DNA of 64,000 nt from assembly GCF_002095575.1 (NCBI RefSeq), contig NZ_MLJJ01000015.1, positions 1 to 64,000 on the forward strand. Direction: 5' to 3'. Below, in pieces: positions 1 through 64,000 of the stretch (position 1 is the first letter of the stretch; each line of letters begins with the position of its first letter). A model generated the notes under the pieces. The model had not been told where the DNA came from and searched no databases. It was given only the letters and a program-made list of their open reading frames with translations. Source of the stretch: Pantoea septica (lineage in GTDB: Bacteria; Pseudomonadota; Gammaproteobacteria; Enterobacterales; Enterobacteriaceae). The translations under genes were made by a program, and so were the position numbers.

Positions 1-375
1 CCCGCGCATGATACCTGCTTTTCACCATAATGAACATCAACCGCCCGAATGTTTGGCCGTATTCAATGATTTACATTGCGACTTTCCAGCCAGCCAAATT
101 AATATGGGAACGCATAAAATATGATCATTTTATGTTTTTAATTTTCATTAAATTTCAAATGGTTAAATTATGCATCAAGCCAAATGTCGGTCTGCGGTTA
201 AATGCAGCGCCGGCAAGCTGTGAAAATTATTCACCTGCTGCTTTAAATAATATCCCGTTGATGAATCGGCCGCGCTGACGCTTCGTTTACGCAGGTAAAT
301 GGCGGGCTGTGATATACTGATGCACGGCTGTGCGGAACATGCCGGCACGATCGATTAACCCCCAAGGAGAACACG
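1..375. other. Gene-free AT-rich stretch upstream of yecF
   Basis: No reading frame here looks like a protein: the one longer frame (30-278 on the plus strand) has no recognisable motif or ribosome-binding site. The first 250 bases are AT-rich. A possible sigma-70 -10 element (GATATACT, 310-317) lies about 60 bases before yecF, so the right part is probably the yecF promoter and leader. Confidence 0.5.
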
Positions 376-600
376 ATGAGCGATGAAGAATTTGTTACCT
401 CGCACGACACGCTAAAGCTGGCCGACGAAGTCGCCTGTCTGAAAATGATGGTGACGCTGATTCTGAAAGGAATGGGCCAGGCGGATGCCGGCAAAGTGAT
501 TATTAATATGGAACGCTACGTGAAGACTCTGGGTGATAAGCCGCAGGCGGAAGTGTTTAGCAATACCATCAAACAGATTAAAACCGCGTATCGTCAGTGA
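376..600 (+). CDS. yecF: YecF family small cytoplasmic protein (DUF2594)
   Basis: This 74-residue protein begins MSDEEFVTSHDTLKLADEV and matches the YecF (DUF2594) family of Enterobacterales over its full length. The function is unknown. It has no signal peptide or membrane segment and reads as a small, mostly helical, soluble protein. The start is supported by AGGAG 8 bases upstream (365-369). In E. coli yecF is the neighbour of sdiA. Here it converges on luxI, with the sdiA-type gene just beyond, so the old yecF-sdiA neighbourhood is kept with luxI inserted or retained between them. Confidence 0.9.
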   Translation: MSDEEFVTSHDTLKLADEVACLKMMVTLILKGMGQADAGKVIINMERYVKTLGDKPQAEVFSNTIKQIKTAYRQ

Positions 601-606
601 TGCGTT

Positions 607-629
607 CGCCCCCGCCTGACGCGGGGGCG
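607..629. terminator. GC-rich hairpin between yecF and luxI
   Basis: CGCCCCCGC and GCGGGGGCG form a perfect 9-bp stem with a 5-base loop in the short gap between two convergent genes. There is no T-run on either side, so it may stop transcription weakly in both directions or depend on Rho. Confidence 0.55.
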
Positions 630-634
630 CGCTG

Positions 635-1249
635 TCAGGTGTGCGACTGCCAGTTGACAGAGACGCCCAGTGACGGCAACACCTCTTCCGGGCTGAAGCG
701 CCGCGTGCCGCGATACTTTTCCGCCAGCGCCGGCTGCGCCACTGGAATGCGAATGGCGAACAGGTTGTCTTCCGACTGAATCAAGCCCGGCGTGAGCGGC
801 TCATAGGCGACCTGGTGATCCTCAAACATCTTCTCCAGCATCGGCGTCGCCGAGCTAATCAAATACTCCATGCCGTTGAGTTCAGCGAGCTGTACTGCGT
901 GCCATAAGAGGTTGAACGGCAGTTCCGCGTCCACTTCCAGCTTCGCCGAGAAGCGCGACATCTCCCACACTTTTTCATGACTGAACGGCACCACCAGCCC
1001 TTCGCTCTGGGCGGGTTCATGCCACGGCATCAGCCGCGCGCAGCCGCTAATGCCCTCGCGCGCACTCCATGCCAGTAGCCAGGTGACATCCGAACGATCG
1101 AAACGGTCATACTCCTGACCCGGCGTGCTGAGACGCGGCGGAATCGACCAACCTTCTCCACGCGCAAATACGCTATAACGGTAGCTGCCTAACTCGGCCA
1201 GCAGAGAGGACGGCATATCCTTTAACTGGGTTTGAATTATCTTCATCAT
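635..1249 (-). CDS. Acyl-homoserine-lactone synthase, LuxI family (PhzI/ExpI-like)
   Basis: LuxI-type synthases make N-acyl-homoserine lactones from S-adenosylmethionine and an acyl-ACP in the cytoplasm. The 204-residue protein has the usual family length and the invariant pattern: R and F in the early YRYSVFARGEGW segment with W just after, the acidic EYDRFD motif, R in SGCARLMP, and E and R in WEMSRFS. Two in-frame ATGs (1249 and 1246) follow AGGGGC; the first is used here. It is transcribed in the same direction as the sdiA-type gene upstream, 119 bases away, and the spacer holds a perfect 20-bp lux-box-like palindrome, so positive autoinduction is likely. The acyl chain it makes cannot be read from sequence. 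The tie to the sdiA locus points to the PhzI/ExpI branch rather than EsaI. Confidence 0.92.
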   Translation of the reverse strand: MMKIIQTQLKDMPSSLLAELGSYRYSVFARGEGWSIPPRLSTPGQEYDRFDRSDVTWLLAWSAREGISGCARLMPWHEPAQSEGLVVPFSHEKVWEMSRFSAKLEVDAELPFNLLWHAVQLAELNGMEYLISSATPMLEKMFEDHQVAYEPLTPGLIQSEDNLFAIRIPVAQPALAEKYRGTRRFSPEEVLPSLGVSVNWQSHT

Positions 1250-1340
1250 GCGCCCCTGACATCCTCATGTTTGCACTGATTTACGCTACGCCAGCCTGGC
1301 AAAGTCCCGGCGCAGGGTAGACAACTGCTTGCGGCAACGT

Positions 1341-1360
1341 AACTACTAAATTTAGTAGTT
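1341..1360. promoter_or_regulatory. Perfect 20-bp lux-box-like palindrome upstream of luxI
   Basis: AACTACTAAA is followed directly by its exact reverse complement TTTAGTAGTT. Length, symmetry and position (92 bases before the luxI ATG, 8 bases after the sdiA-type stop) fit a lux box bound by a LuxR-type dimer. It resembles the CTAC...GTAG layout of phz boxes. Confidence 0.75.
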
Positions 1361-1368
1361 GCCTTTTT

Positions 1369-2091
1369 CTATATCAGACCAATTGCCGCCGCATAACAGG
1401 CAATTTGGGTTTTATTGGAAACATTAAATCGCTTTTGCATATTCTTTTGGTGAAAATTTACCGTATGCTGCGAAATGGCTAAAATAAGCGAAATTTCAGC
1501 CGAAGTTTTGCCCTCGGCCGTCCATTTCAAAATCTCCAGCTCACGCTGGCTGAAATCATTTTTTAGCACCATTAGCGCATCATCGGAAAAACGCTGGAGC
1601 GCACGCAAACTCAGCTCCGCCAGAAAGTGCAGTTTCACTTCCAGCTCGGTGTGCAAATCCTGCGTCTTGCTTGCCAGGCGAGATGCTATAGATAATATAC
1701 CAATGGCGCGATTTGACGCCATCGCGGAGCAGGAAAATCCGCTGTTTAGCCCATATTCCTGCGCCTCTTTCCACAAATCGCCGGCCCCAGCGAAGATGTC
1801 GTCCGTCCACTCCAGCCCTCGTCCCGGCTGCTGGCAAAGCAATAACACCGGATCGACGGCGTAGTAGTTTTTTTCCTCATAGCGTTTCATCCAGGCTTTT
1901 GGATAAGTGTGATGCAAAAAAAGGCGCGGTCGGGTAAAAGGCACAGGATGCTGAATCAAAAAGGAATAGCTATCGAACCCTAATGACACTACCTGTGTCT
2001 GAATGAGCGTCTTCAATTCTTCAGTTGAAGCGAGGGCCTGAAATTCTTTTTCCGTCTCTCGGCGCCAGACGAAATAATTTTCGTTAGTCAT
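1369..2091 (-). CDS. sdiA: SdiA-type LuxR family quorum-sensing regulator
   Basis: This 240-residue protein is the same length as E. coli SdiA and resembles it at both ends. Residues ~1-170 are an autoinducer-binding domain (HPVPFTRP, then the WxxYxxxxYxxxDPV-like segment KRYEEKNYYAVDPV). Residues ~175-240 are a LuxR helix-turn-helix with EGKTSAEISLILAIS, TVNFHQKNMQK and the terminal CYAAAIGLI. GAGG precedes the start. In E. coli SdiA has no synthase of its own and senses other species' AHLs. Here a luxI lies directly downstream on the same strand, so this copy probably has a cognate signal and binds the palindrome in between. In Pantoea and Erwinia the equivalent gene has been called phzR. 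Direct orthology to SdiA is inferred from recalled sequence and from the yecF neighbour. Confidence 0.88.
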   Translation of the reverse strand: MTNENYFVWRRETEKEFQALASTEELKTLIQTQVVSLGFDSYSFLIQHPVPFTRPRLFLHHTYPKAWMKRYEEKNYYAVDPVLLLCQQPGRGLEWTDDIFAGAGDLWKEAQEYGLNSGFSCSAMASNRAIGILSIASRLASKTQDLHTELEVKLHFLAELSLRALQRFSDDALMVLKNDFSQRELEILKWTAEGKTSAEISLILAISQHTVNFHQKNMQKRFNVSNKTQIACYAAAIGLI

Positions 2092-2648
2092 ATTGCCTCG
2101 GCGTTATCCTCACGCTGACGCGTCTGGTTATTGAGGTTGTACATTCTTAAAAAAATAAATTTATAAGAGAAAAAAGTTTTATTGAGAAAAAAACAGGGAT
2201 GCCAGTAAAAGCCACGTCACATCCGGTTGTGCGTGTTTTTCTTAAAGCATGATTCCTGCGCTTCTCGAAAGAGAATCCCATTCTCAGCAGTATAGCCGCT
2301 GAAAAAACAGAATAAGATTTTTCTTAAACAGATTCAATCCGCAACACAACAATAAATTTCTCATACATTGGCCATCATTCAGCATAGCTATTAAGTGAAA
2401 TTAGTTTAGACAGGTAATTTATTTGTAAACATAGAGTTAAAGTATTCTAAAGCGAAAATGCCGATAACAGGGGAAATGCTTCTTTTTTTTTGCCGTTTCG
2501 CTTAGGCCCAGATCGCTTCTTTGTGTTGCGATTGGGCTAAGCTTAACCATGGACCCCCTTACCTACCCATTACGCGCGGCATGCAGGCTTCTGGCAGCCT
2601 TCGGCCGTTTTTACGGATGCGCTTTTACCTTTGCAGGTGGGAAACACT
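2092..2648. other. 557-bp AT-rich spacer between divergent sdiA-type and DUF4396-like genes
   Basis: No gene is visible. The left two thirds is strongly AT-rich with A- and T-runs, a composition often bound by H-NS. The right third is the leader of the downstream gene and can fold into hairpins, listed separately. The sdiA-type promoter should lie near the left edge. Confidence 0.6.
2500..2542 (+). promoter_or_regulatory. Hairpin in the long leader of the DUF4396-like gene
   Basis: GCTTAGGCCCAGATCGC (2500-2516) pairs with GCGATTGGGCTAAGC (2528-2542), about 15 pairs with two single-base bulges. A second smaller hairpin, AGGCT/AGCCT, lies around 2585-2600. Neither is followed by a T-run, so a structured regulatory leader is more likely than a terminator. 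I cannot match it to a known riboswitch class. Confidence 0.4.
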
Positions 2649-3323
2649 ATGTTGAATCAGCTGGCATTACCCTTCCTGGTATTAGGAGCCTGTACCGCTC
2701 TGATGATCCTTAAGGATATTTTCCGCCATCCTCATCCTGTCGGGATAATGAACATTATCTGGCCGCTGACCGGACTCTACATGCCGTTCTTTGGCTGGCT
2801 GGCCTGGTGGTATCTTGGTCGAAAACCCTCGCGTCAGCTTAAACTTGCGCTATTGGTTCCGCAAAAAATTCATCATTACGCCGGCTGGCAAACCATATTT
2901 ATTACCACTTCTCTTTCGGCGGCAGCCTGCATTTTTAGCGAACTGATTACGATTCCGATTATCACTCTGCTAAATCACTATCATTTTGCTACGCCGCTCT
3001 GGATGCAGGCAATTATCTGCCTGACTATTTCCTTGATTAGCGGTTTGTTTTTACAATTTATGGCGATCAGGCAGCGCGAAGCATTTTCCATCTGGCGCGC
3101 CTTGCTGGTCGCCTTTCGCACCGAAACTTTCCCGCTGCTGGTTTATCAGGCAGGTATTTTCCTCTTTATGAGCCTGGCCCTAAAATTTGTGCTTCATCAG
3201 CAAATCAATCCGCTGATGGCGGCTTTTTGGTTCATGCTGCAGCTCGCAACGCTGACCGGGTTTATATTTTCCTGGCCCGCCAATCATTTCCTGATTAAAC
3301 GCGGGCTGAACCCGGCGGTTTAA
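2649..3323 (+). CDS. DUF4396-like inner-membrane protein
   Basis: This 224-residue protein has about five or six hydrophobic segments and the phrase WPLTGLYMPFFGWLAWWYLGR, which recalls the WPvTaLY...lW.Y.R signature of DUF4396 membrane proteins. The cysteine/histidine patch usual in that family is replaced here by HHYAGWQTIFITTS, so it is at best a divergent member. The ATG at 2649 is chosen because AGGTGG lies 8 bases upstream; an in-frame TTG 18 bases earlier sits before that site. The gene faces an unusually long structured leader and ends 1 base from the convergent extensin-like gene. Function unknown; a transport role is only a guess. Confidence 0.6.
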   Translation: MLNQLALPFLVLGACTALMILKDIFRHPHPVGIMNIIWPLTGLYMPFFGWLAWWYLGRKPSRQLKLALLVPQKIHHYAGWQTIFITTSLSAAACIFSELITIPIITLLNHYHFATPLWMQAIICLTISLISGLFLQFMAIRQREAFSIWRALLVAFRTETFPLLVYQAGIFLFMSLALKFVLHQQINPLMAAFWFMLQLATLTGFIFSWPANHFLIKRGLNPAV

Positions 3324-3324
3324 T

Positions 3325-4023
3325 TCATCGGCAATATCCGGTTCCGCGCATGCCGAAATGAAAATGGCTGGCATGCGCGGCGTTATAATCCGGCCCAAGC
3401 ACGTTGCCGAAGTTATTACACCCCTCCTGCCAGAGCTGATGCAGCAGAGCCGACTTATTCTCCGGCTGCGTCCAGTTTTTCCCCACCTCTATGCGTTGCC
3501 CATCGCCCAGCTGAAAGCCGGTGACGTCCCACGCGTCCGCGGTAGCATGCTCGCTTAAGCGCCCTTCCGTGCGGTGATAGATATTGCGGCAGGCGTAGCT
3601 GCCGACATGGTTGATGCGCGCCAGCGACGCGCCGGGCTGCGCCTGCGCCAGGCGCTGCTGGCTGCGCAGAACAAACATGGTGCTGGCGACGGCCATTGGG
3701 CAGCTGGCGAGAAAGCTGCTGCTCAGGCTGACCTTGCCGAAACGCTGGATACGCAGCGGGTCAGGCAGCGGACAGGCGCCCGTGACGGCGGGACGCGCGC
3801 TAAACGTCACCAGTCCTGCCTGCTGCGCGCGGCGCATTACGTCGAGGCAGGCAGCGGGATCGCCAGCCAGCCGTTTGAGTTTGTAGCGCGTCATCCAGCC
3901 GGGCGGATCGGTGACCGCCAGCGGCGTAAAGGGGTTAAACTGGGGCGGCAGATGCTGTTTCAGCCACGGCAGGCTCCACCATCCAACGGCTATCAGCACC
4001 AGCAGCAGAATAATCGTGCGCAT
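3325..4023 (-). CDS. Extensin-like C-terminal domain protein (exported, VanY/MepA-like fold)
   Basis: The 232-residue product starts with one hydrophobic segment (residues 2-20), giving an uncleaved anchor or signal. It continues into an extensin-C domain recognised by SEHATADAWDVTGF, the CPLPDPLRIQRFG region and the closing HASHFHFGMRGTGYC. The paired His and Asp residues (SEHxxxxAWD, HASHFHF) are arranged as in zinc D,D-peptidases of the VanY/MepA fold, so a periplasmic peptidoglycan role is likely but not proven in this family. Cysteines at about residues 59, 84, 108, 143, 202 and 231 could form disulfides. AGAGGGAG precedes the ATG. Confidence 0.8.
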   Translation of the reverse strand: MRTIILLLVLIAVGWWSLPWLKQHLPPQFNPFTPLAVTDPPGWMTRYKLKRLAGDPAACLDVMRRAQQAGLVTFSARPAVTGACPLPDPLRIQRFGKVSLSSSFLASCPMAVASTMFVLRSQQRLAQAQPGASLARINHVGSYACRNIYHRTEGRLSEHATADAWDVTGFQLGDGQRIEVGKNWTQPENKSALLHQLWQEGCNNFGNVLGPDYNAAHASHFHFGMRGTGYCR

Positions 4024-4306
4024 TCTCCCTCTCGCAGCAGCTTGATTTAGAGAACAAAAGTGTAGAAGCTACGCGCCGGTTTAGCGCCGGAAATGACGCT
4101 TTTCGCTTAAAACAGCCGCGTTGCGCCGCAAGTTTGTGCCGCGTAAAGATTTTCTGACATGTTAATAAGACGTAAAGGTCGCATTTGTACAAAAAAATTA
4201 GCGGGCTTTTGCCTTATTCCTCTATCTTATGCCCACTTGCCTCCAGGCAAGCGATCGCAAACAGCCAGCAGAGCTGACACAACATCCAGACAGGAATAAC
4301 GATTTT

Positions 4307-5701
4307 ATGGTTGATCAAATAAAAGAAGCCGTTGCTGAACAGGAGAATCCTGACAAGCTGCGGCGCAATCTGCATAACCGTCATATTCAGCTTATCGCCA
4401 TTGGCGGCGCCATCGGCACCGGGCTGTTTATGGGCTCCGGCAAAACCATCAGTCTGGCGGGTCCGTCGATCATTTTCGTTTACATGATCATCGGCTTTAT
4501 GCTCTTTTTTGTCATGCGCGCGATGGGCGAGCTGCTGCTCTCTAATCTGGAATACAAATCGTTCAGCGATTTCGCCGCCGATCTGCTCGGCCCCTGGGCG
4601 GGCTACTTTACCGGCTGGACCTACTGGTTCTGCTGGGTGGTGACCGGCATTGCCGACGTGGTGGCAATATCCGCCTATTTCCAGCTCTGGTTTCCCGGCT
4701 TTTCCGTATGGATGAGCGCCCTGCTGTGTGTCTTCGTCTTCCTTGCGCTAAATATCGCCACGGTGAAAATGTTCGGCGAGATGGAGTTCTGGTTCGCCAT
4801 CATTAAGATCGTCGCCATCGTGGCGCTGATTATCACCGGCATCGTGCTGGTGACTCTGCACTATCCGTCGCCAGGCGGCGGCACCGCGTCGCTGAGCAAT
4901 ATCTGGGATCACGGCGGCCTGTTCCCGAAAGGGCTGAGCGGCTTTTTCGCCGGTTTCCAGATTGCGGTGTTCGCCTTTGTCGGCATTGAGCTGGTCGGCA
5001 CGGCGGCGGCGGAAACGCACGATCCCCACAAGGTGCTGCCGCGCGCGATTAACGCCATTCCGCTGCGCGTCATTATGTTCTACGTGCTGGCGCTGATGGT
5101 GATCATGGCGGTCACCCCCTGGACGCAGGTGCTGGCGGATCGCAGCCCCTTTGTTGAGATGTTCGTACTGATTGGCCTGCCGGCTGCAGCCAGCATCGTG
5201 AACTTTGTGGTGCTGACCTCAGCGGCCTCTTCCGCCAACAGCGGCATCTTTTCCACCAGCCGTATGCTCTACGGCCTGTCGCAGCAGGGCGTGGCGCACC
5301 GCGCCTTTGGTCGACTCTCCGCGCGTGCGGTGCCGACTGCCGGTCTCTTTTTCTCCTGCCTCTGCCTGCTTGCAGGCGTCGCGCTGATTTATCTGATTCC
5401 AGACGTGATGACAGTATTCACCATGGTGACCACAGTGTCGGCGATCCTGTTTATGTTCGTCTGGACCATAATCCTGTGCAGCTATCTGGCCTACCGCAAG
5501 AAATATCCGGAGCGCCATGCGGCGTCGGGCTTTAAGATGCCGCTGGGCAAGTTCATGTGCTGGGTGGTGATGGCGTTCTTCGCCTTCGTGCTGGTGCTGC
5601 TGACGCTGCAGGAGGATACCCGTCAGGCGCTGATGGTCACGCCGCTGTGGTTTGTCATGCTGACCATGGGCTGGCTGCTGCGCCGTCGCGCTGCCCGTTA
5701 A
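4307..5701 (+). CDS. cycA: D-serine/D-alanine/glycine:H+ symporter CycA
   Basis: This 464-residue amino-acid permease of the APC family imports D-serine, D-alanine and glycine across the inner membrane. The N-terminal RRNLHNRHIQLIAIGGAIG and GLFMGSGKTISLAG motifs and long stretches such as VMRAMGELLLSNLEYKSF and GFFAGFQIAVFAFVGIEL are nearly identical to E. coli CycA, and about 12 membrane segments are visible. The ATG at 4307 gives MVDQIKEA, which matches the E. coli start MVDQVK; AGGA lies about 11 bases upstream. An in-frame ATG at 4229 is rejected. In E. coli cycA mRNA is a GcvB sRNA target; I did not map a pairing site here. Confidence 0.95.
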   Translation: MVDQIKEAVAEQENPDKLRRNLHNRHIQLIAIGGAIGTGLFMGSGKTISLAGPSIIFVYMIIGFMLFFVMRAMGELLLSNLEYKSFSDFAADLLGPWAGYFTGWTYWFCWVVTGIADVVAISAYFQLWFPGFSVWMSALLCVFVFLALNIATVKMFGEMEFWFAIIKIVAIVALIITGIVLVTLHYPSPGGGTASLSNIWDHGGLFPKGLSGFFAGFQIAVFAFVGIELVGTAAAETHDPHKVLPRAINAIPLRVIMFYVLALMVIMAVTPWTQVLADRSPFVEMFVLIGLPAAASIVNFVVLTSAASSANSGIFSTSRMLYGLSQQGVAHRAFGRLSARAVPTAGLFFSCLCLLAGVALIYLIPDVMTVFTMVTTVSAILFMFVWTIILCSYLAYRKKYPERHAASGFKMPLGKFMCWVVMAFFAFVLVLLTLQEDTRQALMVTPLWFVMLTMGWLLRRRAAR

Positions 5702-5782
5702 TCGCTTTTACCCTGGCGCCAAACCGCGATAAAGACGCCGGCAGCGTTTTTGAACAACGCAACGCGTTGGCCCGGCGACGGG

Positions 5783-5804
5783 CGCACCTCAGGGACGAGG
5801 TGCG
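5783..5804. repeat. REP-like palindrome between cycA and the hydrolase gene
   Basis: CGCACCTC and GAGGTGCG form a perfect 8-bp stem around the hexaloop AGGGAC, in the 113-bp gap between convergent genes. There is no T-run on either side. It may act as a bidirectional stop or be a repetitive extragenic palindrome; the loop resembles that of the hairpin at 53780-53805 read on the other strand. Confidence 0.45.
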
Positions 5805-5814
5805 TAATTCGCTT

Positions 5815-6789
5815 TTACAAACGCTCCCCAATCTTTTTAAAACTCTGCCCCAGCGAAGGACGCGCGGAAGGCAGCCGTTCAGGATGCGCAGCAGGCGACT
5901 GCGGCGTGCCCAGCCCGAAGGTAAAGGTATAATTCCCCTCTTCCCCCATGCGTAAATCGGCAATGAGCGTTTGCCCATCCTGCTCGCGCAGCGCATAGAA
6001 GCCGTGGCTGAACCAGGCGACGCGCTCCGCATACCAGCTGCCCTGCAGCGGCGCGAACAGCGCCGTGTGTCGTGACTGCCAGCGGATCTGTAGCGGCCGC
6101 GTCGGGGACAGCAGCGACCACCAGGCTTCGCCATAGCGATCGCCGTCGATAATCACCGCGCGCCACACCAGCGTATTGAACGCGGTTGGCGTCACCAGCA
6201 CCTTCTCGTCGGATACCTCCTGCTGCGCCAGCGAATGCCCGATCTGCCAGCCGGCCACGCCCTGAATCGCCACGCTCCAGGCGAGATAGAGCGTGCTCAG
6301 GGTTAATCCGGCGCGATTCCAGCGCAGACCGCTGGCGCCGCCGCGCCGCAGCGCTACCGCGAGGCAGATCAGCAGCGGCAGCGTATAGAGCGGATCGACG
6401 ATATAGATGCTGCCGACGGCGAAGGGGTGATCGGTGAGCGGCAGGCCAAGCTGCGTGCCGTATACCGTCATCAGATCCAGCAGCGGATGGGTAATCAGCG
6501 CCAGCCAGATCGCCAGCCACCACTGCTGCCAGCTTACTCCGCGCCGGAAAAGGCCCGCGATAAGCCAGGCGAGCAGCGGCGAGGCGAGCGTGAGCCACAG
6601 CAGCGCATGGCTCTCGGTGCGGTGCAGCGTCATATTGCGGATGGCGTCGCCGTGATCGATAAACACATCGAGATCGGGCAGCGTGCCGCAGACGGCGCCC
6701 ACCGCCGCCGCCTGCCAGAGCGGCGCCCGGCGACCCATCGCCGCGACGCTGACCGACGCGCCCAGCAGCAGTTGCGAAACAGAATCCAT
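5815..6789 (-). CDS. Membrane-bound metal-dependent hydrolase, YdjM/YfhP type (DUF457)
   Basis: The 324-residue protein starts MDSVSQLLLGASVSVAAMG and contains the DUF457 signature: GTLPDLDVFIDHGD followed by TLHRTESHALLWL, with Asp and His residues suited to metal binding, then HPLLDLMTVYGTQ further on. Four or five membrane segments fill the first half; the rest is a soluble domain. It is longer than E. coli YdjM (about 196 residues) and nearer in size to YfhP. The start at 6789 is supported by GGAG at 7 bases; an upstream in-frame ATG is not. It lies 42 bases behind rutR on the same strand without a visible terminator, so the two are probably co-transcribed. Substrate unknown. Confidence 0.78.
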   Translation of the reverse strand: MDSVSQLLLGASVSVAAMGRRAPLWQAAAVGAVCGTLPDLDVFIDHGDAIRNMTLHRTESHALLWLTLASPLLAWLIAGLFRRGVSWQQWWLAIWLALITHPLLDLMTVYGTQLGLPLTDHPFAVGSIYIVDPLYTLPLLICLAVALRRGGASGLRWNRAGLTLSTLYLAWSVAIQGVAGWQIGHSLAQQEVSDEKVLVTPTAFNTLVWRAVIIDGDRYGEAWWSLLSPTRPLQIRWQSRHTALFAPLQGSWYAERVAWFSHGFYALREQDGQTLIADLRMGEEGNYTFTFGLGTPQSPAAHPERLPSARPSLGQSFKKIGERL

Positions 6790-6831
6790 CGATAACTCCG
6801 TGGCAGAGCGGCGGTGCCAGCCGCCAGGCAA

Positions 6832-7467
6832 TTAGCGCACGCGGATCCCTTCGATGATCATGCGCTGCACGTTTTCTACCGTTTCATCAAAAAAGTGGGG
6901 ATCGCTCAGGGTCTGACCGGTAATCGCCTCGACCTGGCTGGCGAAATCCGCATAGTGCTGCGTCGCCGCCCACAGCATAAAAAAGAGATGCTGAGGCTGT
7001 ACGCCCGCCAGCCGCCCCTCCTTGATCCAGCGCTCAACGATCGCCGCCTTATCGTCCACCAGCTGTTTGAGATCGCCTGCCAGCTCCCCTTTTAGCAGCG
7101 GCGCGCCCTGCAGCATCTCAAGACAGAAGAGTCGCGACGCCTGCGGATGATCGCGCGACACCTCAAGCTTAAGGCGGATATAGCGCCGGATGGCGCTAAG
7201 CGGGTCCATGTCGTGCTGCAGCGCGCGCAGCGGCGCCAGCCAGACGTCGAGGATCTCTTTCAGCACCGCGACATAGAGCGTTTCTTTCGAAGGATAATAG
7301 TAGAGCAGATTGGTTTTCGAGACGTCGGCGCGCTCGGCGACCTGATCCAGACGCGTGCCGTGAATACCAAACTGAGAGAAAAGCGCCAGCGCAGCCTCCA
7401 GAATGGCGGCGCGCTTCGCCGCAGTCGCGCGCGAACGTCGCGTCGGTTTTTTTTCATCGGTTTTCAC
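6832..7467 (-). CDS. rutR: TetR-family transcriptional regulator RutR
   Basis: RutR represses the rut operon and responds to uracil; in E. coli it also affects purine and pyrimidine synthesis genes. The 211-residue protein has an N-terminal TetR helix-turn-helix (FSQFGIHGTRLDQVAERADVS then KTNLLYYYPSKETLY) and a ligand domain very close to E. coli RutR (IRLKLEVSRDHPQASRLF, AATQHYADFA, TVENVQRMIIEGIR). It is divergent from rutA, and the shared control region contains a typical RutR operator. The unusual feature is the membrane hydrolase gene directly behind it. Confidence 0.96.
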   Translation of the reverse strand: MKTDEKKPTRRSRATAAKRAAILEAALALFSQFGIHGTRLDQVAERADVSKTNLLYYYPSKETLYVAVLKEILDVWLAPLRALQHDMDPLSAIRRYIRLKLEVSRDHPQASRLFCLEMLQGAPLLKGELAGDLKQLVDDKAAIVERWIKEGRLAGVQPQHLFFMLWAATQHYADFASQVEAITGQTLSDPHFFDETVENVQRMIIEGIRVR

Positions 7468-7536
7468 AGCGTTACCTCATTCCTTAAGCGTACTGGCATC
7501 ATAGCAAAGCCGCTCTGCCCTGCCCAACCCGGACGC

Positions 7537-7553
7537 TGCACCTTTTTTGTTCA
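7537..7553. promoter_or_regulatory. Candidate NtrC-binding site upstream of rutA
   Basis: TGCACC, five T, then TGTTCA has the 17-base spacing of the NtrC consensus TGCACC-N5-GGTGCA. The left half is perfect and the right half matches 4 of 6. It lies about 117 bases upstream of the sigma-54-type promoter, a normal enhancer distance. Confidence 0.4.
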
Positions 7554-7580
7554 GCTTGCCTGCAAAACGTGCAGAGATTT

Positions 7581-7596
7581 TTGACCATATGGTCCA
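7581..7596. promoter_or_regulatory. RutR operator
   Basis: TTGACCATATGGTCCA matches the RutR consensus TTGACCANNTGGTCAA with one mismatch in the right arm. It lies between rutR and rutA, 74 bases before the -24 element of the rutA promoter. Confidence 0.85.
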
Positions 7597-7669
7597 TAAC
7601 GGACCAGCCGTTCCACCTTTCTTGACCCCGACGCATTTAACCATTTGTTAATTATAATCTTTTATTTTG

Positions 7670-7685
7670 TGGCACAACCTTTGCA
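7670..7685 (+). promoter_or_regulatory. Sigma-54 type promoter of the rut operon
   Basis: TGGCAC-AACCT-TTGCA carries the -24 GG and -12 GC of an RpoN promoter exactly 10 bases apart and matches the consensus at all informative positions. It sits 88 bases before the rutA ATG. NtrC-dependent expression of rut under nitrogen limitation is established in E. coli. Confidence 0.75.
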
Positions 7686-7773
7686 AATTTGTCAGCAAGC
7701 GCCGCTATCAGGGATGAAGCAGGATGCCGCGCAGCGCACCACATCATTTATCACCTGGCAAAGAGGGTTTGAC

Positions 7774-8862
7774 ATGAAGATTGGCGTTTTCATTCCGATT
7801 GGTAACAACGGCTGGCTGATTTCTACCCACGCTCCGCAGTACAAACCGACGTTCGAACTGAACAAGGCGATCGTACAAAAGGCAGAGCGCTACCACTTCG
7901 ACTTTGCGCTTTCGATGATCAAGCTGCGCGGCTTCGGCGGTAAAACCGAGTTCTGGGATCACAATCTTGAATCTTTCACCCTGATGGCAGGCCTGGCCGC
8001 CGTGACCTCGCGTATAGAGATCTACGCCACCGCCGCCACGCTAACGCTGCCGCCTGCCATCGTGGCGCGCATGGCGTCGACCATCGACTCCATCTCCGGC
8101 GGCCGCTTCGGCGTCAATCTGGTGACCGGCTGGCAGAAGCCGGAGTATGAGCAGATGGGCGTCTGGCCGGGCGATGACTACTTTAGCCGCCGCTACGACT
8201 ACCTGACGGAGTACGTTACCGTGCTGCGCGATCTCTGGGGCAGCGGCCAGTCCGATTTCAAAGGCGAATTTTTCACCATGAACGACTGCCGGGTCAGCCC
8301 ACAGCCGCAGAAGCCGATGAAAGTCATCTGCGCCGGTCAGAGCGACGCAGGCATGGCCTTTTCCGCGCAGAATGCCGACTACAACTTCTGCTTCGGCAAA
8401 GGGGTCAACACGCCGGCCGCCTTCGCCCCGACCGCCGCGCGCATGAAGCAGGCGGCGGACAAGGCGGGTCGCGACGTCGGCTCCTATGTGCTGTTTATGA
8501 TTATCGCCGCCGACAGCGACGAGGCGGCGCGCGCCAGGTGGGAACACTATAAAGCAGGCGCCGACGAAGAAGCGCTCGCCTGGCTGACCACGCAGAGCCA
8601 GCAGGATAAGCGTTCCGGCAGCGACACCAACGTGCGCCAGATGGCCGACCCCACTTCCGCAGTCAATATCAATATGGGCACGCTGGTCGGCTCTTACGCT
8701 AACGTCGCGCGCATGCTGGATGAGGTGGCTCAGGTTGAAGGCGCCGAAGGCGTGCTGCTTACCTTCGACGACTTCCTGCAGGGCATTGAAGATTTCGGCC
8801 AGCATATCCAGCCGCTGATGCAGTGTCGCAGCGAGATCAATGACAACAGAGAGGTGGCCTGA
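7774..8862 (+). CDS. rutA: Pyrimidine monooxygenase RutA
   Basis: RutA is the FMN-dependent luciferase-family oxygenase that opens the uracil or thymine ring at N3-C4, the first step of the Rut pathway. It uses reduced FMN from RutF. The 362-residue protein starts [17 protein letters not shown] and carries the flavin-dependent TIM-barrel landmarks [18 protein letters not shown] and the [10 protein letters not shown] helix. The ATG at 7774 with AGAGGG just upstream is chosen; an earlier in-frame start at 7645 would run over the promoter. Its stop overlaps the rutB start by one base (TGATG), so translation is probably coupled. Confidence 0.96.
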
Positions 8863-9581
8863 TGAGTACCGTTTACTGCGCCCATACTTCCACGCTGCCG
8901 CAGGTTGAGCTGCCTGCGCGCCCGGAAGCGATCGCTTTTCCGCCTACGCAAAGCGCGCTGATCGTAGTCGATATGCAAAACGCCTACGCCACGCCCGGCG
9001 GCTACCTCGACCTGGCCGGCTTCGACGTCTCCTCCACGACGCCGGTGATAGAGAAGATTGCGCAGGCGGTCGCCGCCGCGCGCGCGGCGGGCGTGCAAAT
9101 CGTTTGGTTCCAGAACGGCTGGGATAACCAGTATGTCGAGGCGGGCGACGCCGGTTCGCCGAATTTTCATAAGTCCAACGCCCTGAAAACCATGCGCAAG
9201 CGTCCTGAGCTGCAGGGCTCGCTGCTGGCGAAAGGCGGCTGGGATTATCAGCTGGTGGACGCGCTGCAGCCGCAGCCAGATGATATCGTGCTGCCGAAAC
9301 CGCGCTACAGCGGCTTTTTCAACACGCCGCTCGACAGCATGCTGCGCAGCCGCGGCATTCGCCATCTGATCTTTACCGGCATCGCCACCAACGTCTGCGT
9401 GGAATCGACGCTGCGCGACGGCTTTTTCCTCGAATATTTCGGTGTGGTGCTGGAAGACGCCACTTACCAGGCGGGCCCGCCCTTCGCCCAGCAGGCGGCG
9501 ATTTTCAATATCGAAACTTTTTTCGGCTGGGTCTCCAGCGTCGACGCCTTCTGCGAAAGCCTGCAAGGACATAAGGAGTAA
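8862..9581 (+). CDS. rutB: Ureidoacrylate/peroxyureidoacrylate amidohydrolase RutB
   Basis: RutB cleaves the ureidoacrylate product of RutA, releasing carbamate (then ammonia and CO2) and aminoacrylate. The 239-residue protein has the isochorismatase fold with the expected triad region: Asp in [10 protein letters not shown], a Lys in [10 protein letters not shown] and the nucleophilic Cys in [16 protein letters not shown]. It is the second gene of the operon, overlapping rutA by one base and ending 4 bases before rutC. Confidence 0.95.
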
Positions 9582-9585
9582 CGTC

Positions 9586-9981
9586 ATGCCGAAGTCTGTG
9601 ATTATTCCCCCGGGCACCGCCACGCCTATCGCCCCCTTCGTGCCGGGTACGCTGGCCGACGGCGTGGTCTATGTCTCCGGCACCCTGCCGTTCGACAAAG
9701 AGAATAACGTGGTGCATATCGGCGACGCTGCCGCGCAGACGCGCCACGTGCTGGAAACCATTAAAACCGTGATTGAAACCGCGGGCGGCACGCTCGACGA
9801 CGTAACGTTCAACTCGATTTTTCTTACCGACTGGCAAAATTACGCCGCCATCAATCAGGTTTATGCCGAGTATTTTGCCGGCGATAAGCCGGCTCGCTTC
9901 TGCATTCAGTGCGGCCTGGTGAAGCCCGACGCGCTGGTGGAGATCGCCAGCGTGGCGCATATCGGCAAGCGGGAGGCGTAA
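9586..9981 (+). CDS. rutC: Aminoacrylate deaminase RutC (Rid family)
   Basis: RutC belongs to the YjgF/YER057c/UK114 (Rid) family and is thought to speed the conversion of 3-aminoacrylate to malonic semialdehyde. The 131-residue product begins [21 protein letters not shown], nearly the same as E. coli RutC, and keeps the Rid motif [17 protein letters not shown]. The ATG at 9586 follows AAGGAG; the longer frame starting at 9442 overlaps rutB and is rejected. Its TAA shares one base with the rutD ATG (TAATG). Confidence 0.95.
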
Positions 9982-10784
9982 TGCATCTGGAGATACTGGG
10001 ACGGCAGGATCCCGCAGCGCCGACGCTGGTGTTGGCTTCCGGCCTCGGCGGCGTAGCAGGCTTCTGGCAGCCGCAGCTGGCGGCGCTGAGCGCGCGCTAT
10101 CGCGTGGTGGTTTACGACCAGCGCGGCACCGGCCGTAGCGCGCAGTCGCTGCCCGCCGACTATTCGATGGCGATGATGGCGGCCGAACTGGCCGAGGCGC
10201 TGGCGCAGCACGGCATTACGCGCTTCGGCGTCATCGGCCACGCCCTCGGCGGCCTCGTCGGGCTGCAGCTGGCGCTCGATTACCCCGAACGCGTCGAGCG
10301 CGTGGCGGTCATCAACGGCTGGCTGCGGCTGCATCCCCATACGCGACGCTGCTTTCAGGTGCGGCAGGATCTGTTGCTCAAGGCGGGCGTCGAGGCCTTC
10401 GTGCGCGCGCAGCCGCTGTTCCTCTATCCGGCAGAGTGGATGGCGCAGCATCAGACGCGTCTCGCCGAAGAAGAGGCGGCGCATCTCGCCCATTTTCAGG
10501 GGCGCGACAACCTGCTGCTGCGCCTGAACGCCCTGATGCGCGCCGACTTTACGCCGCTGGCCGCGCGCATTCAGCAGCCGGTGCTGGCGATCTGCAGCCA
10601 GGACGACATGCTGGTGCCCTGGAGCTGCAACGGGGAGTTGGCGGCCGCGCTGCCCAACGCGCAGCAGATCGCGATGTCCTGGGGCGGACATGCCATGAGC
10701 GTCACCGACGCCGACGGATTCAATTCGCTGCTGCTGCAGTGGCTTAACAGGAGCGAAGCCGCGCCGCAGCGCGCGGCGAGCTAA
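9981..10784 (+). CDS. rutD: Putative carbamate/aminoacrylate hydrolase RutD (alpha/beta hydrolase)
   Basis: RutD is an alpha/beta-hydrolase that increases flux through the later Rut steps. The 267-residue protein shows the oxyanion strand [12 protein letters not shown], the YDQRGTGRS loop, the elbow [20 protein letters not shown], where alanine stands in for the usual nucleophile serine as I recall for E. coli RutD, and the late histidine in WGGHAMS. It starts at 9981, overlapping the rutC stop by one base. Only 10 bases separate it from rutF, where rutE would be expected. Confidence 0.93.
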
Positions 10785-10794
10785 GGAGATAACG

Positions 10795-11319
10795 ATGAGC
10801 ACCCTTACCCTTACGCCTGAGACCGCGCTGGTCGAGAAGCAGGCCTTTCGTGACGGCATGGCGCGCCTTGGCGCCGCCGTTAATATCATCACCACCGACG
10901 GCCCGGCGGGCCGCGCGGGTTTTACCGCCTCCGCGGTGTGCAGCGTCACCGATACGCCGCCGACGCTGCTGGTCTGCCTGAACCGCTCAGCCTCGGTATG
11001 GTCGGTGTTCGAGGCCAACCGCCAGCTTTGCGTCAATACCCTGGCGGCCGGTCAGGAGGCGCTCTCTGCTCTCTTCGGCGGCAAGACGCCGATGGAAGCG
11101 CGCTTTCAGGCGGCGCAGTGGCGCACGGCGGCGACAGGTTCGCCCGTGCTCGAAGGGGCGCTGGTCTCGTTCGACTGCCGCATCAGCGACATTACGCAGG
11201 TCGGCACCCACGACGTGCTGTTTTGCGAAGTGCTGGCGCTAACGTTTAGCAATGAAATGCACGGGCTGGCCTGGTTCGATCGCGGCTATCTACCGCTGCA
11301 GCGGCAGGACGCCCGCTAA
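10795..11319 (+). CDS. rutF: Flavin reductase RutF
   Basis: RutF reduces FMN with NAD(P)H and supplies FMNH2 to RutA. The 174-residue protein is a flavin-reductase-like split-barrel domain with [23 protein letters not shown] and [15 protein letters not shown], almost identical to E. coli RutF. AAGGAG precedes the ATG. It follows rutD directly, so the malonic-semialdehyde reductase gene rutE is absent from the operon. Confidence 0.95.
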
Positions 11320-11361
11320 TCCGCCCCGCGCGGCCTGATACCCCTCTTTCTGGAGATAACG

Positions 11362-12687
11362 ATGGCGAGTTCCTGGTTTCCTCAATGGCGTAAAAAGTCG
11401 GCGGTATCGGACGGCGGGCTTATCGCCCCGGATGAGACGCTGCCGTTTGGACAAACGGCGATCCTCGGCCTGCAGCATGCGGTGGCGATGTTTGGCGCCA
11501 CCGTCCTGATGCCGCTGCTGATGGGGCTGGATCCCAATCTGGCGATTCTGGTGTCAGGCATCGGCACCCTGCTCTTTTTTGTTATCACCGGCGGACGCGT
11601 GCCGAGCTATCTTGGCTCCAGCGCGGCCTTTGTCGGCGTGGTCATCGCCGTAACCGGCTTCAACGGTCAGGGGCTGAACCCGCATCTCAGCGTCGCCCTC
11701 GGCGGAGTAATCGCCTGCGGCGCGCTCTATATGCTCATCGGTCTGCTGGTGATGAAAGTCGGCACGCGCTGGATCGAACGTCTGATGCCGCCGGTGGTTA
11801 CCGGCGCCGTGGTCATGGCGATTGGGCTTAACCTCGCGCCCATTGCGGTGCACAGCGTCGCGGCCTCTGGCTTCGACAGCTGGATGGCGGTAATGACCGT
11901 GCTCGCCATCGGGCTGGTGGCGGTCTTTACCTCCGGGATGGTGCAGCGCCTGCTGATTCTGGTGGGGCTGATCGTCGCCTGGGCGATTTACGCGCTGCTG
12001 ACCAACGTGCTGGGCTTCGGCAAACCGGTCGACTTCAGCGGCGTGGCGCAGGCCGCGTGGTTCGGCATGCCGCAAACCACCGCACCCAGCTTCGATCTTC
12101 AGGCGATGGTGATGATCGCGCCGGTGGCGATTATTCTGGTGGCGGAAAACCTCGGCCATCTCAAGGCGGTGGCGGGCATGACCGGCCGCAATCTCGATCC
12201 CTGGATGGGACGCGCCTTTGTCGGCGACGGCCTGGCGACCATGATCTCCGGCTCGATCGGCGGCAGCGGCGTGACCACCTACGCGGAGAATATCGGCGTG
12301 ATGGCGGTCACCAAAGTCTACTCCACGCTCGCCTTCGTGGCGGCGGCGGTCATTGCGCTGATCCTCGGCTTTTCGCCGAAATTCGGCGCGCTGATCCATG
12401 CGATTCCCGCGCCGGTTATCGGCGGCGCCTCGATTGTGGTCTTCGGCTTGATCGCGGTCGCGGGCGCGCGCATCTGGGTGCAGAACCATGTCGACTTCAG
12501 CCAGAACAACAATCTGATTATGGTCGCCACCACGCTGGTGCTGGGCGCGGGCGATTTTTCTCTGAAGATCGGCGGCTTTACTCTGGGCGGCATAGGCACC
12601 GCCACTTTCGGCGCGATTCTGCTTAACGCGATTCTGCGGCGACGCGGCGCGGCGCTGGCGGAGCGTCCGGCGCGCCAGCAGGGATAA
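11362..12687 (+). CDS. rutG: Pyrimidine/uracil permease RutG
   Basis: RutG is a nucleobase:cation symporter of the NCS2 (uracil/xanthine) family in the inner membrane. The 441-residue protein has about 14 hydrophobic segments, the family phrases GLQHAVAMFGATVLMPLLMGLDPN and YLGSSAAFVGV, and the substrate-site region VAENLGHLKAVAGMTGRNLDPWMGRAFVGDG followed by SGSIGGSGVTTYAENIGVM. It is the last gene of rutABCDFG. GGAG precedes the start. The stop codon directly abuts that of the convergent EamA gene. Confidence 0.95.
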   Translation: MASSWFPQWRKKSAVSDGGLIAPDETLPFGQTAILGLQHAVAMFGATVLMPLLMGLDPNLAILVSGIGTLLFFVITGGRVPSYLGSSAAFVGVVIAVTGFNGQGLNPHLSVALGGVIACGALYMLIGLLVMKVGTRWIERLMPPVVTGAVVMAIGLNLAPIAVHSVAASGFDSWMAVMTVLAIGLVAVFTSGMVQRLLILVGLIVAWAIYALLTNVLGFGKPVDFSGVAQAAWFGMPQTTAPSFDLQAMVMIAPVAIILVAENLGHLKAVAGMTGRNLDPWMGRAFVGDGLATMISGSIGGSGVTTYAENIGVMAVTKVYSTLAFVAAAVIALILGFSPKFGALIHAIPAPVIGGASIVVFGLIAVAGARIWVQNHVDFSQNNNLIMVATTLVLGAGDFSLKIGGFTLGGIGTATFGAILLNAILRRRGAALAERPARQQG

Positions 12688-13596
12688 CTATTCGCGCGGC
12701 GCCTCTGGCGCCGCTTTTTTTCGCCTGAGCTTCAGCTCGCTGACGATGACGCCGCAGACGATCAGCGCGCCGCCGAGAATGGCCGCCGCAGGAAGCCGCT
12801 CTCCGGCAAGACGCCCTACTACGCCCGCCCAGACCGGCTCGCCCGCGTAAATGACCGTGGCGCGCGTCGGTGAAACGCTGCGCTGCGCCCAGTTCATGGT
12901 GACCTGAATCAGCGCACTGGCCGCGCCGAGACCCAGCGCGCTCAGCAGCAGCGTCGGGCTGAGCGCCGGTATCGACTCGCCGTTCGGCGCCATCAGGGCG
13001 AAGGCGCACAGCGAGGCGACCGCCAGCTGAATCAGCGTCACGCGGCGCACGTCTACCTGGCCGGCGAAACGGCTAATCAGGATGATCTCGGCGGCGATGG
13101 CAAGCGTGCTGAGCAAGGTGGCGATTTCGCCCTGGTTAAGGCTGATGCGGCCATCCTGCGGCCCGGCCACCAGCAGCAGGCCGAGAAAAGCGAGCAGGAT
13201 GCCGCACCACGCCATCACGCCCGGCGGCCGCCGCAGAAACAACCACTGCAGCAGCGGCACCACTGGCACGTAGAGCGCGGTGAGAAAGGCGGACTGACTG
13301 CTGGAGATGGTCTGCATGCCCCAGGTTTGCAGGCCATAGCCGCCGGCGATCGACAGGCCGATCAGCGCGCCTGCGATCAGCTCCTGCCGCGTGGTGTCCG
13401 CCAGCGCGCGACGAAAGACGCAGGCGAGGATCAGCGCGGCGGTGGCGAAGCGCAAGCCGACAAAAAAGAAAGGGCCTGACCAGGCCATGGCGCGATGCAC
13501 CACCAGGAAGGTGCCGCCCCAGATCATGGTAATGAAAATCAGCACCAGCTCTTCGCGCGAAACGCGCAGTGCCAGGGTGCGGGAAACGTCCGACAT
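12688..13596 (-). CDS. DMT/EamA family transporter
   Basis: This 302-residue protein has ten hydrophobic segments in two EamA repeats (residues ~15-140 and ~155-285). Family landmarks are IWGGTFLVVHRAMAWSGP, the segment ending FLTALYVPVVPLLQWLFLRR in the first repeat, and VIYAGEPVWAGVVGRLAGERL in the second. Substrate is unknown; related exporters move amino acids or metabolites. The C-terminal tail KLRRKKAAPEAPRE is cytoplasmic, and its codons form the rut terminator on the other strand. Confidence 0.85.
   Translation of the reverse strand: MSDVSRTLALRVSREELVLIFITMIWGGTFLVVHRAMAWSGPFFFVGLRFATAALILACVFRRALADTTRQELIAGALIGLSIAGGYGLQTWGMQTISSSQSAFLTALYVPVVPLLQWLFLRRPPGVMAWCGILLAFLGLLLVAGPQDGRISLNQGEIATLLSTLAIAAEIILISRFAGQVDVRRVTLIQLAVASLCAFALMAPNGESIPALSPTLLLSALGLGAASALIQVTMNWAQRSVSPTRATVIYAGEPVWAGVVGRLAGERLPAAAILGGALIVCGVIVSELKLRRKKAAPEAPRE
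12696..12721 (+). terminator. Rho-independent terminator of the rut operon, inside the EamA 3' end
   Basis: GCGGCGCC and GGCGCCGC form a perfect 8-bp stem around TCT, followed by seven T. It lies 8 bases past the rutG stop but inside the coding sequence of the convergent transporter. Confidence 0.9.
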
Positions 13597-13749
13597 ATCT
13601 CACCTTCAGCGATTTAACGGGCGCCATTGTGCGCAGGTCGCGACCTGAATGCAATGCATCAGAAAAACCGCAAATTTTGCGATCTCGCCGCAGGGCCAAA
13701 AAGCTCTTCTATACTTCTGCTTAGGTTTTCACATGCTGAGGAGCGCGCA

Positions 13750-14349
13750 ATGGCCAGAATTTTGGTGCTTTATTACTCAATGTACGGACATATCGAAACC
13801 ATGGCGAATGCGGTAGCGGAAGGCGCGCGCCGCGTTCCGGGTGTCGAAGTCGACATCCGGCGCGTGCCGGAAACCATGGACGCCGAGCGTTTCGCCCAGG
13901 TGGGCGGAAAAACCGACCAGGCGGCCCCGGAAGCAACGCCGGACATATTGCCGCAGTACGACGCTATCCTGATCGGCACGCCGACGCGCTTCGGCAATAT
14001 GTCCGGCCAGATGCGCACCTTCTGGGACCGCACCGGCGGCCTGTGGGCCTCTGGCGCCCTGCACGGCAAGGTCGGCAGCGTCTTTACCTCGACCGGTACC
14101 GGTGGCGGCCAAGAGCTGACCATCACCTCGGTCTGGACCACCTTAGCGCACCACGGCATGGTGATCGTGCCGATTGGTTACGGAACGCAAGAGCTGTTCG
14201 ATATCTCGCAAACGCGCGGCGGCACGCCTTACGGTGCCACTACGCTGGCGGGAGGCGACGGCTCACGTCAGCCCACGGAAGCGGAACTGAATATCGCTCG
14301 CTATCAGGGCGAACATGTTGCCGGTCTGACGGTAAAACTCAAAGGGTAA
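13750..14349 (+). CDS. wrbA: NAD(P)H:quinone oxidoreductase WrbA
   Basis: WrbA is a tetrameric FMN protein that reduces quinones by two electrons, protecting against redox cycling; in E. coli it is RpoS-dependent. The 199-residue protein begins [19 protein letters not shown], the flavodoxin-like phosphate loop, and has [21 protein letters not shown] and [11 protein letters not shown] for FMN binding. TGAGGAG lies upstream of the ATG; a longer frame to 13627 is rejected. It is followed 20 bases later by yccJ, as in E. coli. Confidence 0.96.
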
Positions 14350-14369
14350 GTTTCATTAAGGAGAAAAGT

Positions 14370-14600
14370 ATGTCGAACGACCAAGCGAAAGCACACCACG
14401 TTGGCGAATGGGCCACGCTGCGCCACACCTCGCCGGAAATCGCCGAGGCTATCTTCGAAGTGGCCAACTATGACGAAAAGCTGGCGGAGGAGATCTGGCG
14501 TCAGCAGGGTAACGATGAAGTGCTGTTTCGCGCCTTTGACAAAACGGAAGCCGATGTGCTGACGTGGGACGATACGCCGGTAGAGCGCAAAAATATCTGA
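14370..14600 (+). CDS. yccJ: YccJ family protein
   Basis: This 76-residue protein of unknown function matches E. coli YccJ over its full length ([38 protein letters not shown] and the C-terminal VERKNI). It is soluble and rich in charged residues. AAGGAG lies 9 bases before the ATG. It is the second gene after wrbA, and a clear terminator follows. Confidence 0.93.
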
Positions 14601-14604
14601 TTGC

Positions 14605-14632
14605 GAGGCGGGATTTCCCGCCTCACTTTTTT
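14605..14632 (+). terminator. Terminator after wrbA-yccJ
   Basis: GAGGCGGG and CCCGCCTC pair around ATTT and are followed by AC and six T, 4 bases past the yccJ stop. Confidence 0.88.
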
Positions 14633-14650
14633 ACTGACCAAGGAGAATCT

Positions 14651-16024
14651 ATGTCTTCCTATCAGAGCATTAACCCCGCCAATAATCAGCTGCTGAAAAG
14701 CTGGCCTTCTCACGACGCCGCTGCGGTAAGCCAGGCGCTGGAAACCGCCGATCGCCTGTTCCACTCGTCGTGGAGCAAAGGCGACATCGCGCCGCGTCTG
14801 CAGGTGCTCGCCAGGCTGGCTGATTTGATTGAAAGCCGGGTTGACGAACTGGCCGCCATTGCCAGCAAGGAGATGGGCAAGCTGATTGGTCAGAGCCGTG
14901 GAGAAGTGAAAATTTGCGCGCAGATCGCGCGCTACTATGCCGACCATGCGGCAGAGATCCTGAAACCGCAGCCCTACCCCAGCGAACTGGGCGAGGCCTG
15001 GGTCGAGTATCATCCCATCGGGGTACTGGTCGCCGTCGAGCCGTGGAACTTCCCTTATTATCAGCTGATGCGCGTGCTGGCGCCTAACCTGGCGCTGGGC
15101 AATCCGGTGCTGGCGAAACATGCCAATATCGTGCCGCACTGCGCCGACGTGTTTGCAAAGCTGGTCATCGAAGCGGGCGCGCCGGAAGGCGCCTGGACTA
15201 ACCTGTTTATCAGCAGCGACCAGGTCGCCGAGCTCATTGCCGACGATCGCGTACAGGGCGTCGCCCTGACCGGCTCAGAACGCGCCGGCAGCGCGGTGGC
15301 GCAGCAGGCGGGCAAATACCTGAAGAAGTCGACGCTGGAGCTGGGCGGCAACGACGTGTTTGTGGTGCTCGACGACGCCGATATCGACGAAGCAGTGCGT
15401 CAGGGCGCGCAGGCGCGGCTTAGCAACTGCGGTCAGGTCTGTACCGCCGCCAAGCGCTTTATTCTGCACGAAAAGATCGCCAGCGCCTTTATCGATAAGT
15501 TCAGCGCGGCGCTGAAGGCGGCTCGCCTCGGCGATCCGCTCGATGAGCAGACCACGCTGGGGCCGCTCTCTTCCAAAGATGCGCGCGATCGCCTTGCGAA
15601 GCAGGTCGACGAAGCGGTGCAAAACGGCGCGACGCTGCTGATCGGCGGCAAGCCGGTTGAGGGCGTCGGCTGCTACTTCCAGCCGACGATCCTGACCGAT
15701 ATCCGCCCGGATAATCCTGCCTACTATGAGGAGTTTTTCGGACCGGTGGCGCAGATTTACGTGGTTGGCGATGACAACGCCGCTGTCGCGCTGGCGAATG
15801 ACTCCCATTACGGCCTGGGTGGCTCGGTCTGGACGCAAGACATCGCGCGCGGGCGCCGACTCGCCTCGGCGATAGAGACCGGCATGGTGTTTATCAACTC
15901 ACAGAGCGATACCTCAGCCGAGCTGCCGTTCGGCGGCGTGAAGCGCTCCGGCTATGGCCGCGAGCTGTCGGACCTGGGTATCAAAGAGTTCGCCAACCAG
16001 AAACTGGTGGTGGTTGCCGGCTAG
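14651..16024 (+). CDS. NAD(P)-dependent aldehyde dehydrogenase, succinate-semialdehyde type (Sad/YneI-like)
   Basis: The 457-residue protein has the full aldehyde-dehydrogenase layout: the start SINPANNQLL, the cofactor/oxyanion segment VEPWNFPYYQLMRVLAPNLALGN, the glycine motif LTGSERAGSAVA, the general base in LELGGND, the catalytic Cys in SNCGQVCTAAKR, and FGPVAQIY then FGGVKRSGYGREL. Length and motifs fit the Sad/GabD1 subgroup, which oxidises succinate semialdehyde and similar aldehydes. AAGGAG precedes the ATG. It lies between yccJ and agp, which are adjacent in E. coli, so it is an insertion relative to that genome. The true substrate is unproven; malonic semialdehyde from the nearby Rut pathway is a speculative alternative. 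Confidence 0.85.
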   Translation: MSSYQSINPANNQLLKSWPSHDAAAVSQALETADRLFHSSWSKGDIAPRLQVLARLADLIESRVDELAAIASKEMGKLIGQSRGEVKICAQIARYYADHAAEILKPQPYPSELGEAWVEYHPIGVLVAVEPWNFPYYQLMRVLAPNLALGNPVLAKHANIVPHCADVFAKLVIEAGAPEGAWTNLFISSDQVAELIADDRVQGVALTGSERAGSAVAQQAGKYLKKSTLELGGNDVFVVLDDADIDEAVRQGAQARLSNCGQVCTAAKRFILHEKIASAFIDKFSAALKAARLGDPLDEQTTLGPLSSKDARDRLAKQVDEAVQNGATLLIGGKPVEGVGCYFQPTILTDIRPDNPAYYEEFFGPVAQIYVVGDDNAAVALANDSHYGLGGSVWTQDIARGRRLASAIETGMVFINSQSDTSAELPFGGVKRSGYGRELSDLGIKEFANQKLVVVAG

Positions 16025-16041
16025 TCCGCCCCGCCCATAAA

Positions 16042-16065
16042 AAAACCCCGCTGAAGCGGGGTTTT
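16042..16065. terminator. Bidirectional terminator between the aldehyde dehydrogenase and agp
   Basis: AAAACCCCGC and GCGGGGTTTT form a 10-bp stem with loop TGAA. A- and T-runs on both sides make it work for both convergent genes. Confidence 0.92.
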
Positions 16066-16080
16066 TCACTGGTGCTGGTT

Positions 16081-17724
16081 TTACTGGGTGACGGTCTGTT
16101 TCGCATCGCTGTTCTGCGCGGATTCCACAGGCTTCTGCGCTGGCGCGTCGGCAGCTTTACCCGCGTCGGCTTTGTCTGCCGCCGCTTTATCAGCGGCGGC
16201 CTTCTCAGCCGCTGCCTTTTGCGCCGCGGCGCGCTCTGCCTTCGCTTTCTCCTCAGCCGCTTTCGCCTTCTCTTCTGCGGCTTTCGCTTCAGCAGCTTTC
16301 TGCGCGGCGGCTTTTTCCGCTGCCGCTTTGTCCGCAGCCGCTTTATCTACGGCGGCTTTATCGGCAGCCGCTTTATCCGCGGCGGCCTTGCTGGCGGCCG
16401 GTTTATTTTCCGCCGGCTTAGCGGCGTCCTCAGCGGCTGCCGCGGTCGGCTGCGGCTGCGCGGCCGGTTCCATCGGCGTGCCCTGCAGCGCGCCGTTCAG
16501 CGCCTGAGCGAACTGATCCCAGCTGCAGTAGCCGTTGCCGTCGGTCGGGCAGCCTTCCAGCTGCAGCGTCACGCGCTTCGGCGGATTCTTCAGGCTCAGC
16601 ACTTCGCCGTCGCGCAGCTGATCGGCGGTCTGGTAGACATATTCCAGCTTCAGCAGATCTTTATTGTTTTTCGCATCGTGCCAGCGTTCGAACACCAGCT
16701 GGCCACCGATGGGCGTATTTTCCCAGGTGCCCGGCAGCTCGTAAGGCTTAACCTGCAGCGCGCTCAGCAGCGAGGCGATATTGGAGTCGTGTCCGACCAT
16801 CAGAGTGATTTTCGGCGCGTTGGCTTTGTCCTCATCCACTAGCTGGCTGCGGATATAGTCCACCAGCGGCGCGGCGACTTCACGTGCGATATCCGGGCTG
16901 GTGAAAAGCGCGTCCTGATAGCCGTTTTTGATCGCCGACAGGGTTTTCCACTGCTCAGGCGTTTTGATCTGGCCCCAGGCGACCTGCTCAAGCGGGAAGC
17001 CTTCGTAGTATTGCAGCGTGAAGGCGTCCATCAGCGAGTTGCCGACCTTCAGCGGGCCGCTGACGTTCGGCTCTTTGCCATTTTCGGCGCTGAAAACGTT
17101 GTCGCCGCTGCTTAAATCGCACTGTTTCTTGTTATTACAGGCCGGTGCGGATTTATAATCGACGATCTTATCCAGCTGCTGCAGCGCAGGCTTCAGCGCC
17201 AGCTTTTCGTTTTCCGCCGTCATCGCCGCCAGCGCTTTCTTATTAAAGGCCTCGCTGTCGTCGGTGATCACCGGGTTGAACACCGGATCCATGGTGCCCA
17301 TGGCGTCCTGATGGGTGACGGCGATATCGCAGCCAGGGAACGCGCCGTTAACGAAGAACTGAGCCGTCGCGACGGTGCGCTGCAGGCTGTTGGCGTAGAC
17401 AAAGACGTTGCTGCTGTCAGGACAGCTGCCGTTCTGCACCAGGCCCTGCTGCGCCAGCCACTGACGCGTGTAGTTGCCCATGTAGACTTCCAGCACGCCG
17501 CCTTTAGTGGTGAGCTGTCCACCTGGCACGCTCCACTGCGGCCAGCTTTTCTTCGTCGACTGTTCCAGCACGCTGCCGTTATCGGCCAGCGGCGCGCGCA
17601 GGTTGTGGCGGCTAAACATCAGTACCTGTTGCAGCTGCATGTCGCCTTCAGCCGCCTGGGCCGCCATGCCGATCGGCAGCGCGGCGAGCACCGACAGTGC
17701 GCAAAGACTCAGTTTCTTGATCAT
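16081..17724 (-). CDS. agp: Periplasmic glucose-1-phosphatase Agp with an Ala/Lys-rich C-terminal tail
   Basis: Residues 1-415 match E. coli Agp (413 residues), a histidine acid phosphatase that releases phosphate from glucose-1-phosphate and can act on inositol phosphates. The signal peptide ends near MAAQA, the catalytic motif is SRHNLRAPL, and the proton-donor region is [11 protein letters not shown]. Residues 416-547 (16084-16479) are an extra 132-residue tail: a short Pro/Ala linker, then about fifteen 5-residue units of the type [10 protein letters not shown] and KAAAQ, predicted as one long helix like domain II of TolA, ending in a Gln/Asp-rich stretch. The reading frame is open throughout, so this is an extension and not a frameshift. 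It could extend across the periplasm or bind the cell wall. A terminator follows the stop. Confidence 0.92.
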
Positions 17725-17927
17725 TGTGCCTATTCCATTTATTCAGTAGAGAAACACTCTGGCTATCAACCGATTAGCTCTGATCAGAGCATAGTGGCCC
17801 ACAGTGTAACCTAAGCTGGCCGCGAAATGCGCCCGATGTTTGCAAAAACGTGAATGGACTATAGCAGAGCAGGCCGAAAGCAGCCTGTGAAGAGCAGCGC
17901 GAGGAGAGGCCGAAAGGCAGAAATGCA

Positions 17928-17954
17928 ACAGGCCAGCACATTGTGCTGGCCTGT
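17928..17954 (-). terminator. Hairpin downstream of the tRNA-Ser genes
   Basis: ACAGGCCAGCACA and TGTGCTGGCCTGT are perfect inverse repeats almost back to back, 6 bases past the 3' end of the first-listed tRNA on the minus strand, followed by TGCATTT. It probably ends the tRNA transcript. Confidence 0.65.
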
Positions 17955-17960
17955 CTGGTG

Positions 17961-18048
17961 TGGCGGAGGAAGAGAGATTCGAACTCTCGGATGGTTTCCC
18001 ATCGGCGGTTTTCAAGACCGCTGCCTTAAGCCGCTCGGCCATCCCTCC
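17961..18048 (-). tRNA. serT: tRNA-Ser (anticodon UGA), copy 1
   Basis: The 88-nt gene reads GGAGGGATGGCCGAGCGG from its 5' end, has a CTTGAAA anticodon loop (UGA), a long variable arm (GATGGGAAACCATC), the T-arm GAGAGTTCGAATCTCTC and an encoded CCA. Acceptor pair 7:66 is A-U. In E. coli serT is a single gene next to yccA; here two copies lie in the same place. It is downstream of the second copy on the same transcript strand. Confidence 0.97.
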
Positions 18049-18115
18049 GGGGTGATGCTTTTCACATCGGCAAAACGACATTGCCGCATTGCCTCTTCCT
18101 GACTGAGCAGGAAAG

Positions 18116-18203
18116 TGGCGGAGGAGGAGAGATTCGAACTCTCGGATGGTTTCCCATCGGCGGTTTTCAAGACCGCTGCCTTAAGCCGCTCGGCCACCCC
18201 TCC
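18116..18203 (-). tRNA. serT: tRNA-Ser (anticodon UGA), copy 2
   Basis: This 88-nt gene is identical to the copy at 17961-18048 except at two bases. Those bases form acceptor pair 7:66, here G-C instead of A-U. Anticodon UGA, long variable arm and encoded CCA are all present. The two genes are 67 bases apart and probably come from one precursor. Confidence 0.97.
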
Positions 18204-18422
18204 GCAATGAGGCGCACTATAAACATCCCCCCGAAGGATGTAAAGCCTGTACGAATTCATTCGCCTGAAAAACAGACAAAATGGCGTTATTCGTTGGCAA
18301 AATCGCCATTCCGCTCAGAGAAACAGCGATTTATCGCGTAAAGAAGGGTAAAACGCCTTTCCCGTTTTGCCCCCGCTGCGTATTCTCCTCGCAAACCTCG
18401 TGTTCTGATAAAGGAGCGCATT

Positions 18423-19079
18423 ATGGACAGAATTATTACCTCGTCTTCACGGACATCGCTGCTCAGCACCCATAAGGTGCTGCGCAATACCTATTTCCTG
18501 CTCGGCCTGACGCTGGCGTTTTCCGCCGTGACCGCCACCGCGAGCACCGTGCTGGGCCTGCCTGGTCCGGGACTGATTTTAATGCTGGTCGGTTTCTACG
18601 GCCTGATGTTCCTTACCCATAAGCTGGCTAACAGCCCGATGGGCATCCTGGCGGCCTTCGCCTTCACCGGCTTTCTCGGCTACTGCCTTGGCCCAATCCT
18701 CAGCTCGTTTTTAGCCGCAGGCATGGCTGACGTGATTGCGCTGGCGTTAGGCGGCACGGCGCTGGTCTTCTTCTGCTGCTCGGCCTATGTGCTGACCACC
18801 CGCCGCGATATGTCCTTCCTCGGCGGCATGATGATGGCGGGCTTCGTGGTATTGCTGGTGGCGGTCGTCGCTAATCTGTTCCTGCAGCTACCCGCGCTGC
18901 ACCTGGCGATCAGCGCGCTGTTTATTCTCTTTTCCGCCGGTGCCATCCTGTGGGAAACCAGCAATATTATTCACGGTGGCGAAACCAACTATATTCGCGC
19001 CACCGTCAGCCTCTACGTCTCGCTTTACAATATCTTTATCAGCCTGCTGAGCATTCTGGGCTTCGCCCGCAACGACTAG
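18423..19079 (+). CDS. yccA: YccA, Bax-inhibitor-1 family modulator of FtsH
   Basis: This 218-residue inner-membrane protein has seven hydrophobic segments and belongs to the BI-1/YccA family. In E. coli YccA binds FtsH and slows its degradation of membrane proteins such as Sec[10 protein letters not shown] at the start and the C-terminal [37 protein letters not shown] are highly conserved. AAGGAG lies 9 bases before the ATG. A good terminator follows. Confidence 0.95.
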
Positions 19080-19142
19080 CCGCTTCGCATGCAGGTAGCC
19101 CCTGCCACGAAGCGCAAAGCGTTCCGCGACAGCTCCTCCCTG

Positions 19143-19164
19143 ACCCCGCTTCGGCGGGGTTTTG
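19143..19164 (+). terminator. Terminator after yccA
   Basis: ACCCCGC and GCGGGGT pair around TTCG and are followed by TTT, G, C and TTTTT, 64 bases past the stop. Confidence 0.88.
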
Positions 19165-19222
19165 CTTTTTCTGACGGCGCAATTTGGTAGAATGCCGCCG
19201 GATACCGCAGTCAGGAGCAAAC

Positions 19223-19549
19223 GTGGAATTTAACGGTAAGAGCATCGAGGTCGATGGCGAAGGCTATTTGAAACATCGCGACGACTGGAGCGAGGCGCTC
19301 GCAGAGCAGATCGCCGATAAAGAAGGCATCGCCATGAGCGACGCCCACTGGGAAGTGGTGCGCTTCGTGCGCGCCTTCTATCTGGAATACAACACTTCGC
19401 CCGCCATTCGTATGCTGGTTAAGGCGATGGCGCAAAAGTACGGCGAAGAGAAAGGCAACAGCCGTTACTTATTCCGTCTGTTCCCGGATGGCCCGGCGAA
19501 GCAGGCGACGAAAATCGCCGGCCTGCCTAAACCGGCGAAGTGTCTCTGA
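19223..19549 (+). CDS. tusE: Sulfurtransferase TusE
   Basis: TusE (DsrC family) accepts sulfur from the TusBCD complex and hands it to MnmA for 2-thiouridine in tRNA. The 108-residue protein ends with the conserved [10 protein letters not shown], the penultimate Cys being the sulfur carrier. [28 protein letters not shown] is the family core. The start is GTG at 19223: it follows AGGAG at 7 bases and gives the length of E. coli TusE, while the longer frame from 19184 has an unrelated N-terminus. The stop abuts that of convergent acyP. Confidence 0.93.
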
Positions 19550-19828
19550 TCAGCCGGTGGCGAAACGGCGCGGCGGCTCGGCGGGTTGATGCGGCTCCAT
19601 TAGCACCTTGTCCACGCGCGCGCTACGCGGCCCGCCCGCCTTCAGCCAGGCGATAAGCGCGTCGACCTTGTCTGGCTCGCCCCAGGCCAGCACCTCGACG
19701 CTGCCGTCATCCAGATTCCGCGCGTAACCCAGCACGCCAAGCTGCGACGCCTGCGCCTGGGTACTGTAGCGGAACCCCACGCCCTGCACTTTACCGTGCA
19801 CCCATATTTTATAACAGGCTGATGCCAT
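19550..19828 (-). CDS. acyP: Acylphosphatase
   Basis: Acylphosphatases hydrolyse acyl phosphates in the cytoplasm. The 92-residue protein has the active-site loop [13 protein letters not shown], in which Arg binds phosphate, and the catalytic Asn in [12 protein letters not shown], plus GGPRSARV. The ATG at 19828 follows AGGAGAG; a GTG one codon earlier is possible. It is convergent with tusE without a gap. Confidence 0.93.
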
Positions 19829-19913
19829 CACTCTCTCCTGCCGCTGCGCGTTGCAATTTTCCGTTATCCGCCGGACAATGGCGCCTCATTTTTTCAGGTA
19901 AGCATAGCAAACT

Positions 19914-21104
19914 ATGACCGTTCGATTGATTCTCGCTAAGGGACGTGAAAAATCCCTGCTCCGCCGCCATCCGTGGGTGTTTTCCGGTGCCGTCGCGCGC
20001 CTTGAAGGTAAAGCGCAACTGGGTGAAACCGTTGATGTCTGCGACCATAACGGCAAATTTCTCGCGCGCGCGGCCTGGTCGCCGCAGTCGCAAATTCGCG
20101 CCCGCGTCTGGAGCTGGCAGCAGGACGAATCAATTGATATCGCCTTCTTCGTACGCCGTTTCGAGCAGGCGCGGCAGTGGCGCGACTGGCTGGCGCAGAA
20201 AGACGGGCTGGACAGCTATCGCCTGATCGCCGGCGAATCTGACGGCTTGCCTGGCGTGACCATCGATCGCTTCGGCAACTTCCTGGTGCTGCAGCTGCTC
20301 TCCGCCGGCGCCGAATATCAACGTCCAGCGATTCTCTCCGCGCTGCAGCAGTGCTTTCCCCAGTGCGCCATCTACGATCGATCCGATGTGGCGGTGCGTA
20401 AAAAAGAGGGTCTGGAGCTGACGCAGGGCCCGGTGACCGGCGAACTACCGCCGCCGCTGCTGCCGATAACCGAACACGGCATGAAGCTGTTGGTCGATAT
20501 TCAGGGCGGCCACAAAACCGGCTACTACCTCGACCAGCGCGACAGCCGTCTGGCGACGCGCCGCTACGCGCAAGATGCGCGCGTGCTGAACTGCTTCTCC
20601 TATACCGGCGGGTTTGCCGTCTCGGCGTTAATGGGCGGCTGCCGCGAAGTCATTAGCGTGGACACCTCGCAGGAGGCGCTCGACGTGGCGCGCCAGAACG
20701 TCGAGCTCAACGAGCTGGATCTGTCGCGCGCCCAGTTCGTGCGCGACGACGTGTTCAAGCTGCTGCGCCGCTACCGCGACGCCGGCGAGAAGTTCGATCT
20801 GATAATCATGGATCCGCCAAAATTCGTAGAGAACAAAAACCAGCTGGCGGGCGCCTGTCGCGGGTATAAAGATATCAATATGCTGGCGATGCAGCTGCTC
20901 AATCCCGGCGGCATCCTGATGACCTTCTCCTGTTCAGGCCTGATGGCCACCGAACTTTTCCAGAAAATCGTGGCCGACGCTGCGCTGGATGCGGGCCGCG
21001 AAGCGCAGTTTATTGAGCAGTTCCGTCAGGCGGCCGATCACCCGGTGATCGCCACCTATCCTGAAGGTCTTTATCTTAAAGGTTTTGCATGTCGTGTGGT
21101 GTGA
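19914..21104 (+). CDS. rlmI: 23S rRNA m5C1962 methyltransferase RlmI
   Basis: RlmI methylates C1962 of 23S rRNA using S-adenosylmethionine. The 396-residue protein has an N-terminal PUA domain ([21 protein letters not shown]), a central linker domain and a C-terminal Rossmann methyltransferase with [19 protein letters not shown] (SAM loop), [12 protein letters not shown] and the SCSGLM motif that holds the catalytic Cys. It has full family length and starts at 19914. The heat-shock gene hspQ follows after 59 bases. Confidence 0.95.
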
Positions 21105-21163
21105 CTTGAAAAAGCGCCTTCTGACGCCATATTGATCAGGAGGCAGTTTTTCTGGAGGTCACT

Positions 21164-21481
21164 ATGATTGCCACTAAATTTGGTATTGGTCAGCAGGTTC
21201 GCCACCGCCTTTCGGGCGTGCTGGGCGTAATAGTGGATGTCGATCCCGAATATTCGCTGGATACGCCGAAGCTGGACGAGGTCGGCGCGACCGAAACGCT
21301 GCGCCGCGCGCCCTGGTATCACGTGGTGATGGAAGATGAAGAAGGCGATCAGGTGCACACCTATATCGCTGAGATTCAGCTTTCCGGCGAAACCAGCTCG
21401 GAGCATCCGGAACAGCCGGAGATGGACGAGCTGGCCGCATCCATTCGCCAGCAGTTGCAGGCCCCGCGCCTGCGCCACTAA
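21164..21481 (+). CDS. hspQ: Heat-shock protein HspQ
   Basis: HspQ is a small hexameric protein first linked to DnaA degradation and later shown to be a Lon specificity enhancer. The 105-residue protein ([45 protein letters not shown], then the [19 protein letters not shown] tail) aligns with E. coli HspQ end to end. GGAGG lies 6 bases before the start. Confidence 0.95.
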
Positions 21482-21484
21482 TGG

Positions 21485-21508
21485 CAGGCGGCATTCATAC
21501 GCCGCCTG
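21485..21508. terminator. Hairpin between convergent hspQ and yccU
   Basis: CAGGCGGC and GCCGCCTG form an 8-bp stem with an 8-base loop in the 32-bp gap. T-runs are short, so termination is moderate at best. Confidence 0.5.
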
Positions 21509-21513
21509 TAATG

Positions 21514-21936
21514 TTACTGTTTCTGTCGCGTCACGCCCAGGCGCGGAATTTCCATTTTAGGACAGCGATCCATAATCACGGTGAGGCCTGCATCCTGCGC
21601 CAGCACGGCAGCCTGCTCGTTGATCACGCCCAGCTGCAGCCAGAGGGTATCCGCGCCCACCGCGATCGCTTCCTGCGCCACGCCCCACGCTGCTTCTGAA
21701 TTGCGAAACACGTCAACCATATCGATTTTGCCCGGGATCTCTTCCAGTTTCGCGTAGGCCGTCTGGCCCAGCAGCGTCTGCCCGGCCAGTTTCGGGCTTA
21801 CCGGGATCACTTCGTAGCCCTGATCCAGCAGATATTTCATCACGCCGTAGCTTGGCCGGTCTGGACGATCGCTGGCGCCTACCAGTGCAATGCGCTGAGT
21901 GCGCGTCAACACGTCGCGAATCGTTTGATCGTTCAT
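21514..21936 (-). CDS. yccU: CoA-binding domain protein YccU
   Basis: The 140-residue protein is a single CoA-binding (Rossmann) domain with RIALVGASDRPDRPSYGVMKYLLDQGYEVIPVSP as the nucleotide-binding half and ADTLWLQLGVINEQAAVLAQDAGLTVIMDRCPKME as the second half. Its physiological role is unknown. AAGGAG lies upstream of the ATG. It keeps its E. coli position between hspQ and yccT, on the opposite strand to both. Confidence 0.93.
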   Translation of the reverse strand: MNDQTIRDVLTRTQRIALVGASDRPDRPSYGVMKYLLDQGYEVIPVSPKLAGQTLLGQTAYAKLEEIPGKIDMVDVFRNSEAAWGVAQEAIAVGADTLWLQLGVINEQAAVLAQDAGLTVIMDRCPKMEIPRLGVTRQKQ

Positions 21937-22108
21937 CTTTCTCTCCTTATTTCAGAGCATTAAATGTAGCGTCGCCTGTTAAGCGCGCCGCTCTTCAGAA
22001 AGCGGAATTTTGCACTGGCGCACAAAAATATATGTTCAAATGTAAATTTACTGCCATAATGTAAGAATTTGCTACACACAAAACTTTGCGCCCTATTCTG
22101 GAGTCTAC

Positions 22109-22750
22109 ATGAAACTCTCTCTGGCCGTGACGGGGTTGACTGTTCTCCTCGTCTCGGCAACCTGTCAGGCCATCACGCTAAAGCTTGATCCGCAGATCGA
22201 TCTGCTGGTGCTGGACGGGCGCAAAATTTCCGGTTCGCTGCTGAAAGGCGCCGACAGCCTTGAGCTGGAACGCGGGCAGCATCAGTTTCTCTTCCGCGTC
22301 GAACAGCTGCGCGACGCGCGCAAAGACGCGTCGCTGCGCTATCAGTCTGCGCCGATGATCGTCACCTTCAACGCTCAGGTCAAAACCATTACCATCCGCC
22401 TGCCCGCGCTGGAAAATCGTCGCGAGCGTCACCACTTCGACCGCACGCTCAATTTTCAGCTGGTCGACGAACACGGCAAAGAGATCGATATTCGGCGCGA
22501 TCGCCTGCCGCTCTCAGCGGAAAGCGATATGGAAAAGGCGATGATCCTCTATAACCGCAACGGCCAGGTCGCCTCCGTGCCCCACTTCGCCGCCGTGCGC
22601 GACGGTGCGGCCAACCGTCCCCCCGTCGAAGCCGAATTCGTCTGGATAGATGAAGCGCAGTCGCCTGCGATTAAGCGCTGGTTTCATCGCTTCGATCAGG
22701 CGACCCGCCAGCAATTTATGTCGCTGGTCAAATTGTTAAGGACAAGTTGA
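22109..22750 (+). CDS. yccT: YccT/CsgI, DUF2057 family periplasmic protein
   Basis: The 213-residue protein has a signal peptide (MKLSLAVTGLTVLLVSATCQA) and the DUF2057 body: ITLKLDPQIDLLVLDGRK then LKGADSLELERGQHQFLFRVEQL. In Salmonella the equivalent protein, CsgI, limits curli fibre assembly. No curli genes lie in this window. GGAG precedes the start. mgsA follows on the same strand after 68 bases, as in E. coli. Confidence 0.9.
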   Translation: MKLSLAVTGLTVLLVSATCQAITLKLDPQIDLLVLDGRKISGSLLKGADSLELERGQHQFLFRVEQLRDARKDASLRYQSAPMIVTFNAQVKTITIRLPALENRRERHHFDRTLNFQLVDEHGKEIDIRRDRLPLSAESDMEKAMILYNRNGQVASVPHFAAVRDGAANRPPVEAEFVWIDEAQSPAIKRWFHRFDQATRQQFMSLVKLLRTS

Positions 22751-22818
22751 TAGGCGGGAAAGACGCAGGGTAAACTCGTGCCACTCTTCTTCGCACGCGA
22801 CTTCACCAGGACGTCTTT

Positions 22819-23277
22819 ATGGAACAGACCACCCGCACGCTTGGCCTCAGCAAACATATCGCGCTCGTTGCGCACGATCACTGCAAGGCCTCGCTGCTCG
22901 ACTGGGTAAAACAGAACCAGCCCATCCTTGAACCCCACACCCTTTACGCCACCGGCACCACCGGCAATCTGATTAATCGCCATACCGGCCTGAACGTGAA
23001 TGCGATGCTGAGCGGCCCGATGGGCGGCGATCAGCAGGTGGGCGCGCTGATTGCGGAAGGCAAAATCGACGTGCTGATCTTTTTCTGGGATCCCCTTAAC
23101 GCGGTGCCGCACGATCCCGACGTTAAGGCGCTGCTGCGCCTCGCCACCGTCTGGAACATTCCGGTTGCCACCAACCGCGCCACGGCCAACTTTATTATTC
23201 AGTCGCCGCTGTTTGCCCAGACGGTGGAGATCGCCATCCCCGATTATCAGCGTTATCTGCAGGCGCGCCTGAGCTAA
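22819..23277 (+). CDS. mgsA: Methylglyoxal synthase MgsA
   Basis: MgsA converts dihydroxyacetone phosphate to methylglyoxal and phosphate, relieving sugar-phosphate stress. The 152-residue protein shows [17 protein letters not shown], the phosphate-binding ATGTTGNLI, the catalytic Asp region [14 protein letters not shown], and [22 protein letters not shown]. It is full length. Its stop abuts the stop of helD on the other strand. Confidence 0.97.
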
Positions 23278-25332
23278 TCAGGCTTTACGCAGCAGCGGCA
23301 CGCCGAGCTGACGAAACGCCTCGACAAAGCGCGAAGGCTGCTCACGATCGTAGAGCATCCACACCTGCTGGCGCGCGCGCGTTAACGCCACATAGGCCAG
23401 ACGCCGCTCCTCCGCATCCGGAAAATCCTCCGGCTGCGGCAGCAGTCCCTGCTCGATCACCGATTCGCGCGCCTCGGCGGGAAAGCCCTCTTTGCCCGCC
23501 TGCAATCCCAGCAGAATAACGAAATCGGCTTCCTGTCCCTTACTGGCGTGAATGGTCATAAAGTCGAGGTTGAGCTTCGGCCAGCGGGTTTTGGCTTTAT
23601 CCAGCACATCCGGGCGCAGATGGTGATAGCGCGCCAGCAGCAGCACCCGCTCGTCAGTTTTCACGTAGCCGCTCAGCTTGTTCAGCAGCGGCTCCAGCTG
23701 CTCTTGCGGGAGGAGTCCGGCGGCTTTTTTGCTGCCTTTGATCAGGCTGTTGAGCGGCTTGCGCAGCTGGTGCGGGTTCTGCTGGACGAAGCGGTTAGCG
23801 ATATCGCCGATACGATCGTTAAAGCGATAGGTGGTATCCAGCATGCAGCGATCGCCGTCGCCGAAGTAGTGATGAAAGGCGGTGGTCAGCGTCATCTCTG
23901 CGCCGGTGAAGCGATAGATCGCCTGCCAGTCGTCGCCTACGGCGAACAGCGTGGCGCGCTTGTTCTGCTGGCGCAGCGCCGCAAGCAGCGCGGCGCGCTG
24001 CGGCGAGATATCCTGAAATTCGTCTACCAGAATATGCTTCCACGGGCTGATAAAGCGTCCCTTGTCGAGAATCGCCACGGCCTGATGGATCAGCCCGGAA
24101 AAATCGACCGCGCCTTCCTCTTTCAGCGCGCTTTTCCAGGCTTTCAGCAGCGGCGCCATCAGCTTCACACGCTTGCCGAACAGCTCGCGCACCTCTTCCG
24201 GCGCGTGAGCGATCATCGCCGCCTGCGCGCCGCCGTGCATGCGCATCAGTCCCAGCCAGCGTTCTAGGCGCGACGCCAGCAGTTTCGCCAGCCGATCGTC
24301 CTGCCAGAAGTGCCCTTCAGGCAGCTCCCACTCCAGCTCGTCGCGCAGCCACTGACGCCAGCCGTTCGCCTGCGCCTTCTTCTCGTCGCACTGCTGACGC
24401 CAGGTGTCGATCAGCAGCGCATGACGCGCCGCGATATCGCTCTCCAGCTTGCTGATGACCGGCTGCTTATTGCTGCCTTCGCGGATAATGTGCAGCGCCA
24501 GCGCGTGAAAGGTGCGCGCCTGAATGTCAGCGACGCCCAGCCGCGACCGAATGCGATCGTTCATCTCTTCCGCCGCCTGACGCCCAAACGCCAGCAGCAG
24601 AATTTGTTCGGGCGCGGCCAGCTTGCGCCGCAGCAGCCAGCCCGCCCGCGCCACCAGCACCGAGGTTTTGCCACTGCCTGCGCCAGCGAGCACCAGCACC
24701 GCATCTTCGCCGTTCACCACCGCTTCGCTCTGCGACACATTGAGCGGCGAGGATTCCACCGTGGCGAAAAAGTCGTGATGCGCGCTCAGCATGCGCGCCG
24801 TCCAGTCGCGGTTACGCCGGCGCAGCGCCGCGTCGCCCTGCTCCAGCCAGCGCTGGCACAGCAGGTAAGGCTCGCGGCAGTCGCTGAACTCCTCCAGGCG
24901 TGCCAGCGGCAGCGGCAGCGCGGCGAACTGTTTTTCGATGGTGCCGCGCAGCGCCTGCAGCTCGCTGCGTTTGATCCAGCGATCCTGCTCGCCGAAGCGC
25001 TCGATCTCCTGCCTGAGTTCGCCTAACACTCCGGCGCAAATCGCGCTCATCTCGGCGCTCCACGCCTGCCAGGCCTGCAGCAGATAGTGGTAGAAGCGCT
25101 GTGTCTCCTGCCATTCGGTGCCGTGCAGCCGCACTACCTTGTCGTCAGGGAGTAAAAATTCCAGCTCGCCCCAGACCATGCCGCGCTTGCAGCTGATATT
25201 GAGCAGCTCGTTGAAAGGAATCAGGTATTCGTGTCGTTCTCCGCTTACTTCCACCCCAGCCGCCAGCAGGCGTACCCGGTTATAGGGATGCTGGGCAAGC
25301 CGTTTGCCCATCGATGTCGCTTTGAGTTCCAT
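23278..25332 (-). CDS. helD: DNA helicase IV
   Basis: HelD is an SF1 (UvrD/Rep family) 3'-5' helicase with a role in RecF-type recombination. The 684-residue protein has an N-terminal non-helicase domain (residues ~1-185) and then Walker A LAGAGSGKTSV, the Walker B DEFQDISPQRAALL, VGDDWQAIYRFTGA (motif III), TIHASKGQEADFVILLG and VALTRAR (motifs V and VI). The ATG at 25332 (MELKATSMGK) is chosen because it matches the E. coli start and length; a GTG two codons earlier is possible. Confidence 0.95.
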   Translation of the reverse strand: MELKATSMGKRLAQHPYNRVRLLAAGVEVSGERHEYLIPFNELLNISCKRGMVWGELEFLLPDDKVVRLHGTEWQETQRFYHYLLQAWQAWSAEMSAICAGVLGELRQEIERFGEQDRWIKRSELQALRGTIEKQFAALPLPLARLEEFSDCREPYLLCQRWLEQGDAALRRRNRDWTARMLSAHHDFFATVESSPLNVSQSEAVVNGEDAVLVLAGAGSGKTSVLVARAGWLLRRKLAAPEQILLLAFGRQAAEEMNDRIRSRLGVADIQARTFHALALHIIREGSNKQPVISKLESDIAARHALLIDTWRQQCDEKKAQANGWRQWLRDELEWELPEGHFWQDDRLAKLLASRLERWLGLMRMHGGAQAAMIAHAPEEVRELFGKRVKLMAPLLKAWKSALKEEGAVDFSGLIHQAVAILDKGRFISPWKHILVDEFQDISPQRAALLAALRQQNKRATLFAVGDDWQAIYRFTGAEMTLTTAFHHYFGDGDRCMLDTTYRFNDRIGDIANRFVQQNPHQLRKPLNSLIKGSKKAAGLLPQEQLEPLLNKLSGYVKTDERVLLLARYHHLRPDVLDKAKTRWPKLNLDFMTIHASKGQEADFVILLGLQAGKEGFPAEARESVIEQGLLPQPEDFPDAEERRLAYVALTRARQQVWMLYDREQPSRFVEAFRQLGVPLLRKA

Positions 25333-25456
25333 GTCCACACCGTCGAACCTGGGAAAAGAATATCGGGAGTTTACCTGTCAGACTCTTGGCGCTCCAGCCT
25401 TAAAACAGGCTAAACTTGGCGGCACATCTTGCGGAAAGCAAAAGGAAAAAAACGCC

Positions 25457-25900
25457 ATGCGCACTGTGTTGAACATTCTCAATTTTATCCTCGGCGGGTT
25501 TATCACCACCCTTTGTTGGCTGTTCGCCACGCTGGTGAGTATCGTCCTGATCTTTACCCTGCCGCTGACGCGTTCCTGCTGGGAAATCACCAAACTCTCT
25601 TTGCTGCCTTACGGCAACGAGGCGGTGCACGTGGATGTGCTGCGCCCGGAGAGTAAAAGCGCGCTGCTGAACACCGGCGGCACCTTTCTCAATATTTTCT
25701 GGCTGATCTTTTTCGGCTGGTGGCTCTGTCTGACCCATATCTCCACCGGGATCGTACAGTGCATCAGCATCATCGGCATCCCGGTAGGCCTCGCCAACTT
25801 TAAAATCGCCGCCATCGCGCTCTGGCCGGTCGGCCGCCGCGTGGTCTCGGTTGAAGAAGCTCGCGCCGCGCGCGACGCCAACGCCCGTCGGCGCTACTGA
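25457..25900 (+). CDS. yccF: YccF family inner-membrane protein
   Basis: This 147-residue protein has two YccF domains (DUF307), each with paired hydrophobic segments: ILNFILGGFITTLCWLFATLVSIVLIFTLP and TFLNIFWLIFFGWWLCLTHISTGIVQCISIIGIPVGLANFK. The function is unknown. The ATG at 25457 gives MRTVLNILNF as in E. coli, with AAGGAA upstream. yccS follows on the same strand after 9 bases. Confidence 0.93.
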   Translation: MRTVLNILNFILGGFITTLCWLFATLVSIVLIFTLPLTRSCWEITKLSLLPYGNEAVHVDVLRPESKSALLNTGGTFLNIFWLIFFGWWLCLTHISTGIVQCISIIGIPVGLANFKIAAIALWPVGRRVVSVEEARAARDANARRRY

Positions 25901-25909
25901 GGCCGCTAT

Positions 25910-28048
25910 ATGATGTCCAAAGCCTTGCCGGGCTGGCGCAACTATCTCTTTAACAGCAGCTGGCGTTATCTGCTGCGCATTTTTCTGGCGCTGACCGGCT
26001 GCGCGGCGGTGCCCTGGTGGCTGCATCAGATAGACTGGACCATCCCGCTGACGCTCGGCGTGGTGGCCGCGGCGCTGGCCGATCTCGACGATCGTCTTAC
26101 CGGTCGGCTACGCAATCTGCTGATTACCCTGCTCTGCTTCTGTATCGCCTCGGTGTCGGTAGAGCTGCTTTTTCCCCATCCGCTGGCCTTTATGGCCGGT
26201 CTGGCGATCTCCACCTGGGGCTTTATTCTGCTGGGCGCGCTCGGCCAGCGCTACGCCACTATCGCCTTTGGCGCGCTGCTGATTGCGGTTTACACCATGC
26301 TGGGCATCGGGCTTTTTTCGCAATGGTATATGCAGCCGATACTGCTGCTGGTCGGGGCGCTCTGGTACAACGTGCTGACGCTGCTTGGCCATCTGATGTT
26401 CCCGGTGCGGCCGGTTCAGGAACAGCTGGCGGGTAGCTACGCGCAGCTGGCGCAATACCTTGAAGCCAAGGCGAATCTGTTCGATCCCGACGGCGAGGCG
26501 CAGGACGACGCCACGCTGATCCGCACCGCGATGGTCAACAGCCAGCTGGTGGCGCAGCTGAATCTGACGAAAAGCACGCTACAGAGCCGCCTGCGCGGCG
26601 ATCGCGGATCGCGCAGCACCCGCCGCAGCCTGCACTACTACTTTGTGGCGCAGGATATCCACGAGCGCGCCAGCTCCTCCCATCTGCAGTATCATCTGCT
26701 GCGCGACGACTGGCGCTACAACGAGATCCTGTTCCGCTTTCAGCGGCTGCTGAATATGCAGGCGCAGGCGTGCCGTCAGCTCTCTCAGTGCATTTTGCTG
26801 CGCGAGCGCTGGGAACACGATCCGCGCTTCGAGCGCGCCTTCGATCGCTTGCAGACGGCGCTGGAGCGCCTGCAGCAAAACGAGCCTGATGCCCCCCATC
26901 TGCGCCCGCTTTTCTGGCTGCTGCGCAATTTGCGCGCTATCGACGCGCAGCTGGGATCGATAGAGTCTGAGCAGTCTTTAGCCAGCGAAAACCTGGCGGG
27001 CGATAATCGATTGTCGCGCGAAGGGCTAAGCGGCTGGAGCGACATTCGCCTGCGGCTGAGCCGCCATATGACGCCCGCCTCCGCGCTGTTCCGCCATGCG
27101 GTGCGCATGACGGTGGTGCTCTGTATTGGCTACGGCTTTATTCAGATTACCGGCCTCCATCGCGGCTACTGGATCCTGCTTACCAGCCTGTTTGTTTGCC
27201 AGCCTAACTATAACGCCACGCGGCGCAGGCTCGCGCTGCGTATCGGCGGTACGCTGGCGGGCATCGCCATCGGCCTGCCAGTGCTCTGGCTGGTGCCTTC
27301 AACCGAAGGCCAGCTGGTGCTGATCGTAGTCAGCGGCGTGCTGTTTTTCGCCTTTCGTCAGGTGCAGTACGCGCAGGCGACGCTGTTTATCACCCTGCTG
27401 GTACTGCTCTGCTTCAATTTGCTGGGAGAGGGGTTTGAGGTGGCGCTGCCGCGCATCGTGGACACGCTGCTGGGATGCGCGCTTGCCTGGCTGGCGGTGG
27501 CGTTTATCTGGCCCGACTGGCGTTTTCGCCAGTTGCCCGCCGTGGCGGCGCGCACCCTGAACGCCAACTGCCGCTATCTGGATGCGATTATGGAGCAGTA
27601 TCACCAGGGCAAAGACAACCGCCTCGCCTATCGCATCGCGCGCCGCGACGCCCACAACGCCGATGCGGAGCTGGCTTCGGTGGTTTCCAATATGAGCGGC
27701 GAGTCGCGGACGCAGCAGAAACATAAAGAGTCCGCTTTCCAGCTGCTCTGCCTTAACCACTCTTTCCTGAGCTATATCTCCGCGCTGGGGGCGCACCGCG
27801 ATAAGCTGAACGACGGCGCGCTGCTGACGCTGCTCGACGATACGGTTTGCTATGTCGAAGACGTGCTGCAAACCGATGTGGTAAGCGACGCCGAAGCGGA
27901 AACGATGCAGAGCGCGCTGACGCAGCGCATCAGCGATATGGCTGCCAATCAGGAGACGCGCGCTCCGCTGGTGCTGCAGCAGCTAGGCTTGCTGGTCGCC
28001 CTGCTGCCGGAGATCGCCCGACTGCGCCGCACGCTGGCGCAGCCTTAA
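25910..28048 (+). CDS. yccS: YccS, FUSC-family inner-membrane protein
   Basis: The 712-residue protein belongs to the YccS/YhfK family. It has two sets of membrane segments (residues ~20-170 and ~395-540) around a soluble middle domain, with landmarks GLGQRYATIAFGALL-like AT-IAFGALLIAVYTMLG, VMFPVRP-like LMFPVRPVQEQL and GYWILLTSLFVCQPNYNATRRRL. Related proteins include aromatic-acid efflux components, but no substrate is known for YccS. Two ATGs start the frame; either may be used. The stop overlaps the stop of convergent sxy by 4 bases. Confidence 0.93.
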   Translation: MMSKALPGWRNYLFNSSWRYLLRIFLALTGCAAVPWWLHQIDWTIPLTLGVVAAALADLDDRLTGRLRNLLITLLCFCIASVSVELLFPHPLAFMAGLAISTWGFILLGALGQRYATIAFGALLIAVYTMLGIGLFSQWYMQPILLLVGALWYNVLTLLGHLMFPVRPVQEQLAGSYAQLAQYLEAKANLFDPDGEAQDDATLIRTAMVNSQLVAQLNLTKSTLQSRLRGDRGSRSTRRSLHYYFVAQDIHERASSSHLQYHLLRDDWRYNEILFRFQRLLNMQAQACRQLSQCILLRERWEHDPRFERAFDRLQTALERLQQNEPDAPHLRPLFWLLRNLRAIDAQLGSIESEQSLASENLAGDNRLSREGLSGWSDIRLRLSRHMTPASALFRHAVRMTVVLCIGYGFIQITGLHRGYWILLTSLFVCQPNYNATRRRLALRIGGTLAGIAIGLPVLWLVPSTEGQLVLIVVSGVLFFAFRQVQYAQATLFITLLVLLCFNLLGEGFEVALPRIVDTLLGCALAWLAVAFIWPDWRFRQLPAVAARTLNANCRYLDAIMEQYHQGKDNRLAYRIARRDAHNADAELASVVSNMSGESRTQQKHKESAFQLLCLNHSFLSYISALGAHRDKLNDGALLTLLDDTVCYVEDVLQTDVVSDAEAETMQSALTQRISDMAANQETRAPLVLQQLGLLVALLPEIARLRRTLAQP

Positions 28049-28656
28049 GAGGGGTCGCCTTTTAACGTCTCCTGATACCATTCATTCAGTTCCGCCCTGA
28101 CCGTTTGCGGCAGGGCGGCTTCATGGCGCCCTTCTATCGCCCCTTCCAGCGCCAGCAGCGTTTTAAAGCCGATATGCTGGTTGATCGCTCTGAGCCTGAG
28201 CCAGCACCGTTTTGATCCCAGATCCCTCAGATGGCGCACGGTCCTTACGCCCGCCTCGTGCAGCAAGAGCTCCATACGCAGGCTAAGATTGGGCAGATCT
28301 TTCAGCCGCAGCGGACGCTGCCTGGCCAGCGTCTCCTGACGGGCGGTGCGCAGCGAGGCGGCGGAGAGCGACAGCAGGCGATCGGTGTCGCGCCATAGCG
28401 CGTCGTCGACGCGAAAGTAGTTAAGGCTCACCTCGGCGCCGCGCTTGTGAAACACCAGCGGCTGCATCGGCTGCCGCGCCGCATATTCCCGCAGCGCTTC
28501 GCTGGCGCGCAGGTAGAGCGCGTCGTCGTTGACCAGCGCGAAAACCACTTTTTCTACCGCCAGCGCATAGCCGCCGAACTGAGTGCGCGACTCGATTTGG
28601 CCTAGCGCGGCCAGACGACTGCGGGACATTTCTACAATGGGATGCTGTTTTTTCAT
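28045..28656 (-). CDS. sxy: Competence regulator Sxy/TfoX
   Basis: Sxy (TfoX) works with CRP to switch on competence and DNA-uptake genes at CRP-S sites. The 203-residue protein has a TfoX N-terminal domain (LAALGQIESRTQFGGYALAVEKVVFALV) and C-terminal domain (LPNLSLRMELLLHEAGVRTVRHLRDLGSKRCWLRLR). AAGGAG lies 9 bases before the ATG. It lies next to sulA as in E. coli. Confidence 0.93.
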   Translation of the reverse strand: MKKQHPIVEMSRSRLAALGQIESRTQFGGYALAVEKVVFALVNDDALYLRASEALREYAARQPMQPLVFHKRGAEVSLNYFRVDDALWRDTDRLLSLSAASLRTARQETLARQRPLRLKDLPNLSLRMELLLHEAGVRTVRHLRDLGSKRCWLRLRAINQHIGFKTLLALEGAIEGRHEAALPQTVRAELNEWYQETLKGDPS

Positions 28657-28825
28657 GACACGCTCTCCTTGTGTGCAATTAATAAAAAACCATCTCTATC
28701 AATCCGTTAGAGATATAGAAAAAATCAATTAAGGGTTCAATTAATTCTTTTGTTCGAGCCCGACCTTCTCCCTTTTTTGCGAGCCGTTTTCCAAATTTGA
28801 GGTTGATCTTTATCCAGGAAGTCAT

Positions 28826-28845
28826 TACTGTATATCCATACAGTC
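28826..28845. promoter_or_regulatory. LexA box of sulA
   Basis: TACTGTATATCCATACAGTC contains the SOS consensus CTG-N10-CAG (28828-28843) with perfect ends, 21 bases before the sulA ATG. Confidence 0.93.
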
Positions 28846-28865
28846 CAATGCTGAGTGGTTAACTT

Positions 28866-29357
28866 ATGCGCACCCAACACTTTAATAATGCAGGCTTCGC
28901 TCACCGTCACGTATCCGCTTCTAAACCGTCGCAGCACAGCGGCTGGATTACGGAACTGCGCTACAGCGAACAACCCGGCATGATGCAAATGTTGCTGCTG
29001 CCGTTACTGCAACAGCTCAGCCGGGAGTCTCGCTGGCAGCTGTGGCTGACGCCCGCGCACAAGCTCAATCGCGCCTGGCTGCAGCAGTCGGGTCTGCCGC
29101 TGGAAAAAAGCATGCACGTCGCCGATTCCGAGCGTTGCACCTCTGTCGAGGCGATGATTAAAGCTTTGCGCACAGGGAATTACAGCGTCGTGCTGGCGTG
29201 GATACCTTACGATCTGGATGAGGAAGAACGGCGCGAATTAGAGCAGGCCGCCGCGGAAGGCAAAGCGCTGGGGTTGATTATGCGTCCGAATGGGACGACA
29301 GAACCTTCGCTGCGACCAAATAAAGGACTAAAAATTCAGTCGGATTTGTTTCATTAA
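28866..29357 (+). CDS. sulA: SOS cell-division inhibitor SulA
   Basis: SulA binds FtsZ and stops division during the SOS response until Lon degrades it. The 163-residue protein has the family core ITELRYSEQPGMMQMLLLPLLQQLS, SRWQLWLTPAHKLNRAWLQQSGLPL and VLAWIPYDLDEEERREL, and ends in the Lon-recognised type of tail with a terminal histidine (DLFH). Repression by LexA is shown by the box just upstream. It is followed by ompA in the same direction, the E. coli order. Confidence 0.96.
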   Translation: MRTQHFNNAGFAHRHVSASKPSQHSGWITELRYSEQPGMMQMLLLPLLQQLSRESRWQLWLTPAHKLNRAWLQQSGLPLEKSMHVADSERCTSVEAMIKALRTGNYSVVLAWIPYDLDEEERRELEQAAAEGKALGLIMRPNGTTEPSLRPNKGLKIQSDLFH

Positions 29358-29710
29358 GTAAAAATAAGATTTTTCTCGGGCCAATTGCCTTTTTTGATTC
29401 AGCTAAACCACTGATTCTTTTCCCTCCAGCTTTGACAATGGTTTAGCTGCATTTTGCCTTAAAGCGCGACGGCATTAAGACCGGGCGAAATGTTAGAATA
29501 TGTGTATAAAGCCCTGTTTTTTTGCAGCATCCCCTCACATCATACTTGTAACTTTCCAATCTCGTTGTAGACTTTACCTCGCCAGGGTGCTCAATAATCT
29601 CCGTTTTTTAATCGGTAGAGTCATAAGCGAGCGTATTAACCCGGCGAAGGATTACAACCAAGAGCATCCCTTTTTGCTCATTGCCTATTTGGATGATAAC
29701 GAGGCGCAAA
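29358..29710 (+). promoter_or_regulatory. sulA-ompA intergenic region with ompA promoter and long 5' UTR
   Basis: No gene is present. Perfect 10-base inverse repeats AGCTAAACCA (29401-29410) and TGGTTTAGCT (29439-29448) lie 28 bases apart behind sulA. The ompA promoter is probably TTGTAA (29546-29551) and TAGACT (29568-29573), 16 bases apart, in a block (GTTGTAGACTTTAC) conserved with E. coli. About 130 bases of leader follow, ending in GGATGATAACGAGGCGCAAA before the ATG; in E. coli this leader stabilises the mRNA and is the target of MicA. Confidence 0.7.
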
Positions 29711-30778
29711 ATGAAAAAGACAGCTATCGCAATTGCAGTGGCACTGGCTGGCTTCGCTACCGTAGCGCAGGCCGCTCCGAAAGATGACACCTGGTATACC
29801 GGTGCTAAACTGGGCTGGTCTCAGTATCACGATACTGGTTACTACGGTAACGGTTATGGCAACAACAATGGCCCGACTCACGAATCTCAGCTTGGCGCTG
29901 GTGCATTCGTAGGTTACCAGGCTAACCCGTACCTGGGCTTCGAGCTGGGTTACGACTGGCTTGGCCGTATGCCGAACAAAGGCACCGTAAACAACGGCGC
30001 ATTCAAAGCACAGGGCGTTCAGCTGGCTGCTAAACTGAGCTATCCGATCGCTGACGATCTGGATGTCTACACCCGTCTGGGTGGTATGGTATGGCGCGCT
30101 GACGCAACTCAGAACAACGCTGTCAACGGCCGCATCAGCGACCACGACACCGGCGTTTCTCCGCTGGCAGCAGTGGGTGTTGAATACGCTCTGACTCAGA
30201 ACTGGGCAACTCGTCTGGACTACCAGTGGGTTAACAACATCGGCGACGCACAGACCGTTGGCGCACGTCCTGACAACGGCATGCTGAGCGTAGGCGTTTC
30301 ATACCGCTTCGGTCAGGATGAAGCAGCACCGGTTGTAGCTCCGGCTCCGGCTCCGGCTCCAGTTGTTGAAACCAAGCGTTTCACCCTGAAGTCTGACGTG
30401 CTGTTCACCTTCAACAAATCTACCCTGAAGCCGGAAGGCCAGCAGGCTCTGGATCAGCTGTACAGCCAGCTGAGCTCAATGGATCCGAAAGACGGTTCAG
30501 TCGTCGTTCTGGGCTTCACTGACCGCATCGGCTCTGAACAGTACAACCAGAAACTGTCTGAGAAACGCGCTCAGTCAGTGGTTGACTACCTGGTTTCTAA
30601 AGGTATCCCGTCTAACAAGATCTCTGCACGTGGCATGGGCGAATCTAACCCAGTTACCGGCAACACCTGTGACAGCGTGAAAGGCCGTCAGGCTCTGATC
30701 GACTGCCTGGGCCCGGACCGTCGCGTAGAAATCGACGTGAAAGGTATCAAAGACGTTGTAACTCAGCCGCAGGCTTAA
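29711..30778 (+). CDS. ompA: Outer-membrane protein A
   Basis: OmpA is an abundant outer-membrane protein that links the membrane to peptidoglycan. The 355-residue precursor has a 21-residue signal peptide ([21 protein letters not shown]), an eight-strand beta-barrel to about residue 195, a PAPAPAP hinge, and a C-terminal OmpA domain with [29 protein letters not shown] and the paired cysteines in NTCD...[13 protein letters not shown]. The ATG at 29711 follows GAGG. Codon use is strongly biased to the preferred set (GGT, CTG, AAC), as for very highly expressed genes. Surface loop 1 ([17 protein letters not shown]) is Gly/Asn-rich. Confidence 0.98.
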
Positions 30779-30791
30779 GTTACTACGTAAG

Positions 30792-30818
30792 AAAAAACCC
30801 CGCAAAGCGGGGTTTTTT
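30792..30818 (+). terminator. ompA terminator
   Basis: CCCCGC and GCGGGG with loop AAA are flanked by runs of A and T that extend the stem, 13 bases past the ompA stop. It also works in reverse for matP. Confidence 0.95.
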
Positions 30819-30850
30819 TATGTCTCTCTTCTGGCGTTTAACGTGCCGCG

Positions 30851-31318
30851 CTAGTCGCTTCCCGTTTCTGATTTGCCGAGAATCGCCTGAAGATCCTGTT
30901 TCAGGCTCGACATCTGGGTGGCGTATTTCTCTTTACGTTCGGCATCTTCGATCAGCTGAACGATAGTTTCCGACAGCGTGCAGCCGCGACGCTGCGCCAG
31001 CCCCGCCAGCCGCTGCCACACCAGATACTCGAGATCGATCGATTTCTTACGCGTATGCTGATGCTCAGCGTTGAAGTGCCGCTTACGGCGCGCGCGAATC
31101 GTTTGTTTCAACCGGTTATCCAGGTCCGGATGAATATGTTGCGCGATCCATTCAGCCACATCGACCGGACGGTTTTCCATTGAGAGCAGTTCATCCACGG
31201 CTGCCTGCGCAGCGCTAAGTTCAAGATGACGCGTGATCAGCTCGCCTTCCCGGTGCTTCTTCACCAGGTATTTCCATTTCCATCCACTTTCAAGATTTTC
31301 GAGTTGTTGGTATTTCAT
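30851..31318 (-). CDS. matP: Macrodomain Ter protein MatP
   Basis: MatP binds matS sites and organises the terminus macrodomain, linking it to the divisome through ZapB. The 155-residue protein starts [26 protein letters not shown], as in E. coli, followed by the four-helix domain and the ribbon-helix-helix domain ([34 protein letters not shown]), and a coiled C-terminal helix. The ATG at 31318 is chosen by homology; the frame runs on upstream to 31807 across lonH and is not coding there. Confidence 0.95.
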
Positions 31319-31486
31319 CGGAATCTCATCGTGACCGCGTAACAAACTTAGAATAACAGTTTTTTTCCTGGATGCAGTAAGGAAAAAGGCGTTGTATGTC
31401 TCAGGGTTAATCCGAACCATGCAGTGCTTAGTAAAGGGGTTTCCTGTATAATCCCGCTTTTCTTTAATTAACCAAATGCGATTATT

Positions 31487-33238
31487 TTGACCAGCTCCCA
31501 ACTTTCCTGGCAAGACCTGCAGCCGAATACTACCGGATACGCGTCCGTTTTCTCCCGTATTACCGAAGAAGAAACTGATAGCCTGGCGACGGTACAGCCG
31601 CGTTTGCTGAATGCGCTGGCCTGCCTCGATCAGCAGAGCGAAGGCTTTCCCCTTCTGCTGGTGTGCAGTCAGGAGAATCTGGACTATCTGGCGCTTATTG
31701 CGCGCCAAATGGAGCGTATCGCCGACGAGCCTACCGAGCTGTTCGGCGGACATTATCATATCATCGCGGATAACGTGACCCTTCAGCCGCCCGGTGATGC
31801 CTCGCATCCTTTTACCGGCAGCGGTCAGGTTCAGTTCGCAGAGTGGATTGAAAACGATCAGCTATTTGGCTGCGTGCGCCTGCATCGCGACCGACTGCAG
31901 CTTGAGCCGGGCCTGATTCACCGCGCCAACGGCGGAACGCTGGTGCTGTCGCTGCGCACCCTGCAGGCGCAGCCGCTGCTGTGGCTGCGGCTGAAACGTG
32001 CTATCCAGCTGGGCCGCCTGGAATGGCAGTCGCCCGATGAACGTCATCCTCTGCCGGTCTCTGTTCCCCCGCTTCCGCTTAGCCTGAAGCTGGTGCTCTG
32101 CGGCGACCGCGATGCGCTGGCGGCGTTTCAGGAGAGCGATCCTGAACTGCACGAGATGGCGATCTATACTGAATTCGAAGAGAACATGCAGATCGTCGAC
32201 GAAGACGACATGCTGGCCTGGTGCCGCTGGGCGCAGGATGTCGCGCTGCAGGCGGGACTGCCCGCTCCGCAGGCCGATTTCTGGCCGCCCCTGATCCGCG
32301 AAGCGGTGCGCTACACCGGCGATCAGGAAGTGCTGCCGCTTTGCCCGCGCTGGCTGCTGCGTCAGATGCGCGAAGCCTTCGCGCAGGAGAACGCGCTTAA
32401 CGAGGCGGCGCTAGTCAGCGCCCTTGACGTGCGCACCTGGCGCGAAGCCTTCCTCGCCGAGCGCATGCGCGACGAAATTTTGCTGAAGCAGATCCTGATT
32501 GAAACCGAAGGCGAAGTCGTCGGTCAAATCAACGGTCTTTCCGTGGTGGAGTTTCCGGGCCATCCGCGCCCGTGGGGCGAACCTTCGCGCATTACCTGCG
32601 TAGTGCATCCGGGCGACGGCGAGTTTACCGACGTCGAACGCAAAGCTGAACTGGGCGGCAACATCCATGCCAAAGGCATGATGATTATGCAGGCGTATCT
32701 TATCGCCGAGCTGGAGCTCGATCAGCAGTTGCCCTTCTCGGCCTCGCTGGTATTTGAACAATCTTACTCGGAAGTCGACGGCGACAGCGCCTCTCTGGCG
32801 GAACTCTGCGCTCTCGTCAGCGCGCTGGCTAACCAGCCGATTAATCAGCAGATTGCCGTCACCGGATCGGTGGATCAGTTCGGCAACGTTCAGCCAGTCG
32901 GCGGCCTGAACGAGAAGATCGAAGGCTTTTTCACTATCTGCAACGAGCGCGAACTGACCGGCCAGCAGGGCGTAATTATTCCGGCGTGCAATGTGCGTCA
33001 CCTCTGCCTGAGTCAGGATGTGGTCGACGCGGTTGAACAGGGCCGCTTTCATATCTGGGCGATCGATCGCGCCGATGAGGCGCTGCCGCTGCTGACCGGC
33101 GTGGTCTGGCGCAGCGAAGAGGATAACGGCGACGCGCTGCTGCGCCGGATTCAGGATCGTATTACCCAACTCAATCAGCAGGAAGCGAGTCATCGCCCCT
33201 GGCCGCTTCGCTGGCTAAACTGGTTCAACCAGAACTGA
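31487..33238 (+). CDS. lonH: Lon-related protease LonH (YcbZ)
   Basis: YcbZ/LonH is a Lon-like protein with a degenerate ATPase part and a C-terminal Lon protease domain. In the 583-residue protein the proteolytic site is visible: the Ser in [19 protein letters not shown] and the Lys in [12 protein letters not shown]. The middle shows [36 protein letters not shown], close to E. coli. The start is TTG at 31487: the ATG 9 bases earlier is out of frame with a stop after four codons, and TTG gives the E. coli-like beginning [13 protein letters not shown]. fabA follows after 67 bases in the same direction. Confidence 0.92.
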
Positions 33239-33249
33239 TTGAATTGCTC

Positions 33250-33267
33250 AGCGTACAGCTGTTCGCT
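33250..33267. promoter_or_regulatory. FabR-type operator of fabA, with a FadR-like site just upstream
   Basis: AGCGTACAGCTGTTCGCT is an 18-bp palindrome with one mismatch and matches the FabR site of E. coli fabA in sequence and place. The preceding AACTGATTGAATTGCTC (33233-33249), overlapping the lonH stop, aligns with the E. coli FadR site but is degenerate. Confidence 0.75.
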
Positions 33268-33305
33268 AAACTTCGTGCTTCACTAAAACAAGGCTTATTG
33301 AAAAC

Positions 33306-33824
33306 ATGGTTGATAAACGCGAATCCTATAGCAAAGAGGACCTGATTGCGTCAGGTCGCGGTGAACTGTTTGGCGAGAACGGTCCGCCGCTTCCGTCAGG
33401 CAACATGTTGATGATGGACCGCGTGGTCAAGATGACCGAAGATGGCGGTAAGTTCGACAAAGGTTTCGTTGAAGCCGAGCTGGATATTAATCCGGACTTA
33501 TGGTTTTTCGCCTGCCACTTTATCGGCGATCCGGTCATGCCGGGCTGTCTCGGTCTGGATGCGATGTGGCAGCTGGTAGGATTCTATCTGGGCTGGCTGG
33601 GCGGCGAAGGCAAAGGCCGCGCGCTGGGCGTTGGCGAGGTGAAATTCACGGGCCAGGTGCTGCCGACCGCCAAAAAAGTGACCTACCGCATTCACTTCAA
33701 GCGCGTCATTAACCGTAAGCTGGTGATGGGCGTCGCCGATGGCGAAGTCTTCGTCGATGGTAACCTGATTTACTCTGCCAGCGATCTGAAAGTCGGTCTG
33801 TTCAAAGACACCAACGCTTTCTGA
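33306..33824 (+). CDS. fabA: 3-hydroxydecanoyl-ACP dehydratase/isomerase FabA
   Basis: FabA dehydrates 3-hydroxydecanoyl-ACP and isomerises the product, starting unsaturated fatty-acid synthesis. The 172-residue hot-dog protein carries the active-site His in [27 protein letters not shown] and the catalytic Asp in the same segment. It is full length from [13 protein letters not shown]. Control by FabR, and probably FadR, is indicated by the sites upstream. Confidence 0.97.
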
Positions 33825-33837
33825 TAGCGCACATGAA

Positions 33838-33859
33838 AACCTCCGCCAGCGCGGAGGTT
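33838..33859. terminator. Bidirectional terminator between fabA and rmf
   Basis: AACCTCCGC and GCGGAGGTT form a 9-bp stem with loop CAGC in the 57-bp gap between convergent genes, with short T-rich runs on both sides. Confidence 0.8.
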
Positions 33860-33881
33860 TCTTCCTTTTCCTGACGGTCGA

Positions 33882-34049
33882 TTACGCCGTAACCGCCCTG
33901 TCCTCCATGGCTTGTCGCCAACCTCCCAACCAGTGAGACTTAGCCTCAATCATCTGATACGGACACATCTCTTTTGAGCGTCCTGTAATACCGGCCTGGT
34001 AGCCACGTGCATGAGCGCGTTCAAGGCGGTCTCGTTTCTGTCTCTTCAT
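33882..34049 (-). CDS. rmf: Ribosome modulation factor
   Basis: RMF converts 70S ribosomes into inactive 100S dimers in stationary phase. The minus strand encodes a 55-residue protein starting MKRQKRDRLERAHARGYQAG and ending MEDRAVTA, nearly identical to E. coli RMF. It is short, basic and rich in Arg. GGAG lies directly before the ATG. It occupies the E. coli position between fabA and the pqi genes and is on the same strand as pqiABC, separated from them by a strong terminator. Confidence 0.97.
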   Translation of the reverse strand: MKRQKRDRLERAHARGYQAGITGRSKEMCPYQMIEAKSHWLGGWRQAMEDRAVTA

Positions 34050-34256
34050 ACTCCGTATCCCTCATATCAGGTCTGTGGAATCTGGTGGAAAGAAATAGAG
34101 TGGCGAATTATTACTCAGCCACTATTAAGTTCTACCTGCCCCGCTTCGAAAGGTCAATGCGCAAATTTCACGCCATTGTCATCATTTTGACGCTTTATTG
34201 TTCTTTTTCTTCGTTGCGAAGCGTTACAGGTTCGCTTATCGCCTTGAAGCGGCAAC

Positions 34257-34306
34257 AAAAAAAGCCCCCGACCGCCGTCGCATTTCGCGGACGACAATCA
34301 GGGGCT
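34257..34306 (-). terminator. Terminator of the rlmL-uup-pqiABC gene group
   Basis: On the minus strand AGCCCC and GGGGGCT enclose an inner GTCGTCCGCG...CGACGGC stem and are followed by a run of seven T, 20 bases past the pqiC stop. Confidence 0.88.
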
Positions 34307-34326
34307 GAGCACATCTTTAGCGAATT

Positions 34327-34893
34327 TTATTCTGTGGTTATCGCTGCGTTGGCGATTTGCTGCGCTGTTTGCTGCCAGCCGATAGCCAGAGTGCGCACCA
34401 GCGCGTCATAACCATCCTCGTTCTGCGGCAGCGCCACGTCGAATCCCTGCTTCACCACATGACCATTATGCTGCAGCACCCATTCGCCGCTCACCACGCC
34501 GCGCCCGTCATAGCGGCCCTGGAATCCGGTCACCGTCACGCTCAGCGTGTCATGCTTTTCGCCCAGCGGCGCGGCGGAAACCAGCCGGCCCGGCAGCGCC
34601 TTGCTCAGGTTCGCCACCAGCGTTTGCTGGAGCTGCTGATCCAGCGGGCTGGCCCAGAGATTATTGGCGGCGATAACGTACTTCACGTCGCTGGTCTGAT
34701 AGACCAGGCCGTTGCCCGCCAGGTAATCAGGCACCGCCACCTGCTGAACCCACAGCGCCGGCGGCTGCGCTTCGCCGCCGCTGCGTACCTGCATTGCCGC
34801 CGGCTTCGACGGCAGCTGGTAGTAGGTGTTATCGATGGTGCTGCTGCATGCGCTTAACAGCAGCGCGGCGCAAAAAACGGCTCCTTTTCTCAC
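34327..34893 (-). CDS. pqiC: Outer-membrane lipoprotein PqiC (YmbA)
   Basis: PqiC is the outer-membrane lipoprotein of the PqiABC lipid-transport system. The 188-residue precursor has a lipobox (ALLLSAC, lipidated Cys at residue 16) and an ABC-type transport auxiliary domain: YYQLPSKPAAMQ, LWVQQVAVPDYLAGNGLVYQTSDVKYVIAANNLWASPL. It overlaps the pqiB stop by 4 bases, so it is the last gene of pqiABC. Confidence 0.94.
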   Translation of the reverse strand: MRKGAVFCAALLLSACSSTIDNTYYQLPSKPAAMQVRSGGEAQPPALWVQQVAVPDYLAGNGLVYQTSDVKYVIAANNLWASPLDQQLQQTLVANLSKALPGRLVSAAPLGEKHDTLSVTVTGFQGRYDGRGVVSGEWVLQHNGHVVKQGFDVALPQNEDGYDALVRTLAIGWQQTAQQIANAAITTE

Positions 34894-36533
34894 TGTTTCG
34901 CCCTCTTTGGCTGTGGATCCTGACCCGGTTTGGCCTCGAAGACCAGCGCGTTGCTCTTGGTATTAAGGGTTTTTAACACCGGCTGCAGTTCGCGCAGCAC
35001 CTGATCCAGTCGCTGCATATCGCCTACCAGCTTGTTATAGGCCGGTGAGCCTGGCTGCAGCCCCTTCATGCTGCGATTCAGCTCGCGCAGCGTTTGCTGC
35101 ATATCTTCCGGCAGCGTTTTCATCGCCGGGCTGGCGGTGATCTGATTGAGGTTTTTCAGCGTGCCCTGCATTTCACGCAGCGTGCGCTGGCTCTCTTTCA
35201 AGGTGCCGGTCGCCTCGGTCACCACGTTGTTAAGCGGCAAGGCGTTGATCTTGTCGAGCGCCGCCACCAGTTTTTGCTGGATCTGGCTCAGGCCGCCGCT
35301 GGTGGTCGGAATGATCTCATAGCCTGCGATTTTGTTCGGGCCTTTGTAGGCCGGCACGTTATCGTAGAAATCGAGATCGATATAGAGCGAGCCGGAGAGC
35401 AGATTGCCGGTTTTCAGCGAGGCGCGCAGGCCGCGTTTTTTGCCGTCCTGCAGATGCTGCTCCAGGTTGAAGTCCTGACCCAGTCTGGCGGTGAAGCGGT
35501 CAGGCTCAATGCGGATCAGCACCGGCACGCGATAATCGTTGTTCAACGCCTGATTCACCCCTTCGGTCATAAAGGGCGCCTGCGCCACCGTACCCAGACG
35601 GATGCCGCGGAACTCGACCGGCGCGCCCACCTGCAGGCCGCGAATCGAATCGGGGAAGAACATCAGGAAATCGACGTGATTGGTGTAGAGCGAATCCTGG
35701 ATGCTGCGCTGATCGTCGAACAGATGATAGTCGGCGTTGTTCGTCGCCGCCTGGCCTAGATCCCAGCCGTCCGGCACGTCGAAGCTGACCCCGCCGCTGA
35801 ACAGCGTAGTCAGCGAGCCCATCTCGACGCGCATGCCCGATGCCGACATATCCACCGCGATGCCGCTGTCCTTCCAGAAACGGACATTGGTGGTCACCAG
35901 CCGATCGTAGGGCGCGGCGATAAACAGCTGATAGGTCATCATGCGCTTATCGGTATCAAAGGTGCTGGTCTCCACGGTGCCGACGCGATAGCCGCGGAAC
36001 AGCACCGGATCGCCTGCGTTGAGCTGCCCCGCTTTTTTGCTGTCGAGCGTAATGCGGATGCCTTTGGCGTCCGGCGGCGCCAGCGGCGGCGCGTCGAGCA
36101 GCTCATAGCGCTCTTTCGGCTCCTCTTTTTTGCCCGGCTGCAGTTCGATATAGTTGCCGGAGAGCAGCGTATTCAGGCCAGTTACCCCTTCGCGGCCAAT
36201 CTGCGGCTTCACCACCCAGAACACGCTGTCGCCGTGCAGCAGCTTTTCCATGCCGGAGTTGAGCCGCGCGGTAATTTCTACGTGATGCAGGTCGTCGGTC
36301 AGCTCCGCTTTTTCCACCACGCCGACGTCAACGCTGCGGCTTTTGATGGTGGTTTTCCCCGCTTCGATACCTTCCGCATTTTCCGTAATCAGGGTCACTT
36401 CCGGCCCGAGATGGCTGAAGTGGTAAAACAGGATCCATCCGCCGATCAACAGCGTCACGATGGGGACAATCCAGACCGGCGACCAGCGTTTAATCTGGTC
36501 GACCCTGGCATGGCCGTGGTTACTTTCCGTCAA
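34890..36533 (-). CDS. pqiB: MCE-family intermembrane transport protein PqiB
   Basis: PqiB forms a hexameric needle across the periplasm for lipid movement between membranes. The 547-residue protein has one N-terminal membrane helix (WIVPIVTLLIGGWILFYHF), three MCE domains beginning near residues 45, 160 and 285, and a C-terminal helical region (residues ~430-530) rich in Leu and Gln that forms the tube. It overlaps pqiA by 14 bases and pqiC by 4, so translation is coupled. Confidence 0.95.
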   Translation of the reverse strand: MTESNHGHARVDQIKRWSPVWIVPIVTLLIGGWILFYHFSHLGPEVTLITENAEGIEAGKTTIKSRSVDVGVVEKAELTDDLHHVEITARLNSGMEKLLHGDSVFWVVKPQIGREGVTGLNTLLSGNYIELQPGKKEEPKERYELLDAPPLAPPDAKGIRITLDSKKAGQLNAGDPVLFRGYRVGTVETSTFDTDKRMMTYQLFIAAPYDRLVTTNVRFWKDSGIAVDMSASGMRVEMGSLTTLFSGGVSFDVPDGWDLGQAATNNADYHLFDDQRSIQDSLYTNHVDFLMFFPDSIRGLQVGAPVEFRGIRLGTVAQAPFMTEGVNQALNNDYRVPVLIRIEPDRFTARLGQDFNLEQHLQDGKKRGLRASLKTGNLLSGSLYIDLDFYDNVPAYKGPNKIAGYEIIPTTSGGLSQIQQKLVAALDKINALPLNNVVTEATGTLKESQRTLREMQGTLKNLNQITASPAMKTLPEDMQQTLRELNRSMKGLQPGSPAYNKLVGDMQRLDQVLRELQPVLKTLNTKSNALVFEAKPGQDPQPKRAKQ

Positions 36534-37788
36534 GGCGCGGCTCCTTTGTAGTATGTTCCCGTACGCGATCCCAGGTCAGGCGCGGGTCAAACGTCATGGC
36601 GGCGATCATAGTAAGGATCACCACCAGCGCAAACAGCAGCGCGCCCGTCGCGGGATAAACATTCATCAGTTGCCCCATGCGCACCAGCGCAGAGAGCACG
36701 GCGATAACAAACACGTCGATCATCGACCAGCGGCCGACAAATTCGACGATTTCATAAATCAGATGCATCCGTTCGCTGTCGCGATGGCCGCGTCCGCTGG
36801 CGTTCCAGCAGAGCCAGCCAATCGCCAGCATCTTCAGCGACGGCACCATGATGCTGGCGATAAAAATCACCAGCGCCACCGGATAGGATCCGTCGCTCCA
36901 GAGCAGGATTACGCCCGCCATAATATTAGACGGATAAGGCGTACCGAGAGTTTCGGTCACCATAATCGGCAGCATGTTGGCGGGAATATAGATCATCAGC
37001 GAAGTAAACAGCAGCGCCAGCGTCCACTGCAGGCTGTGCTTGCGGCGCGGCGCGGCGATCACGCCGCAGCGCGGACAGTCGGGATGGTCCGCGGCCAGGA
37101 TCGCGGTGCAGCAGGGACAGGAGCGCATCCCCTGCTCCAGCCCGCTGACGCCCTTTTCCGGCGCATGCGGCAGCGGCGGCATCGGCGCGATCTGCTCCCA
37201 CAGCCAGCGTCGATCCACGCACTGAAAGGCGCGCAGCTGCAGCAGGCAGAACAGGCACCAGGGCCAGAAGCTGGTCTCAAGACCGATATCGCCGTAGGCC
37301 ATCAGCTTGACGAAGCTGACCAGCACGCCGGCCATAAAGATCTCCGCCATGCCCCAGCTGCGCAGCTGGAACAGGATGCGCGCCAGGCCCAGACGCAGGC
37401 TTACCGGCATCGGTATGCGGTTCACCAGCAGAATAATGGTCAGCATGCAGAGCGCAGGGATCGCCTGAACGAATGCCAGAAACAGCGTGGCCAGGCTGCT
37501 GTAATCCTCCGACACCATCACCCGCGGGATCTCCAGCAGCGAGATCTGGCTGCTGAGACCCGCGACCTTCATGGTGATGAAGGGAAACAGGTTGGCCAGC
37601 AGCAGCATAAACAGCGCAGCCAGCGCGTAGCCGGTCGGCCGTTTACGTGGCTCGGGCCAGTTCGCGGTCAGCACCGAATGACAGCGCGGGCAGGATGCAC
37701 GGCTGCCCTGCGGCACGTCCGGCAGTTTTACCATTAAATCGCACTGTGGACAAAGCATCCACGCCTGACTTTCAGCGGCTGAACACAT
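36520..37788 (-). CDS. pqiA: Paraquat-inducible inner-membrane protein PqiA
   Basis: PqiA is the integral membrane partner of PqiB. The 422-residue protein has two zinc-ribbon-like four-Cys motifs (MLCPQCD...SCPRCHS near residues 12-37, and SCPCCTAI...DCPRCG near 225-243), each followed by four membrane segments. NLFPFITMKVAGLSSQISLLEIPRV and IMVPSLKMLAIGWLCW are family landmarks. In E. coli the genes are induced by superoxide through SoxRS; no Sox box was mapped here. It lies 16 bases behind uup. Confidence 0.95.
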   Translation of the reverse strand: MCSAAESQAWMLCPQCDLMVKLPDVPQGSRASCPRCHSVLTANWPEPRKRPTGYALAALFMLLLANLFPFITMKVAGLSSQISLLEIPRVMVSEDYSSLATLFLAFVQAIPALCMLTIILLVNRIPMPVSLRLGLARILFQLRSWGMAEIFMAGVLVSFVKLMAYGDIGLETSFWPWCLFCLLQLRAFQCVDRRWLWEQIAPMPPLPHAPEKGVSGLEQGMRSCPCCTAILAADHPDCPRCGVIAAPRRKHSLQWTLALLFTSLMIYIPANMLPIMVTETLGTPYPSNIMAGVILLWSDGSYPVALVIFIASIMVPSLKMLAIGWLCWNASGRGHRDSERMHLIYEIVEFVGRWSMIDVFVIAVLSALVRMGQLMNVYPATGALLFALVVILTMIAAMTFDPRLTWDRVREHTTKEPRLDGK

Positions 37789-37804
37789 CCCGACTCCCTT
37801 ATGG

Positions 37805-39721
37805 TTACGCGCCGTTTTTCAGCGCTTCCAGCTCTTCCCAGCGAGCGAACGCCGTTTCCAGTTCCTGCTCGGTCTGCGCCAGCGCGTCCAGTACCGGCTG
37901 AGTCTGGTCATGCGGCTGGCTGAAGAAGTCAGGATGGCTCATTTTTGCCTGCAGCTCGCCGATGCGCGCCTCCAGCGTCTCCAGCTTCTGCGGCAGCTGC
38001 TCCAGCTCTCGCGTCAGGTTATAGCTTAGCTTGCCGCCGCCGCGTTTCGCGCCGTCAGCTTTTTCCGCCGCCGGTTTCGCCGCGGCGGCAGGCTTGTTTC
38101 CCTGGGCGCTTTTCTGCTGTTTGTAAGCGGCGCGCTGCTGCTGCGCGTCGTGATAGCCGCCGACGAAGCTGCCGATTTCGCCGTTGCCTTCGAAAATCCA
38201 GCACTCGGTCACGGTGTTGTCGACGAACTGACGATCGTGGCTCACCAGCAGCACGGTGCCCTGATAGCCGTCGATCAGCTCTTCCAGCAGCTCGAGGGTT
38301 TCGACGTCGAGGTCGTTGGTCGGTTCATCGAGAATCATCAGGTTGCTGGGACGCAGGAAAAGGCGCGCCAGCAGCAGGCGGTTGCGCTCGCCGCCGGAGA
38401 GCGCGCGCACCGGCGTCATGGCGCGTTTTGGATGAAACAGGAAGTCCTGCAGGTAGCCGAGCACATGGCGCGGCTTGCCGTTCACCATCACCTCTTGCTT
38501 GCCTTCCGCCAGGTTATCCATCACGGTGCGATCGGGATCCAGCTCGGCGCGATGCTGGTCGAAGTAGGCGACTTCCAGCTTTGTGCCGCTGTGCACGCGG
38601 CCGCTGTCGGCTTTCAGCTGCTGCAGCATCAAACGCAGCAGCGTGGTTTTGCCGCAGCCGTTGGGGCCGATGAGCGCGATCTTGTCGCCGCGCTGCACCT
38701 GCGCGGAGAAGTCATGCACCAGCGTCTTGCCGCCCACGCCATAGTTGACGTGCTCCAGCTCGAAAACGATTTTGCCCGAGCGCGACGCTTCGCCCACCTG
38801 CATATTGGCTTTGCCCATCACTTCGCGGCGCTCGGAGCGTTCGCGACGCAGCGCTTTCAGCGCGCGCACGCGGCCCTCGTTGCGGGTGCGGCGCGCCTTG
38901 ATGCCCTGACGGATCCACACCTCTTCCTGCGCCAGCTTGCGGTCGAACTCGGCGTTCTGCATCTCTTCGACGCGCAGCGCCTCCTCTTTCCCCTCCAGGT
39001 AGAGATCGTAATTGCCCGGCCAGGAGACCAGCTTGCCGCGATCGAGGTCGACGATGCGCGTCGCCATATTGCGGATAAACGAACGGTCATGGGAAATAAA
39101 AACGATGCTGCCGCTGAAGGTTTTCAGGAAGGTTTCCAGCCAGTCGATGGTTTCGATATCGAGGTGGTTGGTCGGTTCGTCCAGCAGCAGCACGCGCGGG
39201 TTGCTCACCAGCGCGCGGCCCAGCGCCGCTTTGCGCAGCCAGCCGCCCGACAGCGACGACAGCTCGGTATCAGGCTCCAGACCGATCTGCTGCAGCACAT
39301 CGTTGATGCGGCTCTCCAGCTGCCACAAATTGTGGTGGTCGAGGATAGTCTGCAGGCGTCCCATCTCGTTGAGGTTTTTCTCGCTGGGATCGAGCATCAC
39401 CGCATGCGAAATCGCGTGATAGGCTTTGAGGTGCTCGGCCTGCTCTTCCACGCCCTCCGCCACAAAGTCATAGACGGAGCCGGTAATATTGCGCGGCGGA
39501 TCCTGCTGCAGACGCGCCACCACCAGGTCCTGCTCGAAAATGATGCGGCCGTCATCCAGCGGCTGCTCCCCGTTAATGATTTTCATCAGGGTCGATTTGC
39601 CTGCGCCGTTACGGCCGACCAGACAGACGCGCTCGTTCTCTTCGATATGCAGCTCGGTGTTGTCGAGCAGTGGCGCATCGCTGAATGAGAGGTAAGCGCC
39701 GTGAATACTGATTAATGACAT
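37805..39721 (-). CDS. uup: ABC-F ATPase Uup
   Basis: Uup is a soluble ABC-F protein that acts on ribosomes and affects transposon excision. The 638-residue protein has two ATPase domains: Walker A GRNGAGKST, signature LSGGWLRKA and DEPTNHLD in the first, and GPNGCGKTT, LSGGERNRL and DEPTNDLD in the second, joined by the charged P-site linker. A C-terminal domain after about residue 540 is an Ala/Lys linker followed by a coiled coil (LEQLPQKLETLEARIGELQAK) that binds DNA in E. coli. It starts 6 bases behind the rlmL stop. Confidence 0.95.
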   Translation of the reverse strand: MSLISIHGAYLSFSDAPLLDNTELHIEENERVCLVGRNGAGKSTLMKIINGEQPLDDGRIIFEQDLVVARLQQDPPRNITGSVYDFVAEGVEEQAEHLKAYHAISHAVMLDPSEKNLNEMGRLQTILDHHNLWQLESRINDVLQQIGLEPDTELSSLSGGWLRKAALGRALVSNPRVLLLDEPTNHLDIETIDWLETFLKTFSGSIVFISHDRSFIRNMATRIVDLDRGKLVSWPGNYDLYLEGKEEALRVEEMQNAEFDRKLAQEEVWIRQGIKARRTRNEGRVRALKALRRERSERREVMGKANMQVGEASRSGKIVFELEHVNYGVGGKTLVHDFSAQVQRGDKIALIGPNGCGKTTLLRLMLQQLKADSGRVHSGTKLEVAYFDQHRAELDPDRTVMDNLAEGKQEVMVNGKPRHVLGYLQDFLFHPKRAMTPVRALSGGERNRLLLARLFLRPSNLMILDEPTNDLDVETLELLEELIDGYQGTVLLVSHDRQFVDNTVTECWIFEGNGEIGSFVGGYHDAQQQRAAYKQQKSAQGNKPAAAAKPAAEKADGAKRGGGKLSYNLTRELEQLPQKLETLEARIGELQAKMSHPDFFSQPHDQTQPVLDALAQTEQELETAFARWEELEALKNGA

Positions 39722-39727
39722 CTGAAC

Positions 39728-41842
39728 TTATTCCTTACCGGCGTGAGTAATCAGCCAGCAGTTGTGAATTTGACGGTTGCGGGCAAAATCCTGCGACAGG
39801 GTTTTCTGGGTAATGTCCTGCGCCTTCAGGCCCAGCGATGCCAGCCCCTCAAGGTCCATTTTAAAGCCGCGCTTGTTGTTGGAGAACATGACGGTGCCGC
39901 CCGCGCGCAGCAGGCGTTTCAGGTTGCGCATCAGCATAATGTGATCGCGCTGCACGTCGAAATCCTCTTCCATGCGTTTGGAGTTGGAGAAGGTCGGCGG
40001 ATCGATAAAGATCAGATCGAACGTCTCGTCGCTCTCGCGCAGCCAGCTCAGGCAGTCGGCCTGCATCAGGCGATGCTGACGGCCGGTCAGCCCGTTCAGA
40101 CGCAGGTTGCGCTCCGCCCACTCCAGATAGGTGCGCGACATGTCGACCGTGGTGGTGCTGCGTGCGCCGCCCAGCCCGGCGTGCACGCTGGCGCTGCCGG
40201 TATAGGAGAAGAGGTTGAGGAAATCTTTATCCTTGCTCATTTTGCCGAGCATTTGGCGCGCGATGCGGTGGTCGAGGAACAGCCCGGTGTCCAGGTAGTC
40301 CGTCAGGTTCACCAGCAGGCGCGCGTTATACTCCTGCACTTCGAAGAAATCGCCCTTCTCGCCCAGTTTCTGATACTGATTCTTGCCTTTCTGCCGCTCG
40401 CGCGTTTTCAGCACCAGACGGTTGGCGGGCAGCTCCAGTACGCTGAGCGTCGCGCCGATAACGTCAAACAGGCGCTGGCGCGCTTTCGCGGCGTCGATGG
40501 TCTTGGGCGGCGCATACTCCTGCACCACCACCCACTCGCCGTAGCGATCCACCGCCACGTTGTATTCCGGCAGATCGGCGTCATAGAGGCGATAGCAGGC
40601 GATACCTTCCTGACGTGCCCACTTCTCTAGCTTCTTCATGTTTTTACGCAGGCGGTTAGCGTAATCCTCGGCGATCTGCGCGCCGTTTTCGCTGCTGTTT
40701 TCCGCCAGCTGATAGTTCTTCTGCACGCACTCGATAGGGCCGTTTTTCGCCTTGAACTGGCGCTCCGCGCGCAGCTGCAGGCAGCTCAGCAGCTCAGGCG
40801 AACCGCTGAAGAGCGACAGGGTCCAGCCGCCGAAGTGCTGTTTCATGATGCGGCCAAGCTGGCTGTGCAGCGCGATCAGCGCCGGCTCGCTCTCCAGGCG
40901 TTCGCCGTAAGGCGGGTTGCTCAATACCGTGCCGCGCTGCTCGCCAGGCAGCGGGTTTTTCAGCTGCAGCACATCCTGACGCGCGAAGGTAAAGAGATCG
41001 GCGACGCCGGCGCGGCGGGCGTTAGCCTGCGCCCATTCCAGCACGCGGCCGTCGCTGTCGTAGCCGAAGAAGCGCGCCTGCGCGGCGGCGGTGCCAGCGC
41101 GCGCGCGCTGCTGCGCCTCGCTTTTCACATCGCGCCACAGCGCGTCGTTATGCTGACGCCAATGGGTGAAGCCCCAGCGGCTACGCAGCAGGCCCGGCGC
41201 GCGATCGCAGGCGATCAGCGCCGCTTCAATCAGCAGCGTGCCAGAGCCGCACATAGGATCGAGCAGCGGCGTGGTCGGCTGCCAGCCGGAGCGCAGCACG
41301 ATCGCCGCCGCCAGGTTCTCCTTGAGCGGCGCCTGGCCGGTCTGCTGACGATAGCCGCGCTGATGCAGCGCGTCGCCGCTCAAATCCAGCGCGATGCTGG
41401 CGCGATCTTTATTCAGCCAGACGTTGATGCGGATATCCGGCTGCTCGCGATCCACATTGGGACGCGGTAGCTTCTGACGGGTAAAGGAATCGACAATCGC
41501 GTCCTTGACCTTCAACGCGCCAAACTGGCTGTTGCGAATCGATTCGTTGGTGCCGCTGAAGTGCACCACGAAGGTATGCTGACTGCCGAACAGTTCGGTC
41601 CAGTCGATGCTCTGTACGCCGACATAGAGATCGAGATCGCTGTAGACGCCAAATTCGCCAAGCGGCAGCAAAATACGCGACGCCAGCCGGCTCCACAGCA
41701 GACTCTGATACATCGTACGGTCATCGGCTTCAAAGTGAACGCCTCCCTGTACCACCTGCAGATCCTGCGCGCCCAGCGCGTCCAGCTCACTTTTTAACAG
41801 CTCTTCGAGCCCACGCGCCGTACTGGCAAAGAGAGAATTCAT
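39728..41842 (-). CDS. rlmL: Bifunctional 23S rRNA methyltransferase RlmL (RlmKL)
   Basis: RlmKL makes m2G2445 and m7G2069 in 23S rRNA. The 704-residue protein has an N-terminal THUMP domain and RlmL methyltransferase ([30 protein letters not shown]), then a second Rossmann domain ([33 protein letters not shown]) for the RlmK activity. The ATG at 41842 ([16 protein letters not shown]) is chosen as in E. coli; an earlier in-frame ATG at 41878 has no homology. It is divergent from ycbX and heads the rlmL-uup-pqiABC run. Confidence 0.95.
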
Positions 41843-42016
41843 ATCGTCACTATTACTCTTGAGAAAATTGCTGCGCATTATACCCTAATTACGCCTCATT
41901 GTTGGAAAGCTACACGCGCCTATCACCCGGCCGATCACGAGGCTATAGCGTCCCGACGCCATGTATCATAAAGTTAGCTTCTTTTGCCGCCCACGCCCGC
42001 TTCTCTGGAGATCGCC

Positions 42017-43126
42017 ATGCTTACGCTGTCCCGTCTGTTCATTCATCCGGTCAAATCGATGCGGGGTGTACACCTTTCCCATGCGCAGGCGCTGGAGAGC
42101 GGACTGGCTTTCGACCGCATTTTTATGGTGACGGATCTGGACGGCACCTTTATTACCGCGCGCCAGTATCCGGAGATGGTGCGCTTTACCCCGGCGCTGT
42201 TGGCCGACGGCCTCTCTCTGCAGGCGCCCGACGGCAGCCAGGCGACGATCCGCTTCAGCGATTTCGCCGCGCAGGAGGCGCCGACGGAAGTCTGGGGCAA
42301 CCATTTTACCGCGCGCATCGCTCCCGACGACATCAACGCCTGGCTCAGCGCCTTTTTCCCCCGTCCGGTGCAGCTGCGCTGGGTTGGGCCGCAGCCGTCG
42401 CGCCGGGTGAAACGCTTTAACGAGGTGCCGCTGGGTTTTGCCGACGGCTATCCGTTTCTGCTGGTTAACAGCGCCTCGCTGCAGGATCTGCAACAGCGCT
42501 GCCCGGCCAGCGTGCGCGCCGAGCAGTTTCGCGCCAACCTGATTGTGAGCGGCGCGCCGGCCTGGGATGAAGACAGCTGGGCAACGGTGCAGATCGGCAG
42601 TGTAATTTTCGACGTGCCCAAACCCTGCAGCCGCTGCGTCTTTACCACCGTCGGCACCGAAAGCGGCCGCAAGCATCCAGACGGCGAGCCGCTAAAAACC
42701 CTGCAGGGCTTCCGCAGCGCGCAGGACGGCAGCGGCGATATCGACTTCGGCCTGAATTTGATTGCGCGCGGCAGCGGCATCGTTCGCGTCGGAGACGAGG
42801 TGCAGGTGCTGGCGCGCCATACGCCGCGCGCCTACGGGCCTGGCGCAGTGGTCGAAACCCTTAAGCCGCAGCAGCAAACGGCGGCGGCGGTCTCTGTGAC
42901 CTGGCAAGGCGAGCAGTTTCAGGGCGATAACCAGCAGGTGCTGCTGGAGCAGTTAGAGCAGCAGGGTTTTAAAATCCCCTACTCCTGCCGGGCTGGGCTG
43001 TGCGGCAGCTGTAAAGTGACGCTGGTTGCGGGAGAGGTAAAAGCGCTGAAGAAGAGCGCCATTCGCGACGACGGCACCATTCTGAGCTGCAGCTGTATTC
43101 CCGCTGGCGATATAGAACTGGCGTGA
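42017..43126 (+). CDS. ycbX: MOSC-domain 2Fe-2S protein YcbX
   Basis: YcbX reduces N-hydroxylated base analogues with a molybdenum cofactor and CysJ as electron donor in E. coli. The 369-residue protein has a MOSC N-terminal beta-barrel ([15 protein letters not shown]), the MOSC core with the Moco-binding Cys in [14 protein letters not shown], and a C-terminal plant-type ferredoxin domain, [16 protein letters not shown] with the fourth Cys in [12 protein letters not shown] lies 9 bases before the ATG. Confidence 0.94.
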
Positions 43127-43129
43127 AAA

Positions 43130-43672
43130 TCAGACCGCGTAAGCGAAGCGCGGCGCACTCTCCGCATGGTGCGGCAGCAGGCGATCGTTCATGATTTTAA
43201 TGGCGTCGCCTAACACCATCTGTTTGCCCGCGAGCGTCAGCGTAGGCTGCGCCAGCAGGCAGAGGGTGGCATTGCCGCCGCTTTCCACCGCCAGCAGCCG
43301 CGCCTGTTCGCCATTCTCCGCCAGCGTGACCTCCACCATGTCGCCCGCCTCCGGCTGCAGCACGCAGGTCCAGGCGGTAAAATGCCAGCTTTTCGGCATC
43401 AGCGGCTTCAGAAAGCGGCTCGCCACCAGCGCGTTGAGCGTCAGCTCGGCGCGCTGATTAACGCTTAGCGAACTCTGTCGGCAGCGTTCTTCGAAGGTAT
43501 AGTAGAGGGCGGCGTCGTCAACGCTGAATCCGGTCTGGGTGAAGGCGTCGGGGGTCAACATTTTGCGGGGAAAGCGAGAGCGGAAAAGCATACCGTCAGC
43601 CAGGTCCAGCATCATCCGGTCATGGTCGGCGTCAAAATACCAGCGCCAGTTATCGTCAGGTTTGATTTTCAT
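43130..43672 (-). CDS. zapC: Cell-division protein ZapC
   Basis: ZapC binds and bundles FtsZ at the division ring. The 180-residue protein starts [34 protein letters not shown] and ends near [18 protein letters not shown], as in E. coli ZapC and with the same length. The ATG at 43672 is picked by homology; the frame continues upstream without likeness. It is convergent with ycbX, 3 bases apart. Confidence 0.94.
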
Positions 43673-43825
43673 AATTTGCCTCGTCATTAACCGCCGCGTT
43701 TCTCTGCACAGACTCAGCGAAGCCCTGTTTGTGGGGAAAAAGCTGAAAATACGCACAACAGGGGAAAAATATAAACGAGCCGAAGTGAGAAATAAACCCC
43801 CCGGCATCGTTTTATTAGAAATGTC

Positions 43826-44836
43826 TTAGAGATGGGTCACGATATCTTTTATTAATCCCGGCCCTTTATAAATAAAGCCGGAGTAAATCTGTACCAGCGC
43901 GGCGCCCGCGGCCATTTTTTCTCGCGCCGCGGTTAATGAATCAATACCGCCAACGCCGATAATCGGCAGCGCGCCGTCCAGCTCCTGCGCCAGCCGCTTG
44001 ATCACCGCCGTGCTACGCGACTGCACCGGACGACCGCTCAGACCGCCTGATTCCGTGCTGTATTGCAGGCCGCTGACCAGCGAGCGATCCAGCGTAGTAT
44101 TGGTGGCTATCACGCCGTCGATATTATGGCGCACCAGGCTGTCGGCAATTTGTATTAATTCTTCTTCAGAAAGATCGGGCGCAATTTTTACCGCGACCGG
44201 CACATATTTCAGATGCTGCTGCTCCAGCGCTTTCTGTTTGGCTTTAATCGACGCCAGAAGATCGTCGAGCGCTTCGCCATATTGCAGCGTACGCAATCCC
44301 GGCGTATTTGGCGAGGAGATATTTATCGCGATATAGCCGGCATGCGCATAAACCTTCTCCATGCAAATGAGGTAATCCTCTTTGCCGTTTTCCACCGCCG
44401 TATCTTTATTTTTGCCGATATTAATGCCGAGAATACCTTTGAGCCGCGCTTTTTTGACGTTCTCCACCAGGTGATCGACGCCGAGATTATTAAAGCCCAT
44501 GCGGTTGATAATGCCCTCGGCCTCGACCAGCCGGAACATGCGCGGCTTATCGTTGCCCGCCTGCGCGCGCGGCGTGACGGTACCGACCTCCACGAAGCCG
44601 AACCCCATCGCGCCGAAGGCGTCGATGCATTCCGCGTTTTTGTCCAGTCCCGCCGCCAGCCCCAGCGCATTGTCAAACCGTAAGCCCATGCAGGTCACCG
44701 GACGGGAAGGAAGACGCTGACGTATCAGCGCCTCCAGCGGCGTGCCGCTGATGAAACGCAGTTGCTGAAAAGTGAGTTCGTGAGCGCGCTCGGGGTCGAG
44801 CTTAAACAGCGCAGGTCGGACGATAGGATAAAGCAT
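43826..44836 (-). CDS. pyrD: Quinone-dependent dihydroorotate dehydrogenase PyrD
   Basis: PyrD oxidises dihydroorotate to orotate at the membrane, passing electrons to ubiquinone. The 336-residue class 2 enzyme has the N-terminal membrane-associating helix ([19 protein letters not shown]), FMN-binding segments [31 protein letters not shown] and [13 protein letters not shown], where Ser is the catalytic base, and the end [39 protein letters not shown]-like CTCCAGGAGAG lies before the ATG. Confidence 0.97.
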
Positions 44837-44888
44837 GCACTCTCCTGGAGGTCGGAAGCGATGAGTTGTCGGGGTGCACGGGAAAATG

Positions 44889-44918
44889 TGCGCCAGAATG
44901 TTAAAGGCCTCTGGCGCA
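44889..44918 (-). terminator. Hairpin between the glycosyltransferase group and pyrD
   Basis: TGCGCCAGA and TCTGGCGCA are exact 9-base inverse repeats around a 12-base loop, 38 bases past the glycosyltransferase stop and 52 before the pyrD ATG. Read on the minus strand it is followed by CATTTT, so it can end the upstream transcript or fold in the pyrD leader. Confidence 0.55.
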
Positions 44919-44956
44919 AAAGTAAATTACTGACGGGACAAGATTATTGATCGCGA

Positions 44957-45964
44957 TCAGCGCTTGCTGGCATAACGCGCCAGACGGCGACACGCCTGCA
45001 GACCGCTGTAAATCGTCGGATAGTACCAGAGCAGTTTAAGACGTTTGCTTTCGCCCGTCACCTTGCGCACCAGCTGATCGATGGTGGTATGCCAGGAGGC
45101 GGGCACCGCAATATTGTTTTTGCGGATTTCGATCAGGCAACCATACATCACCGGCTGATAGTAGATGTCCAGCAGCTTCTCTTCCGGGGGCAATCCCTGC
45201 TCGCGCAGGAAGCTTTCGCTGCTGCGGCGGGCGATATAGTAGTTCTCCACCCACGAGAAGGTCGCCTTGCCTTGCGACAGCGAAGTCGGCATAAAGCGCT
45301 TGTTGTAGTAGCTTTTCCGCGTAAAGCCGATCTGCCGCGCCGACATATAGAGCGCGAACATATAGGGCGCGTCTTCATGGTTCTGGATCGGCAGAAACTG
45401 CACGCCGGTGCGCATAATAAGATCCCGCGAGAGAATGCTGCTCCACAACGTGCGGTGGGCCGAACGGTGCGGGATCATGCTGCGCAGCGTGTCGGCGCCG
45501 CCGGGCAGGACGGCGTCGACGTGGCGCTGATGGAATTGCTCATACTGGCGCTCGGCGACTGGTTTGTCAGTAAACATGCGCGCGCCGAAGCAGAACATCT
45601 CCATCTCGGGATGCTGCGCCAGCGCGCTGCGGAAGTCGGCGAAGAGATCTTTCGAGACAAAATCGTCGGCGTCCATAAAGTAGATAAAGTCGCCGGTGGC
45701 GATCTCCAGCCCTTTGGTGCGTGCCGCGCTGACCCCGCCGCGCTCGCCGCGCAGCAGCGTCAGCTGCGGATGGCGAGCGGCCAGCGCCTCCAGCAGGGCG
45801 ACGCTGTTGTCGGTGGAGCCGTCGTCGATAACGATCACCTGCTCCGGCGGAGATGACTGACCCAGCAGCGAATCGATCGCTTCCGGCAGCCAGGGCGCGC
45901 AGTTCCAGTTCGGCACGATAACAGAGATCGTCGCTGCGCGGCTGTCAGGGTTCCGTGTGCTCAT
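44957..45964 (-). CDS. Family 2 glycosyltransferase (GT-A fold)
   Basis: The 335-residue protein begins with a GT2 domain: ISVIVPNWNCAPWLPEAIDSLLGQ, VIVIDDGSTDNS, ARTKGLEIATGDFIYFMDADDFVS, where DADD is the metal and nucleotide-sugar site. Family members build polysaccharides from nucleotide sugars on the cytoplasmic side of the membrane. No membrane helix is obvious. The ATG overlaps the flippase stop by 4 bases (ATGA), so the two are translationally coupled. It is absent from this place in E. coli; sugar and acceptor are unknown. Confidence 0.85.
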   Translation of the reverse strand: MSTRNPDSRAATISVIVPNWNCAPWLPEAIDSLLGQSSPPEQVIVIDDGSTDNSVALLEALAARHPQLTLLRGERGGVSAARTKGLEIATGDFIYFMDADDFVSKDLFADFRSALAQHPEMEMFCFGARMFTDKPVAERQYEQFHQRHVDAVLPGGADTLRSMIPHRSAHRTLWSSILSRDLIMRTGVQFLPIQNHEDAPYMFALYMSARQIGFTRKSYYNKRFMPTSLSQGKATFSWVENYYIARRSSESFLREQGLPPEEKLLDIYYQPVMYGCLIEIRKNNIAVPASWHTTIDQLVRKVTGESKRLKLLWYYPTIYSGLQACRRLARYASKR

Positions 45965-47487
45965 TCTCGCTCCTCAATAGTAAAAGCTTTGGCTCGGGCA
46001 GGCAGCAGACGCTTAATCACCAGGCTGTGCAGCAGACAGCAGACTGAAAGGTTAACCAGGCCGATCAAACCCAGCCACAGCAGGTTAAGCCAGCGGTTCT
46101 GGTTCCACTCGATTGGCAGGAAGGTGCAAAGCCAGGCGATTAGCCCTGCAACCGCCCAGATCAGCAGCACGTCGCGCGTCAGCCAGGTAAAGTGAATGCC
46201 CGGCGCGAAACGGCGGTGCACCAGCCATGCCCAGCCGGCCAGATAGAAGACGTTCTGGCCCAGCCACAGCCAGCCGGTGCCCTCCGCACCATAGTGAATC
46301 GCGGCCCAGATATTGAGCGGAACCAGGATCACGGCGAAGCAGGAGAAGCCCTTCAGATGCAGCTTGAGATTGCCGTTGACGTACTGCAGATGGTAAAGCA
46401 GGCCGCAAATCGCCTGCACGCCGCTGCCCAGCGCGTAGAGGCTAAGCACGAACGACATATCCGTCACGACCTGCGTGTTCTGCGTCCAGGCCCAGAGCAG
46501 CGGCGTGGCGAACATCGCGATAGTAATGCTGAGCGGCGCCATAAAGATCGCCACCGCCTGCGTGGTGTAGCGGTAGAGCGTCAGAGATTCGGCATCGCCC
46601 TCTTTGCGCGTTTTAATGCCGGTCATGCGCGGCACGATCGCCTGCATAATCGGGCTGCTGAGCAGGATAATGCCGGTAGCCGCGGTGGCGACGACGGTAA
46701 AGGAGCCGTAGGCGCTCAGCGGCAGGGTTTTCGACAGTACCAGACGGTCGATTTGCGAAATAAAGGTCCAGATTGCACTGGCGAACGCCGCGCTCAGCGC
46801 AAAGCGAATAAAGGGTTTTAACACCGCCTTTAAGTTTTCGTGCTTCTGTTTACGCGCGGCGGCAGGCACCAGCTGATAGGATTTAGCAATCAGGCAGATC
46901 GCTTCCGCTATCGACACCGCCAGCTGCCAGATAAAGAAGCTCAGCACCGGATTGGAGAAGAGCTGAATGATCAGCACCGCGCCGAAGGTGCGCAGCGTGA
47001 CGATGACCAGGTTGACGCCGTTGAGCCATACCTGATGCTCAAAGCCGACAATAACGCTGCGATAGGGGCTGGTACGCCAGCGAATAGCCGCCGTAATCAC
47101 CATGATAGCGACAGCGAGCGTCACGTCCGCTGAAGGCAGATGGCGCGCGTCGAGCCAGTTATGGGCGATCCATGGCGTCGCCAGCCAGCCGATCACCACC
47201 AGAATCACCGTGGAGATAAGAAAGAATTTCGACAGCGCGGAGAAGAGCGCCGGGAACCAGATAAATTCCGCCTGATTGGCGCGATAGCGCGCCGCTTCGC
47301 GCATCAGCGTGGTCGATACGCCGGCGTCGAGCAGCTGGAGCCAGGTTAACAGAATCGAGAAAAAACCCACTAGCCCGTAAGCTTCCATCCCGAGATGTTG
47401 AATATAGAGCGGCACGACCAGAATGCCTGACAGCGTCAGGTATATCTGACCGACATAATTGGCGATCGCGTTACGTTTAATTGACAT
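45961..47487 (-). CDS. Oligosaccharide flippase / polysaccharide biosynthesis membrane protein (MOP superfamily)
   Basis: This 508-residue protein has about 12-14 membrane segments and opens with MSIKRNAIANYVGQIYLTLSGILVVPLYIQHLGMEAYGLVGFF, typical of Wzx-like flippases that move lipid-linked sugars across the inner membrane. The start at 47487 is chosen from this motif; an earlier ATG in frame adds an unrelated Cys-rich stretch. It lies between two family-2 glycosyltransferases on the same strand, which fits surface glycan export. No polymerase (Wzy) or chain-length regulator is present nearby. Confidence 0.85.
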   Translation of the reverse strand: MSIKRNAIANYVGQIYLTLSGILVVPLYIQHLGMEAYGLVGFFSILLTWLQLLDAGVSTTLMREAARYRANQAEFIWFPALFSALSKFFLISTVILVVIGWLATPWIAHNWLDARHLPSADVTLAVAIMVITAAIRWRTSPYRSVIVGFEHQVWLNGVNLVIVTLRTFGAVLIIQLFSNPVLSFFIWQLAVSIAEAICLIAKSYQLVPAAARKQKHENLKAVLKPFIRFALSAAFASAIWTFISQIDRLVLSKTLPLSAYGSFTVVATAATGIILLSSPIMQAIVPRMTGIKTRKEGDAESLTLYRYTTQAVAIFMAPLSITIAMFATPLLWAWTQNTQVVTDMSFVLSLYALGSGVQAICGLLYHLQYVNGNLKLHLKGFSCFAVILVPLNIWAAIHYGAEGTGWLWLGQNVFYLAGWAWLVHRRFAPGIHFTWLTRDVLLIWAVAGLIAWLCTFLPIEWNQNRWLNLLWLGLIGLVNLSVCCLLHSLVIKRLLPARAKAFTIEERE

Positions 47488-47693
47488 AAGTATGATTGTA
47501 TCTGGGCAGTTTTCTCGGAGGCCACAAGCGTGGCACACATCATCAGACCTGCCTACCAGACATAGTCTTAAATTTATCTCTGGCGCTGCGCGCCAGCTTT
47601 AATCTGACCTGCCGCGGGAAAAGTCAGAGGGTGAAATAATATTTATCCGCGGCGAATCGTCCGGTAAGCAGGCATTTCGATGCGAGCGAAAAG

Positions 47694-48674
47694 TCAGGCG
47701 GCTTTTTTCAGCTCTTTTGTAACTTTGTATTTTTGCAGCAGGATAAACATGCGCGGGCGATTAATAAGCAGCCACTCTTTAGCGTTGACCGGCTTAAATT
47801 TGCCGCCCATAAAGCGAATCGCATTATTGACATATTCCGGCACCGGCGTGCCGTTGTAGAGCGACAGATAAATCATCAGGCGAAAAGAGTGCATTAAATA
47901 GGCTTTCTCCAGCTGCGTCTTCAGCGGCGAATGATCTAAATTATGCTTGAGTATGCCGTAGGTCTGCATAAAGGCGTTATAACGCTGCAGGAAATAGTCG
48001 TCGTCTTTGCGACTGTTGGTGAGCGAGCCGCTGCGTACGCGCTGGCGATAGTAAACGTGCTGGCTTACCCAGGCATGCGTGGCGTGAACGAATACCGACA
48101 GCGTAAATTTATGATCTTCATGTACCCGGTCGACAAAACGCAGGCCGTGCTGCGTAATCAGGCTTCTTTTCACCGCGTAGTTCCAGGCGGCGGAGGTATA
48201 GGAGCCATTATTCAACAGGCGCGACAAAACCTGCTGCGGCGACTGCAGACCGAATTGGTCGTGGCGCACTTTAGGACGGGTCTGATTTTCCCGGCCATCT
48301 TCGAACATCTGCGAATTAAAGCAAAAGAGATCAATCTCAGGGTGCGCAGCGGTAACCTGCTGCAGCTCTGCTACGAAGCCTTCCGGCACGATATCGTCCG
48401 GGTCGCAGAAGAAGACAAACTCCCCTTGCGCGGCGTCGATGCCGGTATCGCGCGCTTTGCCCGCGCCGCCGTTGGGCGTGGTAATAACGCGAACCTGCGG
48501 CTGGTGACCATATTTCTGCTCTACCAGCGCCAGGGTGCCATCGGTTGAGCTGTCGTTAACAATGATAATTTCTGTCGGCGCGTCAATCTGACGCAACAAG
48601 GAGTCGACACATTCGACTATATATTTCTCCACGTTATACGTGGGAATAATGACTGATAGCAGCGTCTTTGCCAT
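47694..48674 (-). CDS. Family 2 glycosyltransferase (GT-A fold)
   Basis: The 326-residue protein has LLSVIIPTYNVEKYIVECVDSLLRQ, IIIVNDSSTDGT and ARDTGIDAAQGEFVFFCDPDDIVP, giving the DPDD metal site of GT2 enzymes. It is distinct from the other glycosyltransferase in this group and lies 206 bases upstream of the flippase, so it may have its own promoter. The ATG at 48674 is chosen because it places the SVIIPTYN strand at residue 6, the family norm. Target sugar unknown. Confidence 0.85.
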   Translation of the reverse strand: MAKTLLSVIIPTYNVEKYIVECVDSLLRQIDAPTEIIIVNDSSTDGTLALVEQKYGHQPQVRVITTPNGGAGKARDTGIDAAQGEFVFFCDPDDIVPEGFVAELQQVTAAHPEIDLFCFNSQMFEDGRENQTRPKVRHDQFGLQSPQQVLSRLLNNGSYTSAAWNYAVKRSLITQHGLRFVDRVHEDHKFTLSVFVHATHAWVSQHVYYRQRVRSGSLTNSRKDDDYFLQRYNAFMQTYGILKHNLDHSPLKTQLEKAYLMHSFRLMIYLSLYNGTPVPEYVNNAIRFMGGKFKPVNAKEWLLINRPRMFILLQKYKVTKELKKAA

Positions 48675-49438
48675 ACATCTTTCTCTGGGTCGATTAAAAG
48701 AAAAGGCACGAGCGTTACACAAATATTAAGGTTGTGTTAAAGCATGGCGCAGAAAGAATTAAACGAGACCTAAGCAGTAAGTCTCTCGTGGTGGAATAGT
48801 ATAGGCAGAAGCTTTTTTCTATTAACAGGGCCAGCGATTTATTCAGACTCGCGCTCAGCGCGTAATCTATCACGCCAGGTAAAGTGTCAGAGGCAAAGCG
48901 TGGTTTTTGCTTAACATCATGTAACTTTTCTGGCTAAACCCTCAGCGCTTTTAGAAGAGAAAAAGGTCACAAAGCGTTTCAGTCTGATAGCTTTATTATC
49001 ACTTAGCGAAAGTTGCCTCTCCCCGGCGCCGGTTATCGGCATGGCGATATTCCGATAATAGCGCCTGCGATCCCCTGACAGAGGCGGCATGATTAGCTCT
49101 CCCGCCTTTATGCCGCGTAAAAGGGGTTGCAGCAAATAAATAACTCTGCGCGCAGGTCTGATTAATAAGTCTGCGGCAGAGAATTCGCAGATACTTTTGC
49201 TGCTATTTGTTAAGTCGGCATAAACAATGCCTCTGGATCTGTGCCAGCCTTTTAGGATTATTCGGAACTCTGTGCTGCCGCTTCCGGCGAGGCTTTCATT
49301 AATAACGCTGTGCGTTTTGCGCTTTTCGCCTTTCGATTGCCGGATAAATCATTTAAGCCCTCCCCCCCTCTCTGTCAGGATGTGAGCATCAGTTCTCAAC
49401 AATAGCTAATCAATAACTTTCAGTTATAAGGAGTAACG
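48675..49438. other. 764-bp gene-free region between the glycosyltransferase group and ssuE
   Basis: No frame here looks coding. A 72-codon minus-strand frame (48917-49135) has no motif and no good ribosome-binding site. I see no ops or JUMPstart element for RfaH. The two divergent promoters must lie in it. The right end carries TTATAAGGAG before ssuE. The rest may be the remains of replaced DNA or hold an unrecognised RNA. Confidence 0.5.
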
Positions 49439-49990
49439 ATGCGAGTTATTACGCTAGCTGGCAGCCCGCGTTTCCCGTCACGTTCGACCTCGCTGCTTAC
49501 CCTGTGCCAGCGCGCGCTGGAAGCGCGCGGCGTTGAGGTGATCCCCTGGAATATCCAGAACTTTCAGCCAGACGATCTCATTAACGCGCGTTTCGATGCC
49601 CCGGCGCTGCTGGCGCTGCGCGAAGATTTGCTTGCCGCCGACGGCGTGATCGTCGCCACGCCGGTCTATAAGGCTTCTTTCTCAGGCGCGCTGAAAACCC
49701 TGCTCGATCTGCTGCCCGAACGCGCCCTGGAGCACAAAGTGGTGTTGCCGTTGGCCAGCGGCGGCAGCGTGGCCCATATGCTCGCGGTCGATTACGCCCT
49801 GAAACCGGTGCTGAACGCGCTAAAGGCGCAGGAGATCCTGCACGGTGTGTTTGCCGAAGATCATCAGATTACCCACTACGATCGCCAGCCCGAGCTGCAG
49901 GCGGCGCTGGCGCGCCGACTGGATGAGGCGGTTGAGGCGTTCTGGCTGGCGCTGACCCGCCATCACAAACCTCTGGCACAGGCTGTTTAA
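49439..49990 (+). CDS. ssuE: NAD(P)H-dependent FMN reductase SsuE
   Basis: SsuE supplies reduced FMN to the SsuD monooxygenase. The 183-residue flavodoxin-like protein has the start LAGSPRFPSRSTSLL (FMN phosphate loop), TPVYKASFSGALKTLLDLLPERAL and LPLASGGSVAHMLAVDYALKPVL. AAGGAG lies 7 bases before the ATG. First gene of ssuEADCB, an operon that in E. coli is induced by sulfate starvation through CysB and Cbl; no specific binding site was mapped here. Confidence 0.95.
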   Translation: MRVITLAGSPRFPSRSTSLLTLCQRALEARGVEVIPWNIQNFQPDDLINARFDAPALLALREDLLAADGVIVATPVYKASFSGALKTLLDLLPERALEHKVVLPLASGGSVAHMLAVDYALKPVLNALKAQEILHGVFAEDHQITHYDRQPELQAALARRLDEAVEAFWLALTRHHKPLAQAV

Positions 49991-50004
49991 AGGAAGAAAC
50001 CGAC

Positions 50005-50952
50005 ATGAAGAGCATCACCGGCTGGCTACTCGCCGCACTTGCCATGTTAAGCCTGCAAACGCAGGCGGCGGAGGCGCCCGCGCAGATTCGCATCGGCTAC
50101 CAGAAAGGTTCCGTCAGCATGGTGCTGGCCAAATCGCACCGGCTACTGGAGCAGCGCTTCCCCGACACCAAAATTCAGTGGATCGAATTTCCCGCCGGTC
50201 CGCAGATGCTGGAGGCGCTAAACGTCGACAGCATCGACCTCGGCAGCACCGGCGATATACCGCCGCTGTTCGCCCAGGCGGCGGGCGCCGATCTGCTTTA
50301 CGTCGGCTCGGAGCCGCCTAAGCCGCAGGCTGAAGTGATTCTGGTGGCAAAGAACAGCCCGCTGAAAAGCGTCGCCGACCTGAAAGGCAAGAAAGTCGCC
50401 TTTCAGAAAGGCTCCAGCTCGCACAACCTGCTGCTGCGCGCCCTGCAGCGTGAAGGGTTGAGCTTTAAGGATATTCAGCCGATCTATCTGACGCCCGCCG
50501 ACGCGCGCGCCGCCTTCCAGCAGGGCGACGTGGACGCCTGGGCGATCTGGGATCCTTACTATTCCGCCGCGCTGCAGCAGGGCAACGTGCGCGTGCTGGC
50601 CGACGGCAGCCAGCTCAATCTTACCGGCTCATTCTACCTGGCGACGCGCAAGTTCGCCGAGCAGAACGGCGCCTTCGTTCAACAGATGCTGGATACCTTT
50701 AGCCAGGCGGATGCGCTGACGCTCAGCCAGCGCGATCGGAGCATCGATCTGCTCGCCGCCGCGATGGGCCTGCCGAAGCCGGTTATCGCCAGCTATCTCG
50801 ATCACCGTCCGCCGACCCGTATTTCGCCGGTCAGCGCGCAAACCGCAGCGGCGCAGCAGCATACCGCCGATCTGTTCTATTCCAGCCACCTGGTGCCGGT
50901 CAAACTGACGATCGCCGATCGCATCTGGCATCCCAGCGCCCAACTTCAGTAA
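50005..50952 (+). CDS. ssuA: Periplasmic aliphatic sulfonate-binding protein SsuA
   Basis: SsuA captures alkanesulfonates for the SsuBC transporter. The 315-residue precursor has a signal peptide ending near LQTQAAEA, then [65 protein letters not shown] and [21 protein letters not shown], as in family SBP_bac_3/NMT1. It lies 14 bases after ssuE and 10 before ssuD. Confidence 0.95.
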
Positions 50953-50962
50953 GGAGCGAATA

Positions 50963-52108
50963 ATGAGCTTATCCGTATTCTGGTTTCTTCCGACGCACGG
51001 CGACGGACACTATCTCGGCACCTCGGAAGGGGCGCGCCCGGTCGACCACGCCTACCTGCAGCAGATCGCGCAGGCCGCAGACCGCATGGGCTTCGGCGGC
51101 GTTCTCATCCCGACCGGCCGTTCGTGCGAAGACGCCTGGCTGGTCGCCGCCTCGCTGATCCCGGTAACGCAGCGCCTGCGTTTTCTGGTGGCGCTGCGCC
51201 CCGGCGTTATTTCGCCGACCCAGGCGGCGCGCCAGGCCGCGACGCTGGATCGTCTTTCTAACGGCCGCGCGCTGTTTAATCTGGTGACCGGCGGCGATCC
51301 CGAAGAACTGGCGGGCGACGGCGTGTTTCTCGATCACCACGAGCGCTATGTCGAGTCGGCGGAGTTCACCCGCGTCTGGCGTCGCGTGCTGGAGGGCGAA
51401 ACGGTCGATTACGCCGGCAAATATGTCAAGGTGCGCGGCGCGCGTCTGCTGTTCGACCCGGTGCAGCAGCCGCGTCCGCCGCTCTGGTTCGGCGGCTCTT
51501 CTGAACCCGCGCAGGATCTGGCCGCTGAGCAGGTCGACGTCTACCTCACCTGGGGCGAGCCGCCGGCGCTGGTGAAAGAGAAGATTGAACAGGTGCGCGC
51601 CAAAGCGGCGGCGCAGGGACGCAAGGTGCGCTTCGGCATTCGTCTGCACGTCATCGTTCGCGAAAGCAATGATGAAGCCTGGCGCGCCGCCGATCGTCTG
51701 ATCGCCCATCTCGACGACGACACCATTGCAAAGGCGCAGGCCGCATTCGCCCGCACCGACTCGGTAGGCCAGCAGCGCATGGCAGCGCTGCACAGCGGGC
51801 GCCGCGACCAGCTGGAAATCAGCCCGAACCTGTGGGCGGGCGTCGGTCTGGTGCGCGGCGGCGCCGGCACCGCGCTGGTGGGCGACGGCCCGACCGTGGC
51901 CGCGCGCATGCAGGAGTACGCCGACCTCGGCATTGAGACCTTTATTCTTTCCGGCTATCCGCATCTGGAAGAGGCGTATCGCGTCGGCGAGCTGCTCTTC
52001 CCGCATCTCGACCTGGAGGTGCCGCAGATCCCGCAACCGCGCGACGTGCAGGCATTCGGCGAAACCGTCGCCAACGATTTCCGTCCGCAAAAAGTGTCGC
52101 AGAGCTGA
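50963..52108 (+). CDS. ssuD: FMNH2-dependent alkanesulfonate monooxygenase SsuD
   Basis: SsuD splits C1-C14 alkanesulfonates to aldehyde and sulfite using FMNH2 and oxygen. The 381-residue luciferase-family protein begins [19 protein letters not shown] and has [23 protein letters not shown], where the Cys corresponds to the conserved active-site Cys, and [27 protein letters not shown]. It resembles RutA in mechanism, so this window has two FMNH2-oxygenase systems, each with its own reductase. Confidence 0.96.
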
Positions 52109-52118
52109 GAGAGAGATC

Positions 52119-52910
52119 ATGGCGAAAACCACTAAACGCATTACCAACCAGCTGGTGCCCTGGATTTTCCCGGCGCTGCTGGTGGCGATCTGGCAAATTG
52201 CCTCCCAGACCGGGCTGCTGTCGACGCGCATTCTGCCCTCGCCGGAAAATATCGTCATTACCTTCTGGCATCTGGCCGCCAGCGGCGAGCTGTGGCAGCA
52301 CCTCGCCATCAGCGGCTGGCGCGCGCTGATCGGCTTTAGCATCGGCGGCTCCATCGGGCTGATGCTGGGGCTGATCACCGGCACCTCGCGCCTTGGCGAG
52401 CGCCTGCTCGATACCTCGGTGCAGATGCTGCGCAACGTGCCGCATCTGGCGCTGATCCCGCTGGTGATCCTCTGGTTCGGCATCGACGAAGCGGCGAAGA
52501 TTTTTCTGGTGGCGCTCGGCACGCTGTTTCCCATCTACCTCAATACCTACCACGGCATTCGCAATATCGATCGCGGCCTGGTGGAGATGGCGCGCAGCTA
52601 CGGCCTTTCGGGCTGGAGCCTGTTTATTCAGGTGATCCTGCCCGGCGCCCTGCCCTCGATTATGGTCGGCGTGCGTTTCGCGCTCGGCCTGATGTGGCTG
52701 ACGCTGATCGTCGCCGAGACCATTTCCGCCAATTCGGGCATCGGCTATCTGGCGATGAACGCGCGTGAATTTCTGCAAACCGACGTGGTGGTGGTGGCGA
52801 TTATTCTTTACGCCCTGCTCGGCAAACTGGCGGATGTCGCCGCCCTGCTGCTGGAGCGCATCTGGCTGCGCTGGCATCCAGCCTGGCAACTGAAGGAGGA
52901 GAACGCATGA
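52119..52910 (+). CDS. ssuC: Aliphatic sulfonate ABC transporter permease SsuC
   Basis: The 263-residue inner-membrane permease has six membrane segments and the EAA loop ([31 protein letters not shown]) that contacts the ATPase. The ATG at 52119 ([21 protein letters not shown]) follows GAGAGAG; longer frames overlap ssuD and are rejected. Its TGA overlaps the ssuB ATG by 4 bases. Confidence 0.94.
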
Positions 52911-53695
52911 GCACTTCACTCTCTCCGGCGCGGCTCAACGCCGGCACGCCGGTCGGCGTCAACGGCGTCAGCAAGCAGTACGGCAGCCGCACCATCCTGA
53001 ATCATATCGATCTGCATATTCCTTCCGGCCAGTTTGTCGCGGTGGTCGGCCGCAGCGGCTGCGGCAAGAGCACGCTGCTGCGCCTGCTGGCGGGGCTGGA
53101 GCAGACCACGCAGGGCGAGCTGTTGGCGGGCAACGCGCCGCTGCACACCGCGCGCGAAGATACCCGTCTGATGTTTCAGGACGCGCGTTTGCTGCCGTGG
53201 AAGCGGGTTATCGATAATGTCGGTCTCGGCCTGAAGGGTCGCGAGTGGCGCAGCGCGGCGCTCGAGGCGCTGGAGGCGGTGGGGCTGGCGGAGCGCGCCC
53301 ATGAGTGGCCCGCTGCGCTCTCCGGCGGACAAAAGCAGCGCGTGGCGCTGGCGCGCGCGCTGATCCACCGTCCGGGTCTGCTGCTGCTCGACGAGCCGCT
53401 CGGCGCGCTTGACGCGCTGACGCGTATTGAAATGCAGGGGCTGATAGAGTCGTTATGGCAGCAGCACCATTTTACCGTACTGCTGGTTACGCATGACGTC
53501 AGCGAGGCCGTCGCGATGGCGGATCGCGTGCTGCTGATCGAAGAGGGTCAGATTGGGCTCGATTTGCTGGTGGATTTGCCGCGTCCGCGCCGTCGCGGGT
53601 CGGTCAGGCTGGCGGAGCTGGAGGCGGAGGTGCTGGATCGCGTGATGCGCCGCAGCGAAAGCGAGCAGCCGGCGCGCTACGCCCACCAGCGCTAA
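52907..53695 (+). CDS. ssuB: Aliphatic sulfonate ABC transporter ATPase SsuB
   Basis: SsuB powers SsuABC uptake. The 262-residue protein has Walker [19 protein letters not shown]-loop [13 protein letters not shown], signature [15 protein letters not shown], Walker [17 protein letters not shown] and the switch His in [14 protein letters not shown]. It is the last gene of the operon, and a large inverted-repeat element follows 30 bases on. Confidence 0.96.
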
Positions 53696-53725
53696 AAAGA
53701 GTTGGTAACACCGGGATCAGATGAC

Positions 53726-53836
53726 AACGCGGGTAGCAGGGACCGATCGCAAAGTCGCTCAAGGCATCCTTGCGCGCTCGTCCCGCGACATCCCTGTCGC
53801 GGGACGCTTTGCTCTCCGGTCTCTGCTACCCGCGTT
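53726..53836. repeat. Cloverleaf-like intergenic inverted-repeat element
   Basis: The outer arms, 20 bases each (53726-53745 and 53817-53836), pair with a single mismatch (core GCGGGTAGCAGGGACCG). They enclose two smaller hairpins: CAAGG/CCTTG (53760-53772) and a perfect 10-bp stem GTCCCGCGAC/GTCGCGGGAC with loop ATCCCT (53780-53805). It lies between convergent ssuB and pepN, codes for nothing, and has the build of a REP/MITE-type mobile repeat. Confidence 0.75.
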
Positions 53837-53857
53837 TTATACTTTTCTGCGGCCTGT

Positions 53858-53880
53858 AAGGCGGGAATATTTCCCGCCTT
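53858..53880. terminator. Bidirectional hairpin between ssuB and pepN
   Basis: AAGGCGGGAA and TTCCCGCCTT form a perfect 10-bp stem with loop TAT, 7 bases from the pepN stop. A/T ends of the stem give short runs in both directions. Confidence 0.7.
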
Positions 53881-53886
53881 TGCCAT

Positions 53887-56502
53887 TTAAGCGTTCAGCG
53901 CGCGGGTAATCTTCTCATAAAGATCGCCCGACAGCTTATCCAGCCCCTGCAGCGTTTCCAGCGTCTGACGCATCAGCGCCTGACGGTCGGCGTCGTAGCG
54001 CTTCAGGCGAATCAGCGGCTCGATCATACGCGCCGCCACCTGCGGGTTGCGGGTATTAAGATCGGTCAGCATCTCCACCAGGAACTGATAGCCGCTGCCG
54101 TCTTTGGCGTGGAACGCTGCCGGGTTGCCGGAGACGAACGCGCCGATCAGCGCGCGGATGCGGTTAGGGTTGCTCATGGTGAACGAGCGATGATGCAGCA
54201 GCTCGCGCACCTTCTGCAAGACGTCCGGCGACGGGCTGGTGGCCTGCAGCATTAACCATTTATCCATGACCAGGCCATCGCGATGCCAGCGCTCGTCGTA
54301 GTGCGCCAGCAGCGCGCCGCGGCACGGCAGCTGTGCCGCCACCGACGACGCCAGCGCCGCCAGCGCGTCCGTCATATTGTTCGCCTGCTGATACTGCGTC
54401 TGCACCAGCCTGTCCGCCAGCGTTGTTTCGCCAAAGGCCAGATAGTACAGGCAGATATTCTTCAGCGCGCGCTGCCCCATCGCATCGTGCTCGATGCGGT
54501 ACTCGCCCTGCTGATTAGCGTTGTAGACGGCATAAAACTCGTCCGCCAGCTCGGTGGCCAGCGTGCGCACCAGCGCCTCGCGCACCACCGTAATCGCCTG
54601 CGGATCGATCACCTCGAACAGCTCGGCAATCTCGTTCTCGCCCGGCAGCGTCAGAATCTGCGCGGTCAGCGCCGGATCGCGCCCTTCGTCCAGCAGCACC
54701 GCGCGGAAAGCGTCGGCAACGTGCAGCGGCAGCGACAGCGGCTGGCCCTGCTGATGGCGCGCCACGTTAAGGCGGATATAGGTGGCCAGCAGACTCTGCG
54801 CCGCATCCCAGCGTGCAAAGTCGTTGCGCGCATGGCGCATCAGGAAGGTGAGCTGAGCATCGCTCCATTTATAATCCAGCTTCACCGGCGCGGAGAATTC
54901 GCGCAGCAGCGACGGCACCGGCTGGAAGTAGACGTTATCGAAGATAAAGGTCTGGAACTCCTCGGTCACGTTCAGCACATGATGCACCGGATGGCCGTTA
55001 TGCTGCAGCGGAATCACCTTGCCTTCGCCGTCATAGAGTTCGATATCGAGCGGAATATGCAGCGGCAGCTTCTCTTTCTGGTCGGCGGTCGGCGGCGTGT
55101 GCTGCGTGACGTGCAGCGTGTACTGCTCCAGCTCGGGGTTGTAGTCATCGCGCACCGTCAGCACTGGCGTGCCGCTCTGGCTGTACCAGCGGCGGAACTG
55201 CGACAGATCGACATTCGAGGCATCTTCCATCGCCTGCACGAAGTCGTCGCAGGTCGCCGCACTGCCGTCGTGGCGCTCAAAGTAGAGCTGCATGCCTTTC
55301 TGGAAGTTCTCTTCGCCGAGCAGCGTGTGCATCATGCGGATCACTTCCGATCCCTTTTCGTAAACGGTCAGGGTATAGAAGTTATTCATCTCCATCACCT
55401 GATCCGGGCGGATCGGGTGCGCCATCGGGCTGGCGTCCTCGGCGAACTGCGCGCCGCGCATCACGCGCACGTTATCGATGCGGTTGACCGCGCGCGAGCC
55501 GAGATCGGAGCTGAACTCCTGATCGCGGAATACCGTCAGCCCCTCTTTCAGGCTGAGCTGGAACCAGTCGCGGCAGGTGACGCGGTTGCCGGTCCAGTTG
55601 TGAAAGTATTCATGGCCGATTACCGCTTCGATGCCGAGATAGTCTTTGTCGGTCGCGGTTTCCGCCTTCGCCAGCACATATTTGGCGTTAAAGACGTTCA
55701 GGCCTTTGTTCTCCATCGCGCCCATATTGAAGAAGTCGACGGCGACAATCATAAAGATGTCGAGATCGTACTCGAGGCCGAAGCGCTCCTCATCCCACTT
55801 CATGCTGTTTTTCAGCGAGGTCATCGCCCAGTCGGCGCGATCCAGGTTGCCGCGATCGACGAAGATCTCCAGCGCCACGTCGCGGCCGGAACGGGTTTTG
55901 AAACTGTCGCGCAGCACGTCGAAATCGCCCGCCACCAGCGCAAAGAGATAGCAGGGTTTCGGGAAGGGATCCTGCCATTTCACCCAGTGCTTGCCCTGCT
56001 CCGCTTTGCCGCCGTCGATGCGGTTGCCGTTGGAGAGCAGATAGGGGTAGCGCGCCTCGTCGGCGATAATGGTAGTGGTGAAGCGCGCCAGCACGTCCGG
56101 GCGGTCCAGATACCAGGTAATATGGCGGAAACCTTCGGCTTCGCACTGGGTACAGAGCGCTTCCCCAGACTGATAAAGCCCTTCCAGCGCGGTATTTTTA
56201 TCAGGATGGATATCGTTGACGATCTTAAGCTGAAACTGCTCCGGCAGCTGGCTCAGCACCAGCGCGCCCTCTTCCTGACGGTACGCGCTCCACGGCAAGC
56301 CATCCACTTCAATGGCGATCAGGGTTAACGCTTCGCCATCGAGGCGCAGCTCAGCCTGCGCGTCGCCGAGACGTTTAACCTGACTGACGGCGGTGACGCG
56401 CGTCGTCGCGGCGTCGAGCGCAAAGGTCAGGTCGATGTCGGTGATGGTGTAATCCGGCGCACGATAGTCGTGGCGATATTTAATGTGGTGCTGTTGCGTC
56501 AT
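53887..56502 (-). CDS. pepN: Aminopeptidase N
   Basis: PepN is the main broad-specificity M1 metallo-aminopeptidase of the cytoplasm. The 871-residue protein has the exopeptidase motif GAMENKGLNVF, the zinc site HEYFHNWTGNRVTCRDWFQLSLKEGLTVFRDQEF (HExxH plus the downstream Glu), and the C-terminal helical arch with RIRALIGAFVSGNPAAFHAKDGSGY. Full length from MTQQHHIKYRHDYRAPDYTI. It is divergent from pncB, as in E. coli. Confidence 0.97.
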   Translation of the reverse strand: MTQQHHIKYRHDYRAPDYTITDIDLTFALDAATTRVTAVSQVKRLGDAQAELRLDGEALTLIAIEVDGLPWSAYRQEEGALVLSQLPEQFQLKIVNDIHPDKNTALEGLYQSGEALCTQCEAEGFRHITWYLDRPDVLARFTTTIIADEARYPYLLSNGNRIDGGKAEQGKHWVKWQDPFPKPCYLFALVAGDFDVLRDSFKTRSGRDVALEIFVDRGNLDRADWAMTSLKNSMKWDEERFGLEYDLDIFMIVAVDFFNMGAMENKGLNVFNAKYVLAKAETATDKDYLGIEAVIGHEYFHNWTGNRVTCRDWFQLSLKEGLTVFRDQEFSSDLGSRAVNRIDNVRVMRGAQFAEDASPMAHPIRPDQVMEMNNFYTLTVYEKGSEVIRMMHTLLGEENFQKGMQLYFERHDGSAATCDDFVQAMEDASNVDLSQFRRWYSQSGTPVLTVRDDYNPELEQYTLHVTQHTPPTADQKEKLPLHIPLDIELYDGEGKVIPLQHNGHPVHHVLNVTEEFQTFIFDNVYFQPVPSLLREFSAPVKLDYKWSDAQLTFLMRHARNDFARWDAAQSLLATYIRLNVARHQQGQPLSLPLHVADAFRAVLLDEGRDPALTAQILTLPGENEIAELFEVIDPQAITVVREALVRTLATELADEFYAVYNANQQGEYRIEHDAMGQRALKNICLYYLAFGETTLADRLVQTQYQQANNMTDALAALASSVAAQLPCRGALLAHYDERWHRDGLVMDKWLMLQATSPSPDVLQKVRELLHHRSFTMSNPNRIRALIGAFVSGNPAAFHAKDGSGYQFLVEMLTDLNTRNPQVAARMIEPLIRLKRYDADRQALMRQTLETLQGLDKLSGDLYEKITRALNA

Positions 56503-56743
56503 ATTCCGTCTCGCATTGTTATAGGTTTACCGCCAAAGTCTAAGCGCGTTGCCTTTAGCTTGCCATGCACAATGCGCATCGCGGCGTAAATAGCTACAAT
56601 TCATTAACAACGGCACGTTTTAACCTCGACCTGCGGGCTTGAAATATGCTGTGATCGGTCGCAGTTACTGATTTATACTCCTGCGTCTTTATGACTCTCA
56701 CACACCGGGCTCTGCGCCGCCGAACAGGATGCTGAAACGCACC

Positions 56744-57949
56744 ATGACAGGACATGCTTCCCCGATACTGACCTCCCTGCTGGATACTGACGCCTACAAG
56801 CTTCATATGCAGCAAGCCGTATTCCACCGTTATCACGATGTCACGGTGGCGGCTGAGTTTCGTTGCCGCGGCGACGATCTGCTCGGTCTCTATGCGAACG
56901 AGATTCGCGAGGCCATTAACGCCATGCAGACGCTAGCGCTGACCGATGACGAACATACGTATCTCTCTAGCCTGCCCTTCTTCCACGCCGACTACCTTAA
57001 CTGGCTGCGCGATTTTCGTTATAACCCCGACCAGGTGCAGGTGCGCAACCGCGATGGCCATCTCGCTATTCGCATCACCGGGCCCTGGCGCGAAGTGATT
57101 TTATGGGAGGTGCCGCTGCTGGCGCTGATCAGCGAAGTGGTGCATCGTCACCGCTCGCCGCTGGTGAGCGCGCAGCAGGCGGTCGACCATCTGCAGCAGA
57201 AGCTGAGCGCTTTCCGCCGCGACGTCGCCGACATCGATATGTCGCGCTTTCGCCTGATGGATTTCGGCACCCGCCGCCGTTTCTCGCAGGAGGTGCAGCA
57301 GGCCATCGTCGCCACCCTGAAGCAGGACTTCCCCTGGCTAATCGGCACCAGCAACTACGATCTGGCACGCCGCCTGGCGCTGACGCCGGTCGGCACCCAG
57401 GCGCACGAATGGTTTCAGGCTTTTCAGCAGATTAGCCCGGTGCTGGCCAACAGCCAGCGTGCGGCGCTGCAGGCGTGGCTCGACGAGTATGACGGACAGT
57501 TGGGCATCGCGCTCACCGACTGCATCGCGATGGACGCCTTCCTGCGCGACTTCGGCGTCAATTTCGCCAGTCGCTATCAGGGACTACGCCACGATTCAGG
57601 GGACCCCGTCGAGTGGGGCGAAAAGGCGCTGGGCCACTATGAAAAGCTGGGCATCGATCCGCACAGCAAAACCCTGGTCTTTTCCGACAATCTCGATCTG
57701 GATAAGGCGCTGGCGCTCTATCGTCACTTCGGCCAGCGCACCAACGTCGTCTTTGGCATCGGCACCCGCCTGACCTGCGATATACCCGGCGTCAGGCCGC
57801 TCAATATCGTGATCAAACTGGTAGAGTGCAACGGCAAGCCGGTGGCGAAACTGTCTGACAGTCCAGGCAAAACCATCTGTCAGGATCAGGCCTTTGTCCG
57901 CGCCCTGCGCAAAGCTTTCGATCTGCCACTGGTTAAAAAAGCCAGCTAA
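56744..57949 (+). CDS. pncB: Nicotinate phosphoribosyltransferase PncB
   Basis: PncB makes nicotinate mononucleotide from nicotinate, PRPP and ATP in NAD salvage. The 401-residue protein shows [56 protein letters not shown] and [17 protein letters not shown], all typical of the family. The start at 56744 ([19 protein letters not shown]) matches E. coli but has no clear ribosome-binding site. An in-frame ATG at 56729 has AGG too close, so the start remains uncertain by five codons. Confidence 0.94.
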
Positions 57950-57961
57950 TCCTCGCGTTAT

Positions 57962-57981
57962 CGGGGCGTTGATGCGCCCCG
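57962..57981 (+). terminator. Weak hairpin after pncB
   Basis: CGGGGCG and CGCCCCG form a 7-bp stem with loop TTGATG, 12 bases past the stop, without a T-run. Confidence 0.4.
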
Positions 57982-58108
57982 CTTCTGCTGTAATAAATCT
58001 GCCGTCCCGCCGGATTTTGCTTGTTTCCTTGCGACTCGCAAGTAACATAGCAACACCCCGGTGTGGGGAGATTGTTTAAACTCACTTCTTCTATATAGAG
58101 AGATATTT

Positions 58109-59509
58109 ATGAGCGTAGTGCCTGTAGCGGACGTACTGCACGGTCGCGTCGCGGTTGACAGTGAAGTCACCGTACGTGGTTGGGTGCGTACCCGAAGAGA
58201 TTCAAAAGCCGGTCTTTCCTTCGTCGCCGTTTATGACGGTTCCTGCTTTAATCCCGTTCAGGCCGTTGTGAATAATTCTCTGAATAATTATCAGGACGAG
58301 GTTCTGCACCTGACCACCGGCTGCTCCGTGATCGTGACCGGCACCGTGGTGGCCTCGCCGGGCCAGGGCCAGGCGTTTGAAATCCAGGCGACCCGCGTGG
58401 AAGTGACCGGCTGGGTCGACGATCCCGACACCTATCCGATGGCGGCAAAGCGTCACAGCATCGAATATCTGCGCGAAGTGGCGCACCTGCGTCCGCGCAC
58501 CAACCTGATCGGCGCCGTGGCGCGCGTGCGACATACCCTGGCACAGGCGCTGCACCGCTTCTTCCACGAGAACGGCTATTTCTGGGTATCGACCCCGCTG
58601 ATTACCGCCTCGGACACCGAAGGCGCCGGCGAAATGTTCCGCGTTTCGACGCTGGATCTGGAAAACCTGCCGCGCACGCCGCAGGGCGCCGTCGACTTCA
58701 ACGAAGATTTCTTCGGCAAAGAGGCCTTCCTGACCGTTTCTGGCCAGCTGAACGGCGAAACCTACGCCTGCGCCCTGTCGAAAATCTACACTTTCGGCCC
58801 GACCTTCCGCGCGGAAAACTCCAACACCAGCCGTCACCTCGCGGAATTCTGGATGCTGGAGCCGGAAATCGCCTTCGCCACGCTGGATGACGCCGCCGCG
58901 CTCGCCGAGGCGATGCTGAAATATGTATTTAAAGCGGTGCTGGACGAACGCGCCGACGATATGGCCTTCTTTGCCGAGCGCGTGGATAAAGAGGCGGTCG
59001 ATCGTCTGGAGCGCTTTATCTCCACCGACTTCGCGCAGGTAGACTACACCGACGCCATCACCATTCTGGAAAACTGCGGTCAGACCTTTGAAAACCCGGT
59101 CTCCTGGGGCATCGATCTCTCTTCCGAGCACGAGCGCTATCTGGCCGAGCAGCACTTTAAAGCGCCTGTGGTGGTGAAAAACTACCCGAAAGAGATCAAA
59201 GCGTTCTATATGCGCCTTAACGAAGATAACAAAACCGTGGCGGCGATGGACGTGCTGGCGCCGGGCATCGGCGAAATTATCGGCGGTTCGCAGCGTGAAG
59301 AGCGTCTCGACGTGCTGGACGCGCGTATGGAAGAGATGGGGCTGAATAAAGAAGATTACTGGTGGTATCGCGATCTGCGTCGCTACGGCACCGTGCCGCA
59401 TTCTGGCTTCGGTTTAGGCTTTGAACGTTTAATCGCCTATGTCACCGGCGTACAAAATGTAAGGGACGTTATCCCTTTCCCACGCACCCCGCGCAATGCA
59501 AATTTCTAA
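58109..59509 (+). CDS. asnS: Asparaginyl-tRNA synthetase
   Basis: AsnS charges tRNA-Asn. The 466-residue class IIb synthetase has an N-terminal OB-fold anticodon domain ([25 protein letters not shown]) and the catalytic domain with motif 2 [26 protein letters not shown] and motif 3 [15 protein letters not shown]. The ATG at 58109 ([14 protein letters not shown]) matches E. coli; AGAGAG lies about 11 bases upstream. Confidence 0.97.
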
Positions 59510-59547
59510 AATAATCTATTAATTATAAGAAATTCATATATATAACG

Positions 59548-59572
59548 AGGTCGGCACTGCCGGCCTTTTTTT
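59548..59572 (+). terminator. asnS terminator
   Basis: AGGTCGGC and GCCGGCCT pair (one G-T) around ACT and are followed by seven T. Confidence 0.9.
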
Positions 59573-59613
59573 ATTTTTGTAAATTTTGAGTTCTCTCACA
59601 AAGTTCCCCGATA

Positions 59614-59630
59614 TTTACATTTTGTAATAC
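59614..59630 (+). promoter_or_regulatory. Candidate OmpR-binding region of ompF
   Basis: TTTACATTTTGTAATAC resembles the F1 OmpR box region of E. coli ompF (TTTACTTTTGGTTACAT) and lies about 180 bases before the porin ATG in a long AT-rich upstream region (59510-59810), which is otherwise free of genes. Confidence 0.5.
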
Positions 59631-59810
59631 AAATTTTCTTTTAGAAACCAGATTACGAGTTTAGTAGCATTTTCAGTGTGGCATATCCTGCTTCGGGATG
59701 GAAAGATGCGTGCAGACACAGGAAGACACCAAACTTCTCTCAGGGTTCCGTAACGGTTTCTTGACGGCAGTGGCAGGTGTCCGAATAAACTCCAATGAGG
59801 GTAATAAATA

Positions 59811-60971
59811 ATGATGAAGCGCAACATTCTTGCAGTGGTTATCCCTGCTCTGTTAGCTGCCGGCGCAGCAAACGCAGCAGAAATTTATAATAAAGACGGC
59901 AATAAGCTGGACCTGTACGGCAAGGCTGTTGGTCTGCACTATTTCTCTGATAATACTGATAACGATGGCGATAAAACTTATGTTCGCTTCGGCTTCAAGG
60001 GTGAAACTCAGATCAACGACCAGCTGACCGGTTACGGCCAGTGGGAATATAACGTTCAGGCCAACAACTCTGAAGGCTCTGACGCGCAGGACGGCAACCG
60101 TACCCGTCTGGGCTTCGCCGGTCTGAAATTCGGCGACGCGGGTTCAATCGACTACGGTCGTAACTACGGCGTTGTCTACGACGCCATCGGCTGGACCGAT
60201 ATGCTGCCAGAATTCGGCGGCGACTCTGGCTACTCAGACAACTTCATGAACGGTCGTAGCACCGGCCTGCTGACCTACCGCAACAAGAACTTCTTCGGCC
60301 TGGTAGACGGCTGGGACTTCGCGGCACAGTATCAGGGCAAAAACGAGCGTTCAGATAACGATCGTCGCGCTAACGGCGACGGCTGGGGCCTGTCAACCTC
60401 CTACACCTCGCCGATTGGCCTGGGCATCGTAGGCGCATACAGCAGCAGCGATCGTACCGACAGCCAGGCTGCGGGCGCGAAAACTACCGTTACTCCTCCT
60501 GCTGCAGTTGGCGGTAATAGCGTTACTACCACCACAGGTCAGGGCGCTGGCAAGCGTGCTGAGAACTGGGCTACCGCGATCAAATATGACGCGAACAACA
60601 TTTACCTGGCGGCAATGTACGGTGAAACCCGTAACTCTACTCCGGTAACGGCAACAGGTACGCTGGCAAACGGCTCAACCTTCACCACTACTGGCTTCGC
60701 CAACAAAGCGCAGAACATCGAGCTGGTTGCACAGTATCAGTTCGACTTCGGTCTGCGTCCGTCTATTGCCTACGTACAGTCTAAAGGCAAAGACATCGAA
60801 GGCGTGGGCGATACCGACCTGGTTAAATACATCGACGTGGGCGCAACCTACTACTTCAACAAAAACATGTCAGTCTATGCTGACTACCAGATCAACCAGC
60901 TCGACGACAACAACGCGCTGGGTCTGAACACCGACGACACCGTAGCAGTAGGCCTGGTTTACCAGTTCTAA
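59811..60971 (+). CDS. ompF: Outer-membrane porin OmpF
   Basis: This 386-residue precursor is a general trimeric porin. The signal peptide [22 protein letters not shown] is followed by [25 protein letters not shown], the constriction-loop motif [12 protein letters not shown]-like [31 protein letters not shown], and the C-terminal beta-strand AVGLVYQF. Position after asnS and before aspC identifies it as OmpF. It is about 24 residues longer than E. coli OmpF, and the excess lies in two Thr/Val/Gly-rich surface loops (around 60456-60560 and 60640-60690). GAGGG lies about 11 bases upstream of the first ATG. Confidence 0.95.
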
Positions 60972-60990
60972 GTTACCTGTCGCAGAAAAA

Positions 60991-61016
60991 ACGGAGCTTC
61001 GGCTCCGTTTTTTTTA
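60991..61016 (+). terminator. ompF terminator
   Basis: ACGGAGC and GCTCCGT pair around the tetraloop TTCG and are followed by a run of eight T. Confidence 0.95.
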
Positions 61017-61179
61017 TGCCTGCTATTCGCCGCATAGCCGCGCCCTCCTTATCTTTTCCGCAGCCAGCGCACTCTCCGACGCCCGGCGACGTTTTTTTGC
61101 GTAAACGGTTGGCAATGCGCAGCGCTGACGTTAACCTGAAGGCTCATTTCGTTAAAGTTCACGCTACTGGACACGACTC

Positions 61180-62370
61180 ATGTTTGAATCTATCTCTGCG
61201 GCACCCGCCGATCCTATTCTTGGGCTGGCCGATCTGTTTCGCGCTGACGACCGCCCGCACAAAATTAACCTTGGCATCGGCGTTTATAAAGACGAAACCG
61301 GCAATACGCCGGTGCTCACCAGCGTAAAAAAAGCCGAGCAGTATCTGCTGGAAAACGAAACCACCAAAAACTACCTCAGCATTGATGGCCTGGCCGATTT
61401 TGGGCGCTGTACCCAGGAGCTGCTGTTTGGCGCAGAGAACCCGCTGATCGCCGCTGGCCGCGCGCGCACCGCGCAGACCCCTGGCGGCACCGGCGCGCTG
61501 CGCGTCGCGGCAGATTTTCTCGCCACGCAGACAGCCGTTAAGCGCGTCTGGGTAAGCAACCCGAGCTGGCCGAACCACAAAAACGTCTTTAACGCGGCGG
61601 GCCTGGAAGTGTGCGAATACGCCTGGTACGATGCGGAAAATCATCAGCTCGACTTCGACGGCATGCTGGCCGCCCTGCAGGAAGCCAAAGCAGGCGACGT
61701 GGTGCTGTTCCACGGCTGCTGCCATAACCCGACCGGCATCGATCCGACGGCGGAACAGTGGAGCCAGCTGGCGCAGCTCTCACAGGCGAAAGGATGGCTG
61801 CCGCTGTTCGACTTCGCCTATCAGGGCTTTGCGCGCGGCCTGAATGAAGATGCGGAAGGACTGCGTATTTTCGCCGCCTCGCATCAGGAGCTGATTGTCG
61901 CCAGCTCATACTCCAAGAACTTCGGCTTATACAACGAGCGCGTCGGCGCCATTACCCTGGTGGCGGCCGATGCGGCTACCGCAGATACCGCCTTCAGCCA
62001 GGTGAAATACACCATTCGCGCCAACTACTCTAACCCGCCGGCGCACGGTGCCGCGGTGGTAGCGACCATACTCAGCAATCAGGCGCTGCGCACTATCTGG
62101 GAGCAGGAGCTGGCCGATATGCGCCAGCGCATCCAGCGCATGCGTCAGCTGTTTGTGAATACCCTGGCGGAGAAAGGCGCCACGCGCGACTTCAGCTTTA
62201 TTATTCAGCAGAACGGCATGTTCTCTTTTAGCGGCCTGACCAAAGATCAGGTGATCCGCCTGCGTGACGAGTTTGCCGTCTATGCGGTGAATTCGGGCCG
62301 GGTTAACGTGGCGGGCATGACGCCGGATAATATGTCGGCGCTGTGCGAGGCGATTGTCGCGGTGCTGTAA
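61180..62370 (+). CDS. aspC: Aspartate aminotransferase AspC
   Basis: AspC transfers amino groups between aspartate and 2-oxoglutarate using pyridoxal phosphate, and also acts on aromatic amino acids. The 396-residue protein starts [23 protein letters not shown] and has [32 protein letters not shown], the PLP-binding Lys in [17 protein letters not shown] and the C-terminal [13 protein letters not shown]. It is identical in length to E. coli AspC. A 10-bp hairpin (62379-62404) and then a true terminator follow. Confidence 0.96.
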
Positions 62371-62378
62371 GTCAGCCA

Positions 62379-62404
62379 CGCTTCCCGCGCCTGTGCGGGA
62401 AGCG
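62379..62404 (+). terminator. Hairpin directly after aspC
   Basis: CGCTTCCCGC and GCGGGAAGCG form a perfect 10-bp stem with loop GCCTGT, 8 bases past the stop but without a T-run; possibly a pause or REP-like hairpin. Confidence 0.5.
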
Positions 62405-62433
62405 TCGCGCTGAGACGCGCGTCAGCAAACAGA

Positions 62434-62457
62434 ATGGGCCGCGACGGCCCATTTTTT
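62434..62457 (+). terminator. aspC terminator overlapping the gloC stop
   Basis: ATGGGCCG and CGGCCCAT pair around CGA and are followed by TTTTT; the last two bases are part of the gloC stop codon on the other strand. Confidence 0.85.
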
Positions 62458-63085
62458 ATTGCAGAAAGGGGTTGCTGATACGCTCGCGCCCCAGCGTCGA
62501 GATACCGCCGTGGCCGGGCACGAAGGTGATATCGTCGCCCAGCGGCAGCAGTTTCTCTTTAATCGAGGCGATCAAATCCTGATGGCTGCCCTGCGGGAAG
62601 TCGGTTCGCCCTACGCCGCCGTGAAAAATCACATCGCCGGAAATCAGCAAGCGTCCTGCGCGATCGAAAAAGACGATATGGCCCGGCGTGTGGCCTGGCG
62701 TATGCAGGATCGTCAGCTCGACGTCGCCGACCTGTACGCTGTCGCCCTCTTCCAGCCAGCGATCCGGCGTAAAGGGCGCGCACTCCGCCAGACCAAACAT
62801 CCGGCTCTGCGTCGGCAGCGCTTCCAGCCAAAAGGCGTCCAGGCGGTGCGGACCGACAATCGGCGCCTGATAGTGCGCCGCCAGCTCAGCCGCCGCGCCA
62901 ACGTGATCCAGATGGCCGTGCGTCAGTAAAATCTGGCGAGGAGTAAGATTAAGCTGCTGGAGCGTTTCGATAATGGTCGCCGCATCGCCGCCCGGATCGA
63001 CCAGGGCGGCGTCGCGCGTCGCCTCGCACCAGATAACCGAACAGTTCTGCGCAAAGGCGGTAACAGGAATAATGTGGTAGTTCAT
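62456..63085 (-). CDS. gloC: Type II glyoxalase GloC (YcbL)
   Basis: GloC is a metallo-beta-lactamase-fold hydrolase that splits S-lactoylglutathione. The 209-residue protein has the metal site [32 protein letters not shown] and the last His in FVPGHGG. The ATG at 63085 ([21 protein letters not shown]) is picked by family alignment over an ATG seven codons upstream. It is followed downstream only by the convergent aspC. Confidence 0.94.
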
Positions 63086-63124
63086 AACGCTCCATGACCG
63101 GCGCACGCAGCGTTGCCGGCGTCG

Positions 63125-63673
63125 TTACCAGTGCCGTACCGGCCCGGTATCAATATGAACGAAGTTGCTGCGAGGATAATATCCTACACCACCGGCGCGC
63201 ATTGTTAAGGCCGCTTTGCGAATGTTATTCAGCGCAATGCCTTCGATGTGAAAATCCATCGCCTGACCTTTGGTGTGGTAGCTGTGCTTCGCCACGCCCG
63301 GGCCGCTTTCACGCAGCATATTGTTGGTTGCCAGCGAGCGATAGCCGGAAATCAGCTGAATCGGCTTACGGGTCTCCAGCAGCGCCTGCAGGCGATAGAT
63401 CTGATCGAAGAGATGAGGATCGATGCTTTTCGTCAGATTGGCGCGATAATCGCGGAAAAAGTGGTTCAGACGAGCCAGCTCGCTCTTATCGTAACTTTTC
63501 CCATTAAAAAACTCAGTTTTAAGGGTTTCACCGGTGTGAAGATTGCTCAGCGTCAGCACGCGAGGACGCGACGTTGAAAGCGAGGCCATAGCTGCGTTGG
63601 GCAGCAGCGCCATGCCGGCCGCAGCCGTTCCGCCAAGAAGCAATTTGCGACGTGTTAAGTTAAAACTGGACAT
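63125..63673 (-). CDS. mepK: Murein DD-endopeptidase MepK (YcbK)
   Basis: MepK cuts peptide cross-links in peptidoglycan, favouring 3-3 links, which suits its neighbour ldtD that makes them. The 182-residue protein has a twin-arginine-type signal (LTRRKLLLGGTAAAGMALLPNAAMA) and a Peptidase_M15A/DUF882 domain with ISGYRSLATNNMLR, HSYHTKGQAMDFHIEG and SNFVHIDTGPVRHW, the His/Asp residues binding zinc. Confidence 0.94.
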   Translation of the reverse strand: MSSFNLTRRKLLLGGTAAAGMALLPNAAMASLSTSRPRVLTLSNLHTGETLKTEFFNGKSYDKSELARLNHFFRDYRANLTKSIDPHLFDQIYRLQALLETRKPIQLISGYRSLATNNMLRESGPGVAKHSYHTKGQAMDFHIEGIALNNIRKAALTMRAGGVGYYPRSNFVHIDTGPVRHW

Positions 63674-63782
63674 GAAAAACGGTTACCTGAGATTGAAGCC
63701 ATCGAAATGTGCAAAAACCGCACAAGGCCGCACCATAACCGGCCATCCGGGTCACGTCAACCCGCCGTAAAGAGGTTTGTGC

Positions 63783-63804
63783 GGCGATCCCGGTCGGGAT
63801 CGCC
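63783..63804. terminator. Hairpin between ldtD and mepK
   Basis: GGCGATCCCG and CGGGATCGCC form a perfect 10-bp stem with a 2-base loop, 58 bases past the ldtD stop on the minus strand, without a T-run. Confidence 0.5.
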
Positions 63805-63861
63805 ATTCTGGAATCCTTGTCGCAGCGGCGGCGAAAAGGAACAGGGTTGGAAAATCAAGGA

Positions 63862-64000
63862 TTAGAGCAGCAGCTGGCCAGCGCGCGCTAACGCCTGACT
63901 GCCGGAACGGGCAGGATTATCATAATTGTAAATATCTGTGCGGAACTGCGGCTTGCCGTCATCGGCGACCCAGGCGGTCAGATAGTACAAATTCACCGGA
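63862..64000 (-). CDS. ldtD: L,D-transpeptidase LdtD (YcbB), C-terminal fragment
   Basis: Only the last 46 codons are in the window; the gene runs off the right edge. The visible end reads [35 protein letters not shown], which matches the extreme C-terminus of E. coli YcbB/LdtD. LdtD makes 3-3 cross-links in peptidoglycan. Its position upstream of mepK is as in E. coli. Confidence 0.9.

Follow-up and report, generated by a model that had tools for sequence, protein, structure and literature searches.

SdiA of E. coli and Salmonella is a LuxR solo, a receptor that stands alone. The stretch of Pantoea septica DNA analyzed here (64,000 nucleotides, referred to as the window) carries, at the start of both contig and window, an sdiA gene with a luxI-family gene downstream of it on the same strand. 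This arrangement raises the question of whether the two genes are an ancestral quorum-sensing pair, how the regulator would act on the synthase gene, and what kind of signal the synthase would make. The genome (assembly of 4.31 Mb in 89 contigs, 99.9% complete) is that of a Pantoea close to P. piersonii, whose locus, at 98%, is nearest to that of the window among 63 named loci recovered by searching with the synthase. The features are as follows:

376..600, plus strand: yecF (DUF2594), conserved neighbour, convergent with luxI
635..1249, minus strand: luxI-family synthase gene (phzI/expI of Pantoea/Erwinia), 204 aa, start possibly at the second ATG at 1246
1250..1307, minus strand: predicted 5' untranslated region of luxI, with the transcription start deduced from the -10
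1253-1257, within the predicted 5' untranslated region: Shine-Dalgarno AGGGG ahead of luxI, read from the sequence
1314..1319, minus strand: TACCCT, the predicted -10 hexamer for luxI transcription, separated from the box by 21 bp
1341..1360, no strand assigned: lux/phz-type box AACTACTAAATTTAGTAGTT, a perfect palindrome of 20 bp and the predicted operator for SdiA in the luxI promoter
1369..2091, minus strand: sdiA (phzR/expR of Pantoea/Erwinia), LuxR-type regulator, 240 aa, with autoinducer-binding domain and GerE HTH

The initial annotation had described a full-length SdiA-like protein, an intact LuxI-family synthase following it on the same strand, and yecF adjoining the pair, and our analysis bears out all three. 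More specifically, the regulator matches Pfam Autoind_bind (106 bits) and GerE (69 bits) and has both ends as described (HPVPFTRP, and CYAAAIGLI at the C terminus), and the synthase gene is intact. The two genes are 119 bp apart. The luxI start is ambiguous between 1249 and 1246, as, among 35 aligned members, 7 lack Met at residue 1 and 2 lack it at residue 2. In E. coli, sdiA is followed by a 67-bp gap without luxI, then yecF and uvrY; in the relatives compared, luxI sits between sdiA and yecF-uvrY. The window contig breaks off short of where uvrY would lie, such that only yecF is seen here; in P. piersonii, as in the rest of the relatives compared, yecF is followed by uvrY. The luxI-yecF gap is 41 bp in P. 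piersonii and 411-432 bp in Erwinia, Mixta and Izhakiella loci (L150, L154, L162, L171); in L154 it holds a converging 112-aa hydrophobic open reading frame (4621-4959, minus strand). Elsewhere in the window, a tandem pair of tRNA-Ser(TGA) genes occupies 17961-18203.

Among solved structures, the best relatives of the regulator by sequence are SdiA chains, followed by RhlR. Identity to E. coli SdiA is 49/69 in the HTH and 66/171 in the ligand domain, and residues Y63, W67, Y71, D80, and W95 of E. coli SdiA, which we take to line the ligand pocket, are all kept. The NCBIfam SdiA equivalog NF007561 is the best NCBIfam model for the regulator at 297 bits, under its 350-bit cut-off, an annotation threshold that, at a guess, was set on solo SdiAs. 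In an unrooted tree of 57 LuxR proteins, the window regulator groups with 14 other paired SdiAs (support 100/97), and a branch with support 100/95 sets these, together with 14 solo SdiAs (that of E. coli among them), apart from the rest; RhlR joins next to the SdiA clade (100/98), and eight EsaR-type proteins of relatives lie far from it. The window regulator is inside the SdiA clade, as the initial annotation had expected, and is an ortholog, at the same locus, of the SdiA of E. coli and Salmonella; unlike them, it has its own synthase and a box before luxI. No regulator outside the SdiAs lies closer in the tree than RhlR, from the RhlR/RhlI system of P. aeruginosa, which is 39% identical to window SdiA. 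A class-wide search of 274 genomes found no regulator above 36% outside the strain's own genome, and a plasmid search for such regulators found none.

This arrangement is already known. Erwinia (ExpR/ExpI) and Pantoea (PhzR/PhzI) were reported to retain an SdiA-LuxI pair near sirA/uvrY, and deletion of the synthase in E. coli and its kin was proposed (Sabag-Daigle & Ahmer 2012, PMC3474713); a 2025 review restates this (PMC12086679). The window is one more member of this set, with the same pair, order and locus (sdiA to yecF-uvrY); it differs from the published systems in that no second (EsaI-type) pair was found in this genome. The view put forward in the initial annotation, that PhzI and ExpI descend from the lost SdiA synthase, accordingly has a genuine literature source, and it fits the position of luxI, which fills the 67-bp gap of E. 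coli. It falls short of proof on our regulator tree: as its root was not inferred, loss of the synthase in solo SdiAs is the simpler reading. The text of PMC3474713, figures aside, does not mention the operator, the synthase subfamily or the sdiA losses described below, and we met no report of the operator, the subfamily or luxI kept after sdiA loss in a search of the open-licence literature.

Against the Pfam Autoind_synth model, the synthase scores 22 bits, below the 24-bit cut-off that serves as annotation threshold. Each of the 35 aligned proteins in its subfamily matches the model at E<=1 (best 5.7e-7), and several relatives' synthases exceed the cut-off (e.g., 30.6 bits in G146); EsaI-type synthases of relatives score 181-253 bits. 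The 11 top PDB matches to a fold model of the synthase (pLDDT 78) are all AHL synthases, the 11th tied with a general GNAT fold, and an AHL synthase fold is predicted on this basis. Foldseek ranks TofI of Burkholderia glumae first, and TofI is the nearest solved AHL synthase by sequence as well (about 30% identical), although the B. glumae synthase of L307 belongs to another clade and another neighbourhood. Dependence on CoA or ACP could not be read from the fold: RpaI, TofI, BjaI, MesI, and LasI all fall within 1.3 Z, so we make no claim on it.

Comparison of the 35 subfamily members with 28 other LuxIs revealed that R24, F28, W34, E46, D48, D51, R72, E96, and R99, which are invariant in the other LuxIs and include the catalytic residues, are kept in 35/35 members (34/35 for F28). 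At other positions the subfamily departs from the family: position 32 is E in 33/35 members versus L in 27/28 other LuxIs, position 57 is W in 35/35 versus Y in 28/28, and a G near 146, present in 28/28 other LuxIs, is absent. A LuxI tree of 19 subfamily rows and 30 others (RhlI and G146 not among them) resolves the subfamily as one clade (100/100) that the window gene shares with the Pantoea/Erwinia luxI of the sdiA locus, apart from the EsaI type; its stem, at 2.25 changes per column, is the longest inner branch. Judged from sequence, the synthase is a distinct LuxI subfamily with its catalytic residues kept.

The whole assembly was also searched for a separate esaI/esaR system. One LuxI and one autoinducer-domain LuxR were found and no second of either, and the near relatives G004, G015, G022, and G034 likewise hold one of each. 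The EsaI/EsaR of the Pantoea stewartii type belongs to the same LuxR/LuxI family as the window pair but differs in clade for both proteins and in layout. "EsaR-type" is our label for the relatives' regulators; two of the synthases converging with such genes match EsaI in the PDB (E of 5e-143 and 2e-66). These pairs are on opposite strands and converge in 7/7 genomes having one (15 searched), whereas the window pair is tandem, in keeping with the difference in gene order noted at the outset.

We then considered the sdiA-luxI gap, in which a perfect 20-bp palindrome arises in 3 of 20000 dinucleotide shuffles of the 119 bp. Of the 59 genomes of the genus that match luxI, 55 have the pattern ACTRCYANNNNTRGYAGT next to that gene; G001 and G059 carry variant boxes instead, both genes are degraded in G041, and sdiA is broken in G044. 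Taking TACCCT as -12 to -7, we place the box at -53 to -34 from the predicted start, which would fit a lux-type promoter, where such a palindrome has its centre some 42-45 bp ahead of the transcription start. The spacing from the box to TACCCT, or to a close variant of it, is 21 bp in 55/57 loci and 22 bp in one; in L171, a -10 is at 21 bp by eye, outside the search word. Promoters activated from a box adjoining the -10 are called class II. We take the palindrome as the predicted SdiA operator of luxI. Its sequence and distance to the -10 are those of PhzR/PhzI in phenazine-producing Pseudomonas, the shared name being a matter of annotation only; the P. chlororaphis phz box lies at -54 to -35 and is required for promoter activity (PMC5815613). 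A phzR-phzI fragment of P. eucalypti drives gfp above background (PMC4989142). No box within 2 mismatches was found ahead of sdiA itself. Allowing one mismatch, this genome has 2 matches to the box, one exact, versus 45 for a reversed control pattern; because CTA and TAG are rare words, the control is not matched in composition, and we claim no depletion of the box.

The pair is the rule in Pantoea and not special to this strain, as the synthase and the regulator were each matched in 59 of 61 genomes of the genus. In that count, G041 enters for both genes on degraded pieces only and the regulator of G044 is broken; the genomes without either gene are G030 (2.9 Mb) and G043 (1.4 Mb). Frameshifts near the C terminus of sdiA in G021 and G053 may be sequencing errors. 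In a family survey of 392 genomes, the synthase subfamily was present in 20 (at 59% identity or more), 16 of which hold SdiA at E<=1e-30. The regulator was found at that threshold in 129 genomes, five of these being weaker LuxRs (31-34%) and 108 being SdiAs without this synthase. Within the eight synthase-bearing genera of the survey, sdiA without synthase was not seen: 16/16 SdiA-bearing genomes hold the synthase.

The reverse case does occur. Synthase but no SdiA at E<=1e-30 was found in G091, G124, G146, and G351, in which a profile search detected only other LuxRs, away from the sdiA locus. All four keep the luxI-yecF-uvrY order (the uvrY of G351 was seen in the named copy L165); G124, G146, and G351 also have an EsaI/EsaR-type pair, and G091 has just an EsaR-type LuxR. 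At the level of loci, sdiA is absent and the synthase kept in L165, L174, L176, and L259, and sdiA is decayed in L173 and L140. In E. psidii, sdiA is decayed, and the stink-bug symbiont of L140 has four stops in sdiA and an intact luxI (dN 0.015, dS 0.27 to P. brenneri). On the LuxI tree, in which E. endophytica and E. psidii are sisters, loss of sdiA with luxI kept requires 3 changes for 4 rows. An apparent in-frame stop in the luxI match of Mixta theicola was dismissed as the natural end of the gene. In the type-B symbiont of Plautia stali (L178/L266), sdiA, luxI, yecF, uvrY and their neighbours are degrading together.

The operator decays with loss of sdiA. Counted over 64 loci (the 63 named ones and L259), a box within 2 mismatches is present in 55/56 loci with intact sdiA, the exception being Pantoea sp. 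1.19, versus 2/8 loci without; these two, L119 and L140, have a broken sdiA. Operator mismatches in the six loci with sdiA absent or decayed number 3 to 6 in five and 1 in L140. Purifying selection is evident, with constraint on the synthase roughly threefold that on the receptor: median dN/dS is 0.037 for luxI, as for uvrY, versus 0.121 for sdiA (36 loci of the genus set; pairs with dS 0.1-1.5, i.e., 185 for luxI, 244 for sdiA, and 548 for uvrY). Consistently, the regulator diverges more than the synthase in 1422 of 1431 genome pairs, which are not independent of one another (54 of 62 named loci, with all four genes intact).

As to the product, the gene studied by Morohoshi in 2007 is reportedly eanI, of the EsaI type. 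For the oxoC6 that it attributes to ExpI and PhzI, PMC3474713 cites Venturi 2004 and Morohoshi 2007, works whose titles, as given in its reference list, concern AHLs of E. amylovora and P. ananatis; the published oxoC6 assignment seems not to be based on this gene. P. eucalypti symplasmata require phzI, with complementation (PMC4989142), and P. ananatis phzI and eanI mutants are susceptible to grazing (PMC4863597). Given these phzI phenotypes, the gene product likely acts as a signal synthase.

We consider it probable that the window retains the ancestral SdiA quorum-sensing pair and that signal-bound SdiA activates luxI via the 1341-1360 box. An SdiA ortholog with its own LuxI-family synthase would have been retained in Pantoea, Erwinia, Mixta and their kin; the synthase, to judge by its fold and catalytic residues, would convert SAM and an acyl donor into a homoserine-lactone-type signal, and SdiA dimers carrying it would bind the palindromic box. 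From about -53 to -34, SdiA would activate luxI over the weak -10 TACCCT, resulting in positive feedback. SdiA might instead repress luxI from the same box with the signal relieving repression, as some LuxR-type proteins do, EsaR being one example (PMC10134790). We regard this as unlikely, however, since the box precedes the -10 by 21 bp, the activator position of the phz box, since SdiA clusters with RhlR and not with the EsaR type, and since the box stands where a -35 would be and the -10 matches only weakly. Alternatively, the palindrome could be a terminator hairpin, given that a 10-pair stem is followed by CTTTTTC on the plus strand (5 such sites in the window, 2.5 expected). Yet no T-run follows the palindrome in the sdiA-luxI direction, and the A-run on its other side is not kept in Erwinia, where the palindrome is. 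Moreover, pair 7/14 is non-complementary in 12 of 28 distinct boxes (6 C-A and 6 T-G, of which T-G could wobble in RNA), as expected if two half-sites are read separately as CTRCYA. Together with the decay of the box where sdiA is lost, these points led us to reject the terminator, which we judge very improbable. Least credible of all, to the point of being negligible, is a chance neighbourhood in which luxI was recently acquired beside sdiA: we found no support for it (21 plasmid records, all <60% identity), and it runs against the conservation of the pair in the genus and several other genera and against the single clades formed by paired-genome SdiAs and by their synthases (100/100).

A different doubt concerns the signal itself. 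It is conceivable, though we lean against it, that classical AHLs are no longer the product of this synthase: it might take a different acyl donor, or yield a homoserine lactone to which standard biosensors are blind, with SdiA or another receptor sensing that product. The long stem of the subfamily and its replacements at 32, 57, and 146 point in this direction. So does E. pyrifoliae, provided that its synthase belongs to this subfamily: this SdiA-linked synthase is 22% identical to PhzI of P. chlororaphis and 17% to ExpI of P. atrosepticum, the organism gave no reaction on two AHL biosensors, and the authors of its genome paper proposed an unknown signal (PMC2827408). On the other hand, the solo SdiA of Salmonella is most sensitive to oxoC6/oxoC8 (PMC3474713), which makes a classical partner signal plausible. 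The catalytic residues of the synthase are kept. To our knowledge, the two biosensors used on E. pyrifoliae do not detect every AHL, which tempers their negative result.

A broader possibility, toward which we are similarly disinclined, is that the SdiA partner subfamily makes a non-classical signal, that the signal is under stronger selection than the receptor, and that where sdiA and the operator are lost, the synthase left at the sdiA locus has its product read by another receptor or put to another use. The suggestion of another receptor is based on the EsaR-type LuxRs present in all four sdiA-less genomes found. If true, several Erwinia-group lineages would mirror E. coli, which retains the receptor but lacks the synthase. 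The lineages with synthase but no sdiA are natural experiments. The original ligand of SdiA underlies the question of eavesdropping by E. coli and Salmonella; should the synthase make an unusual signal, oxoC6/oxoC8 as the usual SdiA ligands would need re-examination. Since the ancestral pair is seemingly the sole LuxI/LuxR system of this strain, the strain offers a clean background for signal identification, and the predicted operator is a ready reporter.

Outside the locus, the strict pattern occurs at 13 further places in the 61 genus genomes. Of eight such extra boxes inspected, those of G031 and G032 lie at the start of a deaminase gene (PF00383) and that of G040 has the same genes on either side; the remaining five were, by inspection only, taken for chance. 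Three related Pantoea genomes carry a second strong SdiA-type box, in L251 (2506), L252 (2547), and L253 (2542), which in two of this group is at the start of the deaminase gene (PF00383) and is a possible clade-specific SdiA target.
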